Notes: generated by a model not told the origin, from the letters alone. DNA of 64,000 nt from Desulfocapsaceae bacterium (GCA_031292275.1 JARLHL010000017.1:1-64000), one strand, 5' to 3'; shown: positions 1 to 64,000, counted from the first letter of the stretch. Program-made: numbers and translations.

Positions 1-209
1 ATAAACAGTTGACGGGTTGGGAAAGACAGGGGAACAGAACGCGGTCGAAGATCCGTTCCCGGATTGAGCATATTTTCGGCATTCAGGCACAACGAGCAGT
101 CTCCATGATCATGCGCGGCATTGGCATCATAAGGGCCGGGGCCAAGATAGGCCTGTGTAACCTTGCATATAATCTGGATCGTTATGGGACTCTTCTTATG
201 CATGGGTGA
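1..209 (+). mobile_element. IS5-family transposase, C-terminal end (cut by window edge)
   Basis: The frame is open from the window edge to a TGA at 207-209. It reads as the end of a DDE transposase of the IS5/IS1182 kind. The segment with NRTRSKIRSRIEHIFG is the usual C-terminal signature with the last catalytic Glu (RxxxExxFG pattern), followed by the helical tail IGLCNLAYNLDRY. Only about 68 residues are in view, so whether the element is intact to the left is unknown. I did not identify the terminal inverted repeat. A broken chemoreceptor gene follows 270 bases downstream, which fits insertion-associated decay. Family assignment is from motif memory. Confidence 0.75.
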
Positions 210-474
210 AGTAGGCCAATGGAATATAAAACTGCCTATTCCAGAACAGATCATCTGGCGTAGGCCAAAAGAAAGTCTTTTGATTATGAGAAGCGCAGCC
301 AATAAACAATGAATCAGATTGTCAGGAATGCCACGGCCTCTTATATTGTTATTTTTCAAGGTTCCCGTATGTTTCCGGGAATGAGGTTTTTGCCTGACTT
401 GTTCTCGATATATTAGCATAACTTGTTATTTTAGCAATATAATTTATCCTATTTTTGGTAAAATATTGCGGTAA

Positions 475-615
475 TTTTTCAAGGAACCCTTTACAGAAAT
501 TGATGCTTCTGCGTTTGAAATCGCTCAGCGCAGTAAGCAAGTTAATGAGAGCGCAATGGAGCTAAATGATATTTCTGAAAAATTAAGAACAATGATAAAG
601 CGCTTTCAGCTTTAG
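475..615 (+). pseudogene. 3' remnant of a methyl-accepting chemotaxis protein gene
   Basis: One frame is open for 46 codons and ends at a TAG at 613-615. It reads like the extreme C-terminus of a chemoreceptor signalling domain: FTEIDASAFEIAQRSKQ, then NESAMELNDISEKLRTMI, then KRFQL. This is the typical last helix followed by the L-R-x-x-I-x-x-F tail. Stops at 472-474 and further upstream close the frame, and no start codon or signalling hairpin precedes it. It is therefore a broken 3' end, probably separated from the rest of the gene by the neighbouring transposase event. A complete chemoreceptor of another type lies at 59.7-61.7 kb. Confidence 0.65.
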
Positions 616-1539
616 ATTGGATTCAATTGAACTGAAGCAGGTCTGAGGGCGTCCAGGCTGTGGCAGAAGACAGGTGCCCCGGCAGAGGGCGTACTCCTCA
701 ACGGTACGGGGCCATCCCAGCCAGATCGCCGGTCAACTCCTCCGGCTGAGCGTGAGATCGGCGGAAAGATGGAGGGGCCTTTCAATCAGGCTCCACCCCT
801 TCACGGTTTATAAATTTTTTTTGATTCTAGCAGGTTGTTGAGCTGGCTGCCGTTACATTCGAGGAGGTTCGACACCGGTCATCCGTTTGACGTAGGCCTG
901 CAGGGCCGAGCCTGCGCTGAACTATTTTGCAGCATTTTCAAAGAGCTGGTGCTTTCGGTTTGGTGTCTGCTTGAGATGAACCTCTACCTGCCGGCGTCAT
1001 TTCTGCCGGCGTTTTATCTCCGGCCATCGCGACCATTGCAACTTTTGCCTTGAATCCAGCTGAATGTTTTCGACTCGTTCCTTATTTCATTTTCTGCTCC
1101 ACGCTTGCCTCTATATCCGGACGCTCCTGACAGCAGATTTTCCATTTAAGGACCTTCAATTTTCTGAGATACTTCTGCCTGCGCCTTTTCCATCGTATAA
1201 GATATATGCAACATGCCAAAAAGTGGATACTTATTATCCAATAAAATAATGTCATTTATTGAATTTCTGTCTCAAGGCAAGCGGATTTCAATGCAGTCAT
1301 CACAATATCTCGCATCACAAAAAGTGGCATGCTGCTTGCTTAAGAGATCATAGGAATCAAGTCTATAAAATAGTGACCCATCCCATTCGTATTTTCATCA
1401 TTACTGAGGACGGAAGATGGAGGATGAAAAACTGAACGAAAAAAGGGGGAAATATGTAATATTGACGACCAGTATCATGCAGTATTATTGTATGAGCATA
1501 AGGATTTCACAACCATTCAGGAGCGCGAGAAGGAAACAT
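616..1539. other. Gene-poor stretch, no convincing gene
   Basis: About 920 bases with only short open frames in several directions, none with a recognisable protein or a good ribosome binding site. The left part (650-800) is GC-rich; the right part (1200-1420) is AT-rich and could hold the promoter of the small gene at 1540. A 13-base string TGCCGTTACATTC at about 849 recurs near 4389. I could not assign it to a repeat family. Confidence 0.5.
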
Positions 1540-1893
1540 ATGAAATTAAAACACTTACTTATAATTTCAGCAATAGTTTTAGCCGGGCTGGTAAATCAAA
1601 AAGTTGCCTCAGCGGGTGTGGTGGTTGGGGTGTCTATTCCTGTACCGGTTGTAACGGTAGATGCACCGGTTGCAGTTGCCCCCATCCCATTTTTTTATGC
1701 AGGCTTCTGGTGGTGGAACGACGGAGGTTATTGGCACAGATCCCATTACGAGCACGGCCCGTGGGGACACCCTTATCGCGGCAGGATTCCGGATGGAGTG
1801 GCACGTTATCATCATGAACATTTTGGTGATCGGCATGACCACTACGACCGTCATGATCACTACGATCATCATGATCACTACGACCGTCATTAA
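1540..1893 (+). CDS. Small exported histidine-rich protein
   Basis: Predicted 117 residues. I chose the ATG at 1540 because AGAAGG sits just upstream and because a classic signal peptide follows: MKLKH, hydrophobic LLIISAIVLAGLV, then a likely cleavage near VASA-G. The frame is open further upstream to 1417, but that part is not protein-like. The mature part has a Val/Pro-rich stretch, a WWWNDGGYWHR patch and a C-terminus made of HDHYDR-type repeats ending DRH. Such His/Asp/Tyr tails often bind transition metals, and similar small W/H-rich exported proteins are common in proteobacteria without known function. Metal binding is inference only. It stands alone, with no operon partner within 700 bases on either side. 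Confidence 0.7.
   Translation: MKLKHLLIISAIVLAGLVNQKVASAGVVVGVSIPVPVVTVDAPVAVAPIPFFYAGFWWWNDGGYWHRSHYEHGPWGHPYRGRIPDGVARYHHEHFGDRHDHYDRHDHYDHHDHYDRH
1834..1890 (+). repeat. Three 18-base tandem repeats coding HDHYDR/H
   Basis: Three adjacent 18-base units (1834-1851, 1852-1869, 1870-1887) differ at only a few positions, and a partial CAT follows. They encode HDHYDR, HDHYDH and HDHYDR at the C-terminus of the exported protein. Copy number could change by slippage and lengthen or shorten the His-rich tail. Confidence 0.85.
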
Positions 1894-2656
1894 GGTTCTC
1901 TGCCGTCCTCGGCAAAGCAGGGCCCCGGTTCTTGTGTAAAAGTGCGGCTCGGGACGCAGGGACAGCATTTTGATTAGACAAAGCGAAGGGAGGGTGCCAG
2001 GCAAATGGGCGACTCCGTCTCCCCCCCCTCCTTTCGCTCCATCTGCCAACGATTTGAAGCCGGTCAAGTGTTTGCCATTGGTACATCTCTTTTTTTGCTC
2101 AATTTTCCTGGCCAATTGACACTTCCCTCCCGGAAATCGCATCTATTTCAGGTCAATCAGCACGACCTGAGCACACTTGCCGGCCACGATTTAATTCTGA
2201 AAGGGTATAATTCCTCAGCCGGGAGACAGATTAATCTGCTTTTTTGCTGGGATCGCAAATATCTGTTTTTTATCTGGGGCGTGATTCAAGACTCCCCCCT
2301 CTTCGGCAAGGAGAAGGCATTGCTTCCGCGGAGCTTTCATATAAGTCTGCAACGCAACGCCTAACATCAACATGCCTTTTCTGCATTCGCCCAAAGGTTC
2401 TCCATAGCGAAGATCCTGCGCTGACATTGCCGGCGGGCCTCTTCTTTTGTCTTGGTTCATCTGGAATTGATGATTTGCGGGAAAAGAAGAACTTTTCTCC
2501 ATTAACCCTTAATACCTCTTGGATGGAGTGGGCAACTCTTCTACGCCGGCCATAAGTTAAAAAAATCAGACCATAATGTGAAAATATCTTGCAAATACAG
2601 ATGATTTTGTTTCTCTTCGCATTTGAAAAATTAGCATTTCAATAATTGGAGAAACT
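1894..2656. other. Intergenic stretch without recognised gene
   Basis: About 760 bases. Short open frames exist on both strands (for example 2005-2364), but their translations resemble no family and have composition expected from non-coding sequence. The 100 bases before 2657 are AT-rich, and GGAG lies just before the uppP start. No RNA gene or terminator was recognised. Confidence 0.45.
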
Positions 2657-3520
2657 ATGATTGCCTTAAAAATTTTGTTGCTTGCTATTGTCCAGGGAGC
2701 TGCTGAACTGTTGCCGGTGTCGAGTTCAGCCCATGTCATCGTCACGGAAAAATTACTGGGGCTGGACCCTGTCAGCCCCGAAATGACCCTTCTTCTGGTA
2801 ATGCTGCATACAGGGACGATGTTTGCCGTTATTGTCTATTTCTGGAAGACTTGGAAAGAGAAGTATTTTTATTCACGTCAAGTTTTCTTCCCCTTTGCCA
2901 AAAACATCCTGATCGCCACCGCATTTACAGGCGGAGTAGGCCTTTTGCTAAAATTCATTATTGAGAAGATCTTTCTGAGAAATGTACCTCACGCTGAGGT
3001 AGAGCTCCTTTTCGGCAACATGATTTTGATCGGGGTTTCGCTCTTTATGGTGGGTCTGCTCATCATCTATTCCGGAAAAAAGAAGAGGAACTCGAAAGAT
3101 CCCGCTAGCCTCGGGCTAAAAGAGTCGTCCTGGATCGGCATTATTCAAGGTCTCTGTCTCCCCTTCCGCGGTTTTTCCCGATCCGGGGCCACAATTTCTA
3201 TGGGATTGAATCTTGGCCTTGGCAAAGTACAGGCTGAAGAATTCAGCTTCGCCCTCGCTGTAGTGCTGACACCTCCGGTTATTGTCCGAGAGATCCTGCG
3301 ATTACTGAAGACCCAATCAGCCTCCCTGACGCACATACCATCCCTTTTTACTCTCTTTTATCCAAGTCTTCTGGGAATGGTATGCAGTTTTCTTTCAGGG
3401 ATAGTGGCGCTCAAGCTGCTCTCGCACCTGCTTGACCGCGGTTATTGGCATACTTTTGGGTATTACTGCCTCACAGCATCCTGTGTCGTTTTCACACTTC
3501 ACTTTTGGCTGGGAATCTAA
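2657..3520 (+). CDS. uppP: Undecaprenyl-diphosphatase UppP/BacA
   Basis: Integral inner-membrane enzyme (287 residues) that dephosphorylates undecaprenyl pyrophosphate to recycle the lipid carrier used for peptidoglycan and surface polysaccharides; its activity also gives bacitracin resistance. Both family signatures are present: near the N-terminus QGAAELLPVSSSAH (residues ~14-27, usual form G-x-x-E-x-L-P-x-S-S-S) and in the middle FRGFSRSGAT (residues ~170-180, usual form PGxSRSG). Length matches the family (about 270-290), with eight or so hydrophobic segments. GGAG is placed eight bases before the ATG. It is monocistronic. The first position of the second motif is FR instead of the commoner PG, a mild variation. 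Confidence 0.93.
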   Translation: MIALKILLLAIVQGAAELLPVSSSAHVIVTEKLLGLDPVSPEMTLLLVMLHTGTMFAVIVYFWKTWKEKYFYSRQVFFPFAKNILIATAFTGGVGLLLKFIIEKIFLRNVPHAEVELLFGNMILIGVSLFMVGLLIIYSGKKKRNSKDPASLGLKESSWIGIIQGLCLPFRGFSRSGATISMGLNLGLGKVQAEEFSFALAVVLTPPVIVREILRLLKTQSASLTHIPSLFTLFYPSLLGMVCSFLSGIVALKLLSHLLDRGYWHTFGYYCLTASCVVFTLHFWLGI

Positions 3521-3825
3521 AATGATTTTGTGGCTCAAATATTATCCCATGAAAAGATGAAGCAAACTTCCACTTTCACCGCGGCCCTTTCCACAAATAA
3601 CCTATAGCTTAAATAATTTTCTTGAATAAGGGCAGAGCTTATGGTCAATGAAAACAAGCTGCTTTACAGTTATTTCTTGTATCGGCACACAAGGTTTTCG
3701 ATCGGATCCTGTTGCAAGCCTTATGAACTTGCCGCTGAAATGCAGTGTATAATCCGAGACTGCAGTTGTGACGGCAAGGCACTGTCGCCTTTATAAAAAA
3801 CATCCCTAATCCTGAAGAGCGCATT

Positions 3826-4179
3826 ATGATGGAAAAAAGAAAATGTCCAAGAGTCGCTATGAAAAGCCTCTGTGTCGATGTATCCGATGGGGTCGGATTT
3901 TCCTCCGGTAATATTGCCAATTTTTCAAGAGCAGGTTTTTGCATGACTGATCTGACCAAAAAAATGAATGGGCAGGTACAGATAATGACTGTTGTCGTTT
4001 CCGGTCACAGAAAAAATTTCAAAATGCATGTTACTCCCAGATGGTCAACCAAGGGCGGTCAGACACTGTCCGTTGGCGCCCAAATAGTTAATATACCAAT
4101 GGGATGGATCGAATTTGTCATAAGTTTTGAACCACCCCTTCCAGACAATTTATTAGGAGGAGCAAGATTTATCAGATAG
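3826..4179 (+). CDS. Small stand-alone PilZ-domain protein
   Basis: 117 residues with two candidate ATGs in tandem (3826 and 3829). The N-terminus EKRKCPRV gives the RxxxR element and NFSRAG the D/N-x-S-x-x-G element that together bind cyclic di-GMP in PilZ domains. The rest has the alternating beta-strand pattern of the barrel (for example VTPRWSTKGGQTLSVGAQIV). The protein is essentially one PilZ domain with a short C-terminal tail, so it would act as a soluble cyclic-di-GMP receptor passing the signal to an unknown partner. In the first motif the arginines are R5 and R9, with Lys and Cys between them. Several diguanylate cyclase-type proteins lie elsewhere in the window. Confidence 0.75.
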   Translation: MMEKRKCPRVAMKSLCVDVSDGVGFSSGNIANFSRAGFCMTDLTKKMNGQVQIMTVVVSGHRKNFKMHVTPRWSTKGGQTLSVGAQIVNIPMGWIEFVISFEPPLPDNLLGGARFIR

Positions 4180-4780
4180 GAAACCAGGTGAAAATCGGCC
4201 GTCATTTCATTTTTTTCAATTTCGATAACTTTTTGATGTAATACACAATTATAAGTATATTTTTAGAAATGGATAAACAGCACTTGGCAGTTATCGTAAC
4301 TCTATGATGCCAGCGACTCTGTCCCCCCACACACTTCCCGCCCTTCAAAACCCCTGACCGCTGACGGAGAGATTCCCCTTGAGGGAGTTGCCGTTACATT
4401 CTCTCAACAAGATTTTAACAGCACGGCAGGTCATCAAAATGCTCGCCATTCAACGGGGAAAAGGCTGAATTCCCAACCTATACACGCCCCATAACAACAA
4501 ACCAAGCTTTTCTACAGCCTGCAATCATTTGTCTGCACAAGGTTGCTTGATATTTATCATGGTTTCTTGATAAACTTTAAAAAGATTCGTACGATACAGG
4601 TAACACCAAGGAATAAAACCTATCAAAATTTCGCCGTATATGCAGATGCCTGCCATGAATACTTGCCGGTATCCTGACATATTAAATCATCATATTCAAG
4701 CGTTACGATGATACTCAGTGCTGCTGCAACCCTGCCTCTCTCATATTGAAACGAACCAAACCTGCTAAAGGAGTCGTCTT
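4180..4780. other. Intergenic stretch upstream of the hybrid kinase
   Basis: About 600 bases with no plausible gene. It is AT-rich around 4200-4300 and 4500-4720, and GC-richer at 4310-4420 where the TGCCGTTACATTC string recurs. The last bases carry AAAGGAG before the ATG at 4781. No terminator or RNA was recognised. Confidence 0.4.
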
Positions 4781-7705
4781 ATGTATCATGCCGTGCGTTC
4801 CCGGGTTGCACCCTTCACCAATGTACACCCCTTCACAATCAAGCTTATAGCCGGCGTCGTCCTGGTGAATCTCTTGGTCACTGTTTTTGTCGGAATGTCG
4901 CTCTTCAGGATCCGGCAGCAATATGTGAAAGACGCAACACTTTCCACCCAGAATCTCGCCCAATCCGTCGAGATCAATGTCTCCGGCACCTTTGAAAAGA
5001 TAGACAGAGTTCTCTTCAGTGTGGAGATTGAGGCGGAGAAACAGATTGCAAATGGCGGCATCAACAGAGAGGCCCTGAATGAATATATTGCCAAACAGCA
5101 TGTTCGCCTTCCCGAAATTGGCGCAATCCGGGTGACCAATGAGCAGGGAGAAGTTGTGTACGGTACAGGAAATCCCACCATAAGCCTAGCCAATGTAAGC
5201 GATCGCGACTACTTCCGCCAACTGTATGAGAACCCTGAAGCGGGATTGGTCGTCTCCAAGCCGGTAATAGGTCGTATCGCCGGAAAATGGATGATTGCCC
5301 TCTCTCGTCGAATTTCCCAGCCGGATGGCTCGATTGCCGGCGTCGTCTACAGTACGGTCTTGATGGACTACATCGACACCTTGTTTTCATCGCTTGAAAT
5401 AGGGAAGCACGGAGTCATCGGAATCAGAGATGCGGATTTAGGCCTGGTAACCTTTTTCCCGAAAACACAGGGGAAAAAGGACGAGATCGGCTCCAGGATC
5501 CTGAATCATCGGCTGGTTGAACTGATCATGACCAAGCCGGAAACCGGAACGTATACAGCCGTATCTGAATGGGACGATATCGAACGGACACTGACCTATC
5601 AAAAAATAGGCCCTTATCCCCTGTATATGTTTGTTGGCAGGGCCACCACTGACTATCTTGCCCCCTGGTACCGGGAAATCGTGCGGTCCCTGGCACTCCT
5701 GGCCCTCTTCTTTCTTATCTCCGCCTTTTCGGCACGGCAGATATATTGCAGAAGAACAAAAGAAATATGGGCTATGGAGAGCCTCAGACAAAGTGAGGAA
5801 CGATTTCGCGTTCTGATTGAACATGCGCCGGAGGCCATTCTGGTCTACGACCTCGATCAGGACAGGTATGTAGCAGCCAATCTTAAGGCTGAAACCCTGT
5901 TCGGCTGCATCCGGGCAGAACTGATGCGCAAGAATATTCAATTCTTCTACAAGATGGACCCTCCCGACAAACAGGAGGCTCAGGCAGCAGTTACCACATA
6001 TGTCGAGCAAGCGATGGCCGGAGAAAAAATTGACTTCGAAACTGCGGTTCACAGCGCCGACGGCAGGAATCCGACCTGTGAGGTCCACCTGGTCCGATTG
6101 CCATCCGAGCAGAGCAGGCTGCTTCGCATCAGTCTCATCGATATCACTGAACGCCGACGGGCCAGAGAACTCTTGCGGGCCAGCGAGTCGAAGTTCAGGG
6201 CGCTGGCAGACAATTCTCCGCTCGCCATCTGCATGGCGACCGGAATTGAACAAAATGCGGTATACATCAACCATACGTTCCTGACATTATTCGGATATTC
6301 ATTAAATGAACTTCATTGCATGGCGAAATGGTGGCCGCGTGCCTATCCCGAGGAGGCATACCGTTCCCAGGTTTCGGAAGAATGGCAGCGACGGGTGGAA
6401 TATGCCATTGAAACCGAATCAGATATGGAGCCCATGGAAACATTTGTAACCAGCAAGGATGGTTCGGTAAAAAATATCCTCTGGGACTTCAGGATTGTCG
6501 GTAATGATACGATAGCCTTTGGACTTGACCTCACCGAACTGCGAAGAACGGAAGCCCAACTGCATCAGTCACAGAAGATGGAATCCCTGGGAAGGCTGGC
6601 TGCCGGGATTGCCCATGATTTTAATAATATGCTCAGCATCATTCTGGGAGCAGCGGAATTGTCGCTGACAGACACACCGGAAGAAAGCGGAACAGGCCAG
6701 CATCTGATGGCGATTAAAACCGCAGCGGAGCGCTCACGAGACATTACCCGCCAGCTCCTCGCATTCTCCCGCAAAGGAATTATCGAACCCAAGCCGATCA
6801 GCCTGAATGCCCAGATTTCCACGTCGCAAAAGAACATGGGCAGGCTGATCGGAGAAGATGTCACGCTCACATTCCATCCCGATCCGGCATCCGACCTCTG
6901 GAAGGTCAAAATAGACCCCTCACAGCTTGACCAGATATTGATGAATCTCGTGGCCAATGCCCGCGACGCCATGCCGGACGGGGGAGCACTGACCTTTGAG
7001 ACAGCGAATATCAGTATTCATGACGAATACAACTGCCTCTACACTAAGGCTCGTCCTGGAGATTATATCCAGTTGACGGTCAGTGACACTGGCTGCGGCA
7101 TGGACCGCGAGACCCGAGAGCATATATTCGAGCCGTTCTTCACCACCAAGAATGTCGGCAAAGGGACGGGCCTCGGTCTCGCCACTGTCTACGGGATCAT
7201 TACCCAGAACAATGGTTTCATCAACTGCTACAGTGAACCTGGTCAGGGTACTGTCTTCAGAATCTACTTTCCCCGTCTGATGGAGGATGACACGGTGGTT
7301 GAAAAACAGACAGTTCCGGTAACGGCATATACCATCTCAGAGAGGATTCTGTTGGTTGATGATGAAGAGCTGCTCCTCTCGACGACAACCAAATTACTGG
7401 AAAAGATCGGCTATACAGTGATCCAGGCCCAATCGCCCGAAGAGGCTATCTCAATTTGCAAACAAGGTGATCAGCAGATCGACCTGATCCTGACCGATGT
7501 AGTCATGCCCGGTATCAATGGCAGGGAGATGGTAGACCGGATCAAAATAATTAGTCCGGAAGTAAAAGTCCTGTTCATGTCCGGATATACTTCGGACATG
7601 GTCGCCCAGCGTGGAATTGTCGAGGAAGGAATGCACTACATCAATAAGCCATTCTCCATGAATCAGTTGAAAAAGAAGATCAAAGACACCCTGGAACACT
7701 CATAA
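4781..7705 (+). CDS. Membrane hybrid sensor histidine kinase (Cache, two PAS, HisKA, HATPase, receiver)
   Basis: 974 residues, start supported by AAAGGAG. A first membrane helix (about 23-45) and a second (about 283-305) enclose a periplasmic dCache-type sensor with typical segments such as SDRDYFRQL and [13 protein letters not shown]. Two PAS domains follow (about 335-450 and 465-575), then HisKA with the phospho-accepting His612 in [11 protein letters not shown], a HATPase with [14 protein letters not shown] and [13 protein letters not shown], and a C-terminal receiver with LLVDDE and acceptor Asp906 in LTDVVMPG. The final Lys is in NKPFS. This family autophosphorylates in response to a small extracellular ligand and passes phosphate to its own receiver. 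No response regulator or methyltransferase gene is adjacent, so output and ligand are unknown. There is no HAMP domain between the second helix and the first PAS. Confidence 0.92.
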
Positions 7706-7793
7706 GACCTTCTCAAGAGGAACTAAGACCTTTCACGCCAACAACCATTCATGGCAGACAGCATTCCAGCACGCGGCAGGCCTGCTTGTTTTT

Positions 7794-8027
7794 CTAAGAG
7801 CCCGGACGACGGGGATTCTTGATCATCTTGAGATAGATGCGTTCAACCTTGGCCCTGGCCCAAGGGGTTCGACGCAGAAACTTGAGGCTCGACATGACTG
7901 AAGGGTTTTCCTGAAAACAGCGGATATGGATCTTTTCCGCCAAGGCCTCCCAGCCATAGCGGACATGAAGCTCGCTTACCATGCGCTCAAGGGTGACGCC
8001 CTGCAGGGGGTTTTTAGCCGTATTCAT
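7794..8027 (-). CDS. VF530/DUF2132 family small protein
   Basis: 77 residues with the family's conserved core: NPLQGVTLE near the start, HVRYGWEAL, then SSLKFLRRTPWARAKVE at the end. VF530-type proteins are small helical proteins with a structure suggestive of DNA binding; no cellular role is established that I know of. The gene is on the same strand as clpS-clpA and 128 bases beyond the clpA stop, so it may be read on the same transcript, but the gap is long enough for separate expression. Confidence 0.88.
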   Translation of the reverse strand: MNTAKNPLQGVTLERMVSELHVRYGWEALAEKIHIRCFQENPSVMSSLKFLRRTPWARAKVERIYLKMIKNPRRPGS

Positions 8028-8155
8028 AGTCGATATCCGCTGAGCATGTTCACTCTGGAGATTTTTTTGGTCTGGGCAAAGCAGAGTCAGCCAGGAATCC
8101 CGACATCCCCCCTGGCTGCATACAGATGACAGAAGGCCATCTCAACCCGAGAGCC

Positions 8156-10423
8156 CTATCTGGTATAGATAAAGGTCGGCTTTCCGTCCTCCAGACCGAC
8201 CCGCGCCTCACCGCCACGAGACAGGTCACCGAAGAGAATCTCCTCGGTAAGGACATCGCCGATCTCCTTCATGATCAGCCGTCTGAGGGGCCGGGCGCCG
8301 TAGACGGGGTCATAGCCTTTCAGGGCCAGCCAGTTCCTGGCCTCCGGACTTAGGGCGATGGAGACCTTCTTCTCGGCCAACTGGGCCTGCAATTCGCCCA
8401 TCAGCTTGTCAACCACCCTCTCAACAGAGGCAATATCCAGGGCTCCAAAGGAGATAATACCATCAAGACGATTGCGAAACTCCGGAGAGAAGAGCTTGTT
8501 CACAGCCAGTTGAGCCTGCCCCTTCTTGGCGTTATCAGTGACAAATCCGATGGCCGCCGCACTCATTTCCCTCGCCCCGGCGTTGGTGGTCATGATCAGG
8601 ATGACATTGCGGAAATCCGCTCGTCGGCCCGAGTTGTCCGTAAGCGACGAATGATCCATGACCTGGAGAAGGATGGAGTAGATATCCGTATGGGCCTTCT
8701 CAATTTCGTCGAGGAGAAGCACCGAGTACGGGTGCTTACGGATGGCCTCGGTCAGCAGACCGCCCTGATCAAAGCCGACATAACCGGGAGGGGCGCCGAT
8801 GAGCCTGGCAACCGCATGTTTTTCCATATATTCGCTCATATCCAGGCGCTCGAAGTGAACGGCAAGCACCTTGGCCAACTGCCGCGCCACCTCGGTCTTG
8901 CCCACCCCGGTGGGGCCGGCAAAGACGAAACAGCCCGTCGGGGAATCCGGATTGCCAAGCCCTGCCCGGGAGCGTTTCACCGCTTTAACCACTGCGTCAA
9001 GAGCCTCATCCTGACCGAAGATCACCGACTTGAGTTTGTCAGGCAGATCCTTCAGGGTCTCTGTCTCAGAACGGGTGCTGCTCTTCGCAGGAATCCGCGC
9101 CATCCGCGACACCACCTTTTCCACATCGACAACCTTGACCGTGCTGTGCTGCCGTCCCTCCAGACGAAAGAGCGAACCGACCTCATCCATCACATCAATG
9201 GCTTTGTCGGGCAGAAACCGCTCATTGATATAGCGGTCGGCAAGCTCCGCCATGGCGTCTATGGACTTTTTGGAATACCTGATCTGGTGGTGCTTCTCAT
9301 ACCGGGACTGCAGACCCTGCAGAATCAGCCTGGTGTCATCCACCGACGGCTCCTCAATGTCGATCTTCTGGAAACGCCGGGAGAGGGCCCGGTCTTTCTC
9401 GATATGATTCTTATACTCCTCGTAGGTGGTGGAGCCGATGCAGCGCAGCACTCCGGCCTGCAGCGCCGGTTTCAGCAGATTGGAGGCATCCATGGAACCG
9501 CCGCTGGTGGCGCCGGCGCCTACAATCTGGTGCATCTCATCGATGAAAAGGATGGCGTTTTTTTTCTTTTCGATGGCAGAGACCACGCTTTTCAGCCGCT
9601 TCTCAAAATCGCCCCGGTATTTTGTGCCGGCAACCAGCGCTCCTAGATCCAGCAGGAAGATCTCCACGTCCTGAAGGAGATCGGGAACTTCAGCCTTCTC
9701 CCCGGACTTTCTGGCCACCTTGTCACGATGGATCCTCAGGGCCAGCCCCTCGGCAATGGCCGTCTTGCCGACACCCGGTTCTCCGACCAGGATCGGATTG
9801 TTCTTTTTCCGGCGGCAGAGAACCTGCATTATCCTGCTGAGTTCCAAAGTCCGGCCCACCAGGGGATCAAGCTTGCCTTCAGCAGCCTGCACAGCCAGAT
9901 TCACCGTGAAATCCTGGAGCGCCTTCTCCTCGGCGCCCTTCTCCTTTTTGTCAGGGCTCTCCGGCGGCTTGGGCAAAGGCTCCTGCTGCAGATTATTGGG
10001 CAGTTCATGGGAAATAAAGTTGACCACCGCCATCCGGCCTATGCCTTCGGAATCCAGGAAATAAACGGCATGCGACTCCGATTCGGCAAAAATGGAGACC
10101 AGCACATCGCCGCTGTCAACCTCCTGTTTGCCGCAACTCTGCACATGGGCGACAGCCCTCTGCAGGACGCGATTAAAGGCCAGGGTCTGAGCCGGCTCAC
10201 TGCTTGAATTCGCCGACAGCCTCGGAATCTCGCCTGAAAAGAACTTCTCCAGCCGCTGCTTCAGATTCTCAATGGAGCCACCGCATTCCCGGATAATATA
10301 CCGGGTCAGTTCATCATGCAGGAGTCCGTAGAGCATATGCTCCACGGTCACATATTCATGATTGTAGCTCTTGGCTTCTCTGATTGCCCGGATGAGGGCC
10401 ATTTCCAATGTCTTGCTCAGCAT
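8156..10423 (-). CDS. clpA: ATP-dependent Clp protease ATP-binding subunit ClpA
   Basis: 755 residues, close to E. coli ClpA (758). It unfolds substrates and threads them into ClpP. Visible parts: N-domain (about 1-145) with two helical repeats; AAA-1 with Walker A GEPGVGKT and Walker B LFIDE; AAA-2 with Walker A GPTGVGKT and Walker B VLLLDEIEKA; and the C-terminal small domain with GARPLRRLI. There is no long middle coiled coil, so it is ClpA rather than ClpB or ClpC. It lies 27 bases downstream of clpS, the standard gene pair. No clpP gene is in the window. The long open frame on the opposite strand (8510-9646) is a shadow of this GC-rich gene. Confidence 0.96.
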   Translation of the reverse strand: MLSKTLEMALIRAIREAKSYNHEYVTVEHMLYGLLHDELTRYIIRECGGSIENLKQRLEKFFSGEIPRLSANSSSEPAQTLAFNRVLQRAVAHVQSCGKQEVDSGDVLVSIFAESESHAVYFLDSEGIGRMAVVNFISHELPNNLQQEPLPKPPESPDKKEKGAEEKALQDFTVNLAVQAAEGKLDPLVGRTLELSRIMQVLCRRKKNNPILVGEPGVGKTAIAEGLALRIHRDKVARKSGEKAEVPDLLQDVEIFLLDLGALVAGTKYRGDFEKRLKSVVSAIEKKKNAILFIDEMHQIVGAGATSGGSMDASNLLKPALQAGVLRCIGSTTYEEYKNHIEKDRALSRRFQKIDIEEPSVDDTRLILQGLQSRYEKHHQIRYSKKSIDAMAELADRYINERFLPDKAIDVMDEVGSLFRLEGRQHSTVKVVDVEKVVSRMARIPAKSSTRSETETLKDLPDKLKSVIFGQDEALDAVVKAVKRSRAGLGNPDSPTGCFVFAGPTGVGKTEVARQLAKVLAVHFERLDMSEYMEKHAVARLIGAPPGYVGFDQGGLLTEAIRKHPYSVLLLDEIEKAHTDIYSILLQVMDHSSLTDNSGRRADFRNVILIMTTNAGAREMSAAAIGFVTDNAKKGQAQLAVNKLFSPEFRNRLDGIISFGALDIASVERVVDKLMGELQAQLAEKKVSIALSPEARNWLALKGYDPVYGARPLRRLIMKEIGDVLTEEILFGDLSRGGEARVGLEDGKPTFIYTR

Positions 10424-10450
10424 GGTCGACTATAGAGGATGTGTTTATCA

Positions 10451-10759
10451 TTATGCAGGTTCCATGGAGCACAGGAGAGGGAAGTGATTGCTCCTGGCCA
10501 TCTCATGAACGACTGCTATTTTGGTTTCGCATATTTCCCGGGTATACACCCCGGCCACCCCGATGCCTTCATTGTGAACACTCAACATGATCCGGGTGGC
10601 CTCAACTGTTGATTTATTGAAAATATTCTCCAGAATCGACACCACAAATTCCATGGAGGTATAGTCATCATTATGCAGAAGGACCTTAAAAAGCGAGGGT
10701 TCTTTCGTATCAGTCCGCTCTTGGGTGAATACCGATCCTTCATATTTTGGATTGCTCAT
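10451..10759 (-). CDS. clpS: ATP-dependent Clp protease adaptor ClpS
   Basis: 102 residues. ClpS binds the ClpA N-domain and delivers N-degron substrates. Seen: the flexible N-terminal tail, then FKVLLHNDDYTSMEFVV (the conserved L-x-N-D-x-x-T/x-M-x-F-V motif that forms the N-degron pocket), VHNEGIGVAGVYT, and a C-terminal ETKIAVVHEMAR. It is the first gene of the clpS-clpA unit. The ribosome binding site before 10759 is weak. Length is typical (100-110). Confidence 0.95.
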   Translation of the reverse strand: MSNPKYEGSVFTQERTDTKEPSLFKVLLHNDDYTSMEFVVSILENIFNKSTVEATRIMLSVHNEGIGVAGVYTREICETKIAVVHEMARSNHFPLLCSMEPA

Positions 10760-11022
10760 AGTTAAAAATCTAAAGAAGTTTGCATCCTGTTCGGCATTGC
10801 CTGACTTAAAGGTAAAATAGTTACGAACTTTTCATTTTCAATGTCAGTGAGGTGCTAAAATACGTGCGGGCATTGAAGTCCTCTGTTACCGTCTAAAAAA
10901 TCTCCTGCCACAGTTCAGCTGCCGGCTTCCTCGTAATCCTGCGACGGGTCCGGCCGACAGGCCCGCCCAGCGTACTGGCGAGGGTGAGCCGGTTCTATAA
11001 ATCGCAGCCCTCTGCCTAAGGC

Positions 11023-12402
11023 TCAGGCCCTCCCGGAGAGAGTCTGCATTCCGGAAGTGCCCCTCCGGAGCAGGGAGAGAAAAAGCTCATCGAGGACAAT
11101 ATGCTGCGGCAGAGGCGATCCCTTGAGCCGAAACTCCGCGTCCAGCAGGAGTTGCAGCCATTTTTTCAGATCAGGACAGGAATATTCGGCGGCCTTGGTA
11201 AAGCTCATATACAAGGCGTAGGGATGGCCTTTCAATAGATCGGTCCATTCCCCCATCTCCTTTAGGGCCGGAAGGTAGGTCCCCTGAAACTGCTGGACGC
11301 TCATGCCCTGATGCCAGACCGGAAGGGAACGGAGCTGCAGCGAGCGAAATATCAGGAGCTTGCGCAGATAGTTCCGCATGGTCGCCAGGATGGCCAGACC
11401 ATGGGTGCCATTCTCCAGCAGATGATGCAGGATGACAAGGGTCCTGGCGGTCTGCCGTTTGCCGAAAGAGTCGGTCAATTCAAAGAGGGCGTCCTCCCGG
11501 CTCCGCCCCACCATCTGCTCCAGATCGTCGCAGGTTATCAACGGCCGGTCCTCGGTGTAGAGGGCCAGTTTTTCCGTCTCCATAACGACCGCCACCGGAT
11601 GGAAGCCCACCCTCTCAAGAAAGAGGTTCATCGCCCTAGGCTCTATCTTTTTCCTGAATCCGGCCAGGGTCTTCTGGATCATCTCCAGAAGGACGTCTTT
11701 CTGCACCTTCTGGGCGGCGGCACTGCTGCCCGCCTCGACGGAGCAGTCGACTATCATGCCATGTTCCTTGATATGGGCGAAAAGGCGTTTGCGTTTGTCA
11801 ACGGTTTCAGCGCTCAGGATCAGCAGATTCTGGCCGGGCAGCCCCCGGCTCAGAGCCTCCATGTATCGCTCTGCCAGATTGGCACCACCTCCCTTCTTCG
11901 CGGTCCGCGGGCCGGCTTCCCGCACCAGTGTATCTGCCCAGGCGAGATCTCCCGCCGGCCTGGTGATGCCGAAGAGAGTCTGCCACTGGTTGGCGCCAAG
12001 GGCCGAGAACGGTTCTGAGACCGAAGCCAGGCTCAGCATATTCTGCAGATAGCGGAGGGCCTGGGCAGGGTGGCCGGCGCTAAACTCCTGGACAGCCCTG
12101 TCCCAGAGACCGCCGCCCATCTCCTTTGACTGAAAGAGACGGCTGTCTGTTACCCGGTAGATCTGCATTCCGGGCAGAAGACTGAAACTCATCAATCTGG
12201 CCAAGGTCTGCCCGGCATCCTCCTGATCGCCATCGATAGGATGGACCGCACCGGCCTTCCCCTGCAGCAGGGCCTGCTCCAGAAGATCGGCAGACTCCCG
12301 GCAGAGGTACCGTTCTCCGAAGAAAAGATAGCATTGCACGTTTTTTCCCTGCCGCACCGCATCGAGGACGGTGGTCAGATCACTGCGTTTTATAAGGGCC
12401 AT
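11023..12402 (-). CDS. holA: DNA polymerase III delta subunit (clamp-loader)
   Basis: About 459 residues from the ATG at 12402; the frame is open to a GTG at 12444. I prefer the inner start because family members begin about 20 residues before the YLFFGERYL strand seen here. Delta opens the beta sliding clamp in the clamp-loader complex. Recognisable parts: QCYLFFGERYLCRE near the N-terminus, the acidic segment DLEQMVGRSREDALFELTD, and the helical C-terminal collar domain with ATMRNYLRKLL. It is longer than typical HolA (about 340), mainly through an insertion around residues 90-190 of low similarity. It is transcribed alone on the minus strand, 260 bases before clpS. Confidence 0.85.
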   Translation of the reverse strand: MALIKRSDLTTVLDAVRQGKNVQCYLFFGERYLCRESADLLEQALLQGKAGAVHPIDGDQEDAGQTLARLMSFSLLPGMQIYRVTDSRLFQSKEMGGGLWDRAVQEFSAGHPAQALRYLQNMLSLASVSEPFSALGANQWQTLFGITRPAGDLAWADTLVREAGPRTAKKGGGANLAERYMEALSRGLPGQNLLILSAETVDKRKRLFAHIKEHGMIVDCSVEAGSSAAAQKVQKDVLLEMIQKTLAGFRKKIEPRAMNLFLERVGFHPVAVVMETEKLALYTEDRPLITCDDLEQMVGRSREDALFELTDSFGKRQTARTLVILHHLLENGTHGLAILATMRNYLRKLLIFRSLQLRSLPVWHQGMSVQQFQGTYLPALKEMGEWTDLLKGHPYALYMSFTKAAEYSCPDLKKWLQLLLDAEFRLKGSPLPQHIVLDELFLSLLRRGTSGMQTLSGRA

Positions 12403-13001
12403 CGCTGCTTCACTGTATACGGTTTTCTTGCCTGGCGTCATCACCTGAAGTCATCTTACCTGTATTTATCATGATATCGAGACTTTTTCCAAAATTTTTT
12501 ACCCGGACCCGCTCTGCAGAGAGGCACAGGCACATGAAAGGACTAAACGGGATTTTATCTGATTCCCCCCGATGTCCCTGCAGACATGGACGAGAAGGTC
12601 GTTTGGGCCTCATAAAACAAAGGGCGGTCTGGATGGTGTTGGCAGATACCCTGGGCGGACCGGATTATTTTACCTGTCAGTCAAAACCCCAGATCCGCAG
12701 CCCGGAATCGGGTATGGCGACAAGATCAAGACAAGATATTATTATATTTAAGTAATTTAATTTTCATCAACCTCATTGTCTGATCTTCCTGCTTCAGCAG
12801 TATTTCGGGAATTTCCGAAAAACCATCTTTTTTTCGCAACTTTAAAAAAATACTTATTATTTTTAGGGTGTTAAGTGTAGAATATAAGGACATCCCGTCC
12901 GTGCGGGCACACCCCTGCCTGCAGGCGGGGGGCAATCCGGTTGTATACCGAAGGTTCCTCCAACAGAAGAGAGAAGACCATTCTTTAAAAAGCGGGTCCC
13001 G
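12403..13001. other. Divergent intergenic region between holA and a fapA-like gene
   Basis: About 600 bases with no credible gene. At 12907-12935 there is a GC-rich hairpin-like stretch (CCCCTGCCTGCAGGCGGGG) that could be a small dispersed palindromic repeat; it has no T-run and is unlikely to be a terminator. AT-rich sequence at 12735-12880 is suitable for promoters. Nothing else recognised. Confidence 0.4.
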
Positions 13002-14657
13002 ATGGAAATTCATTTTCTTTCAGAAACAGTCAGCATTCAGGACGGAGAGGAGACGCGGGATTTTGAAATCGCCCAACTCGTCCGGCCCGGTCAGCTCCTG
13101 CTCTCTGATACTGATCAGGATACAGGTCAGGGAAAAATATCTCTGAAAAGTCCGGTCCGTTTTCTGGCCGGTGCGAATTGCGAGATCGCTGAAGGCGGTC
13201 GCTCCCTTCTCTCCACGGCCACAGGATATCCGCATCTGGATCTGAAGGACGAAGAGGACGAGCAGACGGCCTCAGTCACCGTCACCCCGCTGATAAGCAT
13301 TTCCGAGGATGGGATGAAGGCATGTCTGACACTGCATCCGCCCGTGGGCGACGCCCCTGCCCTGCTGCTCGAAGACCTACTCCGCCTGCTCAGGGAAGCA
13401 GGAGTCGTATACGGGATTGACCACCGCTCCCTGGAAAAGACCAGCCAAAAGGTCACCGCCGAACGGCGGCCTGTTATACAGCAGGTCGTGGCCCGCGGCA
13501 TGCACCCCGTTGATGGTCTTGATGCCTACCTGCGCATGGAGATCGAGACAGGGACCCTGCCTGGAAAAATCAGGGGGGACGGGAGCATTGATTTCAGAGA
13601 GCGCCGGATGTTTGTCAGCGTGGAGGAGGGACAACTCATCGCCACAAAGATCAAAGAAACTGCCGGGATCCCAGGCAGGACTGTCCTTGGACAGGATATT
13701 TCCCAGAAGACAGGCAAAGACATAGTGGTCAGGGTAACCGAAGATGCCATCTACAACGAAACATCCAAAACAGTTCGAGCTGCCAAGGCCGGGGTGGTGT
13801 CCATCGTCAAAGACAGCATCATCAAGGTCTCGTCCAAACAAACAGTCTCCGGAGATGTCGATTTCAGCACCGGAAATATCTATTCGAAAAACGCCATTGA
13901 GGTGAGCGGTTCCGTCAAATCCGATTTTGTCATTGCGGTTCGCGGGGATGTATTCATCGGCGGCGATGTGCAGTCAGCCACCATCAGCTCCCATGGCAAT
14001 CTGGTGGTCAGGGGGGGAATTGTCGGATCTGCGTCAACCATCACGATCCGGGGCGATGCGGACATCAACTTCATCGAAAACGGAACCCTCCATGCCGGCG
14101 GCAATGTGATAATCAGAAAAAGTGCCTATTACAGCACCATTGTTGCCGATGGAAATATAGTTGGTGATCAGAAAACCAAGATCCTGGGCGGTATGCTGAT
14201 CTGCAGCGGCTCTCTGACAGTCGGTGACATCGGCTCAGGCAGCGCCCATCCCGCCACGATTACTGTGGGAACCGACGTGAAACGCTACCAGCATTATCAG
14301 GAACTGCACAGGAAGGTCATTGAACTGCAGGATGATACAGCCCACTGGCTGTATCGGTACGGAGCTGAGGCCGAGAAAACGACCAAGATGATTGATTGGG
14401 AAAAGGAACTGGCGAAAGCGCAGGAAGAACTCTCGCAGCTGAACCTCATCCCGGGTTCCCCAGTCAATTCAGCCTCCGATGATTTCACCATTGACGATGA
14501 TGCCGAGATCATCGTCTACGGCTGGATTTTTGCTGGGACCCGCTTACGCATCGGCAACTGCATCAGGACGATTACGATCAATCAGAACAAAAAGAAATAT
14601 GCAATCGATAAAATAATGAATGTAATAGCGGAAAGCCCCCTTGATCATCAGGCTTGA
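13002..14657 (+). CDS. FapA/DUF342 family protein (first copy)
   Basis: 551 residues. The arrangement follows the FapA family: an N-terminal variable part with a YGIDHRSL region (about 145), a middle segment with SIDFRERRMFVSVEEGQ, then a long run of repeated beta strands (about 270-440) of the type VSGSVKSDFVIAVRGDV that form a right-handed parallel helix, then a coiled-coil arm (about 435-490), and a final TRLRIGNCI strand. FapA-like proteins occur in flagellated bacteria and in many deltaproteobacteria and have been linked to polar localisation of flagellar regulators in Vibrio. No flagellar genes are near, so the role here is open. A paralogue sits at 49964-51664 with the same IDFRERR and QxIATKI core. 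It is followed 76 bases downstream by a CBS protein on the same strand. Confidence 0.85.
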   Translation: MEIHFLSETVSIQDGEETRDFEIAQLVRPGQLLLSDTDQDTGQGKISLKSPVRFLAGANCEIAEGGRSLLSTATGYPHLDLKDEEDEQTASVTVTPLISISEDGMKACLTLHPPVGDAPALLLEDLLRLLREAGVVYGIDHRSLEKTSQKVTAERRPVIQQVVARGMHPVDGLDAYLRMEIETGTLPGKIRGDGSIDFRERRMFVSVEEGQLIATKIKETAGIPGRTVLGQDISQKTGKDIVVRVTEDAIYNETSKTVRAAKAGVVSIVKDSIIKVSSKQTVSGDVDFSTGNIYSKNAIEVSGSVKSDFVIAVRGDVFIGGDVQSATISSHGNLVVRGGIVGSASTITIRGDADINFIENGTLHAGGNVIIRKSAYYSTIVADGNIVGDQKTKILGGMLICSGSLTVGDIGSGSAHPATITVGTDVKRYQHYQELHRKVIELQDDTAHWLYRYGAEAEKTTKMIDWEKELAKAQEELSQLNLIPGSPVNSASDDFTIDDDAEIIVYGWIFAGTRLRIGNCIRTITINQNKKKYAIDKIMNVIAESPLDHQA

Positions 14658-14733
14658 TTGGACTGTGGAGCAGGAAGCGGATGCAGACCATGCATTCTTC
14701 AACGGATAATCTCTACGGAGAGAAGACAATACC

Positions 14734-15381
14734 ATGTTTGTAAAGCTATGGATGAAGGAAAACCCGGTAACCGTCGGGCCGCTCCAGACTATCGCAGAAG
14801 CCATCGAAATTATGAGTCAATTCGGAATTCGAAGACTCCCGGTGCTGGACAACGACAAGACGCTCATCGGGATCATTACCCGCGAAGACATCATCAAGGC
14901 CATCCCCATGCAGACCGATCAGGACGATGCCGGCACTAACAGCCAGAGCCCGGTAGCCGCCCATATGACCTCCAGTCCCGTCACCACGGACCCCATGGAG
15001 CCTCTGGAGATGGCCGCCAATACCATGCGCAAGAATAAAATCGGCAGCCTGCCCGTGGTGAACGCCAACGGCACCCTCATCGGTATTATAACCGAGGCGG
15101 ATATCGGCCGGGCCCTCATGGATATCCTGGGAGTCGGAAAAGGGGGCGCCAGGATCGAGCTGCAGACAGGGAAAACAGCAAGAGAACTTTATGAGACCTT
15201 TGAGATATTTAAGGATTTTGATATGACCGTCAGTTCAGTTGCCGTCTATCCTGATTTCAGCGAGACCCAGCAGCTCCTGACCATTCGCGTCCAGGGAGAC
15301 GATCTGGACGCTATGCTTGATGCCCTCTGGAAATCAGGCTGCAAGGTTCATCGGATCATGATCAATGATGAGGACCGATAA
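14734..15381 (+). CDS. CBS-pair protein with ACT-like C-terminal domain (AcuB-like)
   Basis: 215 residues. Two CBS motifs are clear: residues ~1-60 (NPVTVGPLQTIAEAIEIM ... GIRRLPVLDNDKTLIGIIT) and ~75-130 (SSPVTTDPMEPLEMAANTM ... IGSLPVVNANGTLIGIIT). The remaining ~75 residues resemble an ACT-type regulatory fold (VSSVAVYPDFSETQQLLTI ... CKVHRIM). CBS pairs bind adenine nucleotides such as AMP, ATP or SAM. This arrangement is often annotated AcuB after the Bacillus acetoin gene, but no acetoin genes are here, so the actual role is unknown. It lies 76 bases behind the fapA-like gene and may be co-transcribed. Confidence 0.85.
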   Translation: MFVKLWMKENPVTVGPLQTIAEAIEIMSQFGIRRLPVLDNDKTLIGIITREDIIKAIPMQTDQDDAGTNSQSPVAAHMTSSPVTTDPMEPLEMAANTMRKNKIGSLPVVNANGTLIGIITEADIGRALMDILGVGKGGARIELQTGKTARELYETFEIFKDFDMTVSSVAVYPDFSETQQLLTIRVQGDDLDAMLDALWKSGCKVHRIMINDEDR

Positions 15382-15507
15382 ATTGCAGGCTGCCGATATC
15401 CCCTGCAGCAGATAGTGTTTTTCTCCTATCCTGCCGCCATGCAGGTAGCGGGTCAGGAGGAAAAACAATGCACATGTCATGAACAATCTTCAACACTGTC
15501 CGGCAGA

Positions 15508-16569
15508 TTACAGCCAAAGAAATCCGAAATAGACGGTTATAGGCAGTCCATCAATTTGAAATTCCTGAGGAAGCGGGGAGGATACGGCAATATCCACCTC
15601 TATTGTCTGTTTTGCCTCATAAAGGGAGTCTGAGAGTTCTGCGGGGATAGGCTTCGCCGTTTCCGGATCTGACGCGACATATCCGGTTAAAATTTTATGT
15701 CCTGGGAGCTTTAGCGTCACTTGCCTGCCTTTCTTGACATAATTAATGTTTGCAGGATCTACATAAGCCTTAAGGGAATAAGCCTTAAGGGAAGGAGTTT
15801 GGGAGACGACAAGCCTGGCGACACGCGCCCCCTTGGCAATACTCTGATTTTCCTCAACAAAAACAGAAGAGACCAAACCGGAAACCGGGCTTTTGAATTC
15901 AAGTTTCGAGCGTTTTTCTTCTACGAGTTCTATTTCGGTAGTTACTCGTGTAATGCTTGACTCAAGGACGGGATCGGCACCAGCCGCTCTTGTCGGTCCT
16001 GCATATTCGCGTCTTGCATGTAAAAGCTCAACTTGCGCCTGGTTATACTGACCTAGAGCAAGATCCAGTTCCGCAGCCGTTGCCGCTCCTTCTGAAAAAA
16101 GATGCCTCACCTCGCCGAGATGAACCAAGCGGCGATCGCACACTGCCTGGGCCATTTTGATATTCTCTTTGAGGAGATCATCGGGCGGCTTTTCCCGCTT
16201 CTTTTGCATCAGCTCTTCGAGCTGAGATCGCAAAATCGAGGCTTGCCCCTCCAGAGCCGGATCCGAAATTGTCACGACCACGAAACCGGCCGTTATGGTA
16301 TCGCCAGGTTTTACATTTATTTTTGCAATCGACCCAGTTTCCGGGCAATTCAGGTCGACTTTCTGCAAGGAGACGACTCCGGGGGCCGAAATAAAAATGG
16401 AGGACAGGATTATCTTGATGAGAAAAAAAAGCAAAGGGCTCGCTGTTATTATAACCACAGCATACCACTTCCACGCGGCCAGGGCTCTCTTGCCTGACGC
16501 GTAAGGGACTTTCATCCCTCCCTCATACGAAGGATTCTCTTTTTTTGTACCGTCGAAATTTATCTTCAC
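15508..16569 (-). CDS. HlyD-type periplasmic adaptor (membrane fusion protein)
   Basis: About 353 residues. The TolC/glycosidase stop overlaps a TTG at 16575; a GTG at 16569 with AGGG eight bases upstream is an equally good start, and I use that. After a short cytoplasmic tail there is one membrane helix (about 34-60), then a half biotinyl-lipoyl domain (GSIAKINVKPGDTITAG), a helical hairpin (about 105-195), the second lipoyl half (FKSPVSGLVSSVFVEENQ) and a beta-barrel domain (QVTLKLPGHKILTGYV). HlyD-type adaptors bridge an inner-membrane partner to a TolC-type tube. With a GT2 synthase and a TolC-like gene in the same operon, the likely cargo is a polysaccharide. The hairpin is short, so the adaptor may not span the whole periplasm. 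A 15-base direct repeat encodes SLKAYSLKAY. Confidence 0.85.
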   Translation of the reverse strand: MKINFDGTKKENPSYEGGMKVPYASGKRALAAWKWYAVVIITASPLLFFLIKIILSSIFISAPGVVSLQKVDLNCPETGSIAKINVKPGDTITAGFVVVTISDPALEGQASILRSQLEELMQKKREKPPDDLLKENIKMAQAVCDRRLVHLGEVRHLFSEGAATAAELDLALGQYNQAQVELLHARREYAGPTRAAGADPVLESSITRVTTEIELVEEKRSKLEFKSPVSGLVSSVFVEENQSIAKGARVARLVVSQTPSLKAYSLKAYVDPANINYVKKGRQVTLKLPGHKILTGYVASDPETAKPIPAELSDSLYEAKQTIEVDIAVSSPLPQEFQIDGLPITVYFGFLWL

Positions 16570-16571
16570 GT

Positions 16572-18740
16572 TCAATGCCCTTTATGCAGGTCTTCCCAGG
16601 ATTGAATGATTATCGAAGTGAAATTATCACAATGTATTGAGTCCTGAAGCTGTTCCATATTCTGCAGGAAGACGGTCTTACCCAGAGTAAAATAGCTTTC
16701 CTCCCGGGGGGCCGAACGTTCAAAACTTTGGGATACCGAGATTGGAAGCAAAGGGTATTGATTCATTATCGCCTCTGCTCTTCGCGACACCACCTGCAAG
16801 TCGGATGAGTATATCATGAGCGCGACCTCAGCAATCCCCAGTTTTTCAAGCTCACAGCCAAAACAGGTGCCAGTGAGCTTTTCATCAAAATATCGAGGAT
16901 GAACTGAAATCCCCAGGGGCCAGCTGCTTTTGGCCAGGACCGCTTTCAGGGTATCTAGAAGATATCTGGTCATTATTTTATGGTCATCGAGTTTCTTTAA
17001 CTGATCCGGCTCAATGTCGAGATGAAGGCCATGAAATTCAAGCCCACGCAACGAATTGATTATATCAAGCAGTTCCCCTCTTCTTTCAGGTAAAATCCAG
17101 GAAGGATCGCCGAGAAGCACTTCAACCAGGATTCCGTTGCCACTTGCAGTTTCGATCAGTCGCGCAATCGACGCCTTGAGTGCTCCCGTGCGAATCTGTT
17201 CTATCTGAGGCCCGTCAAAAGAGACGAGTATCCTGTCAATTCGATTATCTTTCAGACTTTTGAAGAACTTCCCCAGGTCCTTATCCAGGATATCCCGGCT
17301 ATTCCAAAGATAAACGCCGAAGCCGCCGACTCTCCTTTCCGGCGCCGGCGCCGCTTTCAGGCCTGCCGCGTTTACTTCTTCAAATTCTTTCGCGTGCGGA
17401 GAAAACAGGGTGGAAGAAATCCACCTTTTCCGCATATCATATCCCGGCAGATTCTCGGAGGTAAAGTTCCTGACTTCAGGCTGGTCAGCGTGCTCTTCCG
17501 CAACCATAAGGAGGTCTGCACATGCCTTAAGGGCCGAGGCCTCCGCGTCAAGGGCTTCAATTGCTCCACTGAACAGGGCATATCGCGCCTGGGTGTATTT
17601 TTCAAAAATATCACCCTGAAGATATTTAAGCCTCAATCTCGCCTCACGGAGGCTTTCGTAGGCCGCCCCAAGACGTCGATCCGCAAAGGCAAGACTCTCA
17701 AGCGAGGCCTGATATGTAGAGCGGAATCCAGAAAAATCATTCAGGATCTCGCTTCTGATCTTTTGTAGAGACAACTGGGATTTTTTCCTCTCCAGCTGTG
17801 CCGATTCCTCTGCAGCACGGTTTGAGGCAATAAAATCAAGCGGAGCCTTTACATTAAAGGTGATTGTGGCTCCGTTGCCAAATTGGCCGGGACTATCTTT
17901 TTCAGAAGCATAGGCAAGGTCAATACTTGACTCAAAACCGGACCATTTTGTTTTATTCAAGATTTCATTATTCTTTGCAACAATCCTCTCCAGTATTTCC
18001 AACTCGGGATTATAAACCCCGGGCGACTCCTCCATCCTCCCGGCGTTCATCTCGGGACTGGGGAGACTCAGGCTCTCCCGGGAGGCCTTATCAGGAGTCA
18101 AACCGGTCAGCCCGCTTATTCTCCTGGTGGCCTTCTCCATGCTCATTACAGAATTGGCCGCCTCCCGTCTTGCCCGATCAAAAAAACTCATAAATTCCTG
18201 AAAATCCGCATTCAGGAGCATGCCCGAATGAATCCTCTCTTCCAGAACGGACGATATATAATCCTCATCTTTCAAAAATGCCTGAGCCAGCTCAAGCTTT
18301 CTTGCGGAAAACCAGAATTCTATGTATTCCTTTCTGAGTGACGCCAGTGCAGTCTTTTTATAAATTTCCAGATTATACTTTTTGTCAAGGATGGCCCTTT
18401 CACTTTTCAATATACCCGCCTGTTCCTGCCATCTTGAACCCAAAACCGGCATTGTCAGGGCCACCCGGTTAAAGAGTTTTTCGTAATAGATCATGTCCGG
18501 AGATGTCAGGGACACCGGTTCGTGGCTCCATCCATATCCCACGCCGCCGGAAATTTTCATCCCGCTGTCCGCTCTTGCCTTTTCTTTCACCAGCACACCA
18601 GCCGCAATTTCCAGACCGAGCATCTGCGCATCGTCCGAAAGGTTGATACGTTTTTCAAGCTCTGCGAGGCTTGCTGACAAACAGCGACCGGTAGGAATGA
18701 GCACCAGGACCAATAAGAAATATGAGAGTATTTTTTTCAC
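16572..18740 (-). CDS. TolC-family outer-membrane protein fused to a glycosidase-like TIM barrel
   Basis: 722 residues from a GTG at 18740, three bases past the glycosyltransferase stop. Residues 1-24 are a signal peptide. Residues ~25-420 are a TolC-type outer-membrane factor: long helices with two repeats, and strand-forming segments at ~60-98 (MKISGGVGYGW) and ~270-305 (ATITFNVKAPLDF) that would build the beta barrel. After a linker, residues ~470-722 look like a (beta/alpha)8 glycoside-hydrolase-like domain: GGFGVYLWN, then RILVSFDG, VEVLLGDPSWIL, GLHLDIEPD (571-579, the D-x-E-type strand used by GH18-like and related barrels), WPLGISVHPRY, ALMIYSSD and IIIQSWED. I know of no common protein with this fusion. 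Most likely it forms an export channel carrying its own polymer-processing enzyme at the periplasmic or surface side. Substrate and activity are not visible from sequence. Confidence 0.8.
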   Translation of the reverse strand: MKKILSYFLLVLVLIPTGRCLSASLAELEKRINLSDDAQMLGLEIAAGVLVKEKARADSGMKISGGVGYGWSHEPVSLTSPDMIYYEKLFNRVALTMPVLGSRWQEQAGILKSERAILDKKYNLEIYKKTALASLRKEYIEFWFSARKLELAQAFLKDEDYISSVLEERIHSGMLLNADFQEFMSFFDRARREAANSVMSMEKATRRISGLTGLTPDKASRESLSLPSPEMNAGRMEESPGVYNPELEILERIVAKNNEILNKTKWSGFESSIDLAYASEKDSPGQFGNGATITFNVKAPLDFIASNRAAEESAQLERKKSQLSLQKIRSEILNDFSGFRSTYQASLESLAFADRRLGAAYESLREARLRLKYLQGDIFEKYTQARYALFSGAIEALDAEASALKACADLLMVAEEHADQPEVRNFTSENLPGYDMRKRWISSTLFSPHAKEFEEVNAAGLKAAPAPERRVGGFGVYLWNSRDILDKDLGKFFKSLKDNRIDRILVSFDGPQIEQIRTGALKASIARLIETASGNGILVEVLLGDPSWILPERRGELLDIINSLRGLEFHGLHLDIEPDQLKKLDDHKIMTRYLLDTLKAVLAKSSWPLGISVHPRYFDEKLTGTCFGCELEKLGIAEVALMIYSSDLQVVSRRAEAIMNQYPLLPISVSQSFERSAPREESYFTLGKTVFLQNMEQLQDSIHCDNFTSIIIQSWEDLHKGH

Positions 18741-18741
18741 G

Positions 18742-20073
18742 TTAAAATTTTGATTTTTTCAAGACCCACCATGGAGCCATACTTGAGTCCAAATGCGATC
18801 GCGTTATGAATTCCCACATTATTGCAAACCCATTTACCAATCTGATAAAGAACAGATAAAGCCCAAAAATGGGGAGTACCGGCAAAAGTTTCAGATCCTC
18901 CTTCGCTCTTTCCGATACCAGAAGGACAAAGGCAAAATAGAAGACTGTGCTCACAAAAAGGTAAAACACATAAACTATTGAAAATATAAATATTATCTTA
19001 TGTATACTATACACAAAACATATATATGACATATATACTATGATGAGCAGTGGCATAAAAACCTGAAACATGAGCCCTGTCCAGAGTTGGAGTATATAAT
19101 TCCCAAGTCCCATGAGCCGGATATCGAACGTCTTTGAATGCTTCCTAAAATACAGATAATACAAGTCTCCGTCCCATCGCAGCCTCTGCCTGAACAGTCC
19201 CAATACTGTCTCCGGAACCTCTGTGTGGCCAATCGCCTCAGGATCAAAGACAATTTTCAATGCCGGATATCTCCCGAAATAATTCTTTATCCGCAGGGTT
19301 ATATCGAGGTCTTCAGCTGTCCCTGAACTCCAGCCGGAGATTATCTCCAGAAATGATTTTCGGAATATTCCGAAGGCACCCGAGATATTGTTGACCACAT
19401 TAAATTCACTGAGCCCCGTCTTCGAGGCGTGAATGGACATCATGTATTCGAGGGCCTGAATTCTGGTCAGCAGATTCTTCCTGGCATTCATGACCCTGAG
19501 TGCCCCTGCGACACCCACAACGTTTTTATCACTGAAGTGCCTTGCCGCTTTTGCCACCATATCGTTGTCAAAGGAGGTATCCCCGTCCAGGGCCATTACT
19601 ATTTCTCCCGAGGCAACCGCAAGGCCGGCATTCAGAGATGACACCCTCCCTCCTCTCTGCCATTTCGGCAGCACAACTACCCGTCTGTTGGGCATGGAAC
19701 GTGCGTATGCGGCCATTTTCATGACCGCGTTGTATGTCTCAATATTGGCGGAAGCCCCGTCGACCACGGGTATGATCTCGATAAAACCGCTATACAGCTG
19801 CTCAGCGAGACATCGGACAGTAGCAGCCGCCCCCTGACCTTCGGAATAACAGGTTACGATGCATGAGACCGCGGGGGAAACCGGGCTGCTATATGGCCTG
19901 CTTCCAATCTTTCTCAGATAGTATTTTGAAATACCCGCGAGTATAAAGGCATACACAGGTATTTCCAGAAATATCACAAAGGGTATAAAGGTAACGATGA
20001 GACTCCAGACCTGCGGCGCAAATGGATCTCTCAAGAAGATTATGATATATTTTAAAATCATGCTGCCAGTCAT
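18742..20073 (-). CDS. Processive family-2 glycosyltransferase (polysaccharide synthase)
   Basis: 443 residues, GGAGG seven bases before the ATG. Two N-terminal membrane segments (about 5-50) precede a GT-A domain with all catalytic marks of processive inverting synthases: VVDGAS (Asp105), ALDGDT (D163-x-D165), TAED (254-255, base) and RQRLRW (295-300, the Q/RxxRW motif). Three to four membrane helices follow (about 320-420). This is the layout of PgaC, HasA and BcsA-type enzymes that make a beta-linked polymer and push it through the inner membrane. There is no PilZ domain or BcsB/PgaD partner. The neighbouring TolC-like and HlyD-like genes would complete the envelope path. Sugar specificity cannot be read; PgaC-like (beta-1,6-GlcNAc) is one option. 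Confidence 0.88.
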   Translation of the reverse strand: MTGSMILKYIIIFLRDPFAPQVWSLIVTFIPFVIFLEIPVYAFILAGISKYYLRKIGSRPYSSPVSPAVSCIVTCYSEGQGAAATVRCLAEQLYSGFIEIIPVVDGASANIETYNAVMKMAAYARSMPNRRVVVLPKWQRGGRVSSLNAGLAVASGEIVMALDGDTSFDNDMVAKAARHFSDKNVVGVAGALRVMNARKNLLTRIQALEYMMSIHASKTGLSEFNVVNNISGAFGIFRKSFLEIISGWSSGTAEDLDITLRIKNYFGRYPALKIVFDPEAIGHTEVPETVLGLFRQRLRWDGDLYYLYFRKHSKTFDIRLMGLGNYILQLWTGLMFQVFMPLLIIVYMSYICFVYSIHKIIFIFSIVYVFYLFVSTVFYFAFVLLVSERAKEDLKLLPVLPIFGLYLFFIRLVNGFAIMWEFITRSHLDSSMAPWWVLKKSKF

Positions 20074-20122
20074 AGAAAATCCTCCATTCCTGGTCGATAC
20101 ATTCCAACAGCAGTTGTTTGAA

Positions 20123-21511
20123 TTATTCTTCCATGAAAACTGTCAATCTGGCAATGAGGAGTTCAGCTGTTTCCGCATTATTGGAGTCCTCGGGAGCCGT
20201 AAAGGTAATGCTCTTGAGTTCCAGCATCGAACCGTCCTCCTGCTTCGTCATATCCTGAAGCGTCATTATTTTTTTTGCAAGGACGGCACATCCTGCCGAG
20301 GAGGTCTTGGGGAGAACGAGCCACAGATTATGTTCCGAGGTCCTTGTCGTAATATCCGTGGTTCTGATCAACTCCCGGAGACGGCGGGCAAATGTATCGA
20401 CCAGTGTTGATACTTTGTGCTTTCCGAGCCCGGCCGTAAGCTCAATGGCATTCTTTATGCTGATCCCTATGATGCTGAAGGAGTCTTCGGGATAGCGTTT
20501 GCAGAGCAGCAGCAGCCAGTCGAGCATCACCATAAAATGGCGGGGATTGACATAGTTCAGATTGTCCAGAAGAGCATAGATATCATCAATGCCGCCGAGC
20601 TTTGCAGAGTATTTGCCTTTGGCCGTCAGCCGGAAGGTGGTGATGACCTGCTGGATCAGATCCTCGGGATTGTTTTTCCAGTCGCAGTGTGCACAGTGGG
20701 CAATTATCTGAGGGTCTACAAAGGACTGGCTGCATTCGAGACAGGAATAATTTTCCATCGGCCTGTCATAGTCTGAACCAATGTGTCTGAGTTTTGTTCG
20801 GCAATTAGGACATTGCATGCTCCCTTCGGTCAGGAATTTATCCTGCGGAGCGACATGCCCGCAGGTAAAGCAGTGAATAAAGGGCACCCTGAGGATATTA
20901 AGACTCTGACATGCAGGGCAGATATCGACATAGTTCAGATGACTCCATTCGCATTTCTGGCAAAGCCGTATCCTGTCAACCAACCGTTCAGGGGCAAGAA
21001 GACCGCGTTCGACGAGTCCCGTTATCCATCTGAATATTTCTTGGGGGGGATCCCCCAGTGCTTCGACCAGTGGAAAGAGATAAACCTGCGGAGAAAGCGG
21101 ACTTTTATACGGCAGAAGGTCGGCATTTCTTGAGTATAGAAAGGCAAGAAGAGTGTAGTCCTGACTCTCCATCATGTCTTTGTGATTCATATCCCGGACG
21201 CGACCGTTGATCTCTTCCGCCTTTTGAACCAAGTCGGGATACGTCGTAAAAATACCGTCATGGACTGAATCGAAATACGCTGGGAGCGCGGTCTTCAGAA
21301 ATATCGGGGTCAGACAGAGTCTGGGATTCCGCCTGATTCCTTTTATTCTTTCTTCGGTTTGTCTTTCCGTGTCACCCCCGACAATGAGGGCGTCCGGCCT
21401 CTCCTGCAGTCGGTTGAACAGATTTTCTTCCGAAACTGCAGAAACAGAAAGGCCCGGTCCCGGATGTTCATCAATATCAGCATTGTCTTGAGCAATATAG
21501 AGGATATTCAT
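20123..21511 (-). CDS. TackOD1-type zinc-ribbon regulator with receiver-like N-terminus and degenerate GGDEF-like C-terminus
   Basis: 462 residues; first gene of the operon, 49 bases before the glycosyltransferase. Residues 1-100 resemble a receiver fold (ILYIAQD, ALIVGGD, LTPIFLK). Residues ~120-280 are a multi-ribbon zinc module with six CxxC pairs (Cys 184/187, 198/201, 214/217, 234/237, 257/260, 273/276) and the conserved LRHIGSDYDRP segment that marks the TackOD1 domain. Residues ~305-455 follow the secondary-structure pattern of a GGDEF domain (FSIIGISIKN ... RRLRELIRTTDI ... LVLPKTSSAGC), but the signature position reads TSEHN, so no cyclase activity is expected. It probably senses or transmits a signal that controls the polymer synthase. 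The domain was named from archaeal output proteins; its mechanism is, as far as I know, unknown. Confidence 0.75.
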   Translation of the reverse strand: MNILYIAQDNADIDEHPGPGLSVSAVSEENLFNRLQERPDALIVGGDTERQTEERIKGIRRNPRLCLTPIFLKTALPAYFDSVHDGIFTTYPDLVQKAEEINGRVRDMNHKDMMESQDYTLLAFLYSRNADLLPYKSPLSPQVYLFPLVEALGDPPQEIFRWITGLVERGLLAPERLVDRIRLCQKCEWSHLNYVDICPACQSLNILRVPFIHCFTCGHVAPQDKFLTEGSMQCPNCRTKLRHIGSDYDRPMENYSCLECSQSFVDPQIIAHCAHCDWKNNPEDLIQQVITTFRLTAKGKYSAKLGGIDDIYALLDNLNYVNPRHFMVMLDWLLLLCKRYPEDSFSIIGISIKNAIELTAGLGKHKVSTLVDTFARRLRELIRTTDITTRTSEHNLWLVLPKTSSAGCAVLAKKIMTLQDMTKQEDGSMLELKSITFTAPEDSNNAETAELLIARLTVFMEE

Positions 21512-22703
21512 GCACTCTACACCTTCTGACCAAAGGAGTTTCTTTTACAACCCGGTTCTAACCTGCACTGCAGATTCAATCCCTGTGGAAAGGTCAACCA
21601 GGACCTCAAGGTCGCCGAAGAGGCACCTCTCAGCTGCTTGGACGCACTCTTCGATTTTCAACTTCGCCTAGAAAAAACGCCACCAAAGGCATGCAGGATA
21701 TCATTTCTGTCTCAGAAATGACATAAATGATATAAATACACAGAAGAGTCTTATTTTACAATAATTTTACCAAAAAAACGACAAAATACAAAAAGACCAG
21801 AGCCGGGCCGAACAATAACTCAAAGAAGTGACTCCATTTTTTGTATCATGCTTGAAACAGGCCTGCAGGGAATTCGATTTACACAGAGGTCTTTTCACAA
21901 GATGCGGATTCTCGCCAAACGAGCACCGTTATCTTTCCGCATTTTTCAGGTTCTTTCCCGCAGTCAAGACCAAGAAGGGACAGTTCCGTTACCTGAAATA
22001 TCAAGGATATTTTCCCCACGTACTAAAAATTACAATGAGCAGCACAGGCCTGTATCGAGCCGCTGGGCGTGTACAAAAAAACCCACTAACTCTCGCGAAT
22101 TAGTGGGTATATGTAAAACGATCTTCAAACAAAGATCATAGTATGTACTTAACAGCAGAACTGATATTCAGTTATATGAATGCTCTTTACACTATTATTG
22201 AAACAATTGCAAATATTATTTTATCTCTGGCATCAATTCCGCCATTATCGCCTTTTCTGTAATTTTGAATAATATATTATTATTTCATATGTATAATAAA
22301 CTTTATATCACCTATTTCACACTTCCAAGCCAGCTTTTTCTTATCGAGAAAAAGCTCCACATAACGGGTAGGACGTCTTCAATACATTCCTCAAGCGGAA
22401 GACTTCTATCCTCTCCGGGGCGGCAATGCGACTTCTGCGCTTTTGACAAGCTTCCATGCAAAAATCAGGAGCGGAGGATAGCCCTTGCCAAACCTTCTGC
22501 CTTCGTTCCAGGGATTGTGCTTACTGCCACGCAGCCAACCAAAAATGGGCCAGAAATGCGCCGAGGCCAGGAGCATTTTCAGCGGCACCATTTTCCCATC
22601 GTTTTTCGTGAATAATGGAAAAATGTTGTCTTTTTGAAAAGAATATTTTCAGTAAAAGATGATTACTTTTCGCATATCATCCTTTACTGAGGAGGGTATC
22701 CGT
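21512..22703. other. Long AT-rich intergenic region
   Basis: Nearly 1.2 kb without a credible gene. AT-rich patches at 21680-21790 and 22130-22330 could hold promoters for the minus-strand exopolysaccharide unit; the region before 21511 has no clear -10/-35 that I would defend. The only distinct structure is a terminator-like hairpin at 22075-22108. Open frames at 21828-22141 look like chance. Decayed mobile or tRNA-linked sequence is possible. Confidence 0.4.
22075..22108 (-). terminator. Intrinsic terminator hairpin, orphan copy
   Basis: On the minus strand the sequence forms a 9-bp stem (22081-22089 with 22100-22108, arm ACCCACTAA) followed at once by seven T's. Its flank TTTTACATATA and its stem closely match the hairpin downstream of tRNA-Met at 24651-24683. 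No minus-strand gene ends just upstream of it (osmC ends 600 bases away), so it looks like a duplicate left behind. Confidence 0.7.
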
Positions 22704-23171
22704 TTAAGCAATTCCGATCTGCAGAGGTGTGGGATTACAGATTGTATCACAGAGCGGACATCTTTTAAGAAGTTCCTGCCGAAATTCTTCTTTTTCACTT
22801 TCAGAAAGCTCCGAGAAAAACGCTATCTGCACAGATAGTTTCGAAAAACCTGCTCTCGCGTCTGTATCCAGGCCAAAGGCACGGGAGGGGTCGATATCCC
22901 CGTCAATTGATAAGCGGAGATCTTTTAACTCAATCTGCTTTTCCGCTGCCAAAATGCGGCAGATGTTAAAGATACATCCCCCGAGAGCGATAACCAGGCA
23001 TTCCGGCGGCGTTGGACCGGCATCGTCACCTCCACGTTCTTTTCGGACATCCATAACCAGTTCATGTCCGCGCGTAGCGGCAATTATCCGGCGATTGGTT
23101 CCTGCAGCCAGCGTTGTAGAAATGTTGATCAGTTCCATTTTGCCCTCTGTTTTCTTCATCTCAGCCTTCAT
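22704..23171 (-). CDS. OsmC/Ohr-family protein
   Basis: 155 residues from the ATG at 23171, chosen because AAGGAG lies six bases upstream; the frame extends to 23210 without a better site. The OsmC fold is visible in RRIIAATRGHELVMD, TPPECLVIALGGCIFNIC (first conserved Cys) and the C-terminal CPLCDTICNPTP (second Cys cluster). Classical members reduce organic peroxides with two cysteines. This subgroup, with a CPLCDTI-type C-terminal motif, is of less certain function and could act on thiols or sulfur-linked substrates. It is transcribed divergently from a LysR-type regulator 168 bases away, the usual arrangement of a regulated gene and its activator. Confidence 0.85.
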   Translation of the reverse strand: MKAEMKKTEGKMELINISTTLAAGTNRRIIAATRGHELVMDVRKERGGDDAGPTPPECLVIALGGCIFNICRILAAEKQIELKDLRLSIDGDIDPSRAFGLDTDARAGFSKLSVQIAFFSELSESEKEEFRQELLKRCPLCDTICNPTPLQIGIA

Positions 23172-23339
23172 AACTGTCTCCTTGGATCGTTTTTGGTTGT
23201 GATTAATCATACATTTTGATTAAAATTTGTTTTAAAAAGGATCCTGTATATAAAGATGTACAGAATGATTCACAGCTCGTCCAACGAATTGTATGGATAT
23301 ACTTATCGCTAAATTCGATTAAAAAGAGGAGCAAACATC

Positions 23340-24230
23340 ATGGACCTGCAACGCCTGCAGACCTTCCGGACGGTGGCTACACTGATGAACTTCAACCAGG
23401 CAGCTGAAGTTCTGCACTACTCGCAATCCACCGTTTCAGCCCAGATTAAAACTCTGGAAAATGAGATCGGGATACTGTTGTTCCAAAGGATTGGAAAATC
23501 CGTCCGGTTGACCGAGGCCGGGGCGAAGATGCTCGTCTATACCGATAAGATTCTCGCCATCAAAGAGGAAGCAGTGGCCGAAGTGACTGGCAGAAATATG
23601 ATCACTGGCCTGCTGACTCTCCGGATGCCTCAAACCGTGGCTACACATTATTTGCCGCATATCCTCTGTGATTATCAGCCGCGATTTCCAGGGGTGAGGT
23701 TGGATATCACCAGTTGCGCCCTACACACCTTGGAGCATGAACTGCGGATCGGCATGGTCGATCTCGCGTTTTTATTTGCAGATACCATTGGAGCAAAAAA
23801 CCTTGAATGCGAACTGTTGCGCATTGAGCCTCTCGCAATTGCAACGCATCCAAGTCATCCGTTGGCCGCTCAAAAATCGGTAGATTTTAAAGACCTTGAA
23901 GGCCAGGTCCTCCTTTTACCGAAAAGTGATTGCGGATATCGAATGGTTTTCGAACAGGAATTGGCCACAGAAAAGGTAACCCCGGCCACTTTGATTGAAA
24001 TGAACAGCATTGAGGCAATAAAACAGACTATAATAGCTGGGATCGGCTTAACCATTATCCCCGAGATTGCGATACGGAGCGATGTGGCTAAAGGGAAAAT
24101 AGCCCAAGTATGCTGGAAGGATGACATGGAAACCGGACTCCTGATGATCCACCATAAAAATAAATGGCGCTCCCCGGCTGTGGATGCTTTTATGGATACA
24201 ATGAGGCGTTTTCTTGCCGTGACAAAATAG
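23340..24230 (+). CDS. LysR-family transcriptional regulator
   Basis: 296 residues. The N-terminal winged helix is clear: LQRLQTFRTVATLMNFNQAA, then YSQSTVSAQIKTLENEIG and LLFQRIGKSVRLTEAG. The C-terminal two-lobe effector domain follows (about 90-290). GAGG precedes the ATG. It is divergent from the OsmC-family gene; the shared 168-base gap contains AT-rich palindromic sequence (around 23210-23235) that may carry a T-N11-A operator. It most likely controls that gene and itself. Effector unknown. Confidence 0.92.
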   Translation: MDLQRLQTFRTVATLMNFNQAAEVLHYSQSTVSAQIKTLENEIGILLFQRIGKSVRLTEAGAKMLVYTDKILAIKEEAVAEVTGRNMITGLLTLRMPQTVATHYLPHILCDYQPRFPGVRLDITSCALHTLEHELRIGMVDLAFLFADTIGAKNLECELLRIEPLAIATHPSHPLAAQKSVDFKDLEGQVLLLPKSDCGYRMVFEQELATEKVTPATLIEMNSIEAIKQTIIAGIGLTIIPEIAIRSDVAKGKIAQVCWKDDMETGLLMIHHKNKWRSPAVDAFMDTMRRFLAVTK

Positions 24231-24360
24231 CGGAACTCGCATAATCGCTGGGTTACAAGAGAAATAATAATGGATAAAATATATCTGTCCCTGCGGACTT
24301 GTCTGTACAGATTGTTTGTTTTACAAAACAGAAATTCACAAAAATGCAAAAAATCCACGA

Positions 24361-24600
24361 GAGGATGTTTTCTTACATCACACAGAATTGACTGACGGAT
24401 TTTGAGGAATCTTGAACAATTTCTGTGGCACTTTTCAAAAGAACCATAGCTTCTTCTACCGTTATCCCCTGTCCAGGCTCGCCCATAGAGTAACTTGAAA
24501 GTCGGATAAGGCGTGCACTATTTGGTATCCACTCCCAAGTACTTCAAAGAGCAGCCTGTCTCTGGCCACTGATTCGGTGCTCACTCTCAATGCCAGAATG
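24361..24600 (-). pseudogene. Possible decayed coding remnant, unrecognised
   Basis: On the minus strand two frames are open over this stretch and both look protein-like. One reads about 45 codons (VSTESVARDRLLFEVLG ...) until a stop near 24465. The other reads EWIPNSARLIRLSSY through GEPGQGITVEEAMVLL to a TAA at 24372-24374, and is closed upstream by a stop near 24544. This could be one gene with a frameshift, or chance. I recognise no family. It lies between lysR and the tRNA-Met terminator, in a region with other signs of decay. Confidence 0.3.
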
Positions 24601-24650
24601 TACAAGTGAATGTACAAGTGGGTAGCTATGCGGGAGGAAGGCCAAAACGC

Positions 24651-24683
24651 AAAAACCCACTAACTCATGAGAATTAGCGGGTT
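24651..24683 (-). terminator. Intrinsic terminator downstream of tRNA-Met
   Basis: Minus-strand hairpin with 10-bp arms (24654-24663 with 24674-24683; one G-U pair) followed by a short T-run. It lies 43 bases past the CCA end of the tRNA, the expected place for its terminator. A near copy is found at 22075-22108. Confidence 0.75.
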
Positions 24684-24725
24684 ATATGTAAAATGTCCTA
24701 GCGTACTAGAAACATATTTTGCGCT

Positions 24726-24802
24726 TGGTGGCGATGCAGGGAATTGAACCCCGGACACTACGGATATGAGCCGTATGCTCTAACCATCTGAGCTACATCG
24801 CC
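24726..24802 (-). tRNA. tRNA-Met (anticodon CAT)
   Basis: Full cloverleaf on the minus strand: acceptor stem GGCGATG with CATCGCC, D-arm GCTCAGATGGTTAGAGC, anticodon stem TACGG/CCGTA with loop CTCATAT giving CAT, T-loop GGTTCAATTCC, discriminator A and an encoded CCA (24726-24728). The first pair is G-C, so it is not an initiator tRNA. Overall sequence fits elongator tRNA-Met; a lysidine-modified tRNA-Ile2 also has CAT but usually differs in the acceptor and anticodon stems. Confidence 0.95.
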
Positions 24803-24881
24803 AAAAAAGCAAGGTGCAGATAATTACATCATTCCAATATGCCTGTCAACACTATTTTCTGTATTATCTGCCAGACTCGGC

Positions 24882-24917
24882 AATAAAAAGGGCCTCGCAC
24901 GCGAGGCCCTTTTTATT
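24882..24917 (-). terminator. Strong terminator of groES-groEL
   Basis: A perfect 17-bp inverted repeat (24882-24898 and 24901-24917) with GGGCCTCGC core and a two-base spacer, flanked by A-runs on one side and T-runs on the other, so it can work in both directions. It begins 40 bases past the groEL stop. Confidence 0.92.
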
Positions 24918-24956
24918 CTACTCTTCCAACTCAGGAGGTTGGAAAGGAGGAATATA

Positions 24957-26627
<1,671 letters not shown>

Positions 26628-26672
26628 TCACCCGCAGTGGAGTAAGCAGAAATGTTGGTCAATACGTTTCTG

Positions 26673-26960
26673 TTATTCAATGATTCCCAGGATGTCCTCT
26701 TCCCGCATGATGAGGAAGTCATCGCCGTCGAGCTTGACATCCGTTCCGCCATATTTGGAAAAGAGCACCCGGTCACCCGGCTTTACCTGCAGTGCGACAC
26801 GCTCACCTTTATCATTGGATTTGCCAGGACCAACTGCAACGACCTCGCCCTCTGCCGGTTTTTCCTTGGCACTGTCAGGAATTATAATCCCACCTGCAGT
26901 TTTTTCTTCTTCCTTCAGTCTTTTGACAAGAAGACGATCATTTAATGGACGAATTTTCAT
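26673..26960 (-). CDS. groS: Co-chaperonin GroES (10 kDa)
   Basis: 95 residues from the ATG at 26960, which is preceded by GAGGAGG; the frame is open further upstream but the family starts at MKIRPLNDR. It has the mobile loop [14 protein letters not shown] that contacts GroEL and the conserved [12 protein letters not shown]. First gene of the groESL operon. No CIRCE inverted repeat is present upstream, so HrcA control is unlikely here. Confidence 0.98.
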
Positions 26961-27078
26961 TACTTCCTCCTCTGAAACATGTGTATTAGTCGAAAAATAG
27001 AAGACCACGCAGAATTGTTGCCGGCGGCCCCCTGTTTAGTTATCACCCTCCATCGTGGGCTACCTATGAACAGGGCAG

Positions 27079-27106
27079 AATATAGGCTTGCTTTTATAAA
27101 AATCAA
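27079..27106 (-). promoter_or_regulatory. Candidate groESL promoter
   Basis: On the minus strand TTGATT and TATATT are separated by 16 bases, about 120 bases before the groES start. With the flanking bases (CTTGAT ... CCTATATT) it also partly resembles a sigma-32 promoter. Only a sequence match. Confidence 0.4.
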
Positions 27107-27198
27107 GGGGCGGATACAAAAAAATGCATCCACCTCAGCGGCCCTATAATATATTGGAAATAATTATTTTTTTAATTTCAAATCACCCTTTTGACCGC

Positions 27199-28281
27199 CT
27201 ATCCGACCCGCAGGGTCCACTTAAAGGGATCCTCTTTACGGCCGTACTGAATCCCCTGCAGTTCCTCAAAAAGCCTGTGCGACAACGCACCGGTTTGCCC
27301 GTTATTAATGATATATTTCTCTCCTTTGTAGAACAGTTCTCCGACAGGGGAAATCACAGCGGCGGTCCCGGTACCGAACACCTCCTGCAGGCTGCCGTCC
27401 TGACTGGCGGAGACCACCTCGTCAATGGAGATTTTTCTCTCTTCAATGGAGATGTCCCAATGGTTCACCAGTTTGATCACCGAATCCCTGGTGATTCCGC
27501 CGAGGATGGATCCATGCAGGGGCGGAGTGATGACTGTATCCTTAATTCGGAAGAAAATATTACTGGTTCCGACCTCTTCGATATATTTTCGCTCACAGGC
27601 GTCAAGCCAGAGGACCTGGGTGTAGCCCGCATCCTTTGCCTCCTGAGAAGCCAGCAGAGAGGCAGCGTAATTGCCGGCAGTCTTAACGTTTCCTACCCCG
27701 CCCTCCACGGCCCGAACATATTTATCGGTTATATAAATCTTTGTGGGGTTGAAACCTTCCGGATAATAGGCGCCCACCGGGCTCATGATGATATAAAAAT
27801 AATAGAGGGAAGACGGCTTCACTCCCAGCGTGGGTTCCATGGCGATCATGGTAGGCCGTATATAAAGCGTTGCCCCGTCACCGGAAGGCACCCACTCCCT
27901 CTCAAGATAGACGAGTGCTTTTAATGCTTTAAAGACTTTATCAACAGGAAGGCGAGGCATGCACAGACGCGTCGCCGAGACGTTCATCCGTTCGAAGTTA
28001 TCTTTCGGCCGGAAGAGAAAAATCTGGCCGTCCTCACCCTTATAGGCCTTCATACCCTCAAAAATTGCCTGGCCGTAATGAAAAACCATTGCCGCAGGGT
28101 CGACCTGAAACTGGTGATACGGGCAGATCTCCGCATCATGCCAGCCATTTTGTTTGTCCCACTTCATCAGAAACATGTGGTCGGTGAAATGTTTTCCAAA
28201 ACCAAGCTCGTCCTGTGCCGGTTTTTTCTTCAACTGATCCTGCCCTGCCTTTTTCAGTGTAACATCCAGATTTTCCCACAT
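27199..28281 (-). CDS. ilvE: Branched-chain amino acid aminotransferase
   Basis: 360 residues, fold type IV PLP enzyme of the longer (eukaryote/actinobacterial-like, about 360) subgroup. It interconverts Leu, Ile and Val with their 2-oxo acids using glutamate. Key parts: MVFHYGQAIFEGMKAY (substrate entrance), FRPKDNFERMN, GGVGNVKTAGNYAAS with the PLP-binding Lys, IEEVGTSNIFF, and GSILGGITRDSV. GGGAG precedes the ATG. It is a single gene, divergent from the lysine catabolic pair 285 bases away; no other branched-chain gene is present. Confidence 0.93.
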   Translation of the reverse strand: MWENLDVTLKKAGQDQLKKKPAQDELGFGKHFTDHMFLMKWDKQNGWHDAEICPYHQFQVDPAAMVFHYGQAIFEGMKAYKGEDGQIFLFRPKDNFERMNVSATRLCMPRLPVDKVFKALKALVYLEREWVPSGDGATLYIRPTMIAMEPTLGVKPSSLYYFYIIMSPVGAYYPEGFNPTKIYITDKYVRAVEGGVGNVKTAGNYAASLLASQEAKDAGYTQVLWLDACERKYIEEVGTSNIFFRIKDTVITPPLHGSILGGITRDSVIKLVNHWDISIEERKISIDEVVSASQDGSLQEVFGTGTAAVISPVGELFYKGEKYIINNGQTGALSHRLFEELQGIQYGRKEDPFKWTLRVG

Positions 28282-28566
28282 TTCTGCAAATCTCCCTTGA
28301 CGAACATGGTTTCCTTTTTTGTCTGTTTTTCCTCGATGTTCTGCCTGCCGTTCGAAAGGTGCGGAGTCGAGGTCTTCTCCTCCGTGAAAGGACTGCAGGA
28401 TACCCCAACTGTCCGAATGATTGCAACTTCAATTCCATTTTCGACGAATTTCCGGGCAGCTATTCTCATAACTTCCCCCATCCGCCTTGACTCCCTCCCA
28501 TCCAGTTGACATACTTAGGATATGGATGCAACTGCACGCGGACATTGAAATCCTAGAGGGGGGAAT

Positions 28567-30105
28567 ATGGAATTTCTCAAAGATCTGGGCCTCAAAAAAA
28601 TCATGCCGGGCATCTCCACAGGCACCGACTGGATCACCCATAAAAACGGCAATACATCCACAATCTGCTCGCCTGTTGACGGACAGGTCATCGCCCATGT
28701 CCAGAAGGCCGCGGCAGAGGATTACGACCACATCATCCAAACGGCGCAGAAGGCTTTTTCGCTCTGGCGATCCCTACCCGCCCCACAACGGGGAAACATC
28801 ATCAGAATAATAGGCGACGGCTTCCGCAGCCACAAGGGGAAGCTGGGTTCCCTCGTCACCTACGAGACCGGCAAACCCATCCAGGAGGGTCTGGGAGAGG
28901 TCCAGGAGCTGATCGATATCTGTGATTTCAGCGCTGGCCAGTCGCGGATGCTCTACGGGATGACTACGGTTTCCGAACGCCCCAGCCACCGGTTGTTCGA
29001 GCAGTACCACCCTCTCGGCATCATCGGCATAATCACCGCCTTCAACTTTCCGCTGGCAGTCTGGGGCTGGAACGCAATGATCGGGGCCGTCTGCGGCGAC
29101 GTCTCCATCTGGAAGCCGTCGTCCAGGACCCCGGTTTCCGCCATTGCCGCCCAGAAGATCGTGGCCAAAGTCCTGCAGCAAAACAACCTGCCCGAGGGCA
29201 TTTTTTCGCTGCTCATCGGCGACCGGGACCTCATCGGGGAGAGACTCCTCAATGACAGACGGGTCCCGCTGATCTCCTTCACCGGTTCCGTGGCCGCCGG
29301 GCGGCATGCGGCAACCACCGTGGCGGCGAGGTTGGGCCGATCGATCCTGGAGTTGGGTGGCAACAATGCGATTATCATTACCGAACATGCCGACCTGAGC
29401 CTCGCCATCCCGGCGGTGGTCTTCGGGGCCGTCGGTACGGCAGGCCAGCGCTGCACCACCACCCGCCGCCTGATCATCCACGATTCCCTCTTTGCCACCG
29501 TCAAGAAACAGCTGGTCCGGGCCTACAAGAGCATCCAGATCGGCAACCCGCTCTCAGCCACCAGCCATATGGGGCCGCTGATCGACCGCAATGCAGTCCA
29601 GTCCTATCTTTTGGCCCTGGCGGCCATAGAAAACCAGGGCGGGACCCTTGTTTTCGGCGGCAAGGTCCTTGAAGGCGCCCCCTACGACGCCTCGTGCTGC
29701 TACGTACAGCCGACCCTGGCCGAGGTCCAGAACCATTTCCCCATCGTCCAGGAGGAGACTTTTGCCCCCATCCTCTATCTGATCAGGTACAAAGGCGATG
29801 TCAATCAGGCCCTGGCCCTCCAGAATCAGGTGCGCCAGGGGCTGTCGTCGGCCATCTTCACCACCGATTACCGGCAGGCGGAGATATTCCTGTCGGCTGC
29901 GGGATCGGACTGCGGGATCGCCAATATCAATATCGGCACCTCCGGTGCGGAGATCGGCGGGGCCTTCGGCGGAGAGAAGGAAACCGGCGGCGGCCGCGAA
30001 TCGGGTTCCGACGCCTGGAAGGCCTATATGCGCAGACAGACAGTTACTGGCAACTATGGCAGCAGTCTGCCGCTTGCTCAGGGGATCAGATTCGATATTT
30101 CCTGA
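28567..30105 (+). CDS. amaB: ALDH7-type aldehyde dehydrogenase (aminoadipate-semialdehyde dehydrogenase)
   Basis: 512 residues. It belongs to the ALDH7/antiquitin group, which oxidises alpha-aminoadipate semialdehyde (in equilibrium with piperideine-6-carboxylate) to alpha-aminoadipate with NAD. Seen: ITAFNFPLAVWGWN (catalytic Asn), WKPSSRTP, FTGSVAAGR (NAD loop), ELGGNNAIII (general base Glu), GTAGQRCTTTRRL (catalytic Cys; GQRCTT is typical of ALDH7) and ETFAPILYL. The next gene, 35 bases downstream, is a lysine 6-aminotransferase, which supplies exactly this substrate; that makes the assignment firm. Gene symbol by function. Confidence 0.9.
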   Translation: MEFLKDLGLKKIMPGISTGTDWITHKNGNTSTICSPVDGQVIAHVQKAAAEDYDHIIQTAQKAFSLWRSLPAPQRGNIIRIIGDGFRSHKGKLGSLVTYETGKPIQEGLGEVQELIDICDFSAGQSRMLYGMTTVSERPSHRLFEQYHPLGIIGIITAFNFPLAVWGWNAMIGAVCGDVSIWKPSSRTPVSAIAAQKIVAKVLQQNNLPEGIFSLLIGDRDLIGERLLNDRRVPLISFTGSVAAGRHAATTVAARLGRSILELGGNNAIIITEHADLSLAIPAVVFGAVGTAGQRCTTTRRLIIHDSLFATVKKQLVRAYKSIQIGNPLSATSHMGPLIDRNAVQSYLLALAAIENQGGTLVFGGKVLEGAPYDASCCYVQPTLAEVQNHFPIVQEETFAPILYLIRYKGDVNQALALQNQVRQGLSSAIFTTDYRQAEIFLSAAGSDCGIANINIGTSGAEIGGAFGGEKETGGGRESGSDAWKAYMRRQTVTGNYGSSLPLAQGIRFDIS

Positions 30106-30140
30106 CCCCCTGTCAGAAGAGGCTGAGGAGGCTCCTTTGT

Positions 30141-31460
30141 ATGATCGATCCAACGGCTGTAAAAGAGATTCTGGGCAGGCACATGCTGGCGGACGGGATG
30201 GACATTATCGTCGATCTGAAAAAATCCAAAGGCTGCTGGCTGGTCGACCAGCGTAACGGCACCAGGTATCTCGACTGTTTCTCAATGTTTGCCTCGATGT
30301 CCATAGGCTTTAACCATCCGAAACTTACAGCCATTAAGGGACTGCTCGGCCGAATTGCCATCCAGAAGCCGTCCAATTCCGATGCCTACAGCGAGCCCAT
30401 GGCCGAATTCGTCCAGACTTTTGGCCGCTATGCCATGCCCGACTATCTGCCCCACGCCTTTTTCATCGAGGGCGGGGCGCTGGCAGTGGAAAATGCCCTG
30501 AAGACCGCCTTTGACTGGAAGGTGCGGAAGAACCTGCGCAAGGGCCAGCCGACGCACAAGGGATCCAGGATCGTCCACTTCCGACAGGCCTTCCACGGGC
30601 GCTCGGGCTACAGCCTCTCGCTCACAAATACCGCGGATCCGAGGAAGACGAAATATTTCCCGATATTCGACTGGCCAAGAATAGACAACCCCAAGATCAC
30701 CTTCCCCCTCAACGAACGACATCTGGCCGAGGTCATCGCCCTGGAAAAAAAGGCGCTGGCCCAGATCAGGAAGGCGGTGGAGGAGGATGCCGACGAGATC
30801 GCCGGGCTTATCATCGAACCGATCCAGGGCGAAGGCGGCGATAATCATTTCCGCAATGAATTTTTCACCGCGCTCAGGGAAATCTGCGATACCCACGCCA
30901 TCCTTTTTATCATGGACGAGGTCCAGACCGGAGTAGGCCTCACCGGAAAATTCTGGGCTCATGAGCATTTCGACGCCAGGCCCGACATTATCAGCTTCGG
31001 AAAAAAGACCCAGGTCTGCGGGATCCTGGCTTCACGCAGGGTGGACGAGGTGGAAAACAATGTCTTTCAGCAGGCCAGCCGGCTCAATTCCACCTTTGGC
31101 GGCAACCTCATCGACATGGTCCGGTTTTCGCATATCCTGCGGATCATCGATCAGGAAGGTCTGGTGGACCACGCCAGGATTAGGGGAGAGGAACTCCGCA
31201 CAGGACTGGAGGCCCTCAGCCTTGAATACCCGAAGGCCATGAGCAACGCCCGGGGCCGGGGCCTGATGTGCGCCTTCGACCTGCCCGATGCCGCCCAGCG
31301 CGATCAGTTCCGAAGAGATCTGCTGGCAGCCGGGCTGCTGGTGGTCGGCTGCGGCCTGAAGAGCCTGCGCTTCCGTCCCCATCTGATTATCTCCGCCGAG
31401 GAGGTGCAGCTGGCAATCCGAATCATCAGGAAGGTCCTGCAAGGATGGCGGGGAAAGTAA
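30141..31460 (+). CDS. lat: L-lysine 6-transaminase
   Basis: 439 residues from ATG 30141, preceded by GGAGG; the frame continues upstream inside amaB but that part is not protein-like. Class-III PLP aminotransferase that moves the epsilon amino group of lysine to 2-oxoglutarate. Seen: CFSMFASMSIGFNHP, FIEGGALAVENALK, GLIIEPIQGEGGDNHFR (typical of lysine 6-transaminase), FIMDEVQTG, SFGKKTQVCG (Lys forming the PLP aldimine in GKK) and RLNSTFGGN. With amaB it converts lysine to aminoadipate, a two-step catabolic or precursor route known from Streptomyces, Flavobacterium and others. Onward genes to glutarate or acetyl-CoA are not in the window. Confidence 0.92.
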   Translation: MIDPTAVKEILGRHMLADGMDIIVDLKKSKGCWLVDQRNGTRYLDCFSMFASMSIGFNHPKLTAIKGLLGRIAIQKPSNSDAYSEPMAEFVQTFGRYAMPDYLPHAFFIEGGALAVENALKTAFDWKVRKNLRKGQPTHKGSRIVHFRQAFHGRSGYSLSLTNTADPRKTKYFPIFDWPRIDNPKITFPLNERHLAEVIALEKKALAQIRKAVEEDADEIAGLIIEPIQGEGGDNHFRNEFFTALREICDTHAILFIMDEVQTGVGLTGKFWAHEHFDARPDIISFGKKTQVCGILASRRVDEVENNVFQQASRLNSTFGGNLIDMVRFSHILRIIDQEGLVDHARIRGEELRTGLEALSLEYPKAMSNARGRGLMCAFDLPDAAQRDQFRRDLLAAGLLVVGCGLKSLRFRPHLIISAEEVQLAIRIIRKVLQGWRGK

Positions 31461-31657
31461 AAATAAGGGATTTACCACAGGGCAGGCGGGAATCGCAAAC
31501 CAGAGGGGAGAGCAGCCGGAGTATTCCCGGCATCCTCCTCAGGGACGACATTCATCTATTTAAAGGCCCGGCCACTCTTTCAGGCTGGCTGCCCGCACCC
31601 GTCTTGACGAGAGACAATCGGACCGGCAGCATTGCCCATACCGGAAATCAACACCCC

Positions 31658-32812
31658 TCAGGTCCGCTGCTCCATGGGTTTAAAGTGCAGGGACTGGTGG
31701 CCCACATACTCGGCCCGGGGGCGGATCAGCCGGTTATTGCTCCACTGTTCCAGGATGTGAGAGGTCCAGCCGACGACCCTGCTGATGGCAAAGATCGGGG
31801 TAAACAGCTCGATCGGAATGCCCATGGCCGTATAGAGGGAGGCCGTATAGAGATCGACGTTGGGGAAGACTTTCGTCTTTTCCAGAACCACCTTCTCGAC
31901 GGCCTGGGTAATATCGAAATGCTTGGTCTTGCCCACCTTCTTGGTGATAATGCCGGCATACTTCCGCAGCACCGCCACCCGCGGGTCCTCGCAGCGATAG
32001 ACCCTGTGGCCGAAACCCGGGATCTTCTGCTTGTTGTCGAGACGTTCCAGGACATACTGCTCGGCCTTTTCGGGCGAGCCGATTTCCTCCAGCATCTTCA
32101 TAACCTCGGCGTTGGCCCCGCCATGCAGGGGCCCCTTCAACGCCCCGATGGCGCTGGTCACCGAAGAATAGATATCCGCCATGGTGGCCGCAGTCACCCG
32201 GGCCGCAAAGGTGGAGGCGTTCAATTCATGGTCGGCATGCAGGATCAGGGCGACATCGAAGGCCTTGACCAGATCCTGATCGGGGATCTTGCCGTGAAGG
32301 GTATAGAGAAAATTAAAGGCGATCCCCTGCCCGGCAATGGGATTGATGGGCTCATGACCGTGCCGCAGCCTCTGATGGGCGGCAATCAGCAGCGGGATGC
32401 GCAGCGACAGCCTCTGTGCCTTTCTGAGACTTGCATCCAACTGGGTATTGCCGCTGTCCGGATCCCAGTGGCCAAGGGATGAGACGGCCGTTCTGATGAC
32501 CTCCATCGGGGTCACTGCCTTCGGGAACATCCTCAGGATCATCGTGGTCTCAACCGGCAGGGACATTGAACCGGTAAACCCGGCCAGAAACACCCTGAAC
32601 TCGGTCATTCTCGGCAGGCACCCGTACCAGAGCAGATAAGCCACCTCTTCGAAGGTGCTCAGTTCGGCAAGCTCTGTGGCATCGTATCCCCGATAGACGA
32701 GACGCCCGTTTTCGCCATCTATGAAACAGATCTCGGAATTACAGGCAACGATATCGGCAAGACCGGCCTCCGACTGAATAAGTCCATCATTTTTCAGGGA
32801 ATTTTTTTCCAT
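31658..32812 (-). CDS. gltA: Citrate synthase (citrate/2-methylcitrate family)
   Basis: 384 residues, the short Gram-positive/archaeal-type length rather than the 430-residue hexameric type. It condenses acetyl-CoA (or propionyl-CoA) with oxaloacetate. Catalytic parts: ILHADHELNASTF (first His), GPLHGGANAEVMKM (second His), PGFGHRVYR (third His and Arg) and catalytic Asp in NVDLYTASLY. The short AAGGAAG upstream overlaps the usual spacing. It lies 144 bases downstream of the decarboxylase operon on the same strand, so read-through is possible. It converges with lat. Choice between citrate and methylcitrate cannot be made from sequence alone. Confidence 0.93.
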   Translation of the reverse strand: MEKNSLKNDGLIQSEAGLADIVACNSEICFIDGENGRLVYRGYDATELAELSTFEEVAYLLWYGCLPRMTEFRVFLAGFTGSMSLPVETTMILRMFPKAVTPMEVIRTAVSSLGHWDPDSGNTQLDASLRKAQRLSLRIPLLIAAHQRLRHGHEPINPIAGQGIAFNFLYTLHGKIPDQDLVKAFDVALILHADHELNASTFAARVTAATMADIYSSVTSAIGALKGPLHGGANAEVMKMLEEIGSPEKAEQYVLERLDNKQKIPGFGHRVYRCEDPRVAVLRKYAGIITKKVGKTKHFDITQAVEKVVLEKTKVFPNVDLYTASLYTAMGIPIELFTPIFAISRVVGWTSHILEQWSNNRLIRPRAEYVGHQSLHFKPMEQRT

Positions 32813-32956
32813 CTTCCTTACTCTTCTTTAAATTTTTCGCTCAAGCTTTGAACGTATGTCAACGGAAAAGAGAGAGGACTGCACACGTCCTGCACTCAAT
32901 TCATTATAAGATACTCCATACAACTAATGCTGATTTTCCGATTGGAAAAGGAAAAA

Positions 32957-34246
32957 TTACAGGCTCACTACCTGTGGTAGCGGTTTTATAAACTCCTGTC
33001 TCAGGCTGTAGGTATAGGCCCCCTGCATCGGGATCAACAGGACATCCCCCTCCTCCAACCCCGCGCCCCAGTATGAATAGCCCCAGACATCGTGGGGTGT
33101 ACATAACGAACCGTAGATGTTGCAGGGTCGCTCCTGCAGGGCCGGGCGGGTCAGATTTAACACCGGAAAATAATCGATTTCAAAGCGCTCCCAGCCGATG
33201 GCATTGGTCCCGGCGTCGGTAATCACCAGATCAGGCGCCTTCTTGTCCACAACGGACAGCAACAGCTGCATGGAATCATTGCATATCCATCGTCCGGGCT
33301 CAAAACAGATCCGGCAATCGGCAAGTGGAAGGATATGACGCCGGACCGCCGCCGAGATCTCCTCTGCAAAGACATCTATGGACCGGGCCGGATTCCAGTA
33401 ATGGGCAAAGGCGGAATTGACCGGGACATCCATGGCCTTGCGGACCATCCCGGCAGGTGTCCCCGCCTCCTGCATCCACTCTCCCTGGGAGGGCCAATAG
33501 CCCCCACCGATATCGACAAAACGGAGGCTTGCCAGGAACTCTCCGGGGCTTGCCGACAGGGCCAGCCCCAGCTTCTTCATAAATGCCGTCTGACGTCCGG
33601 GATCAAGGTTCCAGCTCGAATGGAACTGGATACCCTGAAGTTCGACGTCCGCACAGTTTCCTGCCTTCTGATGGAAGGCGGGCAGATCCTCCAGGCTAAT
33701 GCCGAATTTCCGCCACAGTCCCTGCGGATCGACGGACACCCGCACTCCGGCCCTGACCCTGCAGCCGGCAGAGGAGGCCGCCTGCTGCAGGCGATCCAGC
33801 TCATGAAAGCTGTCGAGCAGCACCACGGTCCGATCGGCATGCCGAGCCGCCTGGAGCAGTTCCTCGCAGGTCTTGCCGGGGCCACTGAAGACGATATCCC
33901 TGGCCCCCAGCCCCAGCGCCATCTGCAGCTCCGCCCCGCTGGAGACATCCAGACCGAACCGGTTTTCCAGCAGGATCCTGGAGACCTCCGGATAATTGTT
34001 GCTCTTCACCGCAAAATAGAAACCGACCTTCGGCAGAACCTTTTCGAAGGCCGCCCGAAACTCCCGGGCCCGCTGCGCGAGGATCTGGGGCTGCAGGACG
34101 TAGAGGGGCGAGGGATCCTTACCGAGGACGTCCAGATACCGCCTTCGATCGGCGAAATACCCCTCCACGTACCGCAGCAGGACATCGGCCGGCAGGGATG
34201 CACTCTCAGCAGCCAGGGCCCGCTGGAGGGTCTGGGACGCCCTCAT
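32957..34246 (-). CDS. Fold-type III PLP amino acid decarboxylase (LysA/BtrK-like)
   Basis: 429 residues. It belongs to the alanine-racemase-fold decarboxylases (diaminopimelate, ornithine, carboxynorspermidine and glutamyl-carrier decarboxylases). Seen: FYFAVKSNNYPEV with PLP-binding Lys81, HSSWN on the substrate side, VDIGGGYWP (phosphate loop), CFEPGRWI, and near the end CTPHDVWG (Cys382 and Asp386, equivalent to the active-site Cys-x-x-x-Asp of the family). It is the last gene of a four-gene overlapping operon; its ATG overlaps the ATP-grasp stop by four bases. The partners (SpeD-like, GNAT-like, ATP-grasp) make an ordinary lysine-biosynthesis role unlikely. Substrate unknown; a decarboxylation of a ligated amino acid, as by BtrK in butirosin synthesis, is one possibility. 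Confidence 0.82.
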   Translation of the reverse strand: MRASQTLQRALAAESASLPADVLLRYVEGYFADRRRYLDVLGKDPSPLYVLQPQILAQRAREFRAAFEKVLPKVGFYFAVKSNNYPEVSRILLENRFGLDVSSGAELQMALGLGARDIVFSGPGKTCEELLQAARHADRTVVLLDSFHELDRLQQAASSAGCRVRAGVRVSVDPQGLWRKFGISLEDLPAFHQKAGNCADVELQGIQFHSSWNLDPGRQTAFMKKLGLALSASPGEFLASLRFVDIGGGYWPSQGEWMQEAGTPAGMVRKAMDVPVNSAFAHYWNPARSIDVFAEEISAAVRRHILPLADCRICFEPGRWICNDSMQLLLSVVDKKAPDLVITDAGTNAIGWERFEIDYFPVLNLTRPALQERPCNIYGSLCTPHDVWGYSYWGAGLEEGDVLLIPMQGAYTYSLRQEFIKPLPQVVSL

Positions 34247-35505
34247 GGTTCACTGGCCTCGATATCAACAACCAGAAGCCGCGCCAGCTCTTCGCACTGC
34301 CCCTCCACATCGGACAGAGGGTCGGGCGTAAAGAGGACATGGCCGAGGTACCACGACTCATACTCTTCCGGCGGCAGAATGACCAGATGGCCGTTCTGAC
34401 GGATCAGGTGAATGGACTTAACCCGCGGATCCTTCTCCAGCAGTTCCGTGGAGATCTCTTTGATACGTCCTGCCCTGTCAGCATGCAGCCGCAGGCCGAC
34501 GCTGCCCACTGCCGCAGCCGGACCGGGAAGATCCAAGCCGGTACGCCCGGCAAAGTCCAGGGCCAGCTTCAGCATATCAAGCCCTGCTGCGTACTGCAGC
34601 AGGTGGGGAAGGCAATCACCGCCTGGTCTCGGCGTCAGTTCAAGGAAGACCACCTCATCCCCGCTGAACAGGAAATCCACCATGCAAAGTGCACGGGAAA
34701 GTCCCAGGGCCTGGGCCGCCTTGGCCAGAAGGCCTTCGAGCGGAGGGAGGCCTTCGGCCTCGCAGGTGGTCGGTATATAAGCCATGGTGGTGCCGAAGGG
34801 TGCCGACGGCGCCTTCACCTTCCGGGTAAGACGGATGATCTCCACCTGTTTGTTCTGCAGCGCAAAATCGCAGCTGTACTCGACACCCTCAATAAATTCT
34901 TCGATCAGAAAACAGTCCGTCGCAGCTTTATAGAGCCGGTTTTCCTTTCTTTCCTGTATCCCCTGCAGCAGCGTCCGGGCGGTACGCTGACAGCCGTTAA
35001 CCGTTTCGCAGCGGAAGACCAGCTCACTGCCGCTGCCGCTCACCGGCTTCAGCACGCAGGGCCTGCCGATCTTCTCTCTGAAATCCGCAGCATCATATGG
35101 AGTGCGGCCGAGCATGAAGCGTGGAGTCCGTACCGACCGCTTCAACCACCTGCTGCTGGTCGTGTATTTATCGCGGCAGATGCGGACACTCTCGACGGAG
35201 GGAAAAGACAGGTCCAGATCCTCCGCCAGAAAGGCCGCCAGGCCCAGGGATTCGCAATCAAAACACGTGATACCGGAGAGAATCATGTTCCACTGCGACA
35301 GATGATCCCGCAGGGCCATTCTGATCAGGCCCACATCGGTCAAGCCGCAGAGAATCTCTTCTTTGGCCTCGGGTGCAGGCTCTTTAGCCTGCCTGCGGAC
35401 CTGGGGATCGGTGAGGAAAAGCCCCCGCCCCTCCCCAGTCCTGCGCAGCCAGTCGATGTAATCGGAGGTGGTTCCCACCACAAGAATTTTTTCGTTATTT
35501 TTCAC
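34243..35505 (-). CDS. ATP-grasp ligase
   Basis: 420 residues from a GTG that overlaps the preceding gene by 11 bases. It has the ATP-grasp arrangement: N-terminal Rossmann-like part (KILVVGTTSDYIDWL), CRDKYTTSSRWLK, then VLKPVSGSGSELVF (flexible loop), LIEEFIEGVEYSCDF, and the metal-binding LELTPRPGGDCLPH. Such enzymes activate a carboxylate with ATP and couple it to an amine or thiol, making amide or peptide bonds in small natural products and in carnosine-like dipeptides. The neighbours suggest it joins an amino acid to the amine made by the SpeD-like enzyme. The actual substrates are not visible. Confidence 0.82.
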   Translation of the reverse strand: MKNNEKILVVGTTSDYIDWLRRTGEGRGLFLTDPQVRRQAKEPAPEAKEEILCGLTDVGLIRMALRDHLSQWNMILSGITCFDCESLGLAAFLAEDLDLSFPSVESVRICRDKYTTSSRWLKRSVRTPRFMLGRTPYDAADFREKIGRPCVLKPVSGSGSELVFRCETVNGCQRTARTLLQGIQERKENRLYKAATDCFLIEEFIEGVEYSCDFALQNKQVEIIRLTRKVKAPSAPFGTTMAYIPTTCEAEGLPPLEGLLAKAAQALGLSRALCMVDFLFSGDEVVFLELTPRPGGDCLPHLLQYAAGLDMLKLALDFAGRTGLDLPGPAAAVGSVGLRLHADRAGRIKEISTELLEKDPRVKSIHLIRQNGHLVILPPEEYESWYLGHVLFTPDPLSDVEGQCEELARLLVVDIEASEP

Positions 35506-36469
35506 CAGAGAAACCTCTTAGACAGCACAGGGGATCATTCGCGGCACCCGCCCCTTCCGGATGGATATGGAGCTGATAGAGAGGACAGGGCTGAAGATGA
35601 AATCGCTTTTTCCAGCCAAAATCACCACACAGAAAATCGACAACTTCCAGGCGCTCGGCGCAGGCCCAGGCTATATGATGGAAGTTGATTATCTTGGCAA
35701 CGCCGGGGAACTCCCCGCTGGTCCCCCCGGCAAGGACCGTATACTGGCTGTTCCAGACGGCCCCCGCGTCCACGGCCGCCACCTCGCCGCCGATGAGGAG
35801 GGTGGTGATACGGAGCATGTTCTTTTCCGACAACCATCTGAACAGACCGACAAAGGCCTGGAGAAAACGGGAATCGGCAAAGTAGGAAAAATCGCCGTAG
35901 GCCGCCAGGTTCAAATCAAGCAAATGCTGAATGTCTGCGAAATTATCATACCTGTATCGTATGCCCGAGGCCTCCAGCCCGGCCCGTTCCCGGGAAAGAT
36001 TCTTTTGCGATTTATGAGAAAATTCCTGCATATACCGTTCGAAGGAATAGCCGTGCAGCCTGGGGAAAATACGAAAATTTTCCTCATCCACCGCAAAGGC
36101 GGAGGCATGGGACAGCGGCATGGATTCGGGCGTGAGATACCGGAGATGGGTCGGCCCGGGGAGAGAGGCCAAGAGTTCATCCCGCATCCACTGTTCCCTG
36201 ACCGGTATCCTGTTCTGCTCAATCCAGGTCTTGCTCTGCCAGAGTTCGCCCGGGAAATGAGCGAATCGCTGCCCCTCAATCCGGCAGAGCGCCAGCATCC
36301 CGACCGGCCTGTCCTGCTGCTCCGCGATCAGGAAATACGGGGCCCGTGAAAAAGACTCCGCAAAAATCTGACGAACCGGCCAAAGATCAAAAAAGCAGGT
36401 CTGCGGCCAGAGTTTCTGCCAGAACTGTCCGCAGGCCTCCGGCTCATCACAGATTCGTATCCGAACCAT
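35495..36469 (-). CDS. FemAB/CelD-type GNAT-fold transferase
   Basis: 324 residues; the ATG overlaps the upstream stop by one base (TAATG). The N-terminal half has PYFLIAEQQDRPVGMLALC. The second half carries the BioF2/CelD-like acyltransferase pattern: FSHKSQKNLSRERAGLEASG, LNLAAYGDFSYFADSRF, IGGEVAAVDAGAVWN, VLAGGTSGEFPGVAKI and VDFLCGDFGWKKRF. This fold transfers acyl or aminoacyl groups, from CoA in most GNATs and from aminoacyl-tRNA in Fem proteins. In this operon it may modify an amine or condense an amino acid. I do not know the donor; the family resemblance is clear, the function is not. Confidence 0.72.
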   Translation of the reverse strand: MVRIRICDEPEACGQFWQKLWPQTCFFDLWPVRQIFAESFSRAPYFLIAEQQDRPVGMLALCRIEGQRFAHFPGELWQSKTWIEQNRIPVREQWMRDELLASLPGPTHLRYLTPESMPLSHASAFAVDEENFRIFPRLHGYSFERYMQEFSHKSQKNLSRERAGLEASGIRYRYDNFADIQHLLDLNLAAYGDFSYFADSRFLQAFVGLFRWLSEKNMLRITTLLIGGEVAAVDAGAVWNSQYTVLAGGTSGEFPGVAKIINFHHIAWACAERLEVVDFLCGDFGWKKRFHLQPCPLYQLHIHPEGAGAANDPLCCLRGFSGEK

Positions 36470-36894
36470 TACATCCTCAGGGTCATATTCAGAGTGCTGG
36501 TCTTCCCCTCAAAATACTGCTGGGCGAAGGCCTGCACCACCTCGGGGTCATAGGCCTTGCAGCTGAAGACATCGAGATAGACGGTGTTGGTCAGATTGGC
36601 AAAATGGGCCGAAATCAGCGAGGTCTCAATAAGCTGTACCATGGAGAATCCTGCCACCTTCTCGTCCTCGCCGAAATGGACCACCTGGGTCTCGCCGAAA
36701 CGTTTCATCTCGATCAGATCGCAGAGCTCGACGACAAACCGGCGGATGACCTCCGCATCCCTGATTTTTTCAGGGCTGCAGCCATAGATGTCGATGGCCG
36801 AAGCAATGCCCCATGCCTTTCGGGATTGCGCCTCTTCAGCGATGACCATCCCAGGGGTCTTTGCTCTCTCCTTCAGCTGATATAAATTTTGCAT
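36469..36894 (-). CDS. SpeD-fold pyruvoyl decarboxylase homologue
   Basis: 141 residues; GTGAGG is placed before the ATG. Resembles bacterial S-adenosylmethionine decarboxylase proenzymes: IDIYGCSPEKI, then the self-cleavage segment LIETSLISAH and YLDVFSCKAYDPE. Aligned without gaps to the Thermotoga-type enzyme from memory, Ser92 matches the serine that becomes the pyruvoyl group, His97 the processing histidine and Cys112 the catalytic cysteine. The residue before the serine is Thr instead of Glu. No spermidine synthase gene is near. It is established that some SpeD homologues without a spermidine synthase partner decarboxylate ornithine or arginine. Here it opens a four-gene operon and probably makes the amine used by the others, either decarboxylated SAM or a diamine. 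Confidence 0.75.
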   Translation of the reverse strand: MQNLYQLKERAKTPGMVIAEEAQSRKAWGIASAIDIYGCSPEKIRDAEVIRRFVVELCDLIEMKRFGETQVVHFGEDEKVAGFSMVQLIETSLISAHFANLTNTVYLDVFSCKAYDPEVVQAFAQQYFEGKTSTLNMTLRM

Positions 36895-36928
36895 TGGTCC
36901 TCACTTTGCACAATTTTTTTGATTCAAC

Positions 36929-36966
36929 ATATGTTGCTGAGGGAGATCACTCCTTCAGCAACATAT
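36929..36966. promoter_or_regulatory. Perfect long hairpin/palindrome upstream of the SpeD-like operon
   Basis: A 17-bp stem (outer arm ATATGTTGCTGA at 36929-36940 and its complement at 36955-36966, continuing inward through one G-T pair) with a four-base loop ATCA. The left end also forms the smaller palindrome CAACATATGTTG. No T-run follows on either strand, so it is not a normal terminator. It lies 35 bases before the operon start, either as an operator for a dimeric repressor or as a leader hairpin in the RNA. The remaining 37-37.47 kb shows no gene; I saw no exact sigma-54 site. Confidence 0.7.
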
Positions 36967-37475
36967 CTCTGCGGCGCCTGTTGCGGTATTGTTCCTCTCA
37001 AGAGGTCGGCAACGATCTGCATACTGCTCTTGAATTACAAATAATTTCTACTTCATTCGGTTCTGGCGGTCTTTTTCATGATCGATTATTTCCAAAACAT
37101 TTTCGGGATCACTTGCATTTATTGTGCCTGTTAAAAAAATTTCCAAGAACATCCCTACATTATACCTTTAATAAACCTGCCCCCCGGTCCGGGGGACAGC
37201 ACCGGGGAAATATCAGAATATTATTTCCGATTTTATGACAAATCCATGTAATAATGCCATTATTCAAAAACAATCAGGGCTTCCCGAATCTGTTCCGCCT
37301 GCAATCTCCGGCAGAAGGCAAAAATTTTTTACGATAATCCAAGTCCTTATTTGAGGAAGAGGGATTATGACAGCCATATTTCATCCGGAAAATATGGAAA
37401 ATAAATGCCGATTTACAAAAAAAAGGGTATATATTTCCGAAAGTCCGAATACCCTTATTTACCCTGGAGCGAACC

Positions 37476-38906
37476 ATGCTGACCCGAATGATCCTTGTTC
37501 TGAATAACAAGGAGCTACAGAGACATCTCGAAGAGGGAATCTCACTTACCAATGTCCAGGTCGAGTGCCTTGGCCATGAAAAGAATTCCTGGCAGAAGGT
37601 TGTGCAGAGCTGCGGCGACGTCATCGTCATCAGCGAGTCCTTCGTCCCCCTGCCGGCCGAATCCGGCATCGCCATGTTGAACAACCTGCCGGAAAACCCG
37701 GTGACAGTGGTCCTGCAGGACGTTGATTCTTCCGAACAGCAGGCCCGTCTCATGGCGGCGGGGGCGGATGTGGTTCTCTACTCCGGGATATCGCTTCGAA
37801 GCCTGATCGAGGCCATCGAGGCGACTCTGGAATCGCGGCAGCAGTTTTTTCAACTTGAGCGGCTTGACCATAAAGGCCAGGCCAGACCGAAGATCAGTGA
37901 CTTCATTTCCAACAGCGAGGTCATGCAAATCTTTATGAGCGAGGTGCAGCAGGTGGCGCCCAGCGATTCCCTGCTCCTCATTCAGGGTGAGACGGGCGTT
38001 GGCAAGGAGCACCTGGCCAAGGTCATCCACAGCGAGAGTCCCCGTTCGAGCGGACCTTTTGTCGCCGTAAACACGGCCGCCCTCCCCGAGCAGCTCCTGG
38101 AAAGCGAACTCTTCGGTTACACCAGAGGGGCCTTCACCGGCGCCACCCGCTCACGCAGAGGCGCCTTCGAGCAGGCACATGGCGGCACGATTTTTCTAGA
38201 TGAAATCGGAGAGATGCCCCTGCATCTGCAATCAAAGCTGCTCCGGGTGCTCCAGGATTACGAAATACGGCCCATCGGGTCGGAAAAGGCCACCTGGGTC
38301 GATGTCCGGGTTATTGCCGCCACCAACAGGGATCTGGAGGAGGAGGTTACCGAAGGCACGTTCAGGAAAGACCTCTTCTACCGGCTGAGCGTCGTCACCC
38401 TCAAGATCCCCTCGCTTCGGGACCGCCGTGAGGACATCCCGTCGCTGGCCCGCCGTTTTATAAACAATTTCAGACACAAGATCGGCCGGGATGTCAGCTA
38501 TATCTCCGAGCCGGTCATGAAGGCCCTCTGCAGATACGACTGGCCGGGCAATGTCCGCGAGCTGATGAACGTCATCGAGCGTTCAATGCTGCTCTGCAAG
38601 ACCGAAGAGATATCGCTGCAGGACCTCCCCAGCATCTTTCAGGCCGGAGAGTCCCTGGCCAAGATGCCGGGCGAGATCGATCCTTCCAGCTCCTGGCAGG
38701 GCAAGACCCTCCCAGAGGTCAAGGAGGAGATCTTTGATCAGGTCGAGGCCCTCTACATCAGAATGATCCTCGAAAAGACCCGGGGCCGGATCAACCAGGC
38801 GGCGGGGATCGCCGGGGTCAACGCCAGGAGCCTTTTCAGCAAGATGAAAAAACACGGGATACGCAAGGAAGACTTCAAGGTCTGCGGCCCGTCCTTCCGC
38901 CGGTGA
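37476..38906 (+). CDS. Sigma-54-dependent activator with degenerate receiver domain
   Basis: 476 residues. Residues ~1-120 are receiver-like (MILVLNNKE ... VIVISES ... TVVLQDVD ... ADVVLYSG), but the acidic pair and the phospho-accepting Asp are missing (Asn-Asn and Ser instead), so it is not controlled by ordinary phosphorylation. The AAA+ domain is complete: GETGVGKE (Walker A), GAFTGA (sigma-54 contact), [13 protein letters not shown] (Walker B), [10 protein letters not shown] and [10 protein letters not shown]. The C-terminal helix-turn-helix ([25 protein letters not shown]) is Fis-like. It is transcribed away from the SpeD-like operon and towards a secreted glycosidase gene; which of them it controls is unknown. 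Confidence 0.92.
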
Positions 38907-39060
38907 CGCGCCGCCTCAGGGCCCTCCGGCCCCTGACGAATAAGGCAGGTCAGAGAGCAGAGGATGACGGAGGTCGCCGCCGCCTTCCGACACCTCAATG
39001 ACGGACACAATCCGTCCGCCGTCCGGACGCCTGTTGCAGGAGAAAAATGGAAAAGAGACA

Positions 39061-41292
39061 ATGAGAATACGATCTTTTGCTGTGATACCGGAGGCAATAC
39101 ACCTTCTCCTGCTGACCGCAGCGGTGTTTCTGGCCCTGTCGGCGGATCCGGTTTTTTCGCTGGCAGCCGGCAAGGAACGCCTGGAGATCCGCATCGATGC
39201 CGCCCGCCCTGCCGCTTCCTTTCTGCCGGATGAGGCCTTCGGCGCCGGCTTGGACGGCCTCCACCTGAAGGACCTGGAAGAGGCCTACTCCCCGGCAAAC
39301 GTCGCCACCATGAGGGGGGCGCCCTACAGGCAGCTGGCCTACAGGTTGCGGACCGAGCTGGGCATCGAGGCCTGGCACTGGAACGAGGCCGGCACCTGGA
39401 GCGACGAGGCCAGGCAGGAAGGCTACTGGACATCGAGCTCCGACTCTGAGACGCCTGTGCTGGTCTCCTATGGCTATCGGCTCCCCCGCCGCGGCAGCAC
39501 CATCGATCAGGCGGGCAACGACGGATATTCGCGGTTGGATGACGGCGACGAAGGGACCTTCTGGAAGAGCAACCCTTATCTCGACGCCTTTTTCACCGGT
39601 GACGACAACGCCCTGCATCCCCAGTGGCTGATCATCGACCTGGGCAGCCGGACCCCCGTCAATGCCCTGCGCATCCTCTGGCACCAGCCCTACGCAGTGC
39701 GGTACGAGGTGCAGTACTGGGACGGCAGGGATGCGGATCACCTAAACGAGCTGACGGCAGCGGACTGGCGCCCCTTTGACCACGGCCAAATCCGGGGCGG
39801 GACCGGCGGCGATGCCATGCTGCGGCTCTGCGACGCCCCGATCCCCGTCCGTTTTGTCCGCATTCTCCTTACCGCCTCTTCGGGGACGGGCCCGGAGACC
39901 ACTGACGTGCGCGACCGGCTGGGGTACGCCATCAGGGAGGTATATACAGGCGTGCTCGACAGCCAGGGCCGATTTCAGGACAGCATCCGGCACGGCACCT
40001 CCCGGACAAGCCAGACCCTGATAACGGTTTCCTCCACCGATCCCTGGCATAGGGCGACTGATCGCAATCCCAAAACCGCACAGCCGGGCTTCGACCTGAT
40101 TGCCGACTCGGGCCTTGGGAAGGGAAATCCGGTTTTGATCCCCGTCCCGGTTTTATATAACACCCCGGAAAACGCCGCCGCCCAGATCCGATTCCTGATG
40201 TCCCGAGGTTTTCCCATAAACCAAATTGAACTGGGCGAGGAGCCGGACGGGCAGAATACCAGCCCGGAACATTACGGCGCCCTCTACCTGCAAACGGCAC
40301 GGGTCATTCGCGGGATAAACCCGGGTCTTGTAACCGGCGGTCCCGGCTTTCAATCAGAGGTGGAGGGATGGCATACCTTTGCCGATGCCGGGGGCGAACA
40401 TTCCTGGATGAGGCGGTTTCTGGACTACCTGGGCGCCAAGGACGGCATGGACACCTTCGGTTTCCTCTCCTTTGAGTGGTATCCCTTCGATGACGTCTGC
40501 GAGGATCCGACAGAGCAATTGATCAGGCAGCCGGCGCTGATGCGGCAAGTTCTCCAGGGCCTGGAGGCGGATGGCGTCCCCAGAGACATCCCCTGGATCC
40601 TCAGCGAATACGGATATTCCTCCTTTTCCGGCAGGGCCGAGGTGGAACTCCCGGCGGCCCTCCTGAACGCTGAGATCGTCGCCCAGTTTCTCACACTTGG
40701 AGGCAAAGCCGCCTTCTATTACGGACTCGAGCCCAATATCCCCATTCGCGAACTGGATCAATGCGATGACGAGAAGAATCTCTGGGGCAATCTGATGATG
40801 TTCCAGACCAGGCCAGACGGCAGGGCGCCATGGCGGCTCCCGGCTTACTACGAGGCCCGGATGCTGGTGGACGAATGGGCGCAGCCCGACAAGGCCGCCC
40901 ACCGGCTGTTTCATGCCTCGGTCCTGCCGGGCGATCATGCCCCCGACAGCGTCACGGCCTACGCAGTGCACCGGCCGGATGGCCGCTGGGCGCTTATGAT
41001 TCTCAACAAGAACAAAGGGGGCCTCACCCTTGGCCGGATCCGTTTCGATGGCGCAGAGGGCCGGTGGAGAGACTGGCACGGGCCGCTTGAAGTTGTTCAG
41101 TACTCGCCGCGGCAGTACGCCTGGCGGGACGGAGGCCCCGACGGCCGTCCCGTTCGCAGCAGACCGCCCGTCCGCTTTCAGGCCCGCGACGGACTGAGGG
41201 CCGGAATCAGCCTGCCGCCCTTATCCCTGACTGTAGTGCGCGGCGCAGGGCCCCCCGATGGAAGAGGAGCAATGAACCAAACCCAGCCGTAG
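39061..41292 (+). CDS. Secreted clan GH-A-like glycosidase with discoidin-type domain
   Basis: 743 residues from ATG 39061; this start puts a signal peptide at the front (MRIRSF then LLLLTAAVFLALS ... SLAAG). Residues ~70-330 include an F5/8 type C (discoidin)-like module with LDDGDEGTFWKSNP, WLIIDLGSRTPVNALRI and VRFVRILLT. The barrel part has QIELGEEPDG (likely acid/base Glu of the N-E/E-E type), MDTFGFLSFEWYPFDD and WILSEYGYSSF (likely nucleophile Glu), typical of GH39/GH79-like clan GH-A enzymes, and a C-terminal beta domain (YAVHRPDGRWALMILNKNKGG). Exported, it would cut a polysaccharide outside the cell. Family number is uncertain. High GC and long; no partner transporter nearby. Confidence 0.75.
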   Translation: MRIRSFAVIPEAIHLLLLTAAVFLALSADPVFSLAAGKERLEIRIDAARPAASFLPDEAFGAGLDGLHLKDLEEAYSPANVATMRGAPYRQLAYRLRTELGIEAWHWNEAGTWSDEARQEGYWTSSSDSETPVLVSYGYRLPRRGSTIDQAGNDGYSRLDDGDEGTFWKSNPYLDAFFTGDDNALHPQWLIIDLGSRTPVNALRILWHQPYAVRYEVQYWDGRDADHLNELTAADWRPFDHGQIRGGTGGDAMLRLCDAPIPVRFVRILLTASSGTGPETTDVRDRLGYAIREVYTGVLDSQGRFQDSIRHGTSRTSQTLITVSSTDPWHRATDRNPKTAQPGFDLIADSGLGKGNPVLIPVPVLYNTPENAAAQIRFLMSRGFPINQIELGEEPDGQNTSPEHYGALYLQTARVIRGINPGLVTGGPGFQSEVEGWHTFADAGGEHSWMRRFLDYLGAKDGMDTFGFLSFEWYPFDDVCEDPTEQLIRQPALMRQVLQGLEADGVPRDIPWILSEYGYSSFSGRAEVELPAALLNAEIVAQFLTLGGKAAFYYGLEPNIPIRELDQCDDEKNLWGNLMMFQTRPDGRAPWRLPAYYEARMLVDEWAQPDKAAHRLFHASVLPGDHAPDSVTAYAVHRPDGRWALMILNKNKGGLTLGRIRFDGAEGRWRDWHGPLEVVQYSPRQYAWRDGGPDGRPVRSRPPVRFQARDGLRAGISLPPLSLTVVRGAGPPDGRGAMNQTQP

Positions 41293-41344
41293 CGAAAGAG
41301 AACAGGCCTGCAGCAGGGCGGCCGGGGCAAGAGCCGGACAAATC

Positions 41345-42841
41345 CTACACTTCAACCCGATTCCTGCCGTTCGACTTTGCCTTGTACAGCGCATGATCGC
41401 TTTTAAAAATGAATGATTCCCGCATTATCTCGGCATCGTTCATATCAGAGCTGACGAGTCCTATACTGATCGTCACCGAAATCAGCTTATCATCGTACTG
41501 TACCGTCTGCTGTTCCACCCCCCGACGCAGGCGCTGAGCAAGGACCCGGGCGCTGGCAAGACCGGTTTCCGGCAGAATAATCGCAAACTCTTCCCCGCCA
41601 TACCGGGCGACGATATCGCTGCGCCTGACCAGCTTGACCAAGGTCTTGCTCGTTTCCCTGAGCACCAGATCGCCCACGGGATGGCCATAGGTATCATTGA
41701 CCTTTTTGAAATGGTCAATATCGAGAATCATCAGGGACAGAGGATGGCCGTACCGTTTCGAATTCTGAATCTGTGTCTCCAAAACCTCATAAAAATATCT
41801 ATGATTATAGAGGCTTGTCAGACCATCGCGCAGAGCCAGTTCCCGCAGCTTGTCATTGGAGCGCTTCAGTTCGATGGCCAGTCGTTCTGCGTTCTGCTTG
41901 GCCTGGGTCAACTCCAGAACGATCTGTTCATAGGAATAGTTCAGTCGCCCCAACTCTTCGTTTGCCTCCTGCATTATTACTGAAAAGGGCTTCATATTGC
42001 CGGGAGGTATGGAAAAGTATTCCATAATTTCAAGCGACTTAACCCCAATCTTGTCGATAATATCATCTATCCGTTCATGCTCGATCCCATAGAGGGCGTT
42101 AAGGCTCTGATGCACTTCGATTGATTTTCTGTTACACTGCGTACCATGGTACATTGAGGAAATCTTGTCGGCCAGACCGAGGATCAGGGCCGTTTTCCGG
42201 TACGGCTCTGCGGGCTCCCCGGCATGATGCCAGAGGATGGACTGGCAGATCGCCGGGGGAAGCTTCCAAGTCGTCAGGAGGTGGCAGCCGACTTCGGCAT
42301 GATCGAAGCCGAATTTTTCCTTTTCGGCCTCGCAGGTACTCTTGCCGCTGATCCGCTTGCCGTCGACCACCTCCGTGAAGGAGGTCATGTCGGCAAGGAA
42401 CAGGGTCAGTACACCGATGTCCTGCAGCAGAGACGACACGAAGATGTCGCGATCCTTCAGGCCGGTGTTCTCGGCCAGTACTTCCGCCGCCACCGCGGCG
42501 CAGACAGCCCGACGCCAGAACAGGTCGAAATTGAAGCTCCCCTGCGGGGCACCCTGAAAACCCTCTATGATCACAAAGGAAAGGGCTATATTCTTCAGGG
42601 CCTGCGTGCCGATGAGAATCGTTGCCTGGGCAAGTGTATCAACGCTGCCGGGCAGACGGTATAAGGAAGAGTTGGCAAGTTTTAATATTCGAGCGGTGAG
42701 AGCCGGATCAGTCTTAATGATTTCAGCAAGTTCATCCAAGGACTCATCGTCCCGGCGGACCGCATCCAGAATTTTCAGGGCAATCGCCGGCGGTGAGGGT
42801 AATTTAATTTTCTCATCGATAAAATTCTGTATACTGGACAT
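41345..42841 (-). CDS. HDOD-GGDEF diguanylate cyclase
   Basis: 498 residues from ATG 42841, chosen for CGGAGAG upstream and because the HDOD family starts here (the open frame extends to 42910). Residues ~1-200 are an HDOD domain: LPSPPAIALKILDAV, TDPALTARILKLANSSLY and HHAGEPAEPYRK. A coiled coil (about 285-325) leads to a GGDEF domain with LMILDIDHFKKVNDTYGH and RYGGEEFAIILP; GGEEF is active-type. It should make cyclic di-GMP in response to a signal sensed through the HDOD part. No RxxD inhibitory site is apparent at the usual place before GGEEF. Confidence 0.93.
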   Translation of the reverse strand: MSSIQNFIDEKIKLPSPPAIALKILDAVRRDDESLDELAEIIKTDPALTARILKLANSSLYRLPGSVDTLAQATILIGTQALKNIALSFVIIEGFQGAPQGSFNFDLFWRRAVCAAVAAEVLAENTGLKDRDIFVSSLLQDIGVLTLFLADMTSFTEVVDGKRISGKSTCEAEKEKFGFDHAEVGCHLLTTWKLPPAICQSILWHHAGEPAEPYRKTALILGLADKISSMYHGTQCNRKSIEVHQSLNALYGIEHERIDDIIDKIGVKSLEIMEYFSIPPGNMKPFSVIMQEANEELGRLNYSYEQIVLELTQAKQNAERLAIELKRSNDKLRELALRDGLTSLYNHRYFYEVLETQIQNSKRYGHPLSLMILDIDHFKKVNDTYGHPVGDLVLRETSKTLVKLVRRSDIVARYGGEEFAIILPETGLASARVLAQRLRRGVEQQTVQYDDKLISVTISIGLVSSDMNDAEIMRESFIFKSDHALYKAKSNGRNRVEV

Positions 42842-43085
42842 GAATACTCTCCGGTTGTATTGAATGCCATAAAGCTTGAATTTATTCTTTTTTTTCAATT
42901 TATGCCACAACTTTCACAAACCGGACCGGCATCAAAAAGAAACGGATAGTTAGGAATATGCCACAAAAAACCATCCCGGCCCATGCGCCATAACCTCTCG
43001 GAAGGATGGTGTCTGCGCCAGACCGTATATGCGGAATCCATGCCCTAAGTCCCAGTCATCGACAATCAAAGACAAGGAGGGAACC

Positions 43086-44153
43086 ATGCAACGTGTTATG
43101 ATCCATAAAGCAACCTACAAAGACTGCCGAAAGGCCGTGGACAGGGCCTTTGACCTCTTCCCCCAGGAGATTGCCGGAAAGAAGGTGGTCATCAAACCCA
43201 ATGTGCTGCGGACATCGACGGCAGCAGAGCATATCGTGACCAACCCCATGATTCTGCGAGCCGTAATAGAAAAGGTGGAGGAGATGTCACCAGCAGAGAT
43301 TGTGGTGGGCGACAACCCTGGCCTGTTTAACTACGGTGATAACGAGAACAGCTTTATCAGCACCGGCCTGATGGAGGCGGCCAAGGGATATTATAAAAAT
43401 ATAGGCAACACCATTCGGCAATGCGCCTTTCATCCCGATTTCCTGCCCGAGGTCGGTGTCTCGCAGGAGATCATGGACGCCGATATCCTGATCAGCCTGC
43501 CCAAGTTCAAGACCCATGGCCTTACGGTGATGACCGGCGCCATCAAAAACAGCTACGGCATCCTGCCCGGCGCCCAGAAGGCCAGGCTGCACCAGATCGC
43601 CGGCAGCCCCGCACGTTTTCATGAGGTGATCGTCGAGGTCTTCCGCCTGCGGGTCCCCGATCTGTTTATCATGGATGCAGTGGTGGGCATGGAGGGAAAC
43701 GGCCCGGCCTCGCCGGATCTCCGGCAGATCGGCCTGGTACTGGCCGCGGACAACGCCGTGGCCATGGATGCGGTGGTGGCGACAATGATGGGCCTCGACC
43801 CCGCACGTCTGCGCTTCCTTCAAAAAGCAAAAGAGGAAGGGCTTGGGGACTTCGACCCCGACACTATCGAAATCGACGGCGAGCTGCAGGTCCTTGCCGA
43901 CTTCAAGCTCCCGCCCCTGGGCGGTGAGGCGATCACCGGCAACCCGGCCATCAGCAATCTGATGAGCGTCAGGTCCAGGGTCAGACCCCAGGCCGACCCC
44001 GAACGATGCACCGCCTGCGGCTCCTGCGTCGACCACTGCCCGGTATCGGCCCTCTTTATGCAGGGAGATATTCCCCAGGTGGAGGCCGATACCTGCATCG
44101 CCTGCTTCTGCTGTCAGGAGATCTGCCCTGAGAAGGCCATGAGCCTCAAATAA
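43086..44153 (+). CDS. DUF362 protein with C-terminal 2[4Fe-4S] ferredoxin domain
   Basis: 355 residues from ATG 43086, preceded by AAGGAGGG. The DUF362 part (about 1-285) has KVVIKPNVLR, IVVGDNPGLF, LPKFKTHGLTVMTGAIKN and MDAVVGMEGNGPASPD. The C-terminus carries two cysteine clusters, CTACGSCVDHCPVSAL and CIACFCCQEICPEKAM, each fit for a [4Fe-4S] cluster. Such proteins are widespread in anaerobes; the activity is not established, although a role in electron transfer or cofactor chemistry is often proposed. It supports an anaerobic lifestyle. A 258-base gap with no gene follows. Confidence 0.9.
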   Translation: MQRVMIHKATYKDCRKAVDRAFDLFPQEIAGKKVVIKPNVLRTSTAAEHIVTNPMILRAVIEKVEEMSPAEIVVGDNPGLFNYGDNENSFISTGLMEAAKGYYKNIGNTIRQCAFHPDFLPEVGVSQEIMDADILISLPKFKTHGLTVMTGAIKNSYGILPGAQKARLHQIAGSPARFHEVIVEVFRLRVPDLFIMDAVVGMEGNGPASPDLRQIGLVLAADNAVAMDAVVATMMGLDPARLRFLQKAKEEGLGDFDPDTIEIDGELQVLADFKLPPLGGEAITGNPAISNLMSVRSRVRPQADPERCTACGSCVDHCPVSALFMQGDIPQVEADTCIACFCCQEICPEKAMSLK

Positions 44154-44411
44154 TAAGTTCAACCCGGCCCTGAGGGGAGGGGGAGAGTCCTGGCTCGGAG
44201 GCTGGCAACTCCCCCCCTTCTCCTGCAGGCCTTCCCCCCGGAGGAGGAACCCGAAGCGTATTTCACGCCTTTCGGCGGAAGATCCGGGATTACCCCCCCC
44301 TGCTGCGGTAACAACGAAAAACAGGAGGAAAATTACCGCTATTCTGTTATATGAGGAAAGAACGCAGGCCAAGAAAGCGCTCTAAACATTAGCCGGGGAG
44401 ACACTGACAAA

Positions 44412-44945
44412 ATGAATGCACTGGTCAAACTATCGTTTTTATCCGCTCTGATCTTGTGTTTCATGCCCTCGGCCTTTGCCGCCACATCAACCCAGATCGG
44501 TGCCGGATACGGGTTCGATCTGCGTAATGGCGCCCACCTTGAGCAGTACGAAATCTTTTTACGCCCCCCTTTGCCCTACACGACAACGCTTTTCGGCACG
44601 GAGCTTGCCACAGCGGTGGAGCTCGGATTCGGTTACATAAAGGACTGGAACCAGGGCAGTTCCGGGGCTGCACGATTTTCCGCCATGCCTGAGGTGATTC
44701 TGGCACCTCACAGTCAATTCAGTTTTCTGCTGGGATTGGGTGCAGGCTTTATGAAAGGGAATACAGATTTTTCAGGCCATGATCTCGGCGGACCGTTTTT
44801 GTTTACCTTCAAGCTCGGGATACAGTATCATCTGAATGAACACTGGGATGTTGAGGATGCCTTTTATCATCAGTCCAACGGCGATATATACACGCACAAC
44901 TACAGCCTGGATATGAATCAGTTGACTCTCGCCTATACGTTCTGA
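44412..44945 (+). CDS. pagL: Lipid A 3-O-deacylase (PagL/acyloxyacyl hydrolase family)
   Basis: 177 residues with signal peptide (LVKLSFLSALILCFMPSAFA-A). The mature part is an eight-strand outer-membrane barrel with alternating residues (IGAGYGFDLRNG, FSFLLGLGAGFMKG) and ends in an aromatic residue (TF). The catalytic pair of PagL is seen as FYHQSNG (His153 and Ser155). PagL removes the 3-linked acyl chain from lipid A in the outer membrane and lowers endotoxin signalling. An acidic third residue should lie in the following strand; I see Asp167 rather than the usual Glu. It stands alone; the downstream gene starts 100 bases later and may be independent. Confidence 0.82.
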   Translation: MNALVKLSFLSALILCFMPSAFAATSTQIGAGYGFDLRNGAHLEQYEIFLRPPLPYTTTLFGTELATAVELGFGYIKDWNQGSSGAARFSAMPEVILAPHSQFSFLLGLGAGFMKGNTDFSGHDLGGPFLFTFKLGIQYHLNEHWDVEDAFYHQSNGDIYTHNYSLDMNQLTLAYTF

Positions 44946-45045
44946 AAATGGCGGCACCTTATCGGATGGCAAGGCCGTGGCTTTCGGGAAACTTTTATAT
45001 AAAATTCGGCAGGCCAGGCCTTTGTAGTTTTACATTCATTCGGAT

Positions 45046-45651
45046 ATGCAGGAAAACATGAACAATCGCCTCAACGAAATCCTCGAAGAGATTAAAGAGC
45101 TTGAAAAGAGCGTCCAGCTGGAGATGAAGCGGCGGGAAGAGGCATTGAAATACAAAGTCACTGAAGGCAGGGTGGTATTTGAGCGCGAGATCCTCAAAAT
45201 TCACAAGAAATTGACCGGTTCGTTATTTTTCTATGTCATCAGGGCTCCCTTTTTCACCATTCTGTCCACGCCTGTGATCTATGCCCTGCTCTTTCCCGCC
45301 CTGCTTCTGAACATCGGCCTGTGGCTCTACCAGACGATCTGTTTTCCGATTTACGGCATCCAGAAGGTCCGCTGGCGCGACCATATCGTCTTCGACAGAC
45401 ACTATCTGCTGTACCTGAATGCGATCGAACGTCTCAACTGCGACTATTGCAGCTATATCAACGGGTTTTTTTCATATGCCATGGAGATTGCGGCCCGGAC
45501 GGAACAGTACTGGTGTCCGATCAAACATGCCTACGGCAAGGCCCGCCGCCACTCCAGGGTGCATGCCTTTGTCGACTTCGGGGATGCGGAGGCCTACCGG
45601 AGCAGACTTTCCAACCTTCGCAGCCAGCTGAGAGATGTTGAACCGGAATAG
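45046..45651 (+). CDS. Conserved membrane protein of unknown function
   Basis: 201 residues. Residues ~1-55 form a charged coiled coil (LNEILEEIKELEKSVQLEM). Two close membrane segments follow (about 60-105: LFFYVIRAPFFTILSTPVIYA and a Leu-rich stretch ending LLNIGLWLYQTICFPIYGI). The conserved C-terminal half has KVRWRDHIVFDRHYL, LNAIERLNCDYCSYINGF, ARTEQYWCPIKHA and DYGD-like FVDFGDAEAYR. The C-x-x-C (CDYC) and the later Cys-Pro suggest metal or redox use, but that is a guess. I recognise the core as a family of uncharacterised proteins found in many proteobacteria. It lies 105 bases before tgt on the same strand. Confidence 0.75.
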   Translation: MQENMNNRLNEILEEIKELEKSVQLEMKRREEALKYKVTEGRVVFEREILKIHKKLTGSLFFYVIRAPFFTILSTPVIYALLFPALLLNIGLWLYQTICFPIYGIQKVRWRDHIVFDRHYLLYLNAIERLNCDYCSYINGFFSYAMEIAARTEQYWCPIKHAYGKARRHSRVHAFVDFGDAEAYRSRLSNLRSQLRDVEPE

Positions 45652-45728
45652 GCCGGTACAAAGTAACCCCATTTTCCCGAAGCTGCTCAACAGAGGGCAT
45701 CACCGGCGCCTCCCGCGGCTCTTTTTAG

Positions 45729-46874
<1,146 letters not shown>

Positions 46875-46947
46875 TTATCTTATTTGCCATTTGGTCGGGA
46901 ATTTAATCGGCATTCAGCCGCTTCACTTTTTCTTCGGAGGAATCATC

Positions 46948-47310
46948 ATGACAGGAATCGCTTATGCAGCAGCCGATCAGGCTGCAGGAGGAGCAGGAGG
47001 ATTGGGACAGCTTACCCAGTTTGCTCCCCTGATCCTTATTTTCGTCGTATTCTACTTTCTTCTCATCCGCCCCCAACAGAAACAGGCGAAAAAGCACCAG
47101 GAATATCTGAATAATCTGAAGGTCGGATATAAGGTCGTCACCAAAGGCGGTATCCACGGGCAGATCACCGCCCTCACCGATCAGATCGTGACCCTGGAGA
47201 TTGACAAAGATGTCCGGATCAAGGTCTCACGGGACGCCATCGGCTCCTCGGCAACCGAGGCTGCGGCCGCCGACCCCGCCAAGAAAGAGGCAAAGAAAGG
47301 CGGCGCCTGA
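46948..47310 (+). CDS. yajC: Preprotein translocase subunit YajC
   Basis: 120 residues from ATG 46948, with CGGAGGAA just upstream; the open frame begins earlier inside tgt but is not coding. One membrane helix (about 25-45, QFAPLILIFVVFYFLLIRPQ) with the invariant RPQQKQ end, then the conserved cytoplasmic part GYKVVTKGGIHGQI and DQIVTLEIDKDVRIKV, then an Ala/Lys-rich tail. YajC is an accessory protein of SecDF-YajC. SecD and SecF, usually next, are absent here; rnhA follows instead. Confidence 0.96.
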   Translation: MTGIAYAAADQAAGGAGGLGQLTQFAPLILIFVVFYFLLIRPQQKQAKKHQEYLNNLKVGYKVVTKGGIHGQITALTDQIVTLEIDKDVRIKVSRDAIGSSATEAAAADPAKKEAKKGGA

Positions 47311-47430
47311 GGCATCCGCGGATGCTGATTTTCTGCAGTTCGTAGAGACAGAACCTGGGCAGGACCATTTCATGGGCCTGCCTTTTTTTTGCTTATCATT
47401 TTGCAGCGGGATGCCGGGTGGACAGGAACA

Positions 47431-48141
47431 ATGGCCAATAAAAAATTTTACGCGATAGCCGCCGGGCGCAAACCAGGTATTTATACAGCCTGGCCCGAGG
47501 CCCAGGCCCAGGTCAAGGGTTTTCCCCAGGCCCGTTTCAAGGGATTTGCCACCAGAGAGGCGGCCGAGGCCTGGATGAAGGGGTCTCACCAGGCCGCCCC
47601 CCCCGGCCGAACAGCAGGGCGGAGCAAGCCCCAAAGGCCGTCTGCGCCCTCGCCGGTTCGGCGGGAGGGCGGGGTCGAGATCTATACCGACGGCGGGGCC
47701 CTGAACAATCCCGGTCCGGGAGGCTACGGCGTCGTCCAGATCTATGCAGGGCAAAAAAAGGAAATCACCGGGGGGTTTCGGCTGACTACCAACAACAGGA
47801 TGGAACTGATGGGCTGCATCATGGCCCTGCGGCAGCTGGAATACCGCGACCAGCCCGTTGCCCTCCACTCCGACTCCAGCTATGTGGTCAACGGCATCAA
47901 CAAGGGCTGGGCCAGGAACTGGAGGAGGAACGGCTGGATAAAATCGGACAAAAAGCCTGCCCTAAACCAGGATCTCTGGGCCGAACTCCTTGACCTCGCC
48001 GAAAATCTTGATATCGTCTTCATTTGGGTCAAAGGCCATGCAGGCAATCCGCTCAACGAACGGTGCGATGAACTGGCCGTCGGCTCCGCCCATGGCGCAA
48101 ATCTGCCCATCGACCGGGGCTATGAGGTAGAGCGGAGATAA
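47431..48141 (+). CDS. rnhA: Ribonuclease H with viroplasmin-type N-terminal domain
   Basis: 236 residues from ATG 47431 (ACAGGAAC before it). Residues ~1-45 are the hybrid-binding Caulimovirus VI/RNase H1 N-domain (FYAIAAGRKPGIYTAW ... GFATREAAEAWM). An Ala/Pro-rich linker leads to the catalytic domain with all four acids: IYTDGGALNNPGPG (Asp), RMELMGCIMAL (Glu), HSDSSYVVNGI (Asp) and NERCDELA (Asp). It removes RNA from RNA-DNA hybrids. It begins 121 bases after yajC on the same strand. Confidence 0.95.
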   Translation: MANKKFYAIAAGRKPGIYTAWPEAQAQVKGFPQARFKGFATREAAEAWMKGSHQAAPPGRTAGRSKPQRPSAPSPVRREGGVEIYTDGGALNNPGPGGYGVVQIYAGQKKEITGGFRLTTNNRMELMGCIMALRQLEYRDQPVALHSDSSYVVNGINKGWARNWRRNGWIKSDKKPALNQDLWAELLDLAENLDIVFIWVKGHAGNPLNERCDELAVGSAHGANLPIDRGYEVERR

Positions 48142-48177
48142 TCCTGAAGAGAAATGTCCCCGGAGATCAGTCCGGCA

Positions 48178-49047
48178 TCACAGGGCCCGCATGTATTCGG
48201 GCCTCAGCGCCGTCTCACCCTTGAGAGCACTGTCAATGAGCCGCAGGACCGCCGCCTTGTCCTGCGGCAGTCTGGCCTTGATCGGCAGGTAGTTGGAGGC
48301 ATGATTGGCATGGAAAAAGCCGTCAGTCAGGTTGGTGCAGGCAAACATCGTCCTCAATTCCCTGAGCATCCCGGCAGCAGCGGGCAGCGAGAAACGCCCT
48401 GCCGCACTGTCATCGTACAAAGGGGTACCTGGCGTCAGCATCAGGCTGAGCGCGCCAACATACTCTGGATCCACAGCGCTCAGAACCCTACCGGTCTCCC
48501 GGGCATGAATCTCCGAGCGTTCGCACCCGGCTATCCCCAGCAGGACCGTGATGGAGAGCTTGATCCCCGCCGCCCTGATCTTCCACCCCATATCGATCAT
48601 CCGCTGGGCGTCGGCCCCCTTGCTAATCCTCTGCAGGGTGACATCGTCCCCTGATTCCAGGCCCATATAGGCCATGCTCAGGCCAAGGTCACGGAGCTGC
48701 CGAAGCTCCTCCGGGGTCTTGCGCAGGATGCTTTTGGTATTGGCGTAGGTCGCCACCCGTGAGACCCAGGGCAGTCTTTCCCTGATGGCGGCCAGGATGG
48801 TCAGCAGCCGTTTCTGGGGAACGATGAGGACATCCCCGTCACAGAGGAAGAGGCGGGTCTGCCGCTGGCAGTGCCGGACGGCGAATTCGATATCGGCCAG
48901 GATGGTAGCGTCATCCTTGATGGAAAAGCGGGTCCCCTTGTACATCCCGCAGAAGGAGCATTTATTGTGCGAACATCCGCGGGTAACCTGCAGCAGGATG
49001 CTGTTGGCCTCGCTGGGCGGCCTGAAGATATTCCCCTCATAATGCAT
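48178..49047 (-). CDS. Radical SAM protein
   Basis: 289 residues. The iron-sulfur site is near the N-terminus as CSHNKCSFC (Cys25, Cys30, Cys33; spacing x4-x2 rather than x3-x2, seen in a subgroup of radical SAM enzymes). It continues with FLCDGDVLIVP, VATYANTKSIL, LSMAYMGLESGDD and SITVLLGIAG, the SPASM-free elongator-like core. The C-terminus has no extra cluster. The subgroup is often annotated only as radical SAM; the reaction is unknown. It converges with rnhA (36-base gap). Confidence 0.87.
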   Translation of the reverse strand: MHYEGNIFRPPSEANSILLQVTRGCSHNKCSFCGMYKGTRFSIKDDATILADIEFAVRHCQRQTRLFLCDGDVLIVPQKRLLTILAAIRERLPWVSRVATYANTKSILRKTPEELRQLRDLGLSMAYMGLESGDDVTLQRISKGADAQRMIDMGWKIRAAGIKLSITVLLGIAGCERSEIHARETGRVLSAVDPEYVGALSLMLTPGTPLYDDSAAGRFSLPAAAGMLRELRTMFACTNLTDGFFHANHASNYLPIKARLPQDKAAVLRLIDSALKGETALRPEYMRAL

Positions 49048-49239
49048 ACGCCTGTCTCCTCGTCCCTTGTTGTTGGCTGGCTTTCAGTAATAATCATTCT
49101 CCCCGGCGACTGCAAGGCTATTCTCCCCCGATACCCGCCGCCGCGGGATTGTCCTTGAGTTTTTTCATGTATATTTGTAATCACAGAGGAGTCCACGATA
49201 CCAGGCAGTGGTGGATGAGATGACAACCAAAAAGGGATT

Positions 49240-49950
49240 ATGAAAGAAAACGATTTTAAAACATTTATTGCTGGCCTGCCGGCAGTCCCGGGGATCTTAG
49301 GCAGAGATCTCTATTTCAATTCGGCGGTGCTGGTCCCCTTCGTCCTCGTCGGCGATGACTATCATCTTCTTTTCCAGAAGCGGGCGGCAGGTATCCGTCA
49401 AGGACACGAGATCTGCTTTCCGGGAGGCGGGCATGATGAGGCCGTCGATCTGAATTTCCAGGAGACAGCGATCCGCGAGACCATGGAAGAGCTGGGCCTG
49501 CCCCGAAAAAAGATCACCATTTCCGGCCGCCTGGATACCCTGGTCACCCCCCGGGGCTTCATTGTCGAGACCTTTATCGGGACGCTGGCCGTAAAGGATC
49601 TCACCGAATTGCGGCCTGCGGTCGGGGAAGTTGCGGAGATTTTCACCATTCCCGTCTCCTGGTTTATTGACAACGAACCGGAAATCTATTTCACCAGGGT
49701 GGAAATGCAGCCCTCCTCCATCGGGCCTGACGGAAAAAAACAGATCTTTCTGCCAGTTGATGAGCTTGGTCTTCCGGCGATATACGGGCGGAACCGGGAA
49801 GGCATGAAATATCGGGTAGTGGTGTACAAGACGGGCAAGCACCTGATCTGGGGCCTGACTGCCGCCATAGTCTATGAAATGATAGGCAAGATCCGCAGCG
49901 CCGGAGCTGGGAGCGCCACGGCCTCTTTCTTTCGCACCGCGGCCGGATGA
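49240..49950 (+). CDS. Nudix hydrolase, CoA pyrophosphatase-like
   Basis: 236 residues. The Nudix box is GGGHDEAVDLNFQETAIRET followed by MEELGL (G-x5-E-x7-R-E-U-x-E-E-x-G-U pattern). Before it, FNSAVLVPFVLVGDDYHLLFQKRA resembles the CoA-pyrophosphatase subgroup (NudL: preceding LLxxR), and after it comes RLDTLVTPRGFIVETFIG, with the TPSG/TPRGF-type CoA element. It would cut CoA to 4'-phosphopantetheine and ADP; other nucleoside diphosphate substrates are possible. It converges with the second fapA-like gene. Confidence 0.85.
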   Translation: MKENDFKTFIAGLPAVPGILGRDLYFNSAVLVPFVLVGDDYHLLFQKRAAGIRQGHEICFPGGGHDEAVDLNFQETAIRETMEELGLPRKKITISGRLDTLVTPRGFIVETFIGTLAVKDLTELRPAVGEVAEIFTIPVSWFIDNEPEIYFTRVEMQPSSIGPDGKKQIFLPVDELGLPAIYGRNREGMKYRVVVYKTGKHLIWGLTAAIVYEMIGKIRSAGAGSATASFFRTAAG

Positions 49951-49963
49951 AAGGAAAGTCTCC

Positions 49964-51664
49964 TTAGAGCGCCACGGCAATGATGGATTTGAGATTCTTC
50001 TGCAGGCGAAACTGTCTTTTGGAGAGGAGCTTGTCGACAACCAGGGTGCGATTGCCGATCCGTATCCGGGTGCCGGGATAGATGGTGCCATGGACATCGA
50101 TCCTGACCTTGCCGATCGCCCCGGTCTCCTCACCCTGATCACTGCTGTCATCACCGCCGCCACGGGAGTAGAGCCCGGTCTCGGGGATCAGGTTCAGCTG
50201 CAGGAGCTTGAGCTTGGCGCTGGCGACCTCCTCTTCCATTTTCCTGATCTTCTTTGACCTGGCGCTGCCGCCGTAGAGCTGCAGCCAGCGGATAATCTCG
50301 TCCTGCTGCTGGACAATGCCGTCCTGCAGTTCCTTATGGACAAGCAAGCGTTTGGCATCGACACCGGCGGCCAGCAGTGTCGTTTCGCAGTTGGCCGAGC
50401 CGACATCGGCAAGGGTCATATTCCTGCCGGCGATGAGGGAGCCGCCCACGACCTTGCTGCCATTCTGGCAGCGGATATCGAGGGCCGCCGTGACCCTGCT
50501 GTAATAGGACTGGGTCCGGACAACCACAATCCCGCCGGACTCAATGGTCCCCTGCTCAATGAAACGGATATCGACATCGCCCTGGGCTTCGATGCAGGAC
50601 TTTTTCCCGGTCACCCCCTCGCGGACTACCACATTGGCCTGGGTGGAAACGGTGGCCGACATCACCCCCCCGTTGATCTCCAGATCTCCGCCGGCCGCAA
50701 CCTTGAAACCCGGCTGCACGGAACCTCGGATGGTCAGGCAATTCCCGGATTCGACATTCCCCGTCTTAAAATCAATGTCTCCGGCAATATGCTGCCGGGA
50801 GCAGACCTTGATGGTGGCGTTATTGACAACGGACAATACGCCGGCCTTGGTCGCCGTCACCCGCAGGTCATCTTTTGAAAAAGCGGCATCATTGGAGACC
50901 TTGACCGCAATGTCCCTGCCCTCCGCCGCCAGAACCTCCTCGCCCAGGACATTCATGCCCGGGGGCCCGGAGACGGCGGGAATCTTGGTGGCGATATGCT
51001 GCCCGGCAGAGACCCCGACCATGATCCTCCGTTCCCGGAAATCGATGGTGCCGTTGTCCAGAAGCCGGCCGGCCAAAGGACCGATCTCGATCTCAAACCG
51101 GATAGAGGCGTCGATACTCTCCCCCGGCGGCAAGCCTGTGGCGACAAGCCTCTTCACACAGTCGCCGAAGGGTGTTCGGACAACGTCCTGCATCTCCTGC
51201 ACGGCGTCCCGATCAACACCGCAGACCACGCCCGCATCCGCCAGATGCTGCGCCAGATCCTGATCTGCCAAAGGGGTCAAGCCCGGCACCGGCGGATAGG
51301 CGCAGAGCCAGGCCTCCATTGCATCCGGGCTTATCTGCACCAGGGGCTCAATGGAGATGACCGTGACGGTCTGGTCCTTCCCGGCGAAGGTCTCAATCTT
51401 GGGATATCCGGCCCGGCAGGCCAGCAGCGCATTGCCATCCTCGGAAAATACCGTATGCGGCCCGGCCTGCAGCAGACCTTTTTCAAATCCCCGCTTGGCA
51501 TATTTGTCGAAATCAGGAAAACCGGCCAGGCAGTATCCGGCCCCGACAAATTCCGATACTATCATCCGGGCCCCGGTCTCATCCGGGCCCACCATTATCC
51601 GTTTCTGCAGAAAATGGATAACGGGTTCCATATATTTCTTTTTTGCGGTTTCAGAGGCGGTCAT
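49964..51664 (-). CDS. FapA/DUF342 family protein (second copy)
   Basis: About 566 residues from the ATG at 51664 (the frame extends to a TTG at 51682; the true start may be either). Same layout as the protein at 13002-14657: VCGVDRDAVQEM, TIDFRERRIMVGVSAGQ, then a long beta-helix (about 265-440: GDIDFKTGNVESGNCL, LTIRGSVQPGFKVAAGGDL), a coiled coil (about 445-505) and a final YPGTRIRIGNRTL. The two copies share the middle core closely but differ at the N-terminus. The N-terminal ~90 residues (PVIHFLQKRIMVG) are a distinct domain not in copy one. Role unknown; no motility genes nearby. Confidence 0.85.
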   Translation of the reverse strand: MTASETAKKKYMEPVIHFLQKRIMVGPDETGARMIVSEFVGAGYCLAGFPDFDKYAKRGFEKGLLQAGPHTVFSEDGNALLACRAGYPKIETFAGKDQTVTVISIEPLVQISPDAMEAWLCAYPPVPGLTPLADQDLAQHLADAGVVCGVDRDAVQEMQDVVRTPFGDCVKRLVATGLPPGESIDASIRFEIEIGPLAGRLLDNGTIDFRERRIMVGVSAGQHIATKIPAVSGPPGMNVLGEEVLAAEGRDIAVKVSNDAAFSKDDLRVTATKAGVLSVVNNATIKVCSRQHIAGDIDFKTGNVESGNCLTIRGSVQPGFKVAAGGDLEINGGVMSATVSTQANVVVREGVTGKKSCIEAQGDVDIRFIEQGTIESGGIVVVRTQSYYSRVTAALDIRCQNGSKVVGGSLIAGRNMTLADVGSANCETTLLAAGVDAKRLLVHKELQDGIVQQQDEIIRWLQLYGGSARSKKIRKMEEEVASAKLKLLQLNLIPETGLYSRGGGDDSSDQGEETGAIGKVRIDVHGTIYPGTRIRIGNRTLVVDKLLSKRQFRLQKNLKSIIAVAL

Positions 51665-52225
51665 GGTCCATCCCGTGTCCAAGACGGCTGCGGAGCAGCG
51701 GATTGCCTGCGGTACCGGATATACCGGGGAGAGGGCATCTTCTCCAGGCAGCCTTGAATATGAAGACTTTCATCCAGAAAGGCATATGATAAATTCACTC
51801 CGGATATGGAGCCCCTTTCCCGGGAGTAGCCTGTCCGGCATGCTCGTGGGGCGACTCTGCAAGCAGCGGACTGTAATATAATATTATTATAGATAAAATC
51901 GGAATAGCACAAGAATATAATAATAAAATCTCTATTTTTTCCATTGCTTATGGATACAGGAATAATCTTGATTTTCTCTTTAGACTAAACAGACAGGACG
52001 ACTCCGTCATTCCCGTGCGCCCCCCGACTTCCTGAGGAGGAGAGGGAATCCAGAAAGATAGACCAGCCCCTCGCCTTCGCGGGGGTGATGCCCCATATTT
52101 ATAGTCTGCTGCTGAGAATCAAACAGGACCCCGCCTGCGCGGCGGAGACGAAATGAAAGAGCCGGAGACAAATTTTGTTTTCGCCCCCCTTCGGCAAAAA
52201 AAATAAATCCGTCCCCATTTATCCC
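51665..52225. other. Intergenic region with a small dispersed repeat
   Basis: About 560 bases without a gene. 51875-51935 is almost pure A/T. At 51995-52095 there is a sequence with GTCATTCCCGTG, GGAATCCAGAAAG and CCTTCGCGGGGGTGATG, which looks like the small palindromic TCATTCCCGCGAA-type repeats common in proteobacterial genomes, here partly degenerate. Nothing else was recognised. Confidence 0.5.
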
Positions 52226-52426
52226 TTAGTCTTTGAAAATCTTCAGGATCACAGCAATAATAATGCTTATGACGATGGATGTGGTTATCGGGAAATAGAA
52301 GGTGAATCCCGGTCTGGAAACAACGATGTCCCCCGGCAGCCTGCCAAAGGGAATCCTGCTCAGCCAGGGCCAGAGGAGGCCGGCCAGCAAGACGACCAGG
52401 CCTATGACGATCAGCGCCCTGCGCAT
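52226..52426 (-). CDS. DUF2905 family small membrane protein
   Basis: 66 residues with two membrane helices (about 5-24 and 46-64) and the family core SRIPFGRLPGDIVVSRPGF then TFYFPITTSI. Function unknown; the family is widespread in anaerobes and other bacteria. It lies 10 bases after the stop of the PAS-GGDEF gene on the same strand, so likely co-transcribed. Confidence 0.88.
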   Translation of the reverse strand: MRRALIVIGLVVLLAGLLWPWLSRIPFGRLPGDIVVSRPGFTFYFPITTSIVISIIIAVILKIFKD

Positions 52427-52436
52427 GCCCCGCCCC

Positions 52437-54818
52437 TCACTCCTCTGCGACCACGACGCAGTTCCGGCCCCGGCGCTTGGCCTGGTAGAGGGCCGTATCG
52501 GCGGCCTTCAGGATCTGGCTGGCCGTATCGCCATGCTGGTCGAAGGCCGCCAGGCCGATGGAAGTAGTGACCTGATTCAGCTCCTTGCCGCCATACTGAA
52601 TCCTGATGGCCGCAATCTGCCTGCGGATCTCCTCCGCCCTGATTTGGGCCACGTCAAGGCTCATCCCCGGCAGGATCAGAAAAAATTCCTCGCCGCCGTA
52701 CCGGCAGGCCACATCCTCGGCCCGGCCGCAGTTGAGAAGGACCTTCCCCATCTCCCGCAACAGCTCATCGCCAGCCTCATGGCCATAGGTATCGTTAAAT
52801 TGCTTGAAAAAATCAATATCCAGCATCATGACCGCCACGGTGAAATTGGTCCGTCTGGCCTGGCTGAGCTCACGCTCAAGGGACTCCTCCATGAAGCGGC
52901 GGTTGAAAAGCCCGGTGAGAGGATCGCGAATTGACTGCATCCGCAGGGTCTCGCGCAGTTCGTAATTGGCCAGGGCCAGAGAAATATGATCCGTTACCGC
53001 CACGGCCAGACGTTCTTTGGAGTCCATGATCCGCCTGGAGATTTTGGAGGGAATCAGGGGATTCAACGGTCGTATCTGGAGATGGAACAGCCCCTTGATG
53101 CCGCCATCGGTGATCAGCGGCACACAGAGATATCCTCCCTTGGCGAGCGCGCCCACATGCCTGCAAGCAACCCCGCCGCCGGAATCACCGACGGAATAGA
53201 GTTTCCCCTGGCGCAGGGCCCAGCAATCGTGAAAGACGAACGTCTGCTCACCCGTGACATTCTCTCCCCACTCCAGGGCGCTTTCCAGGAAGGCTCTATC
53301 CTTATTCAAAAGATACAGCCTCCCCGAATCCGCCGGAAACAGCTTTCGGACACACCGGCCGACCACATAATAAATCTCATCGACGTTCTGACAGACCTGA
53401 AGCAGATCGAGCATCTCGTTCAACTGCGAGATCTCGCGGCTGCGCTGCTCCAGTTCCTCGTTGGATCGCCGCAGTTCCTCCTCCGCCTGTTTTCGCTCGG
53501 TAATGTCGAGAAAGGAGACCACGCTCTTCCGGGTCTCCGGGATAGCGGCAATGGTGACGCAGACATGCTTGAGCTGGCCGCAGACACTGGCAAAGCAGGC
53601 CTCGAAATTCCTCGGCGCGCCGTCCGGACCGCCCTGCTGCAGGGAGTGAAACTGTCCCATTGACTGCAGTGTTTCGTCCTTGAAGAACTCGGTCCAGTTC
53701 TTCTTCCCCTCAATCTCCTCCCGTAGACAGCAGGAGAGCTTGACGAATTCGGCATTGGCAAGGGAGATGGTGGAATCCGCCTCGATGATCACCATCGCTG
53801 TACCGGTATTTTCGAAGATGGTCTGATAGAGGTTCTGCGATGCCTCCAAGGCCGTCCAGGTCTGCCGCCGTTCCTCGACCTCCTCCTGAAGCCTTTTGTT
53901 GGTGGCCTCGAGGTCTCTCATGGTCTGCTTGGTATCCACCAGATCCCTGGCCACGCAGACACTGCCCAGGATACTGCCCCCCCGATCCTTCAGCATCGTC
54001 AGCGAGACCTCGAAGGGCAAAAGCGCGCCATTCTTGTGGCGCATCGCAATTTCATATTTTCGCACGAACCCTTCCGACCTCAGGCAGGCCAGCATTTCCT
54101 GCAGTTTTCCCTGGTCGGCATAGAGCCCGAAGGCACTCCTCCCCCGCAGTTCCTCAAAGGAATACCCATAGAGCTGTTCCGCCATCCGGTTCCATTTGAC
54201 GAATCGGCCCTTGGCATCAACGATTCCAATGGCATCCGGCGAATTATCGAGGATATTTTCCAGATAATCGCGAATCCGGCTGAATTCCTCATTACTCTGC
54301 CACAGTTTGGTAATGTCGACACCGGCCAGAAAATTGGCGGTCTTCCCCTGGGGGCCGGGAATCATCCGCCCCGACCAGACCACCAGGAAGATGCGGCCAT
54401 CCTTGCCGATCAGGCCCGTCTTTCGCTTCACCGCCTGCCGCCCCATGGCCATCTGCTCAAGCATACCGGTCAGGACAGCCAGGTCGCCTGCCGGGACATA
54501 GGCGGCGAGCGGCGTGCCCGCCATCTCACCGGAAGAATACTGCAAGGCATGGCCGACAGCCCTGTTCACCTTCAGGATCCGGCCGTCGGGCGCGGAGATT
54601 ACGAGGAAGAAGGGAGAGTCCTCAAACAGCACCTTGATCAACTCACCGTTATCATGACAGGTGAGGCCACCAAGGGCATCCAGTCCGACTGTCAGGTCCG
54701 CAACCGAATTGAGGGCATGGTCTTTTTTCATATTTTTTTTAAAAACTCCATCTTCAAAACCGGAAAACCACATCTCTTTACGAGAATAGTGCGATAATGC
54801 CGCAGTAAAATCAAGCAT
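52437..54818 (-). CDS. Diguanylate cyclase with three PAS domains and a GAF-like domain
   Basis: About 793 residues from ATG 54818; the frame extends to a TTG at 54860 and the start is uncertain. In order: PAS-1 (about 50-165, DSPFFLVISAPDGRILKVN), PAS-2 (about 185-295, NSPDAIGIVDAKGRFVKWN ... GYSFEEL), PAS-3 (about 325-445, ENTGTAMVIIEADSTISLAN), a coiled coil, a GAF-like part (about 470-620), and GGDEF (about 625-793) with LDIDFFKQFNDTYGHEAGD and RYGGEEFFLILP, so an active-type site. No transmembrane helix is seen, so it is cytoplasmic and senses an internal signal. Four signal-input units on one cyclase is rich but not unusual in deltaproteobacteria. Confidence 0.9.
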   Translation of the reverse strand: MLDFTAALSHYSRKEMWFSGFEDGVFKKNMKKDHALNSVADLTVGLDALGGLTCHDNGELIKVLFEDSPFFLVISAPDGRILKVNRAVGHALQYSSGEMAGTPLAAYVPAGDLAVLTGMLEQMAMGRQAVKRKTGLIGKDGRIFLVVWSGRMIPGPQGKTANFLAGVDITKLWQSNEEFSRIRDYLENILDNSPDAIGIVDAKGRFVKWNRMAEQLYGYSFEELRGRSAFGLYADQGKLQEMLACLRSEGFVRKYEIAMRHKNGALLPFEVSLTMLKDRGGSILGSVCVARDLVDTKQTMRDLEATNKRLQEEVEERRQTWTALEASQNLYQTIFENTGTAMVIIEADSTISLANAEFVKLSCCLREEIEGKKNWTEFFKDETLQSMGQFHSLQQGGPDGAPRNFEACFASVCGQLKHVCVTIAAIPETRKSVVSFLDITERKQAEEELRRSNEELEQRSREISQLNEMLDLLQVCQNVDEIYYVVGRCVRKLFPADSGRLYLLNKDRAFLESALEWGENVTGEQTFVFHDCWALRQGKLYSVGDSGGGVACRHVGALAKGGYLCVPLITDGGIKGLFHLQIRPLNPLIPSKISRRIMDSKERLAVAVTDHISLALANYELRETLRMQSIRDPLTGLFNRRFMEESLERELSQARRTNFTVAVMMLDIDFFKQFNDTYGHEAGDELLREMGKVLLNCGRAEDVACRYGGEEFFLILPGMSLDVAQIRAEEIRRQIAAIRIQYGGKELNQVTTSIGLAAFDQHGDTASQILKAADTALYQAKRRGRNCVVVAEE

Positions 54819-54994
54819 TAAGTTTACCCACAGGTCACCATCTCCGCAAAAACCTCTCAATCCTTCTACGCTGATGATTCCTCCCTTGGCGGCGCAGGAG
54901 GCCGCCGTGCTTTTAATTTGACAAGCCCTATCCCTCCTAGTATATGTGCAGTAATCTCTTTACAAACAATCTTAGCATGATAGGAGAAGCACCG

Positions 54995-55336
54995 ATGGAA
55001 GATTGTCTCTTCTGCAAGATAGCCGCAGGCCAGATCCCGGTGGAAAAATTATATGAAGATGATGACATGGTGGCCTTCTGGGATATTGAGCCCCATGCCC
55101 CGAAACACTTCCTCGTTGTTCCCAGGCGCCATATCGTCAATCCCTCGGCCATGACCGCCGAAGATGATGCCCTGGTAGGCAAGCTCCTGAGGGTTGCAGG
55201 CCTGATAGCCGCCGAGCAGGGAGTCGGCGACGGCTTCAGGGCCGTGATCAACAACGGCTTCGAGTCCGGGCAGAGGATTTTTCATATTCATGTCCATATC
55301 ATGGGCGGCAGGCCCATGGGCTGGCCTCCGGGTTGA
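54995..55336 (+). CDS. HIT-family nucleotide hydrolase (HinT-like)
   Basis: 113 residues from ATG 54995, with AGGAG upstream. It has the histidine-triad motif HIHVHIMGG at the C-terminus and the N-terminal CLFCKIAAGQIPVEK, DMVAFWDIEPHAPKHFL and VPRRHI. These enzymes hydrolyse adenosine phosphoramidates and similar nucleotides. Length is standard. It is followed by rmuC 128 bases downstream. Confidence 0.95.
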   Translation: MEDCLFCKIAAGQIPVEKLYEDDDMVAFWDIEPHAPKHFLVVPRRHIVNPSAMTAEDDALVGKLLRVAGLIAAEQGVGDGFRAVINNGFESGQRIFHIHVHIMGGRPMGWPPG

Positions 55337-55463
55337 TTTCGACTTGGACTCGAAGCCCATGGGGTAAATCACCACCATGGGGCCGCAGACCGCTGCCCCC
55401 CTGGCTTTTTTTTCGGTCGTCAGCCGCCGCTGCAGCCGCCAACCTCCTCTGAACCCTGGGACG

Positions 55464-56777
55464 ATGCACGACCTGATTGCACATAACCTGGATGCGGCCC
55501 TGCTGATTCTCTCGGCCCTGGCCTGTACCGTAATCACCATCCTGATCCTGACTCTCTCAAAAGCCAGGCTGCGGGGACGACAGCTGACGGACAAGGACAG
55601 GGAAATCGCGAAACTCCGGGATGAACTGGCCACAATGCAGGCAGCGGCCACGGAGCAGAAGATCCGGTCGGCCGAACTTGCGGCCCAGCTGAGGCAGGAA
55701 AGACAGCACGGCGGCGAGAAATTGGCCCTGCTGGAGAGGGCGCGGGAAGAACTGCGCCTGCAGTTTCAGACCCTGGCCCAACAGATTTTTGAAGAAAAGA
55801 CCGCCGCCTTCAGCGCCCAGAATTCGGAACGGCTGGGAGCCGTGCTCCAACCCTTTCAGGAGCAGATGGAGTCCTTCCGCAAACGAATCGACGACATCTA
55901 CCTCAGCGACAGCAAAGAGCGGGTCTCGCTTAAGGAGGAGATCCTGCACCTGCGCGACCTCAACCAGCGGATCAGCACGGAGGCCATCAACCTGACCCGG
56001 GCCCTGAAGGGCGACCGAAAGATCCAGGGCAACTGGGGCGAGATGGTCCTCGAACGGGTCCTTGAACAGTCGGGCCTGCGGCAGGGGCATGAATACGAGA
56101 CCCAGGGCGGCTTCAGAGACCAGGAAAATCAGCTCTTGAAGCCCGACGTCATCATCCATCTGCCCGACGGCAAGGATATCATCGTCGACTCCAAGGTCTC
56201 CCTCTCGGCCTGGGAACAGGCCGTCTCCTGCGAGGAGGAGGAGCGGCGGCAGATATTCCTGAGCCGGCATGTCAACGCCATCCGGGAGCATATCATCGGA
56301 CTGGGCCGAAAAGACTACAGTGGCCTCAAGGGTATCCGGTCCCTGGATTTCGTCCTGATGTTCATGCCCATCGAGGCGGCCTTCATGGCGGCCTTCCAGC
56401 ATGACGAGAAGCTCTTTTCCGACGCCTTTACCCACAAGATCATCGTCGTGACCCCGACAACCCTGCTGGCGACCCTGCGGACCATTGAAAATATCTGGCG
56501 GTTTGAGCACCAGAGCAGAAACGCCCAGGAGATTGCAGAACAGGCAGGGGCTCTCTACAACAAGCTCTGCGGCTTTATCGAGGACATGGACAAGATCGGC
56601 AGACAGCTGGCCGCCTGCACCACGACCTATGATGCGGCAATGAACAAACTGACCCATGGCCGCGGCAATATCATAGCCCTGGCCATGGGATTTCCCGAAC
56701 TTGGAGTAAAGACCAAAAGGACCCTGCCCCGATCGGTGACGGAAGCCTCGGAGCTTGAATCGCCCCTGACGGATTAA
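55464..56777 (+). CDS. rmuC: DNA recombination protein RmuC
   Basis: 437 residues. Start at ATG 55464 because a membrane anchor follows (ALLILSALACTVITILILT), typical of RmuC; the upstream extension has no such feature. A coiled coil (about 35-140) leads to the nuclease-like core: ALKGDRKIQGNWGEMVLE, LEQSGLRQGHEYETQGG, LKPDVIIHLPDGKDIIVDSKVSL and MFMPIEAAFMAA, ending HGRGNIIALA. RmuC-type proteins limit recombination at inverted repeats. Its stop overlaps the stop of a converging gene by four bases. Confidence 0.94.
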   Translation: MHDLIAHNLDAALLILSALACTVITILILTLSKARLRGRQLTDKDREIAKLRDELATMQAAATEQKIRSAELAAQLRQERQHGGEKLALLERAREELRLQFQTLAQQIFEEKTAAFSAQNSERLGAVLQPFQEQMESFRKRIDDIYLSDSKERVSLKEEILHLRDLNQRISTEAINLTRALKGDRKIQGNWGEMVLERVLEQSGLRQGHEYETQGGFRDQENQLLKPDVIIHLPDGKDIIVDSKVSLSAWEQAVSCEEEERRQIFLSRHVNAIREHIIGLGRKDYSGLKGIRSLDFVLMFMPIEAAFMAAFQHDEKLFSDAFTHKIIVVTPTTLLATLRTIENIWRFEHQSRNAQEIAEQAGALYNKLCGFIEDMDKIGRQLAACTTTYDAAMNKLTHGRGNIIALAMGFPELGVKTKRTLPRSVTEASELESPLTD

Positions 56778-57754
56778 ATCCTGTCGATGCAGGCGACAAG
56801 ATCGTCATGAAATTCATCCACCGAGTCGTACATCACCTGGGTCCCGGCCGAGAAGTGCATCAGGATATCATTGAGGCATTTGGGGATGTAGGGATAGATC
56901 TTGCGAATGTTGAAGACCCGGTCGGCGGCCACCAGGGAAAGGTCGCCCGTATCGAGCCCGGCAAAGACCTCAGGTCCCATATCAGGATCGTTGAGGATAT
57001 CGGCGGGGCGGAAATTTTTGCGGCCGAGGATGAAGAGCAGCACATTGCCGAGCCCGAAGAGATCAAGGGCGAACGGCCTCTCCGGCAGATAGAAATCGTA
57101 GTCGAAATCGATCCAGCGGAATCTGCCGTCGGCATGGTCGACGAAGATATGATCGCGCCGGATGTCGCCATGCTTGAGGCCGTGGGCGTGCAGCAGGGAG
57201 ATGCCCCGTACGGATTCGAGAAAATTCGATAGTATTTTCTTGCAGTGGCTGTCAAAATACTCCCTGTGGGTCCCCCCTAAATTCTCCAGGTGTTTGTCCA
57301 GCCTCTGGCCCTGAATGACATCGAGGACCCGAACGAGGTTGCCTGCCTGGTCCTGGCTGGAATACCCCTGCATGAAATACGGGTTCCCTTTCACAAGCTC
57401 GATGACCCTGGCCTCCTTTTCAGGACTGCGATAGCAGGTCACCTCCAGATGGCCGATGGTCACCGTGTAGGTTTCATGGAAGGTCAGCTTGGCAATCTTC
57501 CGTTCTCCCGACTCCAGATCGTAGACCTTGGGCACCCACTGCTTTGGCTGCTCGTCAATGCCGAACCGGCCTTCCTTGGTATAGCCGACCACGAGGAGGT
57601 AGCGGTCCCCGACATGGAGGACATCGCCGTAGTCGATACTGGTGAAATTGCTGGTATCTCCAAACAGCTTTGGCGCCCTGCGCATGCTCTTGACCGCGTA
57701 GTGGTCTCTCAGCTTCGGCAGGATATGCGGGGGGAAAAGGCTCCAGTCAGTCAT
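56774..57754 (-). CDS. Protein kinase-like protein
   Basis: 326 residues. An N-terminal part (about 1-90) has VLHVGDRYLLVVGYTKEG and KVYDLESGERKIAKLTF, which could be the nucleotide-binding lobe. The catalytic loop is seen as HGLKHGDIRRDHIFVD (an H-G-D version of HRD with the conserved N replaced by H) and the metal-binding site as RWIDFDYDF (D-F-D in place of DFG). This resembles lipopolysaccharide/aminoglycoside-type and RIO/Bud32-type kinases more than eukaryotic-like Ser/Thr kinases. It may be a small-molecule or protein kinase; substrate unknown. It is translated just after a UspA gene (two-base gap), so the two probably work together. Confidence 0.7.
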   Translation of the reverse strand: MTDWSLFPPHILPKLRDHYAVKSMRRAPKLFGDTSNFTSIDYGDVLHVGDRYLLVVGYTKEGRFGIDEQPKQWVPKVYDLESGERKIAKLTFHETYTVTIGHLEVTCYRSPEKEARVIELVKGNPYFMQGYSSQDQAGNLVRVLDVIQGQRLDKHLENLGGTHREYFDSHCKKILSNFLESVRGISLLHAHGLKHGDIRRDHIFVDHADGRFRWIDFDYDFYLPERPFALDLFGLGNVLLFILGRKNFRPADILNDPDMGPEVFAGLDTGDLSLVAADRVFNIRKIYPYIPKCLNDILMHFSAGTQVMYDSVDEFHDDLVACIDRI

Positions 57755-57756
57755 GG

Positions 57757-58212
57757 TCAGCCCACCACCCAGGTGGTAAATCTGTTGCTGTGTCTCGCCA
57801 GCGCATTGGAAATTGAGCCGAAGAGAAATTCCTCGGCCTTGGATACCCCGCGTTTACCGACAGCAACCGTGCCGAAATCACCCTCCTTCTGCACATCCAG
57901 GACCACCTGGCTGATGCTCCTGCCTGCGGCCAGGTGAACCAGCCGCTGAACACGGGCAGGCCTGATGCCCGCTTCGAAAAGGATGCGCTCCCCCTGGGCG
58001 AATATCATTTCAGCCCTCTTTTCCTTTGCCGCCTGATAGTCTGCAAGCTGCCCGCCGTTCACGTAAAAATCCGGCGGCGGCTCCGGGTATACATGGAGAA
58101 GACAGATGGAGACGTCCCCCATGGCAGCAGCCATGCGAGCAGTATAGCGGAGCGCCCGCAGAGTGGTTTCTCCCTCATCGACAGCCACCAGGATCTTTTC
58201 CCATTGAGCCAT
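57757..58212 (-). CDS. Universal stress protein (UspA family)
   Basis: About 151 residues; ATG 58212 (GGGGGC upstream) or ATG 58224. The frame continues upstream to 58362 but without family character. It shows the Usp fold: WEKILVAVDEGETTLRALRY, then ICLLHVYP, and the C-terminal VAVGKRGVSKAEEFLFGSIS, close to the G-x2-G-x9-G-(S/T) ATP-binding loop. First gene of a two-gene unit with the kinase-like protein. Usp proteins bind ATP and help survival under stress. Confidence 0.88.
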   Translation of the reverse strand: MAQWEKILVAVDEGETTLRALRYTARMAAAMGDVSICLLHVYPEPPPDFYVNGGQLADYQAAKEKRAEMIFAQGERILFEAGIRPARVQRLVHLAAGRSISQVVLDVQKEGDFGTVAVGKRGVSKAEEFLFGSISNALARHSNRFTTWVVG

Positions 58213-58327
58213 TACTGCCCCCATTCTTGAAATTTCACATCTCCATATCAGTCCGGAATCGAAAAAGCCGGACAGTATGCGGAAACACCCGGCACGAGGC
58301 TGCCGAAGAGACTCCCCACGGCAGGCC

Positions 58328-59275
58328 CTACACGTGTTCGATGCCCGGCTTCCATTTTTCAAGCAGCTTGATCAACTGAACGATGGCCTGATGGGTTGGC
58401 ACGGCGACGCCGTTCAACTCTGCATAGCGGCAGATGGCCCCGTTCTGGGCATCGATCTCGGTGGTCCGGTCATTGAGGATATCCTGCAGCATGGACGAGA
58501 GATTATTGGCACTCTGCCGGCAGGTATCAAGCAGAAGCTGGTAGAGATCCTCGCAGACCAGATCAATCGAGATGGCCTCGGCAACCCGCCGGCCTTCATC
58601 GAGAAGGGTCTTCATCAGCATGATGGATTCCTCTCTGGAGGTCAGACAGCCGTTGGGCACCTTCAAGATAGCCGATAAGGGGTTGATGGCGGAGTTGACG
58701 ATAACCTTTGCCCAGAGCCTGCCCATGATCCGGTGGGCCATCCTGGTTACAATTCCGCAATCATTGAAAATCGCTGCTATCTTTTCCAGACGCGGCGTAA
58801 AATTCCCGTTCAGCTCACCGATATAGGTTGTACCTATCCCTCCCTGGCGGACTCGGGAATCTCCCAGCGCCGTCCCCGACATGAAGGTCAGGCCCAGAAG
58901 GATATGCTGCGGGGGGATAACAGTTTGAACAGACTCCAAATTCCCAAGACCTGTCTGAATACAGAGCACAGGGCAGGTATCGGTGACCAGATGGGCAACA
59001 CTTCGGGCAGCGGCCAGAGTCGCCTGGGATTTCACCACGACCAAGACAAGGTCACAGCTCTCGACTCTGGATCCGTTATGGAGGGCGGTTACCGGAACCG
59101 AGATGATAATATCACGGTCCTGCTCATCCTGGGCCATCAAGCCTATCCCCTCTCCCTGCATCGCACCGACAATATCCTGATTGATATCGATCAGATTAAC
59201 CTCATGTCCCCCTTTGCCCAAAAAGGAACCGAAGAGTCTGCCTATGGCCCCGCCGCCGACAATCACTATCTTCAT
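58328..59275 (-). CDS. panE: 2-dehydropantoate 2-reductase
   Basis: 315 residues from ATG 59275, chosen because a long G-run serves as ribosome binding site and because the family begins MKIVIVGGGAIG (Rossmann motif GxGxxG). Other conserved parts: CDLVLVVVKSQAT, IQTGLGN, and KVIVNSAINPLSAI with the catalytic Lys, then the C-terminal helical domain. It reduces ketopantoate to pantoate for CoA synthesis, using NADPH. In some bacteria related proteins act on other 2-oxo acids. Confidence 0.92.
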   Translation of the reverse strand: MKIVIVGGGAIGRLFGSFLGKGGHEVNLIDINQDIVGAMQGEGIGLMAQDEQDRDIIISVPVTALHNGSRVESCDLVLVVVKSQATLAAARSVAHLVTDTCPVLCIQTGLGNLESVQTVIPPQHILLGLTFMSGTALGDSRVRQGGIGTTYIGELNGNFTPRLEKIAAIFNDCGIVTRMAHRIMGRLWAKVIVNSAINPLSAILKVPNGCLTSREESIMLMKTLLDEGRRVAEAISIDLVCEDLYQLLLDTCRQSANNLSSMLQDILNDRTTEIDAQNGAICRYAELNGVAVPTHQAIVQLIKLLEKWKPGIEHV

Positions 59276-59735
59276 ACCCCCCCCCTCTCTCATATTTGCC
59301 CGACGAAACATTCTCCTATTCCGCCGATCTTTCGAGCCTGTTTCACCAACCAGCATGGCGCAACCGTCCTTCCAATCATTACATATTGTATATTGACGGC
59401 AGCAGAAATGCAATTCCCCTTCCTTGAATTTGTTATGATTCCTTCCCATTGCCATATCTTTTCAGGCAGTTGCTGATTTTGGTCGCCCCTGAGGGCCTTG
59501 CCGGAAGCGGTACAGTCAATTGAGGGGAACAGAATTGCCAAGCGGGTTAAGGCAGACGCGTACAAAAAAGGCAGCGGTTCCTGCCTGATCCCATGAGCAG
59601 GCTTCCGTTTGTGAAGAAGAAGATCCGGAATATTTGCTGGACCGGGGGGGGGAGGCGACGGGACTCTGAAAGACCAGGCTGCCGGATCTCCTGTACCGAA
59701 AGGGAGCCGGCAGCCATCATGATCGTAAATGCCGA
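59276..59735. other. Gap between panE and the chemoreceptor gene
   Basis: About 460 bases. A minus-strand frame (59290-59739) is open but resembles nothing and overlaps the chemoreceptor stop; I do not regard it as a gene. No terminator that I would defend. Confidence 0.4.
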
Positions 59736-61733
59736 TCAAACTTTAAAGCTGCTTACAATGGTATTCAGCTCTGCGGCCATGCGCTGCAGATCCTCCGAAC
59801 TGGTGTGGACCTCCTTGCTGCTCTGAGAAATTCCCGTGGCCGCGAGATTGACCTTGGCAATGTCCTTGGCGATATCCATGGCCACGGTTGAACTCTGGTT
59901 GACATTTTCATTGACCTCCTGAATCCCCTGACTGGCCTGAGAGATATTGCTGGCGATTTCCCGTGTGGCAGCGGTCTGTTCATCGACTGCCGTGGCGATC
60001 GTCGCCACAATGTCATTGACCCCGCTGATGACCTCCGAAATTTCGTCGATTTCCACGACGGTGGACTGGGTCGTCCGCTGGACGTCATCAATCTGGCTCT
60101 TGATGTTCAGGGTAGCCTGGGCCGTCTGTCTTGCCAGGTCCTTAATTTCATTGGCAACAACCGCAAATCCCTTGCCGGCCTCCCCCGCCCGCGCAGCCTC
60201 AATCGTGGCATTGAGGGCAAGCAGATTGGTCTGTTCGGATATCTCCGTAATGGTCTCCGTCACCATACTGATCTTTCCGGCAGCCTTGCCCAACTCACCC
60301 ATTTTCTCGGAGGCGCTCTTGGCCTGGGCCACCGCCTTGCTTGAGATCTCCCTGGCCCGCTCAGCATTATCGGCGATTTCATTGATCGTGGAGGTCATTT
60401 CCTCTGCCGCCGAAGCGACCATATTGGTATTGGTCGAGGATTGCTCCATGGCGGCGGCAACATTGTACAGGTTGGCGGTCATCTCCTCCGAGGCCGTCGC
60501 CAGAGTGGACGCCCGCTGCGAGGTGTCCTCAGCCCCGGCCGACAGCTGGCTGGCAATCGTCGACAACTGGTGGGCCGAGGCGTTGACCCTGTCCGAGTTC
60601 TCCGCGATCTGCCTGACTATAGACTGTAGTTTTTCGATGAATCTGTTGAACCAGAAGCCCAGCACACCTACCTCGTCCCGGGACCTGGCATCAAGACGCA
60701 TGGTCAGATCGCCCTCGCCTTCGGCAATATCCTTGAGGCTGGCGATTGCCCTGTTCAGCGGTTTTACAATCAGGCCTGCGGAATACAGGACTGTCAGGAT
60801 AGTCAGCACCATGGCCACCAGACCGATGGTAAAAGTCAGCGTCCGAATGGCATGCGCCGCCATCAGAAACTCGTCGGCATTCTGGGTTGCAGCCACATAC
60901 CAGTTTGCCTCCGTCAGGGGGGCAAAACCTGCTATCTTTGGCGTCCCCTTAAAGACGTACGATCCAACTCCTTTTTCGCCGCTGACCATCTTCCTGGCTA
61001 TCTCTTCCATACCGGGAAGCGTGGATATGTTAAGCTTCATAACATTTTCAGCGGCAGGATGGGCAAGGATCAATCCATTTTTGTCAATCATGAATCCGTA
61101 TCCGGTGCTGCCCACCTTCCGGCTGGAGATGAGGTCTGTAAAAAACTCCGCCTTCAGCACCAGGACCAGGGTCCCGATAAATTCATTCGACGCCGAATTG
61201 ACGGGCACACAGATGGCGAAGATCAGTTTATTGGTAGCCTTGGAGGGAAGGATATCGCCGACAACAGTCTTCCCGGACGACCTGGCAATCTGGAAATAGT
61301 CGCGACCAGCGATATTGTTTCCCTTGTACTCCCCACCGCCTTCCAATATCCCGGTTATCTGATTCCCATTGGAATCGGTAACATAGATACCTTGATGATT
61401 GGCACTTATTTGCGGGAAGATTGTACCGAGACTGCGACGGAGATTGCCGGCCTTCTCTGCACCCCCCTCCGCTCCTTCCTGTTTGATGGCGGTGAGAAGA
61501 GTAACCACCTGGGGATCCATGGCCAGGGCCTGGGCCAGGATCGATTCCTCCCTCAGGATATTATCCGTTAATCGGGCGAGGTCGGCGGCAACGTTGGCCG
61601 CCTGTTTTTCCGAAAGATCGGTCAGGGCCTTGGATGACTTTGTAATGGAAAAATAACCAACGAGAAGCAGCGGCAATAAAACCAGCGCAATCCCCCCGGT
61701 AACGAGTCTGAACTTAATTGATGCCGTTTTCAT
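59736..61733 (-). CDS. Methyl-accepting chemotaxis protein with Cache domain
   Basis: 665 residues from ATG 61733, preceded by GAGGAGAAGACC. First membrane helix (about 12-32), periplasmic dCache domain (GRDYFQIARSSGKTVVG, GYGFMIDKNGLILAHP), second helix (about 290-320), HAMP (LNRAIASLKDIAEGEGDLT), and a full signalling domain with hairpin tip EISEQTNLLALNATIEAARA and GFAVVANEIKDLARQT. The tip matches the consensus that contacts CheW and CheA. Ligand is probably a small organic acid or amino acid, as usual for dCache; not determinable here. No che genes in the window. Confidence 0.94.
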   Translation of the reverse strand: MKTASIKFRLVTGGIALVLLPLLLVGYFSITKSSKALTDLSEKQAANVAADLARLTDNILREESILAQALAMDPQVVTLLTAIKQEGAEGGAEKAGNLRRSLGTIFPQISANHQGIYVTDSNGNQITGILEGGGEYKGNNIAGRDYFQIARSSGKTVVGDILPSKATNKLIFAICVPVNSASNEFIGTLVLVLKAEFFTDLISSRKVGSTGYGFMIDKNGLILAHPAAENVMKLNISTLPGMEEIARKMVSGEKGVGSYVFKGTPKIAGFAPLTEANWYVAATQNADEFLMAAHAIRTLTFTIGLVAMVLTILTVLYSAGLIVKPLNRAIASLKDIAEGEGDLTMRLDARSRDEVGVLGFWFNRFIEKLQSIVRQIAENSDRVNASAHQLSTIASQLSAGAEDTSQRASTLATASEEMTANLYNVAAAMEQSSTNTNMVASAAEEMTSTINEIADNAERAREISSKAVAQAKSASEKMGELGKAAGKISMVTETITEISEQTNLLALNATIEAARAGEAGKGFAVVANEIKDLARQTAQATLNIKSQIDDVQRTTQSTVVEIDEISEVISGVNDIVATIATAVDEQTAATREIASNISQASQGIQEVNENVNQSSTVAMDIAKDIAKVNLAATGISQSSKEVHTSSEDLQRMAAELNTIVSSFKV

Positions 61734-61793
61734 CTGGTCTTCTCCTCTCATAATTGTTATTGATCATCTTCCCTTTCCAAGCAGAAGTCGCGC

Positions 61794-62869
61794 TCATACG
61801 GTTTGATACTCAACCGGCAAGTCCTGTTTTTTCCCCGGACCGGCCAGACTCATGGACCCTGTCTCCTTCCTGACGGAGGACCCGCCGGACCTCCGTCGCC
61901 AGTTCCATGACTGGGTAAACGGTTTCTGGAGGAAGGAGATCCCTTTCTCCAGAAACAAAATATATAAAATGATCTCGGCGGTATACTCCGACATAAACAG
62001 ACATTTGACCGCAGGATTGTCCTGCCGTATCCGCCTCTCAAGTTCACGGCCATTCATTCCAGGCATTATCACATCTGTCAACAAAAGATCAATGGTCCCT
62101 GCATATTCTTTGCTCAGGCTAAACGCTGCATCCGGCATACCTGCGCGGCCAGGACCGTGTAGCCAAGACTCGTCAGCACGGTGGTACTTATTTCTAGCAG
62201 CAGGGCCTCATCCTCCATGACACTCCGGGTCTCGATGCTTATCCTGCCTCCTCCGGAAATGGCTCCCTGGGGATGGTGCAAAAGGCACTCCATTTTGCTG
62301 CCACTGTTGACTGCCCCGACAGGATACTCCTGCAGATCCTCCAAACCCCTCAGGCCTTTTATTTTTTCATGAAAGAATATACTTGCATCGGACTTGAACA
62401 GCGGGCAGGTGAATGAAAAAACATTCGTATATCCCGGTATGATGGGCATAGATCCGCGCGCATCGGCATTGCCGCTCTGAACAGCAGAAAGGGCGCAATT
62501 CCAGGGCAGAAGACGAAACTCTACGGCGATCCCCGTCTTCCTGCTCCACAACTTCCAGATATCCACGCTTATCCCTGCAGGTCTGCCGGCGGCATCAAGA
62601 AAGGAATAGGGTACAGAGAAGACATCATCGGCAACGATGATGCGGGATAGTTTTGCCGGGCCCAAGAATGCCGGCAATTGCCCAGAACCGGCCGGGGACT
62701 CCGTGGGGTGAACCGGTTTAAGCATGACGGCGAAAAGACCCAGCAGAAACAGAAAAAGCCCGGTTATCCATATCCATGGTTTTTTCTCTCTCAAGCCGCC
62801 CATCTCCGCCCTCTCTCTCCCTTCACTTGTATTTATTATACTTATACTATCGATACAGGAATTTTGCAA
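61794..62869 (-). pseudogene. Decayed substrate-binding/histidine kinase/receiver gene
   Basis: The minus strand has three pieces that should be one protein. First, from about 62803, a membrane helix (WIWITGLFLFLLGLFAVML) and a solute-binding (SBP_bac_3) domain (IIVADDVFSVPYSFLDAAG ... GISVDIWKLW, IIPGYTNVFSF) that breaks off at about residue 210. Second, in the same frame with the rest of the binding domain and the whole kinase missing, a receiver start (MEDEALLLEISTTVLTSLGY). Third, after a frameshift near 62130, a receiver body LLLTDVIMPGMNGREL ... LFMSEYTAEIILY with FLQKPF. A second frameshift near 61910 leads to MELATEVRRVLRQEGD, the normal receiver end. So there is a large internal deletion plus at least two frameshifts. 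Confidence 0.8.
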
Positions 62870-63337
62870 AAATCAACAACTGCTGTTCATCAGAACAAAT
62901 ATTTACAGACCGCGATGTGTAATACCTCTCAGCAGATATCTCCGTCATCGTCTCTGATGAGATAGTGATCTGTTGTCTTTTTGCAAGAATCCCGTATTCT
63001 ATTATTTTTATATGATAGTATTGTTAATGTCTATGGATTGATAAAAAATATTGGGCGTCTCTGTACTTTTTTGACAATCAGACCTATCCTGGCGGAGAGG
63101 GAGCAGGAGATCCCGATCAGGGGAAAGTCCGGCCCCCTGAGAGCGCGTGTTGCCAGTCAGGTTTGATGTTTCAGCTCTGATGATTTTTCATATTTGCACA
63201 GGCTGCGCACAAAGACCCAAAGCCCCCGGGACGGGGCGGGATAAGACTGGGAGGCCCCCTGCAGATTGCATGGCCTGTTCATTTTCTCAATCTGTCCGCC
63301 CGGTTCCGGTGGCTATCCACCCCTTACCAGAAACCGT
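62870..63337. other. Gap before the GDPD gene
   Basis: About 470 bases, AT-rich at 62830-63075, GC-richer afterwards. No gene or RNA recognised. The left part may hold the lost promoter of the decayed sensor gene. Confidence 0.4.
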
Positions 63338-64000
63338 ATGACCCTGAATATCGCCCACCGCGGCGCCCGCAGCCTGGCTCCGGAAAACACCCTGGCAGCC
63401 ATCCGCAAGGCCTGGGCAACAGGCGCAGATATCCTTGAGATAGATGTCGGCGTAAGCCTGGATGGCCGGCTGATCGTCCTGCACGATGAAACCCTGCAAC
63501 GGACAACCGATGCAGGCAGGCAATTTCCACACAGGGCACGCAACCCCTGCACCACCTTTACCCTGGCGGAGATCCGCTCGCTGGATGCAGGCTCGTGGTT
63601 TATCGACAGCGATCCCTTCGGTCAGATCGCCGCCGGACAGGTCTCTTTGCAAGAATTGCAGTTGTTTAAAGGGGCTGTCGTTCCGACCTTGGAAGAAGTT
63701 TTGAAATTTGTCAAAGACACATCCTGGCGGGTCAATATCGAGATCAAGCAGGTCCCGCCGCCCCTGCAAGGTTTCCCCGCAGCAGCAGCCGTCCTGCAAT
63801 GCATCGAGCGGCAGACAGTCCCTGCCAAGCAGATCATCATCTCGTCGTTTGTCCACGACTCCATCAGGACAGTGCATAAACAACGGCCGGACATCGAAAT
63901 CAACGCCCTCATCGGCCCCTCGATCATCGGTCCGCAGGATTGGGGAGGCTATGAATTCCCCATCTATAACGCCTGTGCACTGTGCACCGATGAAGAGCAG
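63338..64000 (+). CDS. Glycerophosphodiester phosphodiesterase (partial, runs off window)
   Basis: At least 221 residues; ATG 63338, open to the window edge. It shows the GDPD active site: NIAHRGARSLAPENT (His-Arg and Glu), DILEIDVGVSLDG (E-x-D), LIVLHDETLQRTT (second His), PTLEEVLKF and VNIEIKQ (metal-binding Glu). It cleaves glycerophosphodiesters from phospholipid turnover to glycerol-3-phosphate and an alcohol. No signal peptide, so cytoplasmic. Confidence 0.93.
   Translation, partial: MTLNIAHRGARSLAPENTLAAIRKAWATGADILEIDVGVSLDGRLIVLHDETLQRTTDAGRQFPHRARNPCTTFTLAEIRSLDAGSWFIDSDPFGQIAAGQVSLQELQLFKGAVVPTLEEVLKFVKDTSWRVNIEIKQVPPPLQGFPAAAAVLQCIERQTVPAKQIIISSFVHDSIRTVHKQRPDIEINALIGPSIIGPQDWGGYEFPIYNACALCTDEEQ

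Follow-up and report, generated by a model that had tools for sequence, protein, structure and literature searches.

A widely conserved four-gene unit pairing a TackOD1 regulator with a GT2 synthase, a TolC protein fused to a glycosidase-like barrel and an HlyD adaptor: a probable c-di-GMP-controlled variant of synthase-dependent exopolysaccharide systems

In the Pel system a degenerate GGDEF domain with an intact I-site, carried by the receptor PelD together with membrane helices and a GAF domain, controls a soluble GT4 synthase (PelF), while export runs through the TPR-porin PelB, the hydrolase/deacetylase PelA acts as the periplasmic glycosidase and PelX has an accessory role. PelD needs the trio R367/D370/R402 to bind c-di-GMP (PMC8461298), and PelD from B. 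cereus binds it by R363/D366/R395 (PMC7112168). The PNAG system (PgaABCD) likewise holds a glycosidase domain in its export part, and periplasmic trimming of the chain is shared by BcsZ, AlgL, PgaB and PelA. Two further systems combine a GT2 with an HlyD-like protein. In Sinorhizobium and Rhizobium, BgsA (a GT2 activated by c-di-GMP, which it binds by its own C-terminal domain) and the HlyD-like BgsB are encoded by a bicistronic operon and produce a mixed-linkage glucan (PMC9495663), and in cyanobacteria a GT2/HlyD-like/TolC-like conduit for cellulose (XcsAB-TolC) has been proposed, as yet unvalidated and encoded by unlinked genes (PMC12430437). The TackOD1 domain was first described as an output domain of archaeal response regulators, with cysteines placed as in an insert of PriA, and its function was called obscure (PMC5847659).

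The window analysed here (64,000 nucleotides from a Desulfocapsaceae bacterium with a draft genome of 4.14 Mb) carries four consecutive minus-strand ORFs, which encode a TackOD1/pseudo-GGDEF regulator (20123..21511, 462 aa), a GT2 (18742..20073, 443 aa), a TolC protein with a fused glycosidase-like barrel (TolC-GH; 16572..18740, 722 aa) and an HlyD adaptor. The last of these was called as an ORF at 15508-16575 (355 aa); since its homologues begin with MKIxF, an alignment of 33 of them moves the start from TTG 16575 to GTG 16569 (gene 15508..16569), and the gaps therefore measure 49, 1 and 2 bases. The four genes and their parts were thus correctly described in the original prediction, the third gap (given there as about zero) being corrected to 2 bases. 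As was also stated there, and as ORF calls and Pfam confirm, the locus lacks a BcsB, PgaD or TPR/beta-barrel gene. By the same means PelB, PelC, PelE, PelF and PelG are absent from the operon, the PgaA porin and PgaB are lacking, and no inner-membrane transporter besides the GT2 is found among the four genes; GHL13, the PgaB domain, has no match in the own genome. Where AlgKE, BcsC, PgaA and PelB provide a TPR scaffold and a single-chain beta-barrel porin, the four genes hold neither and encode a TolC-type trimer protein instead. Because of this absence we set the unit apart from the usual synthase-dependent systems, and report it as a variant of them that is not a member of Pel, Pga or Bcs. 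Our literature search found no description of this gene combination, although subscription papers and preprints lay outside it, so that 'undescribed' is provisional.

Upstream of the operon, between it and an OsmC gene, lies a strong terminator-like hairpin (22081..22108, minus strand; a 12-pair stem followed by T6, by consensus match only). A tRNA at 24729-24802 is all that Rfam matches in the window; the search thus returned no element upstream of the operon and hence no known c-di-GMP riboswitch. Promoter-like sites near the operon occur at about the frequency expected from shuffled sequence. Convergent with the operon are a FapA-like beta-solenoid gene (13002-14657, plus strand) and a two-CBS gene (14734-15381, plus strand), and two additional strong GGDEF domains in the window (41357-41836 and 52461-52931, minus strand) are possible local sources of c-di-GMP.

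When GTDB contigs were scanned with a TackOD1 alignment of five closer rows, 482 pattern matches were obtained, 447 of which encode relatives; the best 80 of these 447 were kept as loci and re-annotated by means of profiles of the window proteins, and neighbourhoods were counted in the 58 loci whose regulator has 6 kb or more on either side. The GT2 adjoins the regulator in 55 of these 58, most of which hold all four genes, in two common orders (regulator-GT2-TolC/GH-HlyD and TolC/GH-HlyD-regulator-GT2). The order of the window recurs unchanged in three loci (L031, L032 and L033) of the same family but of other genera, and conservation of gene order beyond the strain, on which the original prediction depended, extends to other families and phyla: hosts belong to Desulfobacterota, Synergistota, Planctomycetota, Pseudomonadota and Acidobacteriota, besides MAGs labelled Bacillota, and their record titles name Desulfobacterota-type organisms, Synergistota, Planctomycetota, Nitrosomonas, many Pseudomonas, Legionellales, Pantoea, Vreelandella, an acidobacterium and the said MAGs. 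Such conservation excludes chance, and the four-gene unit is real, widely conserved and probably functional. The distance matrices of the proteins are also correlated (Spearman 0.53-0.73; permutations of the TACK-GT2 pair gave at most 0.13), with a contribution from species phylogeny. Within the host family the operon is patchy, the TackOD1 cut-off being exceeded in 6 of 93 genomes, and a copy resides on an Aeromonas plasmid; together these observations suggest that the operon has spread by horizontal transfer.

Pfam, an AlphaFold2 model (mean pLDDT 92.5) and Foldseek divide the regulator (20123..21511, minus strand) into an N-terminal receiver-like alpha/beta domain (about residues 1-105), TackOD1 (Pfam 1e-63) and a C-terminal degenerate GGDEF domain (a weak Pfam match, 2.2e-5), and Foldseek matches the whole model to GGDEF proteins, full-length PleD and WspR among them. 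Within TackOD1 (residues 112-295; 20627..21178, minus strand), nine cysteines (184, 198, 201, 217, 234, 237, 257, 260 and 276) are invariant in 69 homologues, and Cys187 (67/69), Cys273 (68/69) and His213 (63/69) are nearly so. This domain and its cysteine pattern are shared with archaeal TackOD1 (PF18551), which differs in being an output domain, whereas the window regulator is bacterial, linked to a GT2 and equipped with a pseudo-GGDEF domain; in two haloarchaeal plasmids no glycosyltransferase is annotated near the TackOD1 genes.

The degenerate GGDEF domain itself (about residues 313-430; 20222..20575, minus strand) has lost its signature, positions 392-396 being unconserved and none of the 69 homologues having a GGDEF-like motif there. 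Its predicted c-di-GMP I-site is nevertheless kept: R383 and D386 (R383-T-T-D386; 20354..20365, minus strand) are invariant in the 69 homologues and fall, in an HMM alignment to solved GGDEF chains, on the RxxD I-site of diguanylate cyclases. The third predicted residue, K414 (20270..20272, minus strand), is R in 64 and K in 4 of the 69, and aligns with the arginine of the AERI motif in solved cyclases, which is R390 in PleD. All three residues, if Lys is accepted at the third, are retained in 68/69 homologues and belong to the best-conserved sites of the domain. Caution is due in that RxxD is common in active GGDEF domains too, with 8 of about 10 in the own genome (a small control in which some rows are noise or duplicates); its meaning in the regulator lies in the fact that it outlasts the loss of the active site. 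Pfam PelD_GGDEF (PF16963) matches 9 of the 69 homologues (best 1.9e-5). The regulator, described at first simply as degenerate and GGDEF-like, is thus, by its residue conservation, probably a PelD-like c-di-GMP receptor, though a soluble one: the membrane helices and GAF domain of PelD are missing, with the receiver-like and TackOD1 domains in their place. The own genome, with 23 GGDEF and 22 PilZ matches, plausibly uses c-di-GMP.

The input to TackOD1 is not the same throughout. In alphaproteobacterial minimal loci the RxxD I-site is gone, and c-di-GMP is therefore not universal to TackOD1-GT2 units; on a Roseibium plasmid (L151:3098-7696) a response regulator of REC-TackOD1 type precedes GT2, HlyD-like and Hpt genes, in what looks like a phosphorelay version. 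From these two cases it follows that the constant element is TackOD1 beside a GT2, whereas the input domain varies. Two loci from hosts of the same order as the window (L038 and L043) have a TackOD1/pseudo-GGDEF gene without a nearby GT2 and, by eye, beside Sir2-like genes (L043 also beside a CYTH-like one), pointing to a different use of the domain. The TackOD1 protein might instead act chiefly by binding DNA or RNA to regulate the operon, without partnering the GT2 post-translationally. Nucleic acid is a frequent ligand of zinc ribbons, and the archaeal description (an output domain with PriA-insert-like cysteines; PMC5847659) would accord with such a role; we consider it improbable, however, given the adjacency of TackOD1 and GT2 in 55/58 well-flanked loci, its persistence in the minimal loci and in the REC-TackOD1 version, and the resemblance of the pseudo-GGDEF domain to PelD, a post-translational activator.

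The GT2 (18742..20073, minus strand; Pfam 1.6e-16) is a membrane glycosyltransferase of processive, PgaC/IcaA-like type that lacks a PilZ domain, and is the most conserved of the unit's proteins (mean column identity 51%). The complete set of catalytic motifs claimed for it is borne out by 39 homologues, in which D105, D163xD165, D255 and Q296-R297-x-R299-W300 (QRLRW, the QxxRW motif, residues 296-300; 19174..19188, minus strand) are invariant. Among NCBIfam models the nearest is PgaC_IcaA (3.3e-40; 138 bits against a cut-off of 422), which is the best family match in 39/39 homologues, with NodC in second place, and the window protein scores far under the curated cut-offs for both. Searched against solved structures, the GT2 profile matched the family-2 transferase 6yv7 best, followed by hyaluronan, chondroitin and cellulose synthases. 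The unit differs from Pel in having a GT2 where Pel has a GT4, and is closest to PNAG in its synthase, from which its receptor is separate. A synthase with a GT2 and an HlyD-like partner is common ground with BgsA/BgsB, whose operon lacks TackOD1, TolC and a glycosidase.

The fusion protein joins a TolC/OprM-type outer-membrane factor (17391..18683, minus strand) to a C-terminal (beta/alpha)8 glycosidase-like barrel (residues 468-722; 16572..17339, minus strand). The former is recognized by Pfam OEP in the window protein (7.3e-10) and in 51/51 homologues, and in the AlphaFold2 model (mean pLDDT 89.8) two beta-hairpins and long helices make up a full TolC protomer, which is followed by a weak linker (pLDDT <50 at 450-462) and by eight strands alternating with helices. 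Foldseek returned TolC, CusC, ST50 and OprJ-type proteins as best matches (about 1e-14 to 1e-12), its top 42 all being TolC-family channels such as TolC, CusC and OprM; a PDB search with the single sequence gave nothing useful, and a profile of 51 rows matched TolC/OprJ. Both the tube, with its coiled coil, and the fused barrel foreseen in the original prediction are therefore present in a confident structural model. The barrel has no convincing Pfam family in the 51 members, and Glyco_hydro_18 is not among the Pfam matches listed for them. Profile comparison (with a GH18 reference of six sequences only) favoured GH18 (P=1.6e-4) over GHL13 (0.019), GH114 (0.14) and GH5 (0.074), and the last three (GHL13 being the PgaB type) were rejected as worse fits. 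In the alignment HLDIEP of the barrel falls on DIDWEYP of GH18 and MIY on MAY; the last D and the E of the DxxDxDxE motif and the MxY are kept. A clan GH-A (4/7) reading, suggested by E674 on strand 7, was discarded as this residue is not conserved in divergent members, and we prefer to regard the barrel as distantly GH18-like.

At the strand ends lie D575 and E577 (strand 4), M642 and Y644 (strand 6), and Q713 and W715 (strand 8), of which D575-x-E577 (17010..17018, minus strand) is the candidate catalytic pair, invariant in 51/51 homologues and kept in more divergent members. It could be argued that the barrel is a dead, scaffold-like domain which guides the chain without cutting it, as the second Asp of the GH18 motif is replaced by His in 49/51 and as the closest non-TolC fold in the PDB (the first barrel match in Foldseek, E 3.5e-4) is the entry of OsXIP, a GH18-fold inhibitor without activity. 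We regard this as unlikely, since the conservation of D575 and E577, together with that of M642 (invariant) and of Y644, E674, H614 and R616 (each in 50/51), exceeds what a scaffold would need. The barrel is probably periplasmic, since TolC proteins have their C-terminus facing the periplasm and since the free version of the barrel found in Pseudomonas starts with a hydrophobic stretch resembling a signal peptide. Trimming would accordingly occur in the periplasm, as it does with BcsZ, AlgL, PgaB and PelA, and not at the exit of the tube.

The HlyD adaptor (Pfam HlyD_3 3e-10, and Biotin_lipoyl) has one N-terminal membrane helix and lipoyl halves with a helical hairpin. Together with the TolC part it sets the unit apart from Pel, which exports through PelB, and recalls XcsAB-TolC, in which a GT2, an HlyD-like and a TolC-like protein are also proposed to form one conduit; the cyanobacterial precedent invoked for this tripartite path thus exists as a proposal (PMC12430437). 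XcsA differs in its PilZ or PCR domain, XcsC is a separate endoglucanase, TackOD1 is missing and the parts are scattered in the model species. The gene for the tube and its enzyme is the dispensable part of the unit, given that some Pseudomonas keep the barrel only and that minimal loci keep only TackOD1-GT2-HlyD. Of 11 well-flanked loci tabulated as 'GH', eight (all Pseudomonas) are truly without a TolC part, and the other three (L035, L036 and L039) encode long divergent proteins that probably include it; in some Pseudomonas the barrel is secreted as a protein of its own, and a sugar epimerase often comes after it. The minimal form occurs on plasmids of Plesiomonas, Rhodobacteraceae, Phyllobacterium and Aminobacter, with no adjoining TolC/GH.

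Since the TolC part is missing in some loci, the conduit may come from elsewhere or may not be the route. This absence also fits an explanation in which the GT2 acts on a short glycan or glycolipid, either making or modifying it, HlyD and TolC (classic pump parts) export that product or an unrelated small molecule, and TackOD1 senses a signal other than c-di-GMP; GT2s of similar size do make short products, and NodC, the second-best NCBIfam match, yields oligosaccharides. We hold this to be doubtful, as the unit contains no RND, ABC or MFS partner, a processive PgaC/IcaA synthase is the best family in all 39 homologues, QxxRW is invariant and a glycosidase-like barrel travels with the genes.

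Several copies of the unit have neighbours that may bear on the polymer. An epimerase gene directly follows HlyD in five Pseudomonas loci (at 4 bases in four, at 102 bases in L104); that of L119 (14394-15341, plus strand; equivalents in L107, L118, L120, L124 and L104), the one epimerase compared, is 68% identical to the solved 6wj9/6wjb, which we presume to be PelX, and in this respect some Pseudomonas copies resemble Pel. The epimerase function of PelX has been described (PMC9135694). PgnE, a paralogue of PelX, is a candidate orthologue of the operon epimerases, and may first have served the operon. A galE gene follows HlyD on a Rhodobacteraceae plasmid. In a Legionellales locus without TolC-GH (L092), a GH16 gene with an EIDWE motif (13791-14702, plus strand) overlaps the HlyD stop by 4 bases, and the polymer may therefore differ between lineages. 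Directly 3' of one operon copy (L064:6669-10798, plus strand) are a PilZ-HlyD fusion (486 aa, Alg44-like) and then a GT2 of 890 aa that ends in a pectate-lyase/epimerase-like stretch; this GT2 may be a second synthase, carrying its own domain for modifying the polymer.

Taken together, we judge it reasonably probable (about 0.6) that the unit is a c-di-GMP-controlled, synthase-dependent exopolysaccharide machine with a tripartite-pump conduit, the biochemical steps of which we infer as follows. Judging by residue conservation, c-di-GMP would bind the pseudo-GGDEF I-site, upon which the TackOD1 protein would relay the signal to the adjacent PilZ-less GT2 (by gene adjacency and the parallel with PelD). 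The GT2 would then polymerise and extrude a sugar chain, which may be a polymer of beta-linked N-acetylhexosamine; this product is our favoured guess from sequence, and only a possible one, because PgaC is the nearest synthase and the barrel is GH18-like. By their protein families, HlyD would connect the GT2 with a TolC-type trimer, giving the chain a single tube as its way out, and the three barrels on the periplasmic side of the trimer, as fold and conserved DxE suggest, would cut stray or over-long chain. More tentatively, TackOD1 might be a general adaptor that passes signals (c-di-GMP through the pseudo-GGDEF domain, phosphorylation through REC) to GT2 synthases, and the unit a distinct class of export machine in which a TolC trimer brings its own periplasmic glycosidase of a new family.

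If the proposed reading is true, a widespread matrix-polysaccharide system would have gone unnamed in tractable Pseudomonas, Stutzerimonas, Pantoea and Nitratidesulfovibrio and on Aeromonas plasmids, since annotation splits it into a 'diguanylate cyclase', a 'glycosyltransferase', a 'TolC family protein' and an 'HlyD family protein'. The GT2-HlyD-TolC route suggested for cyanobacteria could furthermore be tested on genes linked in one operon, the barrel would provide a candidate new glycoside hydrolase family, and the orphan TackOD1 domain would gain a function.
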